DNA of 37,643 nucleotides from contig JACQFZ010000023.1 in the NCBI GenBank assembly GCA_016199745.1, positions 1 through 37,643 of the forward strand, read 5' to 3'. A program made the translations under genes and the position numbers. Source of the DNA: Gammaproteobacteria bacterium (GTDB lineage: Bacteria; Pseudomonadota; Gammaproteobacteria; Acidiferrobacterales; Sulfurifustaceae). The notes under the pieces were generated by a model. It did not search any database, was not told the DNA's origin, and worked only from the letters and a program-made list of their open reading frames with translations. Shown here one piece after another: positions 1 through 37,643 of this stretch; the first letter of the stretch is position 1; each line of letters opens with the position of its first letter.

Positions 1-38
1 GCAATATCCAATCCGATCACCGCTGCGTTAGTATTCAT
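1..38 (-). CDS. IS110-family transposase, N-terminal fragment (runs off the left edge)
   Basis: On the minus strand an ATG at 38..36 is preceded by a strong AGGAGG ribosome site. The 12 complete codons read MNTNAAVIGLDI and continue past the edge. Transposases of the IS110/IS1111 family typically begin with a short lead followed by a V-I-G-(I/L)-D-(I/V)-A motif, in which the Asp is the first acid of the RuvC-like DEDD catalytic domain. The match is short, so the call rests on this motif, the start position and the strong SD. If right, the window begins just inside a DEDD transposase whose body lies to the left. Completeness of the element cannot be judged. Confidence 0.62.
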   Translation of the reverse strand, partial: MNTNAAVIGLDI

Positions 39-124
39 CTGGGCTCCACCTCCTGACGATAGCGCGTTGACCGATTCAACCCGCTTGGCGCATTGTGACG
101 CCGTTGAGTAAGGGGGTGGAGTCC
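39..124 (-). other. Structured leader upstream of the IS110-type transposase
   Basis: This is the non-coding stretch directly 5' of the transposase start. A 10-base arm at 41-50 pairs with 115-124 with one mismatch. Between the arms lie two small hairpins: GTTGA/TCAAC at 66-80 and GGCG/CGCC at 87-102. IS110-family elements carry structured non-coding ends, and in some members these encode a bridge RNA. Whether this one is such an RNA, only part of an element end, or chance pairing cannot be decided from sequence alone. Confidence 0.35.
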
Positions 125-131
125 ATTGCAT

Positions 132-200
132 TAGGGTGGGCAGCTGAGGTTGCTGCCCACGCGGATAAAAAGAAACGTGGGCAACAAGTTGCCCACCCTA
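132..200. repeat. Double-hairpin intergenic repeat, also a likely terminator
   Basis: The outer arms TAGGGTGGGCA (132-142) and TGCCCACCCTA (190-200) are perfect inverses. Inside are two strong hairpins: GTGGGCAGC/GCTGCCCAC (136-160) and GTGGGCAAC/GTTGCCCAC (177-196, two-base loop). On the minus strand the second hairpin lies seven bases after the MFS stop codon and is followed by GTTTCTTTTT, so it can end that operon. The layout resembles REP/BIME or small MITE elements. The right-hand arm abuts the MFS stop codon. Confidence 0.6.
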
Positions 201-202
201 CA

Positions 203-1381
203 TTAAGAAGTCTTTGCCGTGCTACCTGTCCGCCTCAACCAAGCTACCGCAATCACGATCGCCACGATCAGCGGCACCACGCTCATATTGAGCGCCTGCC
301 AACCCAATTTATAGTGCAGCGGCCCCGACGAGAACGCCGTTGCGGTAACGACGCCGAGAACCAGGAAATCGTTGAGTGCCTGGGTCTTGGCTCTTTCTTC
401 CGGCGTGTAAGTATCGGTTAACAGCGTTGTGCCGCCGACGAATAAGAAGTTCCAGCCGAGGCCGAGCAATACCAGCGCCAACCAGACCGCCCAGAAATCG
501 GTGCTGAGCAGATTGAGCAACACACAGCCGACGTAAAATATCGTTCCCAACAAAATAATTTTCGACACGCCGAAGCGCTTGATCAGCCGGCCGGTGACGA
601 ACGATGGCGCGAACATGGCGACCAAGTGCCACTGAATGATGAATGCTGTTTCGCCGAAGCTGTAGTTGTGATCGTGTAGCGTTAGCGGTGTCGAGGTCAT
701 GATCAAGCTCATGATGCCGTAGCCGAACATGGCGGCGATAACGGCGACCATGAATGCTGGTTGGCGGGCGATCTCCCACATCGGTCGGCCACGACCGCGG
801 CGTTCTTCCGAAGTCGGTGGCGGGATGTCGACGAACATGAGCGCGACCAGGGCGATGAGATAGACCGCCGCCAGGCTCAAATAGCTGCCGCTGAATTTTG
901 CGGTCGCTAAATCGGCGGTCCAATTGGCGAGGTTAGGGCCAACAAAGGCGGCGACCACGCCGCCGGCAAGCACGTAAGAGATCGCCGTGCTGCGGTAGTC
1001 GGGGCCGGCGGCATCGGCGGCGGCGAAACGATAATAAGTACCGAAGCCGTTGAACACGCCGTTCAAGCCGAGGCCGAGACAGAACAGCACGAACTGACCG
1101 TGCCAAATGCCGTAGGCGGCGAGTATGCTGCCGATGACACCGAACACCGCGCCGATGACAAAGCCGGGCCGGCGGCCGATGTGCTTCATCAGGAACGCCG
1201 CCGGCATTACCGTCAATAACGTTACGCCGAACTGTACGCCGATCGGCAGCGTCGCCAGCGTTTTGTCGCCGGTCAGCGCTAAGCCGACCCACGGCGCCGC
1301 CGTTAACATGAGCGATTGGCCGATCATCAACGTTGCCTGGCAGATCGCCAGCAGAACGACGTTTCTCTTGGCAGTGTTCAT
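203..1381 (-). CDS. MFS transporter
   Basis: This 392-residue protein of the Major Facilitator Superfamily is made almost entirely of membrane helices, with about 12 predicted segments. An internal basic loop (EERRGRGRPMWEIARQP) sits between the two six-helix halves, which is the usual MFS plan. The loop after the second helix has KHIGRRPGF, a form of the MFS motif A. The substrate is unknown; drug or metabolite export by proton antiport is typical of relatives. The ATG follows AAGGGCTGAAGC. The gene starts 3 bases after the chalcone-isomerase-like gene ends and is the last gene of a three-gene minus-strand operon. A hairpin at 177-196 follows the stop. Confidence 0.88.
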   Translation of the reverse strand: MNTAKRNVVLLAICQATLMIGQSLMLTAAPWVGLALTGDKTLATLPIGVQFGVTLLTVMPAAFLMKHIGRRPGFVIGAVFGVIGSILAAYGIWHGQFVLFCLGLGLNGVFNGFGTYYRFAAADAAGPDYRSTAISYVLAGGVVAAFVGPNLANWTADLATAKFSGSYLSLAAVYLIALVALMFVDIPPPTSEERRGRGRPMWEIARQPAFMVAVIAAMFGYGIMSLIMTSTPLTLHDHNYSFGETAFIIQWHLVAMFAPSFVTGRLIKRFGVSKIILLGTIFYVGCVLLNLLSTDFWAVWLALVLLGLGWNFLFVGGTTLLTDTYTPEERAKTQALNDFLVLGVVTATAFSSGPLHYKLGWQALNMSVVPLIVAIVIAVAWLRRTGSTAKTS

Positions 1382-1384
1382 GCT

Positions 1385-1951
1385 TCAGCCCTTACCTAGC
1401 AATGCTTGCTTGAGGTCCTTGTCTACGGGGTTGTTGCCGAGCCAGATTTTCAACAGCGCCTTCTGAAAATCTTCGCCCGGAACCGCGCCGCGTTTTTTGT
1501 CGTTGATGAAAACTTCGGTGCTTCCGTCCAACAGCAGGTCGAGCCGGATGACATCGCCGCGGAATACGGTCGGGAACAGCTTATTGAATTGATCGATACG
1601 GGCTTTGAGCGCCTTCAGCTCGTCGGCCGTGTGGTTGGCAGCGAAGCCGTCGTTCCAGGCATCGACTAGCTTGTCGGCCGATATTTCGCTGTGGAGCAAA
1701 TGCAGTCGTACGCTTTTCGGCGCCGGTGCCGCCAGCACGCTCAGCGTGTTGCCTTCGCGCGCTTTCAAATACAGTGCGCCGACGTAGATCTTGAAGAAAA
1801 CGCGCGTGCGTATGCCGGCGCCGTTCAGCACGAGATCGTTCGTCTGTACCGTTACCGTATCCGGCACTTGGACGCCGGCGATTTCTTTGCCGAAGGCAAT
1901 AGTCGTGCTGAGCACCAAGCCGACAGCAGTTACCGCAGTGAGAAGTTTCAT
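1385..1951 (-). CDS. Exported chalcone isomerase-like protein
   Basis: A 188-residue protein with an N-terminal signal peptide (MKLLTAVTAVGLVLSTTIAFG, cleavage likely after AFG). The body matches the bacterial chalcone-isomerase-like fold: it has a V-P-D-T segment, then GAGIRTRVFFKIYVGALYLK, a typical phrase of this family. Bacterial members are generally not flavonoid enzymes and their function is mostly unknown; some may bind fatty acids. The start at 1951 is chosen because GGGAGG lies 5 bases upstream and a signal peptide follows; the frame stays open much further upstream, but that part is antisense to the DMT gene. The protein is probably periplasmic. It lies between two transporter genes in the same operon. 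Confidence 0.8.
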   Translation of the reverse strand: MKLLTAVTAVGLVLSTTIAFGKEIAGVQVPDTVTVQTNDLVLNGAGIRTRVFFKIYVGALYLKAREGNTLSVLAAPAPKSVRLHLLHSEISADKLVDAWNDGFAANHTADELKALKARIDQFNKLFPTVFRGDVIRLDLLLDGSTEVFINDKKRGAVPGEDFQKALLKIWLGNNPVDKDLKQALLGKG

Positions 1952-2001
1952 CGTTTCCTCCCGTGTTGTTTTAGTGGTTACCGCTATTCTGCAGTGGACA
2001 G

Positions 2002-2889
2002 CTAAATTTGTCTGCTTCGTATCACAGGCAGCCGGTGGCCCCACTGGTGCAGCGCTAGCCCACTGAGTACCAGCGCCGTGCCGCCGTAAATGGCCGGTGT
2101 AATCTGTTCGTGGTCGACCAGGCGGCCGAGTAATAACGCGGTCACCGGCGTCACGACTGTGATCAACGCCACGCCCGAGGCCGATGTATAACGTAGTATG
2201 TAGTAGAACAAGGTAAAGCCGAGGGTCGACGCGATTACGCCCAAATACAAAATCGACTCGAGCGTTTTCGTCGGCAGCTGCGTCGGCAACCGGCCGTCGA
2301 ATAACAACCAGGTCAGCAGAAACAACAACGACGCGTAGATCATCGAGCCGGTGGATACGGCCAACGGCGGCAATGCAGCGCCGTCGCGCTTGACCAGCAC
2401 CATGCTCAGCGAGCTGATGACGACGCCGACGAGCAGTACGGCAATGCCGGCGAGCGCTTGCCGACCGAGCGTTAGACCGGCACCGAAGATGGCGATCAGT
2501 CCGACGAGGCCGAGCATCATGCCGGCAATTCGCGCCGGTGTGAGGCGGCGCTCGCCCAGCAACCAGCGCGCCAACAAGGCTGTGACTAGCGGCGTTAGTC
2601 CGAACAACACCGACACTAGGCCGGACGGTACGAATTGCACCGACCAGTACACACATAACATGGCACCATAACTCGAGATGGATGCGGCGGCATATGTGCG
2701 GCGAGCTTGGCGATGCCACGGCATCTGTTGGCGCAGTACTAACATGAGCGCGAGACAACACAACGCGGCGAGACTCATGCGTCCGAACGCGCCAAACAGA
2801 AAACCGATTCCTTGGCTGCTCCATTTGACGGCGAGCGGCGCGGTCGACCAAATCAACAAGATGGCAAAACCCGCAGCCGGCACTGACAT
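2002..2889 (-). CDS. EamA/DMT superfamily permease
   Basis: A 295-residue membrane protein with about ten helices in two repeats, the plan of EamA (drug/metabolite transporter) proteins. The first repeat ends with the ALLARWLLGERR segment typical of helix 4-5, where an E follows L-L-G. The second repeat contains ASTLGFTLFYYILRYTSAS and VTPVTALLLGRLVDHE, matching the family pattern of helices 8-9. The substrate is unknown; amino acid or metabolite efflux is common. The ATG at 2889 has AAAGGAAATAACG upstream. It is the first gene of the operon, 50 bases before the chalcone-isomerase-like gene. Confidence 0.87.
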   Translation of the reverse strand: MSVPAAGFAILLIWSTAPLAVKWSSQGIGFLFGAFGRMSLAALCCLALMLVLRQQMPWHRQARRTYAAASISSYGAMLCVYWSVQFVPSGLVSVLFGLTPLVTALLARWLLGERRLTPARIAGMMLGLVGLIAIFGAGLTLGRQALAGIAVLLVGVVISSLSMVLVKRDGAALPPLAVSTGSMIYASLLFLLTWLLFDGRLPTQLPTKTLESILYLGVIASTLGFTLFYYILRYTSASGVALITVVTPVTALLLGRLVDHEQITPAIYGGTALVLSGLALHQWGHRLPVIRSRQI

Positions 2890-2927
2890 CGTTATTTCCT
2901 TTATTAAAATAGATTCTCACCAACTTC

Positions 2928-2965
2928 CCCTCCCCCTCAGGGGGAGGGCAAAGGGTGGGGGTGGG
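2928..2965. repeat. Hairpin plus G-run dispersed repeat, copy 1
   Basis: CCCTCCCCC / GGGGGAGGG form a perfect stem around a TCA loop (2928-2948), followed by a G-run tail ending GGGTGGGGGTGGG. The same unit occurs at 4998-5034 and in inverse orientation at 5066-5102. Shorter or diverged relatives are at 7273-7293 and 28142-28199. This copy lies upstream of the DMT gene start. Confidence 0.75.
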
Positions 2966-3001
2966 TTTAAGCGGCGAACGATCTACGTTAAACAAAATAA
3001 A

Positions 3002-3033
3002 AAAGGCCACAGAACTTTCGTCCTGTGGCCTTT
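3002..3033. terminator. Bidirectional rho-independent terminator
   Basis: AAAGGCCACAG (3002-3012) and CTGTGGCCTTT (3023-3033) are perfect inverses around a 10-base loop. A-rich sequence precedes and T follows. It lies between the upstream side of the DMT operon and the yajD region, so it may separate yajD from transcription entering from the left or stop antisense transcription. Confidence 0.6.
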
Positions 3034-3088
3034 GACTGAATCCGATTGCGCTTAACGACTAACTATACAAATTCTCCAGGCACACAGG

Positions 3089-3131
3089 GTTGGCGTTCGC
3101 CTTTCGGGCGACGCATGGGTAAACGCCAAAC
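3089..3131 (+). other. Structured element in the yajD upstream region
   Basis: An 8-base perfect stem, TTGGCGTT (3090-3097) with AACGCCAA (3122-3129), encloses a small hairpin CGCC-TTTCG-GGCG (3098-3110). It lies about 125 bases before the yajD start, inside a 220-base stretch with no gene. It may be part of a 5' UTR or a small RNA; it matches no riboswitch family I recognise. Confidence 0.3.
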
Positions 3132-3253
3132 TCGATGTGCTGTTTGAAACATGTGATCGAGTCTAACGAAGCTATGGCGCGGTCGGCAAGCAATTTCAAT
3201 TTCGTTGCGAAGAGTCAATACGACAGGTAGGCTCATCGCAAAGGAGTCTATCG

Positions 3254-3664
3254 ATGGCAGGACGAGGATATGGCCCGCGCAAGCCGCCGGGTGGAACGAT
3301 CGATAGCGGTAAGCTCGATCAGCTGGTCGCGCGTGCGCGCAAAGAGGCGGATACGCGCATGGGCGGATATCGCGAACAATCGTTGCGGTTATACCCGTGG
3401 GTGTGTGCGCGTTGCGGACGCGAGTTTACGCGCGAGAACTTGCACGAGCTGACGGTGCATCACAAAGATCATAACCACGACAACAATCCCGCCGATGGCA
3501 GCAACTGGGAAAACCTGTGCCTGTATTGTCATGACTGGGAGCACCAGAAATATTCCCATCTCATCAGCGGTGTCGGTTCGACTTTCGGTTTGACGGCAGC
3601 CGCTATCAAGCCGGCGACCAACAATCCATTCGCCAATCTCAAGGACATCCTCAAGAAGAAGTGA
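3254..3664 (+). CDS. yajD: YajD-like HNH nuclease family protein
   Basis: This 136-residue protein matches E. coli YajD in length and in the HNH core. Two zinc-type CxxC pairs are visible, C51/C54 and C89/C92, with the catalytic-region HH at 69-70, the NWEN segment at 84-87 and H93 after the last Cys. HNH proteins cut DNA, often with one metal ion; the role of YajD itself is not settled. AAGGAG lies 8 bases before the ATG. The last 14 bases overlap the end of the convergent DedA gene. It stands alone, with no restriction partner nearby. Confidence 0.86.
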   Translation: MAGRGYGPRKPPGGTIDSGKLDQLVARARKEADTRMGGYREQSLRLYPWVCARCGREFTRENLHELTVHHKDHNHDNNPADGSNWENLCLYCHDWEHQKYSHLISGVGSTFGLTAAAIKPATNNPFANLKDILKKK

Positions 3665-4217
3665 GGCTGGCGCGCCGGTTCGACAAAAAGCGGCGGATCA
3701 CCCAAGCCAGCAGCGCGACACCGGCGACGACCAGCAGCAGCCATCGACGGTCGCCGGCCAACAACGTCTTTAGGGTGGCGCCGCCGACGTAACCCGCCAT
3801 CGCCAGCGCCGTCGCCCAAATCAGCGTGCTGATCGCATTCAGCACCAGGAAGCGCGTGGGCGACACCTTGGACATGCCCAGTAAAAACGGCGTCACCGTG
3901 CGCACGCCATAGACGAAGCGAAAACCGAGAATCGTGCAATTTTTGTAACGCTCGATCCAGCGACAAACGCCGGCGGCGCGCTGCTGCATACGCGACGAAC
4001 CCCGCAATATCCGGCCGCCGTGGCGCCGCCCGAGATGGAACCAGAATTGATCGGCGATTAAGGTGCCGATGAATGCAATCCCCAGTACCGGCCGCAGGTC
4101 CAAATAACCCAGCTGCGCCGCCAAACCGCCGGCCAACAGTACCGTTTCGCCTTCGACGAAGGTGCCGAGGAGGATCGCGAGGTAGCCGTATTCGCCGATG
4201 AGATGTTCCAGGACCAT
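3651..4217 (-). CDS. DedA family membrane protein
   Basis: A 188-residue inner-membrane protein of the DedA/SNARE-associated (VTT) family. Family motifs are visible: an F-(x)-E-G-E segment near residue 21 (FVEGETVLLAGG), a glycine-rich stretch then GTLIADQFWFHLGRRHGGR, and later the FRFVYGVRTVTPFLLGMSKV segment, which corresponds to the conserved R-F-x-P-x-x-R-x-x-x-P-x-x-x-G block. DedA proteins act in membrane homeostasis and several flip lipid carriers such as undecaprenyl phosphate or phosphatidylethanolamine. The 3' end overlaps yajD by 14 bases on the opposite strand. No strong ribosome site is seen before the ATG. Confidence 0.87.
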   Translation of the reverse strand: MVLEHLIGEYGYLAILLGTFVEGETVLLAGGLAAQLGYLDLRPVLGIAFIGTLIADQFWFHLGRRHGGRILRGSSRMQQRAAGVCRWIERYKNCTILGFRFVYGVRTVTPFLLGMSKVSPTRFLVLNAISTLIWATALAMAGYVGGATLKTLLAGDRRWLLLVVAGVALLAWVIRRFLSNRRASLTSS

Positions 4218-4388
4218 GTTTCGGCATCATTGGTCGGCATCGGCCTAATTACAACCCGGCGCCATTGGGGGCAATGCCGGGGAAGCAATATTCACCGCGC
4301 TACTGGTAAGATATGCGCCGTTCCAGAAAAACCGCGTTGGCGGATTTTGCGATTTAGCGTCCCTTTCTATTTTCGGACTATCCCCGTA

Positions 4389-4919
4389 ATGAAGAAGTAT
4401 CTCGTTCTGTCCGCGGTCGGCACTGACCGAGTAGGTATCGTGCGCGATCTGGCGAAGGCCATTGCCGACGTCGGTTGCGGCGTCGCCGATTCACGCGTTG
4501 CTGTGCTCGGCAGCGAATGCACCGTCATGTTGCTCGCTTGCGGCAGCTGGAATGCCATCGCCAAGCTCGAAAACCAGGCGCTGGCGCTGAGCAAGAAGCT
4601 TGACCTCGTCATTAACGCGCATCGCACCGAAGAACGGGCGCCGCGCGAGGACATGTTGTCGTACGTCGTCGATGTCGCCACGCTCGATAGCCCGGCGGTC
4701 GTGACCGAGCTCGCCGACTTTTTTGCCAGCCGGCAAATCAATATCGACGAAATGAGCACCTGGGCTTATACCGCCGTGCACACAGGCGCCGGCATGCTGT
4801 CGATCAGCATGAATATCAGTATCCCGTCCGATCTCCACGTCGGCCGGTTGCGCGATGAGTTCACCGATTTCTGCGATACCCTCAACCTCGATGCGACTCT
4901 CGAGCCGGCACGCCGATAA
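4389..4919 (+). CDS. gcvR: GcvR-like double-ACT regulator of glycine cleavage
   Basis: 176 residues with two ACT domains, about residues 1-80 and 92-170. It begins MKKYLVLSAVGTDRVGIVRDLAKAI, the typical ACT opening with a G-x-D-R-x-G-I ligand loop. In E. coli GcvR binds GcvA and represses the glycine cleavage operon when glycine is low. No gcvTHP or gcvA is in the window, so the partner is unproven. The start at 4389 is chosen over a longer open frame because the ACT fold begins there; the extra N-terminal residues are antisense to the DedA start region. It is divergent from the DedA gene. Confidence 0.8.
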   Translation: MKKYLVLSAVGTDRVGIVRDLAKAIADVGCGVADSRVAVLGSECTVMLLACGSWNAIAKLENQALALSKKLDLVINAHRTEERAPREDMLSYVVDVATLDSPAVVTELADFFASRQINIDEMSTWAYTAVHTGAGMLSISMNISIPSDLHVGRLRDEFTDFCDTLNLDATLEPARR

Positions 4920-4997
4920 TTTCCATAGGTAAGGTTTAAACCACCGGCTCTAGCCGGTCGGCGAACGTCACCCCTGTTACCGCCGGCACGCATGGCG

Positions 4998-5034
4998 CCC
5001 TCCCCCTCAGGGGGAGGGCTGGGGTGGGGGTGGG
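4998..5034 (+). repeat. Hairpin plus G-run dispersed repeat, copy 2
   Basis: CCCTCCCCC-TCA-GGGGGAGGG (4998-5018) is a perfect 9-bp hairpin followed by CT and four G-runs (GGGG, GGGGG, GGG with one-base loops, ending at 5034). With the last G-run of the stem, the strand has a canonical G-quadruplex pattern. It lies 78 bases after gcvR. Confidence 0.75.
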
Positions 5035-5065
5035 TTTTCGTTCTATCCGACAACGGTGCCCGAAA

Positions 5066-5102
5066 CCCATCCCCCTCCCAACCTCCCCCTTGAAGGGGGA
5101 GG
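5066..5102 (-). repeat. Hairpin plus G-run dispersed repeat, copy 3 (inverted)
   Basis: Read on the minus strand this has the same plan as copy 2: hairpin CCTCCCCC-TTCAA-GGGGGAGG (5102-5082), then a tail of G-runs GGGAGGGGGATGGG. Copies 2 and 3 point toward each other with 31 bases between them, as in BIME-like repeat pairs. Confidence 0.7.
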
Positions 5103-5229
5103 CGCAAAACCCAAAGAAGCGCGTGCTCGCCAAGCGGCAGACGCCGCGATTCAGAAAGCCAAAACCCGTCAGCCGCCAGCGCCGGCGCAAAAACGGCCAG
5201 CACCCGCGACTGAATCCGCTGCCAGCTAA
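5101..5229 (+). pseudogene. Orphan C-terminal coding tail, Ala/Lys/Pro-rich
   Basis: In the frame beginning at 5101 the sequence reads GAKPKEARARQAADAAIQKA and continues through KTRQPPAPAQKRPAPATESAAS to a TAA at 5227-5229. Composition and codon choice look like real coding sequence of this genome. The frame is open upstream only through the two G-rich repeats and meets a stop at 4951-4953, with no usable start. A terminator-like hairpin follows at 5257-5277. This suggests the 3' end of a gene whose front was lost or replaced by the repeats. The parent protein is not recognised. Confidence 0.4.
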
Positions 5230-5256
5230 TTCATTCTCACTAACACCAGATTATTT

Positions 5257-5277
5257 AACCCCCGCCACGGAGGGGTT
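5257..5277 (+). terminator. Rho-independent terminator candidate
   Basis: AACCCC (5257-5262) pairs with GGGGTT (5272-5277) and is followed by TATT. It stands 27 bases after the stop of the orphan coding tail and before the convergent LysR gene. Confidence 0.45.
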
Positions 5278-5352
5278 TATTATGCATGCGGTGATAAATC
5301 GCCCGGTGTCGTAGCGTCCGGTCCGGTGCCTGTGCGCGCGCGTCGACATGAA

Positions 5353-6264
5353 TCAGCGATCGATTTCCCAGTAAGCCGGTGTGCCCCAATGATGGGTTAG
5401 GAAGTCGATGAACAAACGACTCTTCGCCGGAATGTGGCGTCCTTCCGGAAACACGGCGTAGACCGTGAGTGCTTGAATCGAATAGTTCGGTAGTACGCGT
5501 CGCAAGCGTCCGGCTTGCAAATCGGGGCCGATCGCGGCCGCCGGCATGCGCACCAAACCCAGTCCGGCTAACGCCGCTTCGCGTAATACCAATCCACTAT
5601 TGGCTTGCAACGAGCCCGCGACTTTGACCGTCACCGGTCCATCGACACCATGGAACTGCCACTCATTGATCTTGGGGGCATGACTGAACAACAAACAATC
5701 GTGTTTCAGTAAGTCGGCCGGCTCGTTAGGAATGCCGCGCCGATCGAGATAGGCCGGGGCCGCGCAAAGATAAAAGCTGCAAGTCGCGAGCTGGCGCGCG
5801 ACCAGGTTGGAGTCGGGCGCAAGTTTGCCGACGCGGATGGCGAGATCGAAGCCGCCTTCGACCAGGTCGGTAATGCGGTCCTCCATGACGATATCGAGGC
5901 GCAGTTCCGGATGTTGCTGAATGAATTTCGAAATCACCGGCGAGATGTGCAGTAAACCGAACGACATCGGCGTGCTGATGCGCAACACGCCGCGCGGATG
6001 TCCGCGCATGAGCGTAACCGCGTCTTCTGCCGCGCGCGCTTCGTCGAGCGCTTTGACCGCATGCCGATAATAAAGCTCGCCGGCGTCGGTCAGGCTCAGC
6101 TTGCGCGTGGTTCGATGCAGCAGCCGCACATTGAGGTGTGATTCGAGGCGGGAAATTTGCTTGCTGACGGTGGATTTAGAAAGCCCCAGCCGGCGCGCCG
6201 CCGGCGAAAAGCCCTCGGCTTCCACGACCGCCGCGAAGATCGCCATACCGCTTAATGCTTCCAT
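5353..6264 (-). CDS. LysR family transcriptional regulator
   Basis: A 303-residue LysR-type regulator. The N-terminal winged HTH covers about residues 1-60: it contains AAVVEAEGFSPAARRLGLSK, then STVSKQISRLE, and the usual LHRTTRKLSLTDAG wing. A periplasmic-binding-like effector domain follows from about residue 90 (RGVLRISTP...). The first Met in the frame is further out, but 6264 is chosen because AAAGAGA lies at a good distance and the HTH begins directly after. It is divergent from the epimerase-like gene at 6369, and such pairs are commonly regulator and target. The inducer is unknown. Confidence 0.88.
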   Translation of the reverse strand: MEALSGMAIFAAVVEAEGFSPAARRLGLSKSTVSKQISRLESHLNVRLLHRTTRKLSLTDAGELYYRHAVKALDEARAAEDAVTLMRGHPRGVLRISTPMSFGLLHISPVISKFIQQHPELRLDIVMEDRITDLVEGGFDLAIRVGKLAPDSNLVARQLATCSFYLCAAPAYLDRRGIPNEPADLLKHDCLLFSHAPKINEWQFHGVDGPVTVKVAGSLQANSGLVLREAALAGLGLVRMPAAAIGPDLQAGRLRRVLPNYSIQALTVYAVFPEGRHIPAKSRLFIDFLTHHWGTPAYWEIDR

Positions 6265-6298
6265 CATTGTCTCTTTAAAGAAACAGTATTGTTCCAAT

Positions 6299-6315
6299 TA
6301 GCTAGATTATAGCTA
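6299..6315. promoter_or_regulatory. Dyad TAGCT-N7-AGCTA, candidate LysR operator
   Basis: A perfect 5-base inverted repeat in the 104-base gap between the divergent LysR and epimerase-like genes. LysR proteins bind interrupted dyads in such gaps. It does not fit the classical symmetric T-N11-A box exactly, so the assignment is tentative. Confidence 0.35.
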
Positions 6316-6335
6316 TTAAAGAAACGATGTAATGT

Positions 6336-6364
6336 CAGTCCTCACTAAAACAAAGCGAGGACTG
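6336..6364 (+). promoter_or_regulatory. Hairpin covering the ribosome binding site
   Basis: CAGTCCTC (6336-6343) and GAGGACTG (6357-6364) are perfect inverses. The GAGG of the right arm is the best ribosome binding site for the ATG at 6369. In RNA the stem would hide that site; in DNA it could be an operator. Confidence 0.45.
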
Positions 6365-6368
6365 TGTC

Positions 6369-7265
6369 ATGAAGGTATTTGTCACCGGTGCCACCGGCTA
6401 TATCGGTTCCAGCGTCGCCAGCGCGTTTCGTCGCGCCGGCCATGAGGTCTGGGGTTTGACCCGCAGCAACGAGAAAGCCAAGCAGCTGGCGCGCGACGAA
6501 ATTCATCCGGTGGTCGGTTCGCTGCAACAGCCGCAGGCATGGTTGAGCGTGGCCGAACAGGCGGCGGTGTTAGTGCACGCCGCGGTCGATTACGAAGCCG
6601 ATGTTTTCGCACTCGATCGCAAAACCGTCGATACCTTGATCTCGATCGGCAACAGCGGCGCGCAACCGAAGATGCTGGTCTACACCAGCGGCGTGTGGGT
6701 CCACGGCGATACGCGCGGCCAAGTGGTCGATGAGACGACATTGCCGACACCGGTAAAGTTTGTGACAGCACGGACGGAGACCGAACAACGATTGTTGGCC
6801 GCCGCTGGCGTACGCGGCATCGTGATTCGTCCCGGTGTGGTCTACGGTAAGCGCGGCGGGCTAACCGGCATATGGTTCAACGCCGCGGTCGACGGCGGGC
6901 TGACGGCGGTCGGCGATGGTAAGAACCACTGGGCCATGATCCATGTGGACGATCTCGCCGAGCTGTATGTTGGCGCGGTCGAACAGCAACAGACCGGCGA
7001 GATCTTCAACGCCGTCGATCGCTCGCGTTCGAACGTCGCCGATATGGTGAGTGCGGTGGCGCGAGCCGCGGGCTATACCGGCAAGATCAATTACGTGCCG
7101 GTGGACGCGGCGCGCGAGAAGATGGGTGACTTCGCCGAAGCATTGGCGATCGATCAGCGTGTCGATAGCAGCAAGGCCGAACGTCTACTGAATTGGCAGC
7201 CGCGGCATCGCGGTTTCGTCGAAGATGTGGCGTTGTATTTCGAGGCGTGGCGAGCGGCGCATTAG
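6369..7265 (+). CDS. NAD-dependent epimerase/dehydratase family protein (atypical SDR)
   Basis: A 298-residue Rossmann protein starting MKVFVTGATGYIGSS, with the GxxGxxG nucleotide loop at residues 7-13. VHAAVDY and VYTSGVWVHGD follow at the places of the family's second and third strands, and VIRPGVVYGKRGG marks the C-terminal substrate half. The catalytic YxxxK of classical SDRs is not obvious: the aligned segment reads FVTARTETEQ. The protein may therefore be a non-classical reductase or a nucleotide-binding protein. It is divergent from the LysR regulator, which probably controls it. The substrate is unknown. Confidence 0.85.
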   Translation: MKVFVTGATGYIGSSVASAFRRAGHEVWGLTRSNEKAKQLARDEIHPVVGSLQQPQAWLSVAEQAAVLVHAAVDYEADVFALDRKTVDTLISIGNSGAQPKMLVYTSGVWVHGDTRGQVVDETTLPTPVKFVTARTETEQRLLAAAGVRGIVIRPGVVYGKRGGLTGIWFNAAVDGGLTAVGDGKNHWAMIHVDDLAELYVGAVEQQQTGEIFNAVDRSRSNVADMVSAVARAAGYTGKINYVPVDAAREKMGDFAEALAIDQRVDSSKAERLLNWQPRHRGFVEDVALYFEAWRAAH

Positions 7266-7272
7266 AAACGGT

Positions 7273-7293
7273 CCCTCCCCCTGAAGGGGAGGG
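7273..7293. repeat. Short hairpin repeat between convergent genes
   Basis: CCCTCCCC (7273-7280) and GGGGAGGG (7286-7293) form a perfect stem with a five-base loop. It is a tail-less relative of the G-rich repeats at 2928 and 4998. It lies 7 bases after the epimerase-like gene and 30 bases from the end of the RND pump gene, where it could help end transcription. Confidence 0.5.
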
Positions 7294-7322
7294 AGCCAAA
7301 GAAGGGGCTTCGATGAGATTGT

Positions 7323-10300
7323 TCAAACCTCTTCCGTCACCGACTTCCTTTCCGTTACCGACTCCCGCACCGCCGTCGTCGCATGATGGCGGCGATGCAG
7401 ATGTCGTTTGCTCCACTGTACGGCATCGTCCACATACGTAAACACGATGGGTATCACTAACAAGCTCAAGAAGGTCGACGTGATCAAACCGCCGATCACG
7501 ACGATCGCCATCGGCGAGCGAAAGCTCGGATCGACGCCGAGACCCAGTGCAATCGGCGTCATGCCGGCGCCCATCGCCACCGTCGTCATTACGATCGGCC
7601 GCGCGCGTTTGTGACACGCATCGAGTAACGCCTCTAGCCGCGTCAAGCCGCGGTCGCGGTGCGCCATGATGGCGTACTCGACCAACAGGATCGAGTTCTT
7701 AGTAGCGATGCCCATCAGCATGATGAGACCGATCATCGACGGCATCGACAACGCCGTTTGCGTGACGAACAGCGCCAGAAACGCGCCCGGAATCGACAGC
7801 ACCAGTGCCGCCAAGATCGTTACCGGTTGCACGAAGTCCTTGAACAACAACACCAGCACGATGTAGATGCACAACACGCCGGTTAACATGGCGAGGCCGA
7901 AGCTCGAGAACAGCTCAGCCATCGCCTCGGCGTCGCCCATCGTTGTTTTGATCACACCGGACGGCAGGTTTTGCAAGCTTGGCAGCTCGTCGGCACGTTT
8001 CTGTACCTCGCCCAGCGGTTGTTGATTCAGCTCAATCTCGAAATTGATGTTGCGCTGCCGATCGTAGCGATCGATCTCCGCTGGGCCGCTGTCGATAGAT
8101 ATCGCCGCGACATTGCCGAGCATCACCGGACCGCGTGCACCGGGTACCGGCAGGCGCGCGAGCAGGTCCAGATCCTGGCGAGCATTGGCGTTCAACTTCA
8201 CCACCACCGGTACTTGCCGTTGCGCCAGATTGAGCTTCGCCAGTCCCTGGTCGTAATCGCCGGCAGTGGCGATGCGTAGCGTGTCGGCAATCGCCGCCGA
8301 GGTGACACCGAGATCCGCTGCTTTGGCGAAATCGGGCCGCACGATCAACTCAGGTCGCGTCAGGCTCGAGGTCGAGGTTACGTTGCCGATACCGGGAATC
8401 GTGCGCAACTCGCGCTCGACCAAGTGCGCGTGCGCCGTCAGCGCCTCGCCGTCTTCGCCCGCCAACACGATCACGTACTTATCGTTGGCGCCGCCGAGGC
8501 CGACGTTGACGCGCGCGCCCGGCAGCGTCTCCAGCGCCTTGCGCAACTCGCGTTCGACGTCTTGTTTACTGACGCCGTGGCGTTCATGGCGCGGCGTTAG
8601 GTTAATGGTCAACGTTGCTTTCCGCACTTCGGCCGCGCCATGCGGCGCAAACGGGTCGCCGCCGGCATTGCCGCCGCCGACGGCGGTGTAAACCATCTTT
8701 ACGTGCGGATGCTGCTGGACGATCGCGCGTGCTTGCTCGGCGGCGGCGAACGTCTGCTTGAAGGTACTGCCGGGCGGTAGCGACAAGTAAACCTGCGTCT
8801 GCGACAAATCGTCCGGCGGGATGAAGCCGGTCGGTAGGAACTTCGCCAAAAACACCGAGCCGGCCAGAAACACGACAGTAATGAGCAAGGTTTTGATGCG
8901 GTGTTGCAGCACCCAACGCGCCGACGACATATAAAGCTTCATGAAGCGACCGTCGCTATGATCGTTGTTGTCGGCGCGTAGCACATAAGCCGACATCATC
9001 GGCGTCAGCATGCGCGCGACCACGAGCGAGGCGATCACCGCGATCGACGCGGTCCAACCGAACTGTACGAAAAATTTCCCCGGCACACCGCTCATGAACG
9101 CCGTCGGCAGAAACACCGCGACCAGCGTGAACGTGGTCGCGATCACGGCCAGACCGATTTCGTCGGCGGCTTCGGTCGCCGCCTGAAACGGCGACTTACC
9201 CATGCGCAAGTGGCGCATGATGTTCTCGATTTCGACGATAGCGTCGTCGACCAGCACGCCGACCACGAGCGACAGCGACAGCAGCGTAACGACATTGATC
9301 GAGAAGCCGAGCGCATGCATGCCCCAGAACGCCGGAATGATCGACAGCGGCAGCGCCGTAGCGGCGACCAGCGTTGCCCGCCAGTTGCGCAGGAAGAACC
9401 AGACGACGATGACGGCAAGAATCGCGCCTTCGTACATCAGCTTCATCGAGCCGTTGTAGTTCTCGACTACCGGGTCGACGAAGTTGAATGCTTCGGTAAC
9501 GGCGATCTCCGGATGCGCCTTGGTGAGCTCGGCGATCGCTTGGTGCACGCCGTCGGCGACTTCGACTTCGCCGGCGCCGCGGCTACGGGTGATCTCGAAG
9601 CCGACCACCGGCTTGCCGTTCAGCAGTGCCGCACTGCGTTGTTCGGCGACCGCATCGCGCACGGTCGCGACCTCATCAAGCTGCACATGACGGCCGTCGG
9701 ACAGGACGATGTCTAGGCGTGCCAGCTCGGCGGCGGAATGCACGGTGGCGATGGTGCGCACCGATTGCTCGGCGCCGCCGAAATCGGTGCGGCCGCCCGA
9801 CGCTTCTTGTTGCATTTGCCGGAGTTGCCGCGAAATATCGGCGGCACTCGCGTTCAGCGCCAGTAACTTCGCCGGATCGACTTCGACGCTCACTTCGCGG
9901 GTGACGCCGCCGACGCGGCTAACCGCGCCGACGCCTTTGACCGACAAGATTCGCTTGGCAACGGTGTTATCGACAAACCACGAAAGCGCTTCGTCATCCA
10001 TGCGCGTCGATGCGACGGTGTAGGTCAGGATCGGCATGCCCGCCAAATCAACTTTGGCGATTACGGGATCGCGCAGATCGCCCGGCAAATCGGAGCGCAC
10101 GCGCGATACCGCGTCGCGTACATCGTCGACCGCTTCCTGGGTCGGTTTCTCCAGGCGGAACTCGGCGGTGACGGTTGCCATGCCGTCCTGTACCTTGGTG
10201 TAGATGTGCTTGACGCCTTGCAGCGTTGCCAGCGAGTTCTCGATTTTGCGCGCGACCTCGGTTTCCATCTGCGCCGGCGCCGCGCCGGGCAGAGAGGCGG

Positions 10301-10445
10301 TGACGGTCACCGTCGGTAAGTCGATGTCCGGAAAATTTTGGATTTTCATCGCTGCGAAGCTCATCAGGCCGACGATCGTAAGCATGATGAACAGCAACAG
10401 CGACGGTGTTGGATTGCGAATCGACCAAGACGAAACGTTTATCAT
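7323..10445 (-). CDS. RND family efflux transporter, inner-membrane pump
   Basis: This 1040-residue protein has the full length and plan of AcrB/MexB-type RND pumps: a first helix near residue 12-30, a large periplasmic part, helices 2-6, a second periplasmic part and helices 7-12. The proton-relay pair is present as D400-D401 in VVGVLVDDAIVEIENI, which corresponds to D407/D408 of AcrB. The N-terminus MINVSSWSIRNP and the PDIDLPTVTV segment are typical of the HAE-type subgroup. It should drive proton-coupled export from the periplasm together with the adaptor encoded 10 bases upstream. No outer-membrane channel gene is in the cluster, so a TolC-like protein elsewhere is implied. Confidence 0.93.
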   Translation of the reverse strand: MINVSSWSIRNPTPSLLLFIMLTIVGLMSFAAMKIQNFPDIDLPTVTVTASLPGAAPAQMETEVARKIENSLATLQGVKHIYTKVQDGMATVTAEFRLEKPTQEAVDDVRDAVSRVRSDLPGDLRDPVIAKVDLAGMPILTYTVASTRMDDEALSWFVDNTVAKRILSVKGVGAVSRVGGVTREVSVEVDPAKLLALNASAADISRQLRQMQQEASGGRTDFGGAEQSVRTIATVHSAAELARLDIVLSDGRHVQLDEVATVRDAVAEQRSAALLNGKPVVGFEITRSRGAGEVEVADGVHQAIAELTKAHPEIAVTEAFNFVDPVVENYNGSMKLMYEGAILAVIVVWFFLRNWRATLVAATALPLSIIPAFWGMHALGFSINVVTLLSLSLVVGVLVDDAIVEIENIMRHLRMGKSPFQAATEAADEIGLAVIATTFTLVAVFLPTAFMSGVPGKFFVQFGWTASIAVIASLVVARMLTPMMSAYVLRADNNDHSDGRFMKLYMSSARWVLQHRIKTLLITVVFLAGSVFLAKFLPTGFIPPDDLSQTQVYLSLPPGSTFKQTFAAAEQARAIVQQHPHVKMVYTAVGGGNAGGDPFAPHGAAEVRKATLTINLTPRHERHGVSKQDVERELRKALETLPGARVNVGLGGANDKYVIVLAGEDGEALTAHAHLVERELRTIPGIGNVTSTSSLTRPELIVRPDFAKAADLGVTSAAIADTLRIATAGDYDQGLAKLNLAQRQVPVVVKLNANARQDLDLLARLPVPGARGPVMLGNVAAISIDSGPAEIDRYDRQRNINFEIELNQQPLGEVQKRADELPSLQNLPSGVIKTTMGDAEAMAELFSSFGLAMLTGVLCIYIVLVLLFKDFVQPVTILAALVLSIPGAFLALFVTQTALSMPSMIGLIMLMGIATKNSILLVEYAIMAHRDRGLTRLEALLDACHKRARPIVMTTVAMGAGMTPIALGLGVDPSFRSPMAIVVIGGLITSTFLSLLVIPIVFTYVDDAVQWSKRHLHRRHHATTAVRESVTERKSVTEEV

Positions 10446-10455
10446 CGTGCTGCTC

Positions 10456-11550
10456 TCATTTGCCGCCGTCGATGACGCGGACGACGTCGCCGTCGCTTAA
10501 GAAGCCGGCGCCCGACGCGACCACCTTCGCGGTATGGTCGAGACCGCTGGTGATCTCGATGCGATCGCCGACGCGGCGCCCGGTACCGACCTTGGTCTGG
10601 ATCGCCTTGCTGGCAGCATCGATACGAAACACGTAAGCGAAGCCCTCGCGTAGCAATACCGCGCTTTGCGGCAGAGTCAGCGCCTGCGCTTTGCCGAGCT
10701 CGAACTGACCGCGGGCGAACATCCCAGCCTTGGCCGGGCCTGGATTCGGCAGGTCGACGTAGACAATGCCGTTGCGCGTTTGTGGATCAACCGTCGGCGC
10801 GACCATCCGCACGTTGCCGATCACCGTATCGCCGCCGGCGGGCGTAACTTGAGCGGCGACGCCGGGGCGAATGCGCGCGAGCTGGTCGGCACTGACTTCG
10901 CCGCGCCATTCCAACCGTTGTTGGCGAATCAGTCGGAACAGCTCCTGCCCGGGTTGCACCACCGCGCCGACGGTGGCGTTGCGCGCCGAGATCGCGCCGT
11001 CGTCGGATGCGAGTACGCGCGTTTGCGCCAAGCGCAGTTCATCGGCACTCAGTTTCGCGCGCAGCGCATCGATTCGCGCCAGCGCGGTTTGCTCGCCGGT
11101 GAAGTTTTGCTCGGCTTGTTGGGCACTGATGGCGCCGGAAGCCTGCAGTTGCCGGGCGCGCTCGGCATTGGCTTTGGCTTCGGCAAGCAACGCCTGCGCT
11201 TCGGCGACGCTGGCACGGGTTTGCGCGACCTCAGCGGCGACGGTGTCGCTTTGCAGATTCGCTAGCACTTGACCGCGGTGCACGTGGTCGCCGACGTTGA
11301 CCAGCACCTGAGTAAGGCGCAGGCCGCCGATCTCGGCGCCGATCAGCGCTTCTTGCCAGGCGGTGACGTTGCCGGTGGCCGCCAAGGTTTGCGTCCATTC
11401 CTCGGTTTGCGGGGTCGTTAGGCTTACCGAGAGCGCTGGCTTTGTCGCAATCGTCGACTTGGCGTCGGCTTTATTGGTTTTATCATCCGCGGCGCAACTG
11501 ACAAGCGCGGACAAGGCCACGCAGAGCGTGGCGACTAGCAGTTTTCTCAT
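10456..11550 (-). CDS. RND efflux periplasmic adaptor (membrane fusion) lipoprotein
   Basis: A 364-residue MFP/HlyD-type adaptor. The N-terminus MRKLLVATLCVALSALVSC is a lipoprotein signal with the lipid-bearing Cys at 19. The split biotinyl-lipoyl domain (GAEIGGLRLTQVLVNVGDHV ... ATVGAVVQPGQELFRL) flanks an Ala-rich coiled-coil hairpin at about residues 105-165, followed by the beta-barrel part with VDLPNPGPAKAGMFARG. It joins the RND pump to an outer-membrane channel. It is the first gene of a two-gene operon and ends 10 bases before the pump starts. No TetR or MarR regulator adjoins it. Confidence 0.92.
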   Translation of the reverse strand: MRKLLVATLCVALSALVSCAADDKTNKADAKSTIATKPALSVSLTTPQTEEWTQTLAATGNVTAWQEALIGAEIGGLRLTQVLVNVGDHVHRGQVLANLQSDTVAAEVAQTRASVAEAQALLAEAKANAERARQLQASGAISAQQAEQNFTGEQTALARIDALRAKLSADELRLAQTRVLASDDGAISARNATVGAVVQPGQELFRLIRQQRLEWRGEVSADQLARIRPGVAAQVTPAGGDTVIGNVRMVAPTVDPQTRNGIVYVDLPNPGPAKAGMFARGQFELGKAQALTLPQSAVLLREGFAYVFRIDAASKAIQTKVGTGRRVGDRIEITSGLDHTAKVVASGAGFLSDGDVVRVIDGGK

Positions 11551-11746
11551 TGATGACTCCCTTGAATACCGCCATCGCGGGCAACGCGAACAGGCATGTC
11601 TGTGGGCGTAGGGTATTGGCGATACGTGCGATGCGCCATGTCCCTTTGGACAGGTGACCAGCTAGTTGCCGTTGGCTGAGCGAATTATTGCTGTTGTTGG
11701 ACCCGGGGCGGACCCCCGCGTTCAACATTATTTATTATCTTGGCCG

Positions 11747-12907
11747 TTAGGAAACGATGACCCCGATCTGCCGGGTGCGCCGCAACTGTGCCAGCGTTTC
11801 GTGCGCGCGCTCGAGGAAAGCGCTGGTATCTTCGCCGATCGAGTAGACAACGAGCGCGCCGGCAAACGGCGGTAATGCAAAACTGGCACCGCCATGGCTG
11901 ACGTGCGTTTCGCTGGCGCGCTTATGCGCTTTTTCTAACGCGCGTTGGGCGCCGTCTTTGGCGGTATCGGGGAACATGACCGCAAACTGATCGCGGTCGT
12001 ACTGACCGACCAGATCGTAAGCGCGGAAGCTGCCGAGGACTTCTTGGACGTAACAGCGCAACACCGCGGTGCTCGCTGCCGGGTCGTGTTGATTGGCGAT
12101 GCTGTCGAGCCACTCGATGTCGATTAGGCCGAGCGATAAGGCTGCGCCGCTGCGTTTGCTGCGGCGGATTTCGGCATCGAGCTCGCGGATAAAAATATCG
12201 CGCTTCGGCAGCGTGCCCCAGCGGGTAACGCTGCGCGCCAGCAATTCCGGTGCGGTCGATAAGCGTGTGCGCTTGGCAAGATCGCGTTGCGTTTTTTCCA
12301 GCTCGAGGCGCAACCGCTCGTGCTCCGTTTCTAGGCGCTGCAGCTGCTCGCTGGTTTTGCTCAGTTGTTGAGTCAGGGTTTCGCGTTGTTGCGCCAGTTC
12401 TTCCAGACTTTTCATCCATGCCTGTTTCAATTGTTGATAATCCTTGACGGTGCGGTAGATCGCCTGCCAGGCGTCTTGCTCGGAGCGTCGCAGCGTTTGG
12501 TATTGCACGGCGCATTGACCGTGCAGTTGCGTGTGCGGTTGTTTCGATTCGGCGGTTACTTCGGTGGAAGGCGAGGTGATGACCAGATGTAGCATGCGCT
12601 CGCGCTGGCTGTCGGCGGCAAGCGCCGGGTCCGGCAGGTAAGGAGTGATGTGCTGCTGTAACAGTCGAGCGCGGATGCGCATGTTGGCCAGAACGATCGG
12701 ATCCTGTGCGTAATCGCCGAGGCGGCGATGCAGCTCGATAAGGCAGGTGGTGTCGGGCGGTCGGTTGGGATGGGTATGTTGGCGAATCGTCCGGGAGATG
12801 AGCCCGTAAAGCTCGTCGCCATCGAGCGTTTCCTTGAGGGAAACTAGGTACCGGGCGATGGTTTGCATCACCCGCGGTTCCATCGGCAGGGCTTCGCTGA
12901 GTCCCAA
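11747..12907 (-). CDS. Degenerate GGDEF-domain protein with coiled coil
   Basis: A protein of about 386 residues with an uncharacterised N-terminal region (1-135), a strong coiled coil (about 140-215: QLKQAWMKSLEELAQQRETL, then LSKTSEQLQRLETEHERLRL) and a C-terminal GGDEF-like domain. The signature reads YDRDQF instead of YGGDEF (residues 303-308), so catalysis is unlikely. The inhibitory-site RxxD is kept as RAYD (295-298), four residues before it. TLPKRDIF corresponds to the LTGLPNRR segment and LIDIEWL to the metal-binding L-x-D-x-D region. The start is a TTG at 12907 with GGGGGA seven bases upstream; TTG 12922 and ATG 12883 are alternatives. Likely role: c-di-GMP receptor (inference). Confidence 0.72.
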   Translation of the reverse strand: MGLSEALPMEPRVMQTIARYLVSLKETLDGDELYGLISRTIRQHTHPNRPPDTTCLIELHRRLGDYAQDPIVLANMRIRARLLQQHITPYLPDPALAADSQRERMLHLVITSPSTEVTAESKQPHTQLHGQCAVQYQTLRRSEQDAWQAIYRTVKDYQQLKQAWMKSLEELAQQRETLTQQLSKTSEQLQRLETEHERLRLELEKTQRDLAKRTRLSTAPELLARSVTRWGTLPKRDIFIRELDAEIRRSKRSGAALSLGLIDIEWLDSIANQHDPAASTAVLRCYVQEVLGSFRAYDLVGQYDRDQFAVMFPDTAKDGAQRALEKAHKRASETHVSHGGASFALPPFAGALVVYSIGEDTSAFLERAHETLAQLRRTRQIGVIVS

Positions 12908-13040
12908 TCGGTGTTCCCCCAACGGCGTGTCAACTCATGCTAGGTAGGACCGCTGAACGTCAGCCAATGTACCGATCAATGGTTAAAAGCACAATATGTT
13001 AATGGTTTATGTTTGGGTCGTGTAGACCGCAGAAATTTAG

Positions 13041-13538
13041 TTACAGCAGAATCGGTCGATCGCTGATCTCGTTCGCCTGTGGACCGGAGCGCGGGTAGTG
13101 TTGCGATAAGTGCGTGCTGACGGCGCGGATACCTTCGATGACGCCGGCCTCGAATTGGCCGGCGCGGAACGATTGCTCCATCGACCGGCAAATACGTTCC
13201 CATTCGTCCGCGCCGACACGGGCGTGGATGCCGCGATCGGCGACGATCTCGACATCGCGGTCGGCGAGCAGCAAGTAAATCAAGACGCCGTTATTGCGTT
13301 CGGTGTCCCATACGCGCAGCCGCGAGAACGCATCGATTGCACGTTCGCGTGCCGAAATGCCGCGCAGCAGCGGCGCCAATTCGAGCGCGGTCTCGACCGC
13401 GAAGCAGACTTGGCCGGAATGGGTTGCTTCGCTGGTGCGAATGGTCGATTCGATCGCTTGCAGCGCACGCGCCGGGAACGTTTGGCGAGTGCGCCAAGAA
13501 GGCGTCCCTAAGTGGCGCAACACACGTTTCGATTTCAT
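13041..13538 (-). CDS. TPM domain protein (second TPM gene)
   Basis: 165 residues forming one TPM (Psb32/MOLO-1-type) domain: an N-terminal lead, then AIESTIRTSEATHSGQVCFA, RVWDTERNNGVLIYLLLADR, DVEIVADRGIHARVG and FRAGQFEAGVIEGIRAVS, which is the regular order of TPM strands and helices. No signal peptide or membrane segment is evident, so it is probably cytoplasmic. The start at 13538 is chosen because GGGGA lies seven bases upstream and its ATG overlaps the TGA of the previous gene by one base. It is the last gene of the lemA-TPM-TPM group. Confidence 0.8.
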   Translation of the reverse strand: MKSKRVLRHLGTPSWRTRQTFPARALQAIESTIRTSEATHSGQVCFAVETALELAPLLRGISARERAIDAFSRLRVWDTERNNGVLIYLLLADRDVEIVADRGIHARVGADEWERICRSMEQSFRAGQFEAGVIEGIRAVSTHLSQHYPRSGPQANEISDRPILL

Positions 13539-14479
13539 CACCATTTCCCCGAAGCGCCACCACCACCAAAGCCACCACCACCACCACCACCGCCAAATCC
13601 ACCACCGCCACCGCCACCGAAGCCGCCAAAACCGCCGCCACCGAAACCGCCGCTGCCCCAGTTGCGATGGCTGCCGCCGTGGCTTTGCCCGCCGAGAGCA
13701 AGCGTCACGAAGAATACGATAATGCCTAATAGCAGCGCCCCCGCCAGTGAGCCGATGATCGACCAAGCGACGAAGCTAGCAATGGTGCCGGCACTGACGC
13801 CGCCGAGCAGCCGGCCGAGCAGCGCCCGTAGGATATTGCCGACGACGAACACGGCGATAAAAGCGAACGGCAGTATTTGCTGAAACCGCGACCAGCTTTG
13901 GTCGCGCCGACTCGGCGGCGGCAACGGTTCGCCGTCGACGAGCCGTATCAAGCGGGTGACACCGGCCTGGATACCGCCGTAGTAATCGCCTTGCTTGAAG
14001 AACGGCACGATCACTTCTTGGATGACGCGATTGGCGACGGCGTCCGGTATTACGCCTTCGAGCCCATAGCCGACTTCGATGCGCAGGTCGCGATCCTTCA
14101 ATGCCACGAGCAACAACACGCCGTCGTCGACGCCTTTGCGTCCGAGCTTCCAGGCTTCAGCGACGCGGATGCCGTATTGCTCGATCTCTTCCGGTTTCGT
14201 CGTCGGTACGATTAGCACCGCAATCTGGCTGCCCTTACGCGTCTCGAATTCGGCGAGCTGGCGTTCCAGATTTTGCCGTTGCTCGGCGCTGAGGGCGCCG
14301 GCCATGTCGGTGACGCGAGCGTGCAGTGCCGGTACCGCAACTTCGGCGTGAGTGATGGCGGCGTATAGGCAAAGAATCAGTAGCAGCAGCCATGACCCGC
14401 GAAGTGCAGCGCTACGGGTAGTCGCGGCGTCCTCCCTCAAGGAAATGGCGGAGGCGAGGGGATAGTGATTACGCTGCAT
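13538..14479 (-). CDS. TPM domain membrane protein with glycine-rich tail (YgcG-like)
   Basis: 313 residues. A signal anchor (SWLLLLILCLYAAITHA) precedes a periplasmic TPM domain at about residues 50-175 (VTDMAGALSAEQRQNLERQL, GSQIAVLIVPTTKPEEIEQY, VGYGLEGVIPDAVANRVI). Two membrane segments follow at about 195-260, then a tail built of GGGGFGG units ending ASGKW. This matches the YgcG family, which is widely encoded next to LemA; the function is unsettled, possibly in envelope or photosystem-like repair. The last codon overlaps the next TPM gene. The Gly repeats produce long open frames on the opposite strand that are not genes. Confidence 0.88.
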   Translation of the reverse strand: MQRNHYPLASAISLREDAATTRSAALRGSWLLLLILCLYAAITHAEVAVPALHARVTDMAGALSAEQRQNLERQLAEFETRKGSQIAVLIVPTTKPEEIEQYGIRVAEAWKLGRKGVDDGVLLLVALKDRDLRIEVGYGLEGVIPDAVANRVIQEVIVPFFKQGDYYGGIQAGVTRLIRLVDGEPLPPPSRRDQSWSRFQQILPFAFIAVFVVGNILRALLGRLLGGVSAGTIASFVAWSIIGSLAGALLLGIIVFFVTLALGGQSHGGSHRNWGSGGFGGGGFGGFGGGGGGGFGGGGGGGGFGGGGASGKW

Positions 14480-14532
14480 TAGATTGTTATATCCCCTTTA
14501 TGCCGGATGACGGCCCGACGCACGCCGTTCGT

Positions 14533-15144
14533 TCACTTCGAAAAATCAACTTGCGGCGCATTGGTGATTTCGCGCTCATTGTCGACAGTGAAACTCGGTT
14601 TGGTTTTGTAACCGAACATCATCGCCGTCAAATTATTCGGGAACGAGCGGACGATGACGTTATATTCTTGCACTGCCTTGATGTAACGATCGCGCGCAAC
14701 GGCGATGCGGTTTTCCGTGCCTTCGAGCTGCGCTTGCAGATCGCGGAAGTTAGCGTCGGCTTTGAGCTGCGGATAGTTTTCCGCTACCACTAGCAATCGT
14801 GAGAGTGCCGAGCTCATATCGTGTTGCGCTGACTGGAAGCGGGCGAATGCCTGCGGATCGTTCAGCAGCTCGGGCGTCGCCTGAATTTGGCCGACACGGG
14901 CGCGCGCTTCGGTGACTTGGGTCAACACTTCGCGTTCGTGGGTTGCGTAGCCCTTCACAATATTGACCAGATTCGGAATCAGGTCAGCACGCCGTTTGTA
15001 TTGGTTCAATACTTGCGCCCAGCTGGCGTTAATCTGCTCGTCGGCTTGTTGCAGCGCGTTGTAACCGCAACTGCTGAGCAGCCAGACGGCCATGACCAGT
15101 CCTAACCAGCGGCCAAACCCTTTGCTACTAATAATGGTGCGCAT
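14533..15144 (-). CDS. LemA family lipoprotein
   Basis: 203 residues. The signal ends with a lipobox (WLLSSC, Cys 26), followed by the LemA helical domain: YNALQQADEQINASWAQVLN, QYKRRADLIPNLVNIVKGYA, then AENYPQLKADANFRDLQAQL and EGTENRIAVARDRYI, all standard LemA phrases. It ends with FPNNLTAMMFGYKTKPSF. The start at 15144 is chosen over a longer frame because GGAGAAGCGC precedes the ATG and the lipoprotein signal begins there. LemA proteins are membrane-attached and poorly understood. The gene precedes the two TPM genes, a very common arrangement. Confidence 0.9.
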   Translation of the reverse strand: MRTIISSKGFGRWLGLVMAVWLLSSCGYNALQQADEQINASWAQVLNQYKRRADLIPNLVNIVKGYATHEREVLTQVTEARARVGQIQATPELLNDPQAFARFQSAQHDMSSALSRLLVVAENYPQLKADANFRDLQAQLEGTENRIAVARDRYIKAVQEYNVIVRSFPNNLTAMMFGYKTKPSFTVDNEREITNAPQVDFSK

Positions 15145-15181
15145 GCGCTTCTCCAGTTCTCTCAAAAATTTCTTGGCGTCT

Positions 15182-15997
15182 TTATTCGACCAGTAACGCC
15201 GACAATCGCTCGACCGCACGCGGCCGACCGAAGACGGCGCTGTAAATACGTGTACCGTCGGCGGTGACGAAATCGCGTACCGTGCGATATTCGCCGCCAG
15301 CCTCCTCGATCAAGATGGGGGCGGCAGCTATATCCCACAAGGTGTCGTGATAGTCGACCATGGCGTCGACCGCGCCGATGGCGGCCAGGCTGTGGCCATA
15401 GCACGAGCGATAGATTCGATGGTTCGTAAACGTGCGCGCCAGCGTATCGAAGCGCGCGCCTTCATCGCGATAACGCATGAAGTTGGCGCGGGCGCTGAGC
15501 ACTAGCCGCAGGCGTTCGTTACTTATGTCAGCGGCGAGGTCGGCGAGCTGAACGCGTTTGCCGTTGTGCCAGGTGCCGCGGCCGAATGCGGCGTGGCAGC
15601 GCAAATTCAATACCGGATGGTCGAGCACACCGACCAGTGCTCGGCCGCCATAGTAAAGCGCCAGGATGCTGCCGAAGGTCGGCAGGTGGTGCACGAAATC
15701 TTCGGTACCGTCGATAGGATCGAGAATCCACTGAAACGGCGATTCCGGGCGTGTCGGCGCGAATTCCTCGCCGATGATGCCGTGGTCTGGATACTGCCGA
15801 CCGATAAGTGCCCGTAATTGTTCTTCGACGGCGATGTCGGCACTGGTGACGTAGCTACCGTCGGCTTTGTGCTTGACGTCAAAGCCGGTGCGCAGTGCCT
15901 GATTGATAACGGCGCGTGCGGTGTCGGCCAGCTCCAACGCGCGGGCGTGCAGTTCTACGACCAGTGTGGGATTTAATTCCTGGCGAATGTCTGGCAT
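15182..15997 (-). CDS. Inositol monophosphatase family protein, possibly histidinol-phosphatase (HisN type)
   Basis: 271 residues with all Li+-sensitive phosphatase motifs: GEE at 76-78 (metal ligand), DPIDGT at 93-98 (metal and substrate site) and the C-terminal WDIAAAPILIEEAGG. The family dephosphorylates inositol phosphate, PAP, fructose bisphosphate or histidinol phosphate. The tight DPIDGTEDFVHHLPTFGS continuation resembles HisN-type enzymes, but the substrate cannot be fixed from sequence. No his genes are nearby. It ends 37 bases before lemA on the same strand and may be co-transcribed with it. Confidence 0.78.
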   Translation of the reverse strand: MPDIRQELNPTLVVELHARALELADTARAVINQALRTGFDVKHKADGSYVTSADIAVEEQLRALIGRQYPDHGIIGEEFAPTRPESPFQWILDPIDGTEDFVHHLPTFGSILALYYGGRALVGVLDHPVLNLRCHAAFGRGTWHNGKRVQLADLAADISNERLRLVLSARANFMRYRDEGARFDTLARTFTNHRIYRSCYGHSLAAIGAVDAMVDYHDTLWDIAAAPILIEEAGGEYRTVRDFVTADGTRIYSAVFGRPRAVERLSALLVE

Positions 15998-16087
15998 GGC
16001 GCGATTCTACAGCGTTTGTGTAGCCAAAGAACTTTCGCTCGGGCAAGCAGTCTTTCTTATTGCGGCCAATGATGACGTTTAAAACCC

Positions 16088-16834
16088 ATGGAATGGGGAC
16101 GGCTCTTAGGGATAGCGTTGTTGCTGATATTGTTGTCGGCATGCGCAGCGATGCGTCCGTTGGCGGTTCCGGTAGTGAGTCAGGCGTATGTCGCGTCACC
16201 GCAGCGTAGCGATACTCTTATCGTTCTGTTGCCGGGTATTAGCGATAGCGTGCATGAGTTCGAGCAGGCCGGGTTTCTGTGGTCAGCGCGCCGGCAGGGT
16301 ATCGACGCCGATATCTGGGCGGTCGATGCGCACTACGGTTATTACCATCGCGGCGTGATCGTCGAACGTTTACGGTACGACATCATCGAGCCGGCGCGTC
16401 GTCAGGGTTATCGGCATATCTGGCTGGTCGGCTTCTCACTCGGCGGCTTCGGTTCGTTGCTCTATCTCAAATCGTATCCGCACACGATCGACGGCGTGTT
16501 GTTGATCGCGCCGTTTCTCGGTAGCGGCAGCGATTCGCCGTTCGATCCGGCCGAGTTGCTGCAGTGGCGCAACGGCGAGCACGGCTTATGGCAGTGGTTG
16601 CAGGACTACGCCGCCGGCCCGCGCCAACCGCCGATTTATCTCGGTTATGGCGCGCAAGATAAATTTGCACCGGTGATCGCCCGCCTAGCCGAACAGTTGC
16701 CGGCCGACCATGTGTTGCGTATGCCCGGCGAGCACAATTGGAAAACGTGGCGACTGCTGTGGGATCGCGTGCTCGAACGGCAACTGCTGTTCGCGCGCTT
16801 GCCGCCGACGATTTCCGCGCAGCGTGCGCCGTAG
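16088..16834 (+). CDS. Alpha/beta hydrolase, probable lipoprotein
   Basis: 248 residues with a lipoprotein signal (LLLILLSAC, Cys 19). The alpha/beta-hydrolase parts are an oxyanion-region LLPGISDS (about 48-54), a nucleophile elbow GFSLGG with Ser 117, a likely acid D191 in GYGAQDK and the catalytic His 216 in PGEHNWK. The whole triad is in the expected order. It is likely an esterase anchored in the envelope; the substrate is unknown. It is divergent from the inositol-monophosphatase-like gene. Confidence 0.82.
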   Translation: MEWGRLLGIALLLILLSACAAMRPLAVPVVSQAYVASPQRSDTLIVLLPGISDSVHEFEQAGFLWSARRQGIDADIWAVDAHYGYYHRGVIVERLRYDIIEPARRQGYRHIWLVGFSLGGFGSLLYLKSYPHTIDGVLLIAPFLGSGSDSPFDPAELLQWRNGEHGLWQWLQDYAAGPRQPPIYLGYGAQDKFAPVIARLAEQLPADHVLRMPGEHNWKTWRLLWDRVLERQLLFARLPPTISAQRAP

Positions 16835-16910
16835 CGCTTCCGCACAAACACCGGCGGCGGTGATAGGATGACGCGCCGCTCGCAACAATAACTTTCCTCC
16901 GCTAAAAATC

Positions 16911-17837
16911 ATGATCAGCACGCTGTTGCAGATGTTTGCCTTGATCGGCGTCGGCTTGCTCTGGTCGTGGCGCCAACCCGGTAAGCTCGAAACCGAAGCG
17001 TCGCGCAAAGTATTAGTCGGTGCGGTTTACTATTTGTTCTTACCGGCGCTGGTGTTGTTGGTGCTGTGGCGCGCACCGATCGGTCTCGACAGCGTGAAAA
17101 TCGCCGCCGCCGCCATTAGCGGCATCTTGGTCGCGATCGCCGCCAGCGTCCTCATGTGCCGCTGGCTGCAGGTGCCGCGCGCTACCGCCGGTGCCGTGAT
17201 CATCGCTGCCTCCTGGCCGAACATTACTTTTCTCGGATTACCCGTACTCGCGCAAACGCTCGGTCCGTGGACCGCGAATGTCGCCATTCAATACGACTTG
17301 TTCGCGTGCACGCCGACGATCCTGACGCTCGGTATCGTCATCGCCAATAGTTATGGCGCCGACGGCAAATCGGAAAAGCCGCTCAGCAGGGTCGCGCGTG
17401 TGCCGGCGATTTGGGCGGCGTTGATCGCACTCGCATTCAATCTCACCGACGTACCGTTGCCGCAGTGGATCGAAGGTTTACTGCACTTAATGAGCGCCGC
17501 CATCGTGCCGCTGATGCTGATCTCGGTCGGCATGGCGCTGCGTCAAGGTTTCGGGCAGCGACAGCATTTGCGGTTGGTGATTCCGGTCGCGCTCATCCAA
17601 TTGTTGCTGATGCCGTTCGTGGTGTGGCGGGTTGCTGCCGCGCTCGGCATCAGCGGCGACACGCTCGTCGCCGTGGTGCTCGAAGGCGCTATGCCGAGCA
17701 TGGTGATGGGCATCGTGATCGCCGATCGCCACGGTTTGAACGTCGGCGCCTACGCGGCGGCGCTAACGGCGACGACGTTGCTTTGTTTCATCACGTTACC
17801 GCTTTGGTTTCATTGGGCGCGGCTGCCGATCTTCTGA
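16911..17837 (+). CDS. AEC family transporter (auxin efflux carrier-like)
   Basis: 308 residues with about ten membrane helices. Characteristic AEC/PIN-like features are present: an N-terminal helix with ALIGVGLLWSWR, a conserved ASWPNITFLGLPVL segment corresponding to the N-x-x-F-x-G-x-P block of helix 4, and a repeat in the second half with MSAAIVPLMLISVGMALRQ and LEGAMPSMVMGIVIADRHG. Bacterial members often carry malate or other organic acids; the substrate here is unknown. It lies 76 bases after the hydrolase gene. No clear Shine-Dalgarno site is seen. Confidence 0.88.
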   Translation: MISTLLQMFALIGVGLLWSWRQPGKLETEASRKVLVGAVYYLFLPALVLLVLWRAPIGLDSVKIAAAAISGILVAIAASVLMCRWLQVPRATAGAVIIAASWPNITFLGLPVLAQTLGPWTANVAIQYDLFACTPTILTLGIVIANSYGADGKSEKPLSRVARVPAIWAALIALAFNLTDVPLPQWIEGLLHLMSAAIVPLMLISVGMALRQGFGQRQHLRLVIPVALIQLLLMPFVVWRVAAALGISGDTLVAVVLEGAMPSMVMGIVIADRHGLNVGAYAAALTATTLLCFITLPLWFHWARLPIF

Positions 17838-17886
17838 CGCGTTTCGTGCGCTAGACTCAGAAGAGTCCACCGCTACTGCCGCATCG

Positions 17887-18558
17887 ATGCCAAAATCTCG
17901 TGCCATTTTTTTGGTTATCGCGTTGCTCGTCGCCTGTGCGCAGGCGCCGTCCGCGCCGGAAACGGATCGCAGCGCGGGTCCTGCGGACGGTGTCATACCG
18001 CGCAACGCCTCGGTTTTAAATCTCGATGGCGAACGTTCGCTCGGTAGCCCGAGCGCGAAACTCGTGCTGATCGAGTTCGCCGATTATCAGTGTCCGTATT
18101 GCCGCCGTTTTCACGTCGGTACGTTGCCCAAGTTGCAGCGTGCGTACATTGACACGGGCGTGTTGCGTTATTTCTATAAAGACTTGCCGTTACCCATGCA
18201 TGCGCAAGCGTTTCCCGCCAGCGTTGCCGCTTATTGTGCTGGTGTGCAGGGACAGTATTGGCCGATGCATGAACAGTTATATGAGGACCAAGCGCGCTTA
18301 GGTGATGCGCTGTTCGATGAGATCGCGCGCAAGCTGGGTCTCGATATGGATCGCTTCAAGGCGTGTCGGCAGAAGGACTCGGAGGCGACGCCTGTGGTTC
18401 GTCGCGATATGAGGGAGGCGAGAACGATGGGGATTAACGCGACGCCAACGTTTGTGTTGGCGCGGATCGAGGCGGGGCGGGTGGTAGTGAAGCGTGTCTC
18501 GAGTGGGTCACCGAGCTTTGAGGTGTTTGCGAAGGAGATTGAGGCGTTGCGGGAGTAG
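17887..18558 (+). CDS. DsbA-like thiol oxidoreductase, lipoprotein
   Basis: 223 residues with a lipoprotein signal (LVIALLVAC, Cys 17), then a thioredoxin fold of the DsbA/DsbG/BdbD type. The active site is CPYC (C69-C72) in EFADYQCPYCRRFH; the cis-Pro loop is INATPTFVL. The helical insertion (residues about 100-170) fits DsbA-type proteins. It probably oxidises or isomerises disulfides in the periplasm while attached to a membrane. A DsbB or DsbD partner is not in the window. A strong terminator follows. Confidence 0.87.
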   Translation: MPKSRAIFLVIALLVACAQAPSAPETDRSAGPADGVIPRNASVLNLDGERSLGSPSAKLVLIEFADYQCPYCRRFHVGTLPKLQRAYIDTGVLRYFYKDLPLPMHAQAFPASVAAYCAGVQGQYWPMHEQLYEDQARLGDALFDEIARKLGLDMDRFKACRQKDSEATPVVRRDMREARTMGINATPTFVLARIEAGRVVVKRVSSGSPSFEVFAKEIEALRE

Positions 18559-18561
18559 ATG

Positions 18562-18582
18562 AATCGCCCCATTGGGGCGATT
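18562..18582. terminator. Bidirectional terminator between convergent genes
   Basis: AATCGCCCC (18562-18570) and GGGGCGATT (18574-18582) are perfect inverses around ATT. T-rich sequence follows on the plus strand. It lies between the DsbA-like stop at 18558 and the end of the NodJ-like permease at 18587. Confidence 0.7.
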
Positions 18583-18586
18583 CCTT

Positions 18587-19372
18587 CTAAACAACCAACC
18601 GTTGCCGCGCCAACTTAACCGCCAGCCCAAAAGCTGCAACGCCATATACCAACAACACACCCAGATGAAACCCAACATGCAGCAACGGCCGCCCCGCGAC
18701 CAATGGGCGTACCAGTTCAACAGCATGCACCAGCGGAAAAAACTGTACGACCGACTGCAATGTCGTCGGCAACGAGCTAACCGGATAGAACACCCCTGAC
18801 AACAGAAAAATCGGCGTCAACACCAACGTCATGTAGTAGTTGAAGTAGTCGTAACCACGCGCGAACGTGCAGACCAACAGACCGAGACAAGAGAAACAGA
18901 AGCCGGTGAGGAAGATGACCGGAATCACCCATAACGCCTGCCAATCGTGCACGGCGCCGAGCACGGCGGCGACCAGCAAAATGCCGCTGCCGCTGATTGC
19001 GCATTTGGTCGCGGACCACAGCGCCTCGCCGAGCAGAATGTCTTGCACTTCCAGCGGCGTCGACAGAATCGCTTCATAAGTGCGTTGCGGCACCATGCGC
19101 GTATAGGCGGAGTACATCGATTCGAAGCTCGCGGTATTCATGGTCGACGAAGCGAGGATGCCGGAGGCGAGGAACGTGAGGTAGGGCATCTGCATCATCT
19201 CGCCGATGTACAAGCCGAGGCCGTAGCCTAAGCCGAGCAAATACAAAAACGGTTCGCCGAAATTGATCAGCAGGCTCGGAATCATCAGCTTGCGCCATAC
19301 CAGCGCGTTGCGGCGCCAGACAGCGAAGGCGCCGTGGCGCAAGTGCGGTACGAATAGATAAAGCGCGCTCAT
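18587..19372 (-). CDS. ABC-2 type permease, NodJ-like
   Basis: 261 residues with six membrane helices. The sequence follows the NodJ subfamily: GLGYGLGLYIGEM, PYLTFLASGILASSTMNTAS, FESMYSAYTRMVPQRTYEAI, then LSTPLEVQDILLGEALWSAT. NodJ and NodI form an exporter, known in rhizobia for lipo-chitooligosaccharides; relatives in free-living bacteria have unknown cargo. Its ATG overlaps the ATPase stop by four bases (ATGA), so the two are co-translated. It is the last gene of a four-gene operon. Confidence 0.87.
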   Translation of the reverse strand: MSALYLFVPHLRHGAFAVWRRNALVWRKLMIPSLLINFGEPFLYLLGLGYGLGLYIGEMMQMPYLTFLASGILASSTMNTASFESMYSAYTRMVPQRTYEAILSTPLEVQDILLGEALWSATKCAISGSGILLVAAVLGAVHDWQALWVIPVIFLTGFCFSCLGLLVCTFARGYDYFNYYMTLVLTPIFLLSGVFYPVSSLPTTLQSVVQFFPLVHAVELVRPLVAGRPLLHVGFHLGVLLVYGVAAFGLAVKLARQRLVV

Positions 19373-20286
19373 TCGCGTAGCTCACGGCCGGTCAGCTTCA
19401 TAAAGACGTCTTCCAAATTCGCCGGTCGATGATAGAACGTCAGGTTCGGTTGCGCTTCCAAGCGCGCGATCGCGGCGCGGGCGTTGCTCGTGTAGTAATA
19501 AATCGAGTCGCCGACGATTTCGGTGCGGCCGCCGTCGGCCGGCAATAAATGTTGCGCGGCCTTACCATTGTCGCGAACTTCGATCACTTCCGGCTCGACG
19601 TGACGGCGGATCAACTCGCGCGGCGTGCCTTGATCGAGGATGCGGCCGTGATCCATTACCACCAGCGCGTCGCACAGGCGCTCCGCTTCTTCCATGTAGT
19701 GCGTCGTCAGCAGCAGCGTCTTGCCTTGATCGCGCAGGTCACGCAGCCGACCCCAAATCAGGTGACGGATTTGTGGATCGAGGCCGGTGGTGGGTTCATC
19801 GAGGATGACCAGTTCCGGATCGTTGATGAGCGCACGGGCGATGGTCAGGCGCCGGCGCATGCCGCCGGAAAGCGTCGCGATCTTGGTGTCGGCACGATCG
19901 CTCAAATTGACGAAGTTGAGCAACGCACCGATGCGGCGCTTAAGTACGGCGGCGTTCAGACCGAAATAGTTGCCGTAGATGCGTAAGTTTTCACCGACCG
20001 TGAAGTCCGGATCGAGATTGTCGATTTGCGGGACCACACCGGTGCGTGCTCGCACGTGACGCCCGCTTGCCGGCATCGGCAAGCCGAACACATTGAGCGT
20101 GCCGCCGGACAACGGCGATTGCCCGAGCACCATGCGCAACGTCGTCGTTTTGCCGGCGCCGTTCGGACCGAGGATGCCGAAGCAGCTACCAGCGGCGATG
20201 GCGAGATCGATGCTGCGCACGACCTCGGTTGTGCCGAAGCTTTTGCGCAAAGCACGTGCGTCGATAATCGGGCGCTCGTGGGCCAT
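19369..20286 (-). CDS. ABC transporter ATP-binding protein, NodI-like
   Basis: 305 residues. Walker A is GPNGAGKT (40-47), the signature LSGG is at 139-142, Walker B is LVILDEP (159-165), and the switch His is in LLLTTHYMEEAE. The phrase VPQIDNLDPDFTVGENL matches NodI proteins rather than general ABC-2 ATPases. The C-terminal extension (about 220-305) is a NodI/DrrA-type domain. It powers the permease encoded with a four-base overlap. It starts 9 bases after cbpM. Confidence 0.9.
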   Translation of the reverse strand: MAHERPIIDARALRKSFGTTEVVRSIDLAIAAGSCFGILGPNGAGKTTTLRMVLGQSPLSGGTLNVFGLPMPASGRHVRARTGVVPQIDNLDPDFTVGENLRIYGNYFGLNAAVLKRRIGALLNFVNLSDRADTKIATLSGGMRRRLTIARALINDPELVILDEPTTGLDPQIRHLIWGRLRDLRDQGKTLLLTTHYMEEAERLCDALVVMDHGRILDQGTPRELIRRHVEPEVIEVRDNGKAAQHLLPADGGRTEIVGDSIYYYTSNARAAIARLEAQPNLTFYHRPANLEDVFMKLTGRELRE

Positions 20287-20295
20287 CCGTTGTTA

Positions 20296-20607
20296 TCAGT
20301 GTTGTTGCGGTAACTGGCACTCTAGCATGTGCAGTCGGCGCTCCAACTCGCCGATGCGTTCGCGATAGGCGAGCACCAGCGCCAGTCCGTTGAGCGACAA
20401 CTCGAAATCGTCGCGCAACCGATGCGCGGCGCGTGCGAGCTCGATGCAACGTGCTTCGAACATCCATTCGCCGGTGCTGTCGTGCAGCTCGAATACGCCG
20501 AGCGTCACCAATTCGCGAATTTCAATAATGGTGAAGCCGGAGCAATCGGCAAGCTCGCCGAGCGGGATGAGTAAGAGCTCGTTCAGCAATTGTTCGGAGT
20601 CGGCCAT
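20296..20607 (-). CDS. cbpM: Chaperone modulator CbpM
   Basis: 103 residues in the length range of E. coli CbpM. A MerR-like helical region (IPLGELADCSGFTIIEIREL, then VTLGVFELHDSTGEWMFEAR) is followed by a C-terminal coiled helix ending ERRLHMLECQLPQQH. In E. coli CbpM binds the J domain of CbpA and blocks both its co-chaperone and DNA-binding activity. The gene starts two bases after cbpA ends, so the pair is translated together. Confidence 0.85.
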   Translation of the reverse strand: MADSEQLLNELLLIPLGELADCSGFTIIEIRELVTLGVFELHDSTGEWMFEARCIELARAAHRLRDDFELSLNGLALVLAYRERIGELERRLHMLECQLPQQH

Positions 20608-20609
20608 GA

Positions 20610-21581
20610 TTAGCTGCGCTCGAAATGACGCCGCGGATTGAATGTCGAGAGCTGTTGTAGTTCTTCATACAGTGCGCGCTCGCGCGGCGTCAGCGACTCG
20701 GGCGCGGCGATTTGTACGACCGCATAGAGATCGCCGCTACCGCCGCCCGGCTTCGGCAAGCCTTGGCCGGCGAGTCGCAGTTTTTGACCGGAGTGCGCGC
20801 CGGCGGCGATTTTGAGGCGGACTTTTCCGGACAACGTCGGGACTTCGATCGAAGCGCCGAGCGCCGCTTCGGGCGGCGTCAGTGGCACTTCGAGATACAG
20901 ATCGTGGCCGCTCGGCTTGAATAACGGGTGCGGCCGCAAGCTGATATTCAAATAGAGCGCGCCGGCCGGTCCGCCATTGACGCCGGGGCCGCCTTTGCCC
21001 GGCACACGCAGCTTTTGTCGGTCGCTCACGCCCTTGGGAATGCGTACGGTGACGGTCTTCGGCGTGCGTCGCGGCATGCCGTTGTCGTATTCGGTAACGC
21101 TGAGGTCGAGGTTTACTTCGGTACCGCGTAGCGCGTCTTCGAGTGGTATCTGCACGTCGACTTCGAAATCTTGCCCCGGCATCGGCCCACCGCGGCCGCG
21201 CCGTCGCGGGTCGTTGCGCGCGCCGAAGATGCCGCCGAACAGATCCGATAGATCGAGCTCGTCGCTGAAACTGTCGGAGCCGCCACTGCTGCCGGCACTC
21301 CTGCCACCGTGGCCTTGCGAGAATTGCTCGGCCCAATCGGGCGACGGGCGGAAATCTTCGCCCGGGCGATGGCGGCCGAGCCGATCGTAGGCGGCGCGCT
21401 TCTCAGCGTCTTTCAGCACTTCGTAGGCTTCGCCGATTTCTTTGAAGCGCTCTTCGGCGTTTTTTTCCTTCGAGACGTCAGGATGATATTTGCGGGCGAG
21501 ACGGCGATACGCTTTCTTGATGTCGTCTTCACTGGCGTCGCGGGCGACGTCGAGAATTTGGTAGTAGTCCTTGTACTTCAT
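20610..21581 (-). CDS. cbpA: Curved DNA-binding J-domain protein CbpA
   Basis: 323 residues. The J domain covers 1-70 with the HPD motif at 33-35, starting [18 protein letters not shown] Gly/Ser/Arg linker (about 95-135) leads to two C-terminal substrate-binding beta domains (from about 140). There is no Cys-rich zinc domain, which separates CbpA-class proteins from DnaJ. It stimulates DnaK ATPase and, in E. coli, compacts curved DNA in stationary phase. It heads the operon cbpA-cbpM-NodI-like-NodJ-like. Confidence 0.9.
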
Positions 21582-21665
21582 GAGTCGAGACGGCGGTGGA
21601 GTGACACTATTCTAACAGTCTGTTGTAAATCCGCCTGCATGTCGCGATGTTTGTGACTGTCGCCA

Positions 21666-21693
21666 GAAGTCCCGCCAGAATTGGCGGGACTTC
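21666..21693. terminator. Perfect 12-bp hairpin after the DUF3565 gene
   Basis: GAAGTCCCGCCA (21666-21677) and TGGCGGGACTTC (21682-21693) are perfect inverses around a GAAT loop. On the minus strand it follows the DUF3565 stop by 15 bases and precedes cbpA. There is no T-run, so termination would not be textbook. Confidence 0.5.
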
Positions 21694-21708
21694 GGCAACA
21701 CGGCGCAC

Positions 21709-21951
21709 TCAGTGGTATGTGCGGTCCGCTTGCGGTTGGGGACTGTGCGGGTGATCGACGCCTGCTTCGACACCACATTGCTTGCAATTCAACCGCGCGC
21801 CAACGCGGCTCTTACGGCCTTCGGCCGTGATTACCCACGGCCGATTAATCCAAGGTGGGCGATGACGCACGTGCTGTGCGTGTCCGCATTCTAGGTCGGC
21901 GACCCAGTCGTTCCGTTCGTCTTTATGAAAGCCTACGATCCGTCGTTTCAT
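21709..21951 (-). CDS. DUF3565 family protein
   Basis: 80 residues, the usual DUF3565 size. Family phrases are present: MKRRIVGFHKDERNDWVADL, ECGHAQHVRHRPPWINRPWV, and a C-terminal NCKQCGVEAG. C-x-H and CxxC pairs suggest zinc binding (inference). The start at 21951 is chosen because the family begins with this M-K-R-(R/K)-I-V-G-F; the open frame extends upstream without family resemblance. The function is unknown. The ribosome site is weak. Confidence 0.8.
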   Translation of the reverse strand: MKRRIVGFHKDERNDWVADLECGHAQHVRHRPPWINRPWVITAEGRKSRVGARLNCKQCGVEAGVDHPHSPQPQADRTYH

Positions 21952-22302
21952 GATGAGCCCATTGCTGTTTGAAATTAAAGAGGGAAGTACCGAAAAACCC
22001 TTCCTTGGATCTTTCAGCAGTGCGCGGCAGTACATGGCCGATGGGACCATACGATTTATAAGAGGTTCCCTGTGAGGCAATGCCGTTGGCGGCGCATACT
22101 GCATATCGATCATTATGGGTAGAGCCGTCCAAGTGTAACGAGCGTCGCCGTCGCGTAACAGTCACTGTGAGCGTGGGGAACCCCCTCGTCGCTGGGCCGT
22201 CGAAATAACGATACGGCGGCAATTGAATATCCGCCGCTCATATGCGGGCACTGCGCAAATTTTAGGCATGCACAATTTATCGCTTAACAAGGAGGCAGTC
22301 GC
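21952..22302. other. Intergenic stretch of 351 bases without a recognised gene
   Basis: This lies between the start of the DUF3565 gene (minus strand) and the SDR remnant (plus strand). It must hold the promoter for DUF3565 and once held that of the SDR gene, whose AAGGAGG ribosome site is at 22289-22295. Open frames here are antisense or extensions without family resemblance. I see no tRNA, repeat or attachment site. Confidence 0.5.
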
Positions 22303-22826
22303 GTGGAACCCCGGTACGAGAAACAACAGCCAGTGCGCTCGCCGCAACACCAGCCGCGTCAGCCCGGGATCGAACACGAGCGGCCGATCTTTATTCGTGA
22401 CGATTATCGCGGCAGCGGCAAATTGGAAAACCGCGTCGCTCTCATCACCGGTGGCGACAGCGGTATCGGCCGCGCGGTCGCGGTGCACTACGCGCGCGAA
22501 GGTGCGCATATCGCGAGCGCGTATCTTGACGAGCACGAGGACGCCGCCGAGACCAAGCGCTTGGGGTCGAAGCCGAAGGTCGTCGCTGTCTCACGATCGC
22601 CGACGAAGGTTTCTGTGACGAGGCGGTGAATCGGACGGAACAGGAATACGGTGCGTTAGACATTTTGGTGAACAACGCCGCCGGGCAACATCCGCAAGAC
22701 GATTTGCAAAAAATTTCGGCCGAGCGATGGGTGCGCACCTTCCACACCAATGAACGTGTGGAAGAATTCGGTGGCGATGTGCCGCGAGGACACGCCGGTC
22801 AGCCGGCGCGCGTCAATTACACCTGA
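22303..22826 (+). pseudogene. Decayed SDR family oxidoreductase (YghA-like)
   Basis: A GTG start with AAGGAGG nine bases upstream opens a classical long-N-terminus SDR: the lead [20 protein letters not shown], then the GGDSGIGRA nucleotide loop. After ETKRL (about 22562) the frame shifts by one: the true continuation [29 protein letters not shown] and DILVNNAAGQHPQDD lies in the next frame. A typical GDIG piece is absent after TIA. TFHTN then joins directly to RVEEFGGDVPRGHAGQP, skipping about 110 residues with the catalytic Ser-Tyr-Lys, and the last 40 or so residues are missing. The product cannot be active. Its end overlaps the convergent small membrane protein gene. Confidence 0.85.
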
Positions 22827-23155
22827 AGCGCCAGAAAGTACGGCAACCAGCGTACCAGTAGTGCCAGCGCCCCTAGCAAGTTGGCGATCGCAATGATCTT
22901 CAACTGTCGACGCTGCGCCGGCGTCGCGTCGCTGGCAAATACGCGTGCCATCAACACGTCCAGCAGCAATACCATAAACACGATTGGCATCATTACCGGC
23001 ACCAACACCGTACGCACTAATCCCCAGCCGCTGAGAGTCGTCAACGCCCCGGGTAGCGGTAGCAAAACCAATAACAACACGGCAAAACCGAGCAATAAAA
23101 GGCGCAACAAGCCGAATTGCTGAAGCTGATGTGAGACGGAGGAGGTGGTCGGCAT
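22817..23155 (-). CDS. Small membrane protein of unknown function
   Basis: 112 residues with three likely membrane segments: about 17-37 (LRLLLLGFAVLLLVLLPLPG), 45-70 (GLVRTVLVPVMMPIVFMVLL) and 87-110. A short basic loop TPAQRRQLK lies between the second and third. It has the composition of a real inner-membrane protein, but I recognise no family. Its 3' end overlaps the SDR remnant by 10 bases, so it may mark the point where the SDR gene was cut. The ribosome site is weak. Confidence 0.6.
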   Translation of the reverse strand: MPTTSSVSHQLQQFGLLRLLLLGFAVLLLVLLPLPGALTTLSGWGLVRTVLVPVMMPIVFMVLLLDVLMARVFASDATPAQRRQLKIIAIANLLGALALLVRWLPYFLALQV

Positions 23156-23353
23156 AGATATAAAGTCGCTGTTAATCGTTTGCGGGCGCCACTTTATACC
23201 AAAGCGGCCGCGCGCGGTCGTTGCCTAGTTGAGCGGAAAGGCAGTGGGTGCTCGCGCGATCGAAGATCATTGGCGCTACTTGATTTGATACGAACCCGTA
23301 ATAGGTGTAGCCCAAAAATTCAGTAGGGATTTGCTGCCTGCAATCGCGTACGT

Positions 23354-23431
23354 TTACGTGGTGCTAAGTAATAACTTCGTGGCTACTTGTGCGCGGTTAT
23401 CGATGTTCATCTTTTTCAGGATGTTTGCCGG
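23354..23431 (-). pseudogene. C-terminal scrap of a LuxR-type HTH protein
   Basis: On the minus strand the last 25 codons of a frame read ANILKKMNIDNRAQVATKLL with LSTT and a TAA stop at 23356..23354. This is the recognition-helix end of a LuxR/NarL HTH (usual form: V-K-x-H-x-x-N-I-L-K-K-(L/M)-x-(V/I)-x-N-R-x-Q-A). Upstream of 23431 the frame no longer resembles the family, so the gene is broken there. It is a remnant of a regulator or response regulator gene. Confidence 0.65.
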
Positions 23432-23615
23432 AAGTGAAAGACGTGGGTGACTTCTACGACCAGGGCGAAAAAATGCTGAGCCGTATTTGGGATGATGGAT
23501 ATGTTTGCCCTGGCCTGCAAAGAAATGGCGGAAACTCCCCAGTGCGGGCTGCTTATGATCACGGCAAAAAAGAAGTGATCTACTTCAGGATCTAAAAAAT
23601 AGATGGAGCGGTTGA
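23432..23615 (+). other. Mosaic stretch with two short open frames, unrecognised
   Basis: Two plus-strand frames look partly coding. One reads VGDFYDQGEKMLSRIWDDGY and on to FRI with a TAA at 23593-23595. The other, 23492-23578, reads MMDMFALACKEMAETPQCGL then LMITAKKK. Either may be a fragment, or both parts of one frameshifted gene. GC is lower than in neighbouring genes. The end of the stretch carries the GGAG ribosome site of the SGNH gene. Confidence 0.3.
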
Positions 23616-24293
23616 ATGTCGAAAGCGGAGAAAGATGAGGTTATCAGGAACATCCTCGTGTACGGAGATTCATTATCGTGGGGAATCGTTCCTCTGAAGC
23701 GGGAGAGAATGGCGTTCCCGAACCGATGGCCCGGCGTGCTGGAAATCGGCCTAAACGTTCACGCAACGGATGATGGCAAACGCTACCGGGTGATCGAAGA
23801 CTGCTTGAACGGCCGGCGAACGGTATGGGATGACCCGTATAAGCCGGGACGCAACGGGCTTGACAGTTTGGGCCAGAAGATAGAAATCCACTCCCCCCTC
23901 CACCTGGTTATATTGATGTTGGGCACTAACGATTTCCAATCGCTCCACGCACACAACGCCTGGCACTCCGCGCAAGGGATCGTCACCCTAATCCGGGCGA
24001 TACGTCATGCCCCGGTTGAACCGGAAATGTTCATTCCGCCGATCCTGGTGGTGGCCCCGCCACCCATGGGCATTCCGAAGGGACCCATCGCGCCGAAATT
24101 TTTGGGAGGAAAGGAAAAATCGATCGGTCTCGCTGATGCTTACAGAGAGGTAACGGAGATCGAGAAATGCCATTTTTTCGATGCCGGTACCGTCACCGGC
24201 TCCAGCGAACTGGACGGAATACACCTAGACCCTCCCCAACATCGGGCGTTGGCGCTGGCGCTTAAAGAGGTTGTGCGGGCGATATTGGGATAA
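23616..24293 (+). CDS. SGNH/GDSL hydrolase family protein
   Basis: 225 residues with the SGNH blocks in order: block I YGDSLSWG (16-23), block III LMLGTNDF (about 101-108) with the oxyanion Asn, and block V DGIHLDPPQH near the C-terminus, which supplies the Asp and His of the triad. An Asn/Gly-containing segment LNGRRTVWDDP fits block II. No signal peptide is visible, so a cytoplasmic esterase or acyl hydrolase is likely; relatives include arylesterases. GGAGCGGTTGA precedes the ATG. Base composition is a little lower in GC than the core genes and the neighbours are remnants, so recent acquisition is possible. Confidence 0.85.
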   Translation: MSKAEKDEVIRNILVYGDSLSWGIVPLKRERMAFPNRWPGVLEIGLNVHATDDGKRYRVIEDCLNGRRTVWDDPYKPGRNGLDSLGQKIEIHSPLHLVILMLGTNDFQSLHAHNAWHSAQGIVTLIRAIRHAPVEPEMFIPPILVVAPPPMGIPKGPIAPKFLGGKEKSIGLADAYREVTEIEKCHFFDAGTVTGSSELDGIHLDPPQHRALALALKEVVRAILG

Positions 24294-24582
24294 GCGTGCC
24301 GGTCGTGTAGCGGCTGTGCCAACAATAGGACAGATGCTTGAGGGTCTCGGGCGATACGGTTGCCGATATCGGATAGCCGATCGGCTTCATGTGTCGTCGG
24401 TGACATAAGAAAACCTGCTGCCATCGGCCCGATGACAACAATTCCCAGCATTTCCTTGTTGCCGCTCTGCGAAACGGGATAACCGTCGGTGCGAGCGATA
24501 GCGTTCAAGTGCCTCAGGGATCCGATTGACAGTGCCCGACGCTTCCCCTAGCTTGTCGACCTCATCGCCTTGAGACCGCGTT
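24294..24582. other. 289-base gap before bioB
   Basis: I found no supported gene here. Minus-strand open frames run across it but continue into the antisense of the SGNH gene and have no family resemblance. A half-site like TTGTCGACC at 24553 recalls the left half of the E. coli biotin operator, but no right half follows, so no BirA site is called. Confidence 0.4.
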
Positions 24583-25554
24583 ATGACCCTGACCGTTGCC
24601 GATACCGAAGCCCTGTTCGATCTGTCGTTCAATGACCTGATTTTTCAGGCGCAAACGGTGCATCGTCGCCACTTCAACCCGAATGCCGTGCAGTTATCGA
24701 CGTTGTTGTCGATCAAAACCGGCGGTTGCTCGGAAGATTGCGGCTATTGTTCGCAATCGGCGCGTTTTAAAACCGGGTTGGAAAGCGAGCCGTTGATGCA
24801 GCTGGACGAGGTCATTGCCGCCGCGCGCGATGCACAGGCGCGCGGTGCTACCCGTTTTTGCATGGGTGCTGCTTGGCGCGGTCCGAAAGATAAGGACGTG
24901 CAGGACGTGGCGGAGATGATTCGCGCGGTGAAAGCGCTTGGCCTCGAGACCTGTGCAACGCTCGGTCTATTGCGCGAAGGTCAGGCGCAGGAGTTGGCGG
25001 CCGCCGGCCTCGATTACTACAACCACAATCTCGATACCGCGCGCGCGCATTACGACAACGTTATTCATACCCACAGCTACGACAGTCGCCTGCATACGTT
25101 GAAGCAGGTGCGTGCAGCAGGCATGAAGGTCTGTTGCGGCGGAATTATGGGCATGGGTGAATCGCGGCATGACCGGGCGGCGTTCATCGCCGAATTGGCG
25201 GCGCTCGATCCTGCGCCCGAGAGTGTGCCGATCAATTTGCTGGTTAAGATCCCCGGCACGCCGTTGGGCGATGTGCCGGCGCTCGATCCGATCGAGTTCG
25301 TGCGTACCGTCGCCGTGGCGCGCATTTCCTTACCGACGTCGATGGTGCGGTTGTCGGCCGGTCGCACGCAGATGCCCGATTATCTGCAAGCGCTCTGTTT
25401 CCTCGCCGGTGCCAATTCGATTTTCTCCGGCGAACGTTTGTTGACGACGCCGAATCCCGGCATCGATGCCGACCGGGCGCTGTTTGCGAAGCTCGGTTTA
25501 GAAGCGATGGCGAACGAGGGCGCCGTTACGGCGCCGTGTGCGGCAAGCGCCTAA
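24583..25554 (+). CDS. bioB: Biotin synthase
   Basis: 323 residues. This radical-SAM enzyme inserts sulfur into dethiobiotin in the last step of biotin synthesis. The 4Fe-4S cysteines are C49, C53 and C56 in [18 protein letters not shown]. The 2Fe-2S region is also conserved: [27 protein letters not shown], and the Arg in [17 protein letters not shown] is diagnostic of BioB. It stands alone, without bioF/C/D or bioA. It converges on the PilZ gene with 12 bases between. Confidence 0.96.
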
Positions 25555-25566
25555 AGCGGAGAACGC

Positions 25567-25953
25567 TTACTCCTCAAGCATTTTTTGATTCTGCTCAATA
25601 TACTGCCGCAGCGTCTGCAACGTGTCCGGTGGTGTATCGACGAACTCCACGCCCAGCATGTGCGAATGACCCTTTAAGTGGGAATGTCGCACTCGACCGC
25701 GAATTTCAAGCAATACCTTTCCCGCGCCGAGATTCAGATGGAAATTTAGTTGGACCGGTGTATCGAGGGCGAGCGTTGCCGAATAAAAAAGCGCCGCGCC
25801 CGCTTCGGAAATATTGGCGATTTGTACTAATGATGGCGGTCCGTCGCCGATCTGTAGCCGCCCCGGGCGATTGATCGACAACCGCGGGTGCCGTCGTTTT
25901 TCCTTTGGATCCAAGGCATCCCTCGCTGCTTCCTTTTGGTAACCATAGCCCAT
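25567..25953 (-). CDS. PilZ domain protein
   Basis: 128 residues: a 15-residue lead, then one PilZ domain. The c-di-GMP motifs are RRHPR (R20-R24, the RxxxR switch) and NISEAG (47-52) in place of the D/NxSxxG motif, with LGVEF later. It should bind c-di-GMP, though the partner is unknown. The ATG at 25953 has no clear ribosome site and lies 20 bases after the hppA terminator; a TTG at 25914 after GAGGG is an alternative start. It is one of two PilZ genes in the window. Confidence 0.82.
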   Translation of the reverse strand: MGYGYQKEAARDALDPKEKRRHPRLSINRPGRLQIGDGPPSLVQIANISEAGAALFYSATLALDTPVQLNFHLNLGAGKVLLEIRGRVRHSHLKGHSHMLGVEFVDTPPDTLQTLRQYIEQNQKMLEE

Positions 25954-25973
25954 ATCGAAAGTTTATAAACAAA

Positions 25974-25993
25974 AGGGCCGGCAAGCCGGCCCT
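25974..25993 (-). terminator. Rho-independent terminator of hppA
   Basis: AGGGCCGGC (25974-25982) and GCCGGCCCT (25985-25993) form a perfect 9-bp stem with a two-base gap. On the minus strand it is followed by TTTGTTTAT. It lies 23 bases after the hppA stop. Confidence 0.75.
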
Positions 25994-26016
25994 GTCGAAA
26001 AGTCGTCGTCGACGTT

Positions 26017-28035
26017 TTATAGCAATGGCACGATCATCAGCGCGACGATATTAATAATTTTAATCATCGGATTGATCGCCGGTCCGGCCGTATCTTTATA
26101 AGGATCGCCGACGGTATCGCCAGTGACCGCCGCTTTATGCGCGTCCGAGCCCTTACCGCCGTGTTTACCGTCTTCGATGTATTTTTTGGCGTTGTCCCAG
26201 GCACCGCCACCGGTGGTCATGGAAATAGCGACGAAAATACCAGTGACAATGCTGCCGACCAGCATCGCCCCCAGCGCTTCGCGGCCGAGCGTGAAGCCGA
26301 CGACGATCGGCGCCAGCACCGGCAGCAGCGACGGCACAATCATCTCCTTGATCGCCGAGCGCGTGAGCATATCGACCGCGCGCGAATAATCCGGCTTGGC
26401 CTTGCCGGTCATGATGCCCTTGATCTCTTTGAACTGCCGCCGCACTTCGACGACGACACTGCCGGCAGCGCGACCGACCGCTTCCATTGCCATGGCACCG
26501 AACAGATACGGAATGAGACCGCCGATGAAGAGACCGATGATCACGTTCGGATCCGACAGCGAGAACTCGGCGGCTTTACCGGCGTGCTTCAAGGCGTCGG
26601 TGTAGTCGGCGAACAGCACGAGTGCCGCCAGGCCGGCCGAGCCGATAGCGTAGCCCTTGGTCACTGCTTTGGTGGTGTTGCCGACGGCGTCGAGTGGATC
26701 GGTGACATCGCGCACTTTCTTCGGCAGCTCCGCCATCTCGGCGATGCCACCGGCGTTGTCGGTGACGGGGCCGTAAGCGTCGAGTGCGACGATGATGCCG
26801 GTCATCGACAACATCGAGGTCGCGGCGACAGCGATGCCGTACAGATCGGCGAACGCATGCGCACCGTAGATGGCGAGGCAGACAGCGATCACCGGCAGCG
26901 CCGTCGACTTCATCGACAAACCGAGGCCGGCGATGATGTTGGTGGCATGACCCGTGACCGACGCCGCGGCGATACCACGCACGGGTTGGTACTCGGTCGC
27001 CGTGTAGTACTCGGTGATGACCACCATCGCTGCTGTCAGCAACAGGCCAATTAGCGCGGCGCCGTAGAGTTGCAGCGTCGTGTAGTGCCCGTTGCCGGCC
27101 ATCAGATGGTCGGTGACGAAGTAAAAGGCGATGGCCGAGATCACACCGGCGACGATCAAGCCGCGATAGAGCGCGCCCATAATCCGGCCCTTGCCGCTGG
27201 TTTTAACGAAGAAGCTGCCGATGATGCAGGCGATGATCGAAACGCCGCCGAGCACCAACGGATACAGCACCACATTGCCGAAGTCCGGCATCAATAAGCT
27301 GCCGAGCAGCATTGCGGCGATGATGGTGACGGCGTAAGTCTCGAACAGATCAGCCGCCATGCCGGCGCAGTCGCCGACGTTGTCACCGACGTTATCGGCG
27401 ATCACGGCTGGATTGCGCGGGTCATCTTCCGGGATGCCGGCTTCGACCTTGCCGACCAAATCGGCGCCGACGTCAGCGCCTTTGGTGAAGATGCCGCCGC
27501 CCAAGCGCGCGAAGATCGAAATCAGCGAGCCACCGAAGGCGAGGCCAATTAGCGGCCGGACGATTTCGGCTTCAGTGCCGGGATATAACGATTTCAATAT
27601 GGCGTAGTAACCGGCCACCCCCAAAAGCCCGAGGCCGACTACTAACATGCCGGTAATGGCGCCTGAGCGGAATGCAATCTGCAGCGCCGGATTCACCCCG
27701 TCTTTAGCCGCCTCGGTTGTGCGCACGTTGGCGCGGACCGAGATGTACATACCGGTATAGCCCGCCAGCGCCGAACAAATAGCGCCGATGGCGAAACCGA
27801 CAGCGGTGGGGATTTTTAAGGTAACGAGGATGATGACAAACAGCAGAACGCCGACGACGCCGATGGTGGTGTACTGACGGTTGAGGTAAGCCGATGCGCC
27901 TTCTTGGATGGCTGCGGCGATTTCCCGCATACGCTCGCTGCCGGTTGGCTTGGCGAGCACCCATCGGATGGAAGCGCCGCCGTAGATAAGCGCGGCACCT
28001 GCGCACAGCAGTGCGAAGATCAAGCTTTGAGACAT
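26017..28035 (-). CDS. hppA: K+-independent H+-pumping pyrophosphatase
   Basis: 672 residues, about 16 membrane helices. It hydrolyses PPi and pumps protons. The catalytic loop is clear: [20 protein letters not shown], then [20 protein letters not shown] and [14 protein letters not shown]; a second site has [17 protein letters not shown] and a third [19 protein letters not shown]456 in [10 protein letters not shown] is the Lys that replaces the K+ ion in K+-independent enzymes (known from Carboxydothermus A460K work), so this pump should not need K+. H+ rather than Na+ transport is inferred from that subclass. GGGGGAAGGC precedes the ATG. pfp lies 166 bases upstream on the same strand. Confidence 0.95.
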
Positions 28036-28141
28036 GCCTTCCCCCTAGTGGTGAGCGCGGGAGTGACCCCGCTGATGTGATTACCGTTAACTCGTTGCTG
28101 CGTTTACTCCATTTACCTTCATTTAAAAAAATCGACCTACC

Positions 28142-28199
28142 ACCTCCCATCCCCTCCCTCGCATAGCGGGGGAAGGTTAGGGTGGGGCGTTTATGCGAG
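28142..28199. repeat. Diverged G-run repeat and hairpin between pfp and hppA
   Basis: A diverged relative of the 2928/4998 repeat: CCCATCCCCTCCC, then a G-rich part GCGGGGGAAGGTTAGGGTGGGG. In addition CTCGCATA (28158-28165) and TATGCGAG (28192-28199) are perfect inverses around it. On the minus strand it follows the pfp stop at once and may weaken read-through into hppA. Confidence 0.5.
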
Positions 28200-28201
28200 C
28201 C

Positions 28202-29467
28202 TTAGACTGTGAAATCCGTGGCGAGCTTTTTCTTGACCGCCACGTTCTTGAGTTGAACGTACTGCGGCAAGCCGTTCTTATACGGCGGGTAGTCTTCACC
28301 TTGAATGAGCGGCGCCAGATAGGCGCGGCACTTGGCAGTGATGCCGAAGCCGTCTTCGGTGATGAATTCGCGCGGCATCTTCTTCTCGACGTTGGCGACC
28401 TTGTTGAGATCGGCGACACCGATCGCCCACTTGTACGGCTTGTTCGATTTGCGCGCAATCGTCGGCATAACGGCGCTCTTGCCTTTCGCCGCCAGCTCGA
28501 CCGCGGCGCGCCCGAGCGCATAAGCCTGCTCGACGTCGACCTTCGAGGCGATATGGCGTGCGGAACGTTGCAGATAATCGGCGACCGCCCAGTGGTACTT
28601 GTAGTTCAGCTTGCTTTTCACGAGCTGCGCCACTACTGGCGCCACGCCACCGAGTTGCGCGTGACCGAACGCGTCGCGGGTACCGGCTTCGGCTAGGAAC
28701 TTGCCGTCGGCATTGCGCACACCTTCGGAGACGACGATACAGCAGTAACCGTATTGCTTGACCGTTTCGTCCACCTTGGCAACGAATTTGTCTTCTTCGA
28801 ACGGCAACTCCGGGAACAGGATGATATGCGGCGCATCCCCGGCCTTCTCGGCGGCGAGGCCGCCGGCAGCCGCGATCCAGCCGGCGTGCCGGCCCATGAC
28901 TTCCATTACGAACACCTTGGTCGACGTCTTCGCCATCGACGCGACGTCGAAACCGGCCTCGCGGATGGAGACGGCAACATACTTGGCGACACTGCCGAAC
29001 CCAGGACAGTTGTCGGTAATCGGCAGGTCGTTGTCGACCGTCTTCGGTACGTGTACGGCGACGATCGGGTAGCCCATCGTCGCCGATAACTGCGAGACTT
29101 TGAGGCAGGTATCAGCCGAGTCGCCGCCACCGTTGTAAAAGAAGTAACCGATGTCGTGGGCTTTGAAAACTTCGATCAGGCGCTCATATTGAGCGCGGCT
29201 CTGTTCCAGGCCCTTGAGCTTAAAGCGGCACGAGCCAAAGGCACCGCCCGGCGTATAGCGCAGGCCACGGATGGCGGTGACGGATTCTTTGCTGGTGTCG
29301 ATCAGGTCTTCGGTGAGGGCGCCGATGATGCCGTTGCGGCCGGCGTAAACTTTGGCGATCTTGGATTTGTATCTGCGGGCGGTTTCGATCACGCCGGCGG
29401 CGGAGGCATTAATGACGGCGGTGACCCCGCCTGATTGGGCGTAAAAGGCATTCTTGGCTTTGGCCAT
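28202..29467 (-). CDS. pfp: Pyrophosphate-dependent 6-phosphofructokinase
   Basis: 421 residues of the PFK family. It transfers phosphate between PPi and fructose 6-phosphate, reversibly, in glycolysis and gluconeogenesis. The phosphoryl-donor loop is GGGDSADT (113-120), with D116 at the place of the ATP-type Gly. PKTVDND (141-147) has Lys in place of the Gly of PGTIDND in E. coli PfkA. Both are known PPi-type determinants. MGRHAGW (191-197) is the fructose-6-phosphate site. AAAGGACC lies before the ATG. It sits beside hppA, another PPi enzyme, and is divergent from adk. Confidence 0.92.
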   Translation of the reverse strand: MAKAKNAFYAQSGGVTAVINASAAGVIETARRYKSKIAKVYAGRNGIIGALTEDLIDTSKESVTAIRGLRYTPGGAFGSCRFKLKGLEQSRAQYERLIEVFKAHDIGYFFYNGGGDSADTCLKVSQLSATMGYPIVAVHVPKTVDNDLPITDNCPGFGSVAKYVAVSIREAGFDVASMAKTSTKVFVMEVMGRHAGWIAAAGGLAAEKAGDAPHIILFPELPFEEDKFVAKVDETVKQYGYCCIVVSEGVRNADGKFLAEAGTRDAFGHAQLGGVAPVVAQLVKSKLNYKYHWAVADYLQRSARHIASKVDVEQAYALGRAAVELAAKGKSAVMPTIARKSNKPYKWAIGVADLNKVANVEKKMPREFITEDGFGITAKCRAYLAPLIQGEDYPPYKNGLPQYVQLKNVAVKKKLATDFTV

Positions 29468-29633
29468 GTAGCAACGGTCCTTTCGTTTCGTTTATCTCTA
29501 GCGCCGGGCTGGGCCCGGGGCGGAGCAAGATTACCCAATCAGTAGTGCATCGTCACGGACGATTTGTAAGGTGTAATGCCAACACAGGCGTGTTTAAAGT
29601 GCGGTAACTTGTTGCCCGCTCACGAAAATACCA

Positions 29634-29662
29634 TTGACGTCAAATTGGCGAGATTGTAGGTT
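29634..29662 (+). promoter_or_regulatory. Candidate sigma-70 promoter of adk
   Basis: TTGACG (29634-29639) and TAGGTT (29657-29662) with a 17-base spacer. The -35 fits well, the -10 poorly. It would give a leader of about 60 bases before the ATG at 29729. It is one candidate in the 261-base divergent gap between pfp and adk. Confidence 0.35.
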
Positions 29663-29728
29663 ACCGCGACCCTGAAAAGACCGGGCCAATGCCGGTTAAA
29701 TAGCCAGCCAACGGGAAGCGAGAAAAAC

Positions 29729-30649
29729 ATGCGAATTGTGTTACTAGGCGCGCCAGGATCCGGGAAAGGAACACAGGCTAAGTTACTGGGGGAGAAGTAC
29801 AAAATTCCCCAGGTGTCGACGGGGGACCTGCTGCGAGCGGCGGTGCAAACAGGCACCGAGCTCGGTCGCAAGGCCAAAGCGGCGATGGACGCCGGCCAGT
29901 TGGTCTCCGACGATATTGTCCTCGGTATCATTCAAGAACGACTTTCTAAAGCGGATGCGAAAGCCGGTTTTGTGCTCGACGGCTTTCCGCGCAACATTCC
30001 GCAGGCACAGTCGCTCGATGCGACACTCGCCCGCCTCGGTCAGCCGCTGCAATTAGCGCTGCTGGTCGATGTCGATAGCGAAGTGCTGATGAAGCGCATC
30101 ACCGGCCGCCGCAGCTGTAGCCAGTGCGGTGCTATCTTTAATATTTATTTTGCCGCGCCCAAAGTCGCCAACAAGTGCGATAAGTGCAACGGTTCGTTGA
30201 CGCAACGCTCCGACGACAACGAGGCGACCGTGAGCAGCCGTTTGAAAGTGTACGAAGAACAAACGGCGCCGCTGGTTTCTTACTATCGAGCGCAAGGCAA
30301 GCTGCGGACCGTGCGCGGCGTCGGCGGCATCGGCGATATCTTCAAGAACATCACCGATATCGTCGAGGCGCAAATTCGGCCGCTGGCGGCAGTGATGAGC
30401 CAGACTGCCGCACCTAAGCCGAAAGCGGTTGCAAAGGTGGCCGCGGCGAAGGCCGATACCAAAAAGGTGGACGCCAAAAAGGTCGATACGAAAAAGGTAG
30501 AGCCGAAGAAAGCCGAGAAGAAACCCGTGCCGGCACCGGCAAAGAAGGCCGCCAAGCCGGCACCGAAAAAGCCAGCGCCCAAAAAAGCGGCACCGAAGAA
30601 GGCTGCCAAGAAAGCGGCAAAGAAAGCGCCGGCCAAGAAAAAGAAGTAA
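29729..30649 (+). CDS. adk: Adenylate kinase with Cys4 LID and Lys/Ala/Pro-rich C-terminal tail
   Basis: 306 residues against a usual 214-220. The core (1-220) is a complete adenylate kinase: GAPGSGKGT (8-16), TGDLLRAAV, DGFPRN (84-89), and RLKVYEEQTAPL. It interconverts ATP, ADP and AMP. The LID carries C130/C133 and C150/C153, the zinc Cys4 form common in Gram-positives and absent in E. coli Adk. From about residue 224 a tail of 83 residues with about 31 lysines follows, rich in KKA, KKV and PAPK units, like bacterial H1/AlgP-type tails. The tail DNA (30398-30646) continues in frame to the stop. It probably binds nucleic acid or another polyanion (inference). A terminator follows. Confidence 0.95.
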   Translation: MRIVLLGAPGSGKGTQAKLLGEKYKIPQVSTGDLLRAAVQTGTELGRKAKAAMDAGQLVSDDIVLGIIQERLSKADAKAGFVLDGFPRNIPQAQSLDATLARLGQPLQLALLVDVDSEVLMKRITGRRSCSQCGAIFNIYFAAPKVANKCDKCNGSLTQRSDDNEATVSSRLKVYEEQTAPLVSYYRAQGKLRTVRGVGGIGDIFKNITDIVEAQIRPLAAVMSQTAAPKPKAVAKVAAAKADTKKVDAKKVDTKKVEPKKAEKKPVPAPAKKAAKPAPKKPAPKKAAPKKAAKKAAKKAPAKKKK

Positions 30650-31747
<1,098 letters not shown>

Positions 31748-31816
31748 TCTCTTTTCGTTCGCCGGGCGAATAAACCTTTAGAATGGCGGTCCGAACCGCG
31801 CCATTCCTTCGCTTGC

Positions 31817-32650
31817 ATGAACTACCGCCATATCTACCACGCCGGCAACTTCGCCGATGTCTTCAAGCACTTGTTGCTCGTGCGTTTGCTCGAATCGTTC
31901 AAGCGCAAGGACAAAGGCTTCGCCTATCTAGAAACGCATGCCGGCGCTGGTGCCTACGATCTGCAAGCGGCTGACGCCGGCAAGACCGGCGAATATCTCG
32001 AAGGCATCGGCCGCTTATGGAAGGAGCCGATCGCCGGTGTCGAGGAGTATCTCGCCGCGGTACGCGCTCACAATCCGAACGGTCGGTTGCGCTACTACCC
32101 CGGCTCGCCCGGCATCGCTCATTCCTTGTTGCGACCGCAAGATCGCATGCGCCTGGCCGAGTGCGTGCCGGAAGAATGTGCGCATCTGCAAGTCGCGTTC
32201 GCCGACGACAAGCGTGTCAGTATCAGCTGTGCCGACGGTTACACGGCGTTGAAGGCATGGCTGCCGCCGCCCGAGCGGCGCGGATTAGTGCTCATCGATC
32301 CGCCGTACGAGCGATCGGACGAGTGGGAACGTTTGCGCTTGGCGTTGGCGTTTGCCGTCGATCGTTGGCCGACCGGGACCTTTGCAGTGTGGTATCCGTT
32401 GAAAGTCGGCGCGCCGGTCGAGCGGTTAAAGTCGAAACTGGTCGCCGCCGGCATCCGCAAAGTACTGGTTGCCGAGCTCAACGTTTGGCCGATGGATACG
32501 CCGTTCCGGCTGAACGGCTGCGGATTATTGATAGTCAACCCGCCGTGGCAGCTCGATGCCGAGTTACCGGCGTTGCTGGAACCGTTGGCGAAACAACTGC
32601 AGCAAGGGCCGAATGCCGCGGCCGAGGTGAGCTGGTTGGTGCCGGAATAG
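31817..32650 (+). CDS. rlmJ: 23S rRNA (adenine-2030-N6)-methyltransferase RlmJ
   Basis: 277 residues, matching E. coli RlmJ (YhiR) in length. It begins MNYRHIYHAGNFADVFKHLL, a phrase diagnostic of the family. The catalytic motif is DPPY (161-164) in LVLIDPPYERSDEW. SAM-site elements ETHAGAGAYDL follow near residue 39. It methylates A2030 of 23S rRNA. It lies 69 bases after hemB. The ribosome site is weak. Confidence 0.93.
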   Translation: MNYRHIYHAGNFADVFKHLLLVRLLESFKRKDKGFAYLETHAGAGAYDLQAADAGKTGEYLEGIGRLWKEPIAGVEEYLAAVRAHNPNGRLRYYPGSPGIAHSLLRPQDRMRLAECVPEECAHLQVAFADDKRVSISCADGYTALKAWLPPPERRGLVLIDPPYERSDEWERLRLALAFAVDRWPTGTFAVWYPLKVGAPVERLKSKLVAAGIRKVLVAELNVWPMDTPFRLNGCGLLIVNPPWQLDAELPALLEPLAKQLQQGPNAAAEVSWLVPE

Positions 32651-32821
32651 GGTCGTTGTTCCCGTGTGCATGCCGTCCATGACGGTGCGTTAGGGGTTTC
32701 GATAGGCCCCGGCCCGCACTTCCGTGTGCATTCGCGCCTTCTCCGGTTCGCCCTCCCGTCTGGACACCAACGCCAGTAATCGGTAAGGTCGTTGGCCTAA
32801 GTAAGCCACTTCCGCCAGACC

Positions 32822-33139
32822 ATGACCACTGAACGCCGCGAAAGCCCCCGCGTACCGGTAACATTGGATGTTGTTCTCAACCATCACGCGAACAGCGTGA
32901 TTTGCACGACGCGCGACATCAGCGTCGGCGGAGCCTTCATCGAAGCCGAGCGCGATATGTTGCCGCACGGTGGTACCGTCGAGCTCGGTCTGTCGTTGCC
33001 CGCCAGCAGGGATCAACAATACGTCCGCTTGCCGGCGGTGATTCAGCGCGTGACCGATGAAGGCGCGGCTGTCACCTTCGGCGATGTCGGTCGTGATGTG
33101 TATTTCCAGCTGGTCGATTTCATGGCGCCGGTGAAGTAG
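32822..33139 (+). CDS. PilZ domain protein (second)
   Basis: 105 residues, almost entirely one PilZ domain. The RxxxR motif is R6-E-S-P-R10 and the DxSxxG motif is DISVGG (32-37), both intact, so c-di-GMP binding is likely. No other domain is visible; such single-domain proteins often act as adaptors. A repeated CCGTGTGCAT occurs twice upstream (32662-32671 and 32722-32731). It is convergent with rsmE. The ribosome site before the ATG is weak. Confidence 0.85.
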   Translation: MTTERRESPRVPVTLDVVLNHHANSVICTTRDISVGGAFIEAERDMLPHGGTVELGLSLPASRDQQYVRLPAVIQRVTDEGAAVTFGDVGRDVYFQLVDFMAPVK

Positions 33140-33151
33140 CGCCAGTATTCC

Positions 33152-33877
33152 TCAGACGTTTTTTATTCCGCTTATCCACGCCAGCATTGCCGTCGCCGCG
33201 GTTTCTATCCGCAGAATTGCCGGTCCGAGATGAACGAAGCGCGCACCGTGCGCTTGCAGTATCTTCACTTCCGATTCCGTCACACCGCCTTCGGGACCGA
33301 TAAACAACGAGACGCGTTCGGCGCCGCCGATATCGAGTTGGTGCAACGGCATCGCTTCCGTTGTCGGATGTGCCACCACCAGCAGTGCTCCCGTCTCCTG
33401 CGCACGTTTTGCTGCCGCTGTCAGATCGATAGTTGTGTCGATCGCTGGCACGAATAGTCGCCGGCTTTGCTTGCAGGCTTCCAGACATAGGCGTTGCCAG
33501 CGTGCGCGGCTATCGGGCTTTGGATCAGTCACGCTGCGCTGCCAGCGCACCGGTGTGAAGTGGGCCATGCCGAGTTGCGTCGCCATGTCGAGCAGCGTGG
33601 TCAGACGATCGCCTTTGGGCACGGCGCTGCACAGCTCGACCGATGGAACAGAAAGCGTCTCGCGATGATACTCGCGCGCACTGATGCGAACCTCATGGCG
33701 GTTAATCGCGGCGATAACGCCGCGCACCACGAGCCCACGACCGTCGAACAACGCGATCGCATCGCCGACGCGCAAGCGCTGCACCGTTACGTGATGCGCT
33801 TCATCGTCGGTCAGTGTTATGTCGCCGGCATTGGTAAGCGTGGCGTTGTAGAACAACGGTTCGGTGAGACGTGCCAT
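33152..33877 (-). CDS. rsmE: 16S rRNA (uracil-1498-N3)-methyltransferase RsmE
   Basis: 241 residues of the SPOUT family. The N-terminal PUA-like part has LTDDEAHHVTVQRLRVGDAI; the catalytic knot has FIGPEGGVTESEV and LGPAILRIETAATAML, the RsmE signature. The start at 33877 is chosen over the longer frame (to 33940) because it falls just after the rsmJ stop at 33882 and the PUA fold begins there. It modifies U1498 of 16S rRNA. It is co-directional with rsmJ and probably co-transcribed. Confidence 0.92.
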   Translation of the reverse strand: MARLTEPLFYNATLTNAGDITLTDDEAHHVTVQRLRVGDAIALFDGRGLVVRGVIAAINRHEVRISAREYHRETLSVPSVELCSAVPKGDRLTTLLDMATQLGMAHFTPVRWQRSVTDPKPDSRARWQRLCLEACKQSRRLFVPAIDTTIDLTAAAKRAQETGALLVVAHPTTEAMPLHQLDIGGAERVSLFIGPEGGVTESEVKILQAHGARFVHLGPAILRIETAATAMLAWISGIKNV

Positions 33878-33881
33878 CGAG

Positions 33882-34664
33882 TTAACGACTTCGCGGTTCA
33901 AGGGTTCGATAAACATCGTAGCGCACGAGCTTGCCGGCATACGATGCCGTCGGCTGCGGCGCTAACGGCGGTGCATGATCCGGACGTTTGACGACGACGC
34001 GATCGGTCGCGCAAGCGCGCGCGACTGCTAGCAATTCCAGCGCGTCGTCATCATCCGCTACCAGCGCGCGGAGCAAGTGCATCTCCTTGCGCACCGCCGC
34101 GGAACGTTTGCGCTTCTCCGGAAACATCGGGTCGAGATAGATCGCCTGCGGCGGTGCGAGCATTGGCAACAGCAAACGCGCATCGTCAGTCCGCCACTCA
34201 GGATTATCGGCTGCCAATAATCCGTCCGCGCGCGCCCGGTTGAGGCCGTCACTCGCAAGCATGGCGACGATCGCGTTACGTTCGATAGCGGTGACGCGGT
34301 AACCGAGACAAGCAAGGTGTACCGCATCGTGGCCGAGGCCGGCGGTCGCGTCGACGACGCATTCGTTATGAGTACCGATCGCCCGTCGCAGTAAGTCACG
34401 GCTGGCACCGGGCCGGTAGCGTCGTAGCTCTGCCGCGGTGTACTCGACGCGCAATCGCGCACCGCTCGCCGGATCGCGCAGTTCTATGTGTGTAGGTGTT
34501 TGTAGCAGTTGCAGGGCAGATGTGGTCGGCGTGAGTTCGAATGGTACGGAGAGTGCGCGCGCCAACTGCTCCGCCGAGGTGGGCGATCCGCCATCGGCGA
34601 CGCTCACTACCACTGCTGTCGATGGCGGTGAGCTCGCTAAAGGTTGTACGTAAGCTCCGGTCAT
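33882..34664 (-). CDS. rsmJ: 16S rRNA (guanine-1516-N2)-methyltransferase RsmJ
   Basis: 260 residues. SAM-site DATAGLGHDAVHLACLGYRV, then YLDPMFPEKRKRSAAVRKEM with the family's DPMFP catalytic motif and the K-R-K-S-A follow-up. RsmJ methylates G1516 of 16S rRNA. It precedes rsmE with four bases between them, making a two-gene rRNA methylation operon. The ribosome site is weak. Confidence 0.92.
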   Translation of the reverse strand: MTGAYVQPLASSPPSTAVVVSVADGGSPTSAEQLARALSVPFELTPTTSALQLLQTPTHIELRDPASGARLRVEYTAAELRRYRPGASRDLLRRAIGTHNECVVDATAGLGHDAVHLACLGYRVTAIERNAIVAMLASDGLNRARADGLLAADNPEWRTDDARLLLPMLAPPQAIYLDPMFPEKRKRSAAVRKEMHLLRALVADDDDALELLAVARACATDRVVVKRPDHAPPLAPQPTASYAGKLVRYDVYRTLEPRSR

Positions 34665-34699
34665 TGCGACCGGAGCATATCACTCAGGCCGGCGTGCGG

Positions 34700-35212
34700 T
34701 TACGGAAACGGTACCGGCACCGGATCTGTGCCGCGCATGTCGGCTTCCGGGTGGCTCTTGCGGATTGTGCGTGAGATTTCATCCACGCGATCGCGTGGTA
34801 CGTCAACGATCATCAGTACTTTGCCGTGCGCGATCTCGTCGCTGAAGGCTTCGAGATGGGTGCTTGGCGTACTCGAACCGATCATGCCGGCGGCCCATAC
34901 GCCCATGGTGGCGCCGAGCAGACTCATGGCGAGAATGACGCCGAGTCCCATCACCAATCCGGACGGTGGGAACAGCATCACCGCCACGCCGGCGGCGGCA
35001 CCAGTAGCGCCGCCGATGATCAGGCCGAGCCCGGCGCCGTGCAACACATCGCTTTTTTGTAATAGGGTAGCTTCGGGCAGATCGCCCAAGTCGGTACCAT
35101 CCTTGGCTATCACGTGAACATGTCGGTCATCAATGCGGGCGAGCAGTAGCTGTTTAAAAACGCCTCGTGCCCGCCGCACATCTGGAAGCAGAAAATACAT
35201 GCGTCGACGCAT
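34700..35212 (-). CDS. DUF1269 family membrane protein
   Basis: 170 residues beginning MRRRMYFLLPDVRRARGVFK and containing GTDLGDLPEATLLQKSDVLH, typical of DUF1269. A hydrophobic Gly-rich region (about 60-110) is likely one or two membrane hairpins. The C-terminal part (about 130-160) is hydrophilic and could be a stress-type ferredoxin-like domain. The function is unknown. GGAGG lies 4-5 bases before the ATG at 35212. It is divergent from the Nudix gene. Confidence 0.78.
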   Translation of the reverse strand: MRRRMYFLLPDVRRARGVFKQLLLARIDDRHVHVIAKDGTDLGDLPEATLLQKSDVLHGAGLGLIIGGATGAAAGVAVMLFPPSGLVMGLGVILAMSLLGATMGVWAAGMIGSSTPSTHLEAFSDEIAHGKVLMIVDVPRDRVDEISRTIRKSHPEADMRGTDPVPVPFP

Positions 35213-35357
35213 ACATCCTCCTCATCTCCCGTTAAAGTGAAATAATTCAACCCTGTGGGTCACTACTAAGTTTGGTCCGCGGCCGCGAACGGCGCTACTC
35301 GCTTTTGAATCAGTCAGATAAACGGTCTATTGCGATGTACATAGTGAGGTTTTACCG

Positions 35358-35852
35358 ATGGGTCATTGTTTTAGGTGCGGTGGCTTGCTCGAACGGCGCA
35401 TGCTCGATGGCCGAGCACGCTTAGCCTGTATTTCCGCCGGTTGCGATTATGTGCATTGGGAAAACCCGACGCCGGTGATCGCGGGTTTGGTCGAGCTCGA
35501 CGGTAACGTCGTGCTGGCGCGTAACAAGCACTGGCCCAGCGGCGTCATGTCCGTCATTACCGGTTTCCTAGAGCAAGACGAAACGCCGGAACAGGCGGCA
35601 GTGCGCGAAGTCGAAGAGGAGCTCGGCTTAGCGAGCGAATCGAATACGTTTGCCGGCTATTACTCGTTTTTCGAAAAGAACCAACTGATCTTCGCGTTCT
35701 CTATTAAAGCTCGTGGCCGAATTCAATTGGGCGAGGAGTTGGCGGAATATAAGTTAGTTCCAAAGGGCGAGCTCAAGACGACGGATTTCGGCGATGGTGT
35801 GAAGGACGTGAAGATTAAAGATTGGTTGATCGCGTTATTCCGAAATTCTTAA
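35358..35852 (+). CDS. Nudix hydrolase with zinc ribbon
   Basis: 164 residues. A zinc ribbon (C4, C7, C24, C29) precedes a Nudix domain whose box is complete: GFLEQDETPEQAAVREVEEE and LGL (69-91). The zinc-ribbon-plus-Nudix plan resembles NAD/NADH pyrophosphatases (NudC type), but the SQPWPFP-type NADH motif after the box is not clear (the text there is GYYSFFEKNQL), so the substrate is open. GAGG precedes the ATG. The DUF3052 gene follows 17 bases later. Confidence 0.87.
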   Translation: MGHCFRCGGLLERRMLDGRARLACISAGCDYVHWENPTPVIAGLVELDGNVVLARNKHWPSGVMSVITGFLEQDETPEQAAVREVEEELGLASESNTFAGYYSFFEKNQLIFAFSIKARGRIQLGEELAEYKLVPKGELKTTDFGDGVKDVKIKDWLIALFRNS

Positions 35853-35869
35853 CAATGAAAGAGGCAACG

Positions 35870-36277
35870 ATGGCAGGTTATTCGGGCACGCCGTTATCAA
35901 AAAAACTCGGTATCAAGTCGGGTATCAAGTTATACGTTGCGAATGCGCCGCGCGATTACTCGCAATGGCTGGCGCCGTTGCCCGATGAGGTTGCGATCGT
36001 CAGCCGAGTGTCGAGCGATCTCGACTTGATTCATCTTTTTACTCGCGAAAAGAGCGAGCTTGCGAGCGCGCTACCAAAGTATAAAGACAAAATAAAACAG
36101 AACGGCGCTATCTGGGTATCGTGGCCGAAGAAGGCGTCGAAGGTAGCGACCGACATTACCGAAGACGTTATTCGCGAAGTCGCCTTACCGCTCGGCTTGG
36201 TCGACATCAAGGTATGTGCGGTGGATGCGGTTTGGTCAGGGCTCAAATTGGTCATACGCAAAGAGAATCGACGCTAA
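35870..36277 (+). CDS. DUF3052 family protein
   Basis: 135 residues starting MAGYSGTPLSKKLGIKSGIK, the family's standard opening; IWVSWPKKASKVATDITEDV is the other signature phrase. The function is unknown; it appears in many Gram-negatives as a lone small protein. The start at 35870 is preferred because AGAGG lies 5 bases upstream; the open frame reaches back into the Nudix gene. It is probably co-transcribed with the Nudix gene. Confidence 0.85.
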   Translation: MAGYSGTPLSKKLGIKSGIKLYVANAPRDYSQWLAPLPDEVAIVSRVSSDLDLIHLFTREKSELASALPKYKDKIKQNGAIWVSWPKKASKVATDITEDVIREVALPLGLVDIKVCAVDAVWSGLKLVIRKENRR

Positions 36278-36373
36278 TCGTAAAGTGCCGCCTCGTAATT
36301 GGTAGTAAATTCCGGCATTTGTCGCTCTGTGTGAAGTAGTCGACATTCACTGCTTGCCAGTATGTCGTGTAGA

Positions 36374-36393
36374 GCGGGCTATCCGTTGCCCGC
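36374..36393 (+). terminator. Terminator candidate after DUF3052
   Basis: GCGGGC (36374-36379) and GCCCGC (36388-36393) form a 6-bp stem with an 8-base loop. It is the only strong hairpin in the 272-base gap before the lower-GC gene at 36550. There is no T-run. Confidence 0.35.
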
Positions 36394-36549
36394 CTATATA
36401 GAAAAATTATTGGCAGACTTCGTAGTTGTCAGATTGGGTCGCGACTACTACGGTTTATTCGCGTCTATTGACAGGGGGAAGATGTCGTTGATACCGTCGC
36501 GCAAAGATTCTTCAGTCTTCTAATTTAATTATATAAAAAAGAGGGTGGC

Positions 36550-37428
36550 ATGGATGACATAATCGGTGGCAAAACCTGCATACCGCAACCCGTCTACGTT
36601 ATTGTGGAACAAATTTACTCGAAGAACGGTTGGCCAGATCTTTTTAATACGATAAGTCCATCACACAATCAAGTGTTTCGCCAGGTAATGCAAGTTTGCG
36701 ATTATGTGGATACCTATTTTGAAGATCAGCTGGTCCATGGGAAGCCCAGTGTCTGGCAAATGATTCAAGAAGCGGCTCTGCCAGGGACGCGGGTTACGGC
36801 TCGCCCCACGGGTGAGCAAGAGCTGGCAACGACCTATATGGGCTTTCGGAACTTCATTCAACCACTGCCTCAGCTATCTGACAAACTGCCAAAAGCGTTA
36901 ACCAAAGAGTATAACGTTGATCTCCCAACACCTTACACCCTGGGGGTCGATCCAATTCCATCCATTCAGCTCTATGGGAATCCTAACGTAGAGTTGTTTT
37001 ATATGGTTGGCGGAAAGTCTCCCGCAACGGCGGCGGCGGTGTATTTTGAGAAAACGCAAAAAAATGTGATAAGTGCAAACCCATTGATCGCGACTTCAAT
37101 CTGGGGAGCCGTTTGGCACCAAATATGGACGGCGCTTTCTTTCGGTTTACTGGGAACAACGCTTGGCATCAGCCTGGCGCTATGTCGCCAGGCTCGGTCG
37201 TTTGCTACGTCGGCGTTGTTTCTGTTTGGAGCGGGTATTCTTGGTGTTCTGGGGTGGAGCTGCTTTCTGGCGCATGGACTTAGTTATGCGCTTGATTCGT
37301 TTCCCATTGACTTGTCTATCATTCCACTTTACCAGGTAGGACTTGCAGGAAGCGCCTGCGTGGCTGTCTGCGCATGTGTTCTCCGCCTTCATCGTAGTAG
37401 ACGAGGAACATCCCCTCAATTTCACTGA
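36550..37428 (+). CDS. Membrane protein of unknown function, lower GC
   Basis: 292 residues. The N-terminal 180 are soluble and mixed, without a signal peptide; three hydrophobic segments follow at about 190-212 (WTALSFGLLGTTLGISLAL), 219-241 (SALFLFGAGILGVLGWSCFL) and 258-279. I recognise no family. The region is visibly AT-richer than genes such as hemB or rlmJ and its codon use is less G/C-ending, suggesting transfer. GAGGGTGGC precedes the ATG. Most of the protein would be cytoplasmic if the helices are anchored from the inside. Confidence 0.7.
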   Translation: MDDIIGGKTCIPQPVYVIVEQIYSKNGWPDLFNTISPSHNQVFRQVMQVCDYVDTYFEDQLVHGKPSVWQMIQEAALPGTRVTARPTGEQELATTYMGFRNFIQPLPQLSDKLPKALTKEYNVDLPTPYTLGVDPIPSIQLYGNPNVELFYMVGGKSPATAAAVYFEKTQKNVISANPLIATSIWGAVWHQIWTALSFGLLGTTLGISLALCRQARSFATSALFLFGAGILGVLGWSCFLAHGLSYALDSFPIDLSIIPLYQVGLAGSACVAVCACVLRLHRSRRGTSPQFH

Positions 37429-37475
37429 CGGCGGGGCTGGCCCTTTTCCTCGGATAGCGACGACTTCCTTTTCAA

Positions 37476-37643
37476 TCAGAACTTCCATTTACGCCGCAGA
37501 GCAATTTGCGGTAACTGACGGAGTTTGGGGGCCATGGTTTCGGCGGTGTGAAAGACATCGTACAGCTCGGCATAAAATGTTAGATCGTCTTGCAGGCGGC
37601 CGCGTCTGTCCTCATCAAGATTCTCGTTTCTCAATTCGTTCTT
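37476..37643 (-). CDS. 3' end of an unknown gene (runs off the right edge)
   Basis: The last 55 codons of a minus-strand frame: KNELRNENLDEDRRGRLQDD, LTFYAELYDVFHTAETMAPK, LRQLPQIALRRKWKF, stop at 37478..37476. It is hydrophilic, helical and charged. No family is recognised. It converges on the lower-GC membrane gene. Confidence 0.5.
   Translation of the reverse strand, partial: KNELRNENLDEDRRGRLQDDLTFYAELYDVFHTAETMAPKLRQLPQIALRRKWKF

Follow-up and report, generated by a model that had tools for sequence, protein, structure and literature searches.

Adenylate kinase (Adk) is a textbook soluble housekeeping enzyme. The solved zinc-lid Adks (best-scoring 5g3y; also 1zin) have the complete core, P-loop, lid cysteines and conserved arginines that are also found in the protein described here. 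Among 94 matching solved chains, the 60 for which lengths were listed measure 187-245 aa, whereas our Adk reaches 306 aa because of a tail.

Tails of a similar kind occur in the Pseudomonas proteins AlgP and PhaF. According to the AlgP report, DNA is bound in vitro by KPAA peptides and by a fragment of the C-terminal domain, the protein is located on polyphosphate granules, and its C-terminus, likened to histone H1 in composition, is required for granule spacing (PMC9239181). In a second report, the PhaF tail is thought to bind DNA (PMC3574117). Both proteins share with our Adk a disordered C-terminal domain rich in Lys, Ala and Pro, but their N-terminal domains are different and they are polyphosphate- or PHA-granule proteins rather than enzymes. 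The units also differ, being KPAA in AlgP and PhaF and KKA or APKK in the Adk. The C-terminal tail of eukaryotic histone H1 has the same Lys/Ala/Pro composition and disorder, and such low-complexity sequence allows no claim of homology.

Long Adks have already been curated in a database, as the PRK13808 model (NF010381, 335 positions) shows, and this Adk too has a Lys/Ala-rich C-terminal tail, for which the search results for the model name no function. Our protein scored 194.4 bits against NF010381, under the cut-off of 426, and so falls outside that family. PRK13808 exceeded its cut-off in seven of 249 genomes from the phylum, all with family code f193, which we take to be Bradyrhizobium-like alphaproteobacteria; the tails were read directly at five of the seven loci above the cut-off (L205 and L208 were left out). 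By eye, the PRK13808 core is of the short-lid type without lid cysteines, unlike that of our Adk, and because of this difference the alphaproteobacterial tail was apparently gained separately. Among housekeeping enzymes, the C-terminal end of the valine--tRNA ligase model PRK14900 (NF011492) matched Adk residues 201-305 at 17.5 bits (E 0.0007; cut-off 1783), which is a likeness of composition only with an unrelated enzyme. We found no published description of a Lys-rich-tailed Adk in the openly accessible literature, a search that left out most subscription journals. Our protein joins a known enzyme to a tail of a known kind, and we did not come across a description of this pairing.

Results

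A complete zinc-lid adenylate kinase

The window, by which we mean the whole 37,643-nucleotide stretch of contig JACQFZ010000023.1 that was analyzed, carries adk at positions 29729-30649 of the plus strand, with an ATG start, 306 aa and a stop at its end. Residues 1-223 (29729..30397, plus strand) form a complete zinc-lid adenylate kinase core, most of the final C-terminal helix included. The adenylate kinase model NF001380 aligns to residues 1-214 with 295.5 bits (cut-off 251) and PF00406 to residues 5-190 with 184.8 bits (cut-off 26.8), and the protein scored 251.8 bits with TIGR01351 (cut-off 168) and 57.7 with ADK_lid (cut-off 26.6). With all curated cut-offs exceeded and the key residues present, it belongs to the bacterial long zinc-lid type, and the initial annotation, made from the sequence alone, was right to call the kinase core complete.

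The same residues are conserved in the tailed relatives described below. Of 98 aligned tailed rows, near copies counted, no fewer than 96 keep positions 7, 9, 10, 12, 13, 36, 88, 123, 130, 133, 150, 153, 160 and 171. Each of residues 7-15, which we take to be the P-loop, of R36, R88, R123, R160 and R171, presumably the conserved arginines, and of C130, C133, C150 and C153, presumably the lid cysteines, is found in at least 93 of the 98 rows. An AlphaFold2 model based on 25 aligned tailed Adks had a block-mean pLDDT of 84-97 up to residue 220 and placed the last helix at residues 201-226.

The source genome is 98% complete (4,256,067 bases in 72 contigs) and contains only one Adk match, so this is very likely the housekeeping Adk, and phosphotransfer activity is likely for the same reason. 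The gene likely encodes an enzymatically ordinary adenylate kinase. Second copies were counted in 63 tailed genomes of our own choice, all at least 95% complete (G014 and G023 also qualified and were left out): 31 had no second Adk match and 32 had one or more. The two second copies that were read, L191 in genome G004 and L190 in genome G223, were both tailless. Where a second Adk is listed, it is about half identical to the tailed core.

A lysine-rich tail predicted to be disordered

The core is followed by a Lys-rich C-terminal tail, residues 224-306 (30398..30646, plus strand), predicted to be disordered and similar in composition in relatives. Its 83 residues contain 31 Lys, 24 Ala and 12 Pro, compared with only 15 Lys in residues 1-223, and include KKA (six times), KKV (three), APKK (three) and PAPK (two); the KPAA tandem array is absent from the tail sequence. 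AlphaFold2 predicted no helix or strand past residue 226, and the block-mean pLDDT was 43-53 from residue 231 on. A Pfam search with the tail at E 0.01 gave no match, the H1 family being likewise absent from the Pfam matches. At the DNA level the tail contains short (12-15 bases), imperfect tandem repeats. In being a Lys/Ala/Pro-rich, low-complexity C-terminus with predicted disorder, it has the makeup of the AlgP, PhaF and H1 tails. The initial annotation had reported 83 extra residues with about 31 Lys in KKA, KKV and PAPK units, a count borne out here, and had likened them to AlgP/H1-type tails, a likeness that holds for the Lys/Ala/Pro composition.

Occurrence of the tail in the order and the class

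We found an adk match in 52 of 56 order-level relatives, and all 52 frames span at least 304 aa when measured from stop to stop with upstream codons included. The four genomes without a match are 75-89% complete. The tail residues were read in 37 of the 52 and are Lys-rich in these, a comparison with close relatives that the initial annotation had proposed; the other 15 are known from frame length alone. A class-wide sample gave an adk match in 216 of 230 genomes. The loci fetched from it were the best matches down to ~228 bits and, below that score, a few whose frames were long, and the match listing reaches down to ~192 bits, so that tails on more distant Adks could be missed. Among the fetched loci, 88 were tailed and 26 tailless; tails of at least 60 aa occurred in 40 family codes, no fetched family held both states, and the longest Lys-rich tails reached 316 aa. 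Fourteen Methylophaga-type loci (L042-L055) have a similar core of 215 aa without a tail. Locus L175, with a tail of 45 aa and 18% Lys, was counted as tailed in the trees and left out of the family-code count, and L188 (a cut frame, with an Ala/Glu/Pro-rich tail and some Lys) and L198 were excluded.

Several tails depart from the simple Lys/Ala pattern. In L153, L165 and L168 the Lys-rich part is internal and the protein ends in a charged, probably helical segment (coiled-coil-like by eye). In L123, L127, L170 and L178 the plain Lys/Ala repeats are preceded or replaced by regular units of greater length in which Lys and Glu alternate and which may be helical. Part of the L182 tail is an Arg/Gln/Trp repeat, still basic, that resembles the same repeat read in a different frame.

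Frameshift and compositional bias as origins of the tail

A genome-wide lysine bias was ruled out. We sampled 338,097 bases of the source genome, made up of the window and 20 contig stretches, and called ORFs of at least 80 aa mechanically from ATG. A single one of the 770 ORFs had a Lys content of 25% or more over 60 residues, and this was the tailed Adk. The same count in genome G006 gave two of 1102. The tailless second Adks L190 and L191, lying in the same genomes as tailed ones, also show that the tail is not a matter of genome-wide bias. Genome G006 further encodes a 145-aa protein (L273:13777-14211, plus strand) with a Lys/Ala/Pro-rich N-terminus and a weak match to EF-Tu domain 2 (22.1 bits, below the cut-off of 30.3).

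A protein search of the source genome with the tail as query (E up to 10) returned the Adk and one weak match. The control performed poorly: at E up to 0.01, two of 20 genomes gave a match, neither of them to an Adk tail, although 19 of the 20 carry tailed Adks. Because the control failed, we give the genome-wide tail search no weight.

A frameshift or chance extension was likewise ruled out, by the long frames in relatives and by the tail dN/dS given below. The initial annotation had stated that the tail is not a chance extension, and had named relatives lacking it, with a frameshift in this one gene, as what would overturn its view. Within the order this is not the case, since all 52 matched relatives are long-framed, and the low dN/dS of the tail agrees with the original statement.

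Charge and composition are held under purifying selection

The tail statistics were restricted to tails of 60 aa or more that end in a stop and are free of masked letters. The resulting 83 complete tails are 79-316 aa long, with 17-54% Lys (median 34%) and a net charge of +24 to +113; each contains 0-4 W, F, Y or C residues (median 0). In 15 close pairs, which we chose and some of which have a member in common, the dN/dS of the core was 0.02-0.19 in all 15, and that of the tail was 0.03-0.31 in the 12 pairs in which it was defined, values that depend on an uncertain alignment of low-complexity sequence; tail dS exceeded 1 in four of these 12, and dN/dS was undefined in the other three pairs. 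The tail evolves faster than the core in these pairs. Lysine was retained at 66-100% of the aligned Lys positions (e.g., 22/24, 27/27 and 88/89; at the least 19/29). What is held in the tail under purifying selection is charge and composition, not sequence, and the tail is a genuine part of the protein on which selection acts.

Evolutionary history of the tail

On a quick tree of 151 rows, 97 of the 102 rows of one gammaproteobacterial clade were tailed. A more careful tree used 104 of these rows, leaving out near copies, very long branches, distant outgroups, two masked rows and one contig-end row (L039, whose frame runs off its contig and which was labeled as having no tail on the quick tree). 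It recovered one clade in which 72 of 78 rows were tailed (support 92/85). Each tree needed six label changes, against a mean of 27.4 for shuffled labels on the careful tree; the well-supported branches alone force three changes on the quick tree and five on the careful one. Three rows (L175, L179 and L184) lay outside the main tailed clade on the quick tree and inside it on the careful tree, and their placement is unsure. The shortened C-terminal end of L184 is still basic, being Arg/Ser/Gly-rich.

The simplest reading of these trees is one old gain followed by about five losses or shortenings, and the weakly supported deep branches together with the three shifting rows make more than one gain possible. 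Since the tail was lost or shortened in several lineages, it would not be indispensable.

Gene neighborhood

In the window, adk is divergent from pfp, which encodes a pyrophosphate-dependent 6-phosphofructokinase (28202..29467, minus strand; NF010675, 665.4 bits, cut-off 273), and beyond it lies hppA, for a membrane-bound ion-translocating pyrophosphatase (26017..28035, minus strand; NF001951, 1142.3 bits, cut-off 859). The next gene downstream of adk is hemB, for porphobilinogen synthase (30725..31747, plus strand; NF006762, 508.5 bits, cut-off 297). The initial annotation described the tail as coded continuously up to a stop and a terminator. The ORF is indeed intact, and the terminator-like hairpin (30670..30695, plus strand), whose 11-pair stem begins at 30670, 21 bases past the adk stop, and is accompanied by a T-rich stretch, is a consensus match only, from a scan of positions 29450-30800 that returned six sites on both strands against 2.0 expected.

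Among the 87 tailed loci whose upstream sequence covers 1.1 kb or more, 74 have divergent pfp, versus 5 of 25 tailless loci. The upstream sequence covers 2.6 kb or more at 33 tailed loci, and 17 of these show hppA upstream on the pfp strand; hemB lies downstream at 43 of the 69 tailed loci for which 900 or more downstream bases are available. Counted on tree rows, pfp stood beside adk in 58 of 69 tailed versus 5 of 32 tailless rows. Once descent is corrected for, these counts do not favor a functional link between the tail and pfp over common inheritance (sign test over five independent pairs, median p 0.5). We regard hppA-pfp-adk as an old gene neighborhood, with a possible link to pyrophosphate metabolism.

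Discussion

We propose that this protein is an Adk with a disordered polycation tail that acts as a charge-based tether, most likely to nucleic acid, a reading to which we assign a probability of about one half. In this model what matters in the tail would be its charge, with no particular sequence needed: Lys pairs separated by Ala, Pro or Val would grip cellular polyanions loosely, through many contacts at once, holding the enzyme near the polyanion while its active site remains free. The likeliest partner would be nucleic acid, that is, nucleoid DNA and/or RNA and ribosomes, and the tether would keep ATP/ADP/AMP exchange local to nucleotide-using sites. DNA binding would be carried over to the tail by composition only, since the KPAA register seen in AlgP is missing from it. 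Polycations of any kind bind acidic membranes, polyphosphate and nucleotides as well, and the tailed Adk of one cell may use more than one polyanion partner.

Polyphosphate was among the partners suggested in the initial annotation, alongside the nucleoid and ribosomes. The tail would then bind polyphosphate and hold Adk at granules, in the manner of AlgP, where PPK enzymes turn over AMP and ADP. The source genome does carry both PPK1 (C57) and PPK2 (C48), so this partner stays possible for our Adk; AlgP, with a tail of similar composition, is reported to be located on polyphosphate granules (PMC9239181), and PPK1 is also missing from one lineage (G125, G245) that lies inside the clade but has lost its tail. 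As a general partner, however, polyphosphate becomes less likely. In the set of 63 near-complete tailed genomes (95% or more), 21 have no PPK1, four of which have PPK2, so that the tail is kept in 17 genomes without either enzyme, the single-contig genome G006 included. Nor is PPK1 rarer in tailless genomes, where it is present in 14 of 17 versus 42 of the 63 tailed ones. The absence of both enzymes from 17 of 63 tailed genomes favors a universal partner, namely nucleic acid, and we consider binding to polyphosphate unlikely as the role of the tail. Binding to acidic membrane lipids, which would place Adk beside energy-coupling proteins such as the neighboring membrane pyrophosphatase, appears quite improbable: polycations in general bind anionic lipids, and adk adjoins pfp and often hppA, but the tails have almost no aromatic residues for anchoring in a bilayer, the link to pfp is not separable from descent, and 11 of 69 tailed rows have no pfp neighbor.

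A tail that tethers nothing is the other alternative. It could serve as a local electrostatic funnel, a solubility aid or a regulatory site, for example through modification of lysine, a residue that is widely modified; in the predicted structure it starts directly after the last core helix. We doubt this reading, because tails that range fourfold in length and drift in sequence are better explained by multivalent tethering than by a regulatory site of fixed form, and a charge of up to +113 seems beyond what the steering of substrates would need. The tail could also be neutral, a product of Lys-codon repeat slippage tolerated by selection. The 12-15-base repeats in its DNA, its faster change relative to the core and its loss or shortening in some lineages would agree with this, but its retention in 72 of 78 clade rows and in 40 family codes, a dN/dS of 0.03-0.31 where defined, its standing as the one Lys-rich case among 770 ORFs of the genome sample and the presence of a tail again in another class make neutrality very unlikely.

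Returning to the tether, we put forward, more tentatively, a wider version of it in which the main Adk has perhaps been anchored to nucleic acid since the common ancestor of the clade. It would provide position-fixed buffering of the energy charge at the nucleoid or at RNA and ribosomes, would have been reinvented in alphaproteobacteria and would be kept by charge, not sequence.

The age and breadth of the tailed Adk, an enzyme of many sulfur-oxidizing bacteria and their relatives, are the main finding of this work. A polycation tail in 40 family codes, carried by the sole Adk found in 31 of 63 genomes, suggests that the position of this enzyme matters. The set of tails offers a natural series of charge-conserved, sequence-free tails in which selection on disordered polycations can be studied. 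If the proposed tether is true, deletion of the tail with the enzyme kept would be a direct genetic handle on an old question, whether bacteria keep their adenylates in balance uniformly or locally.
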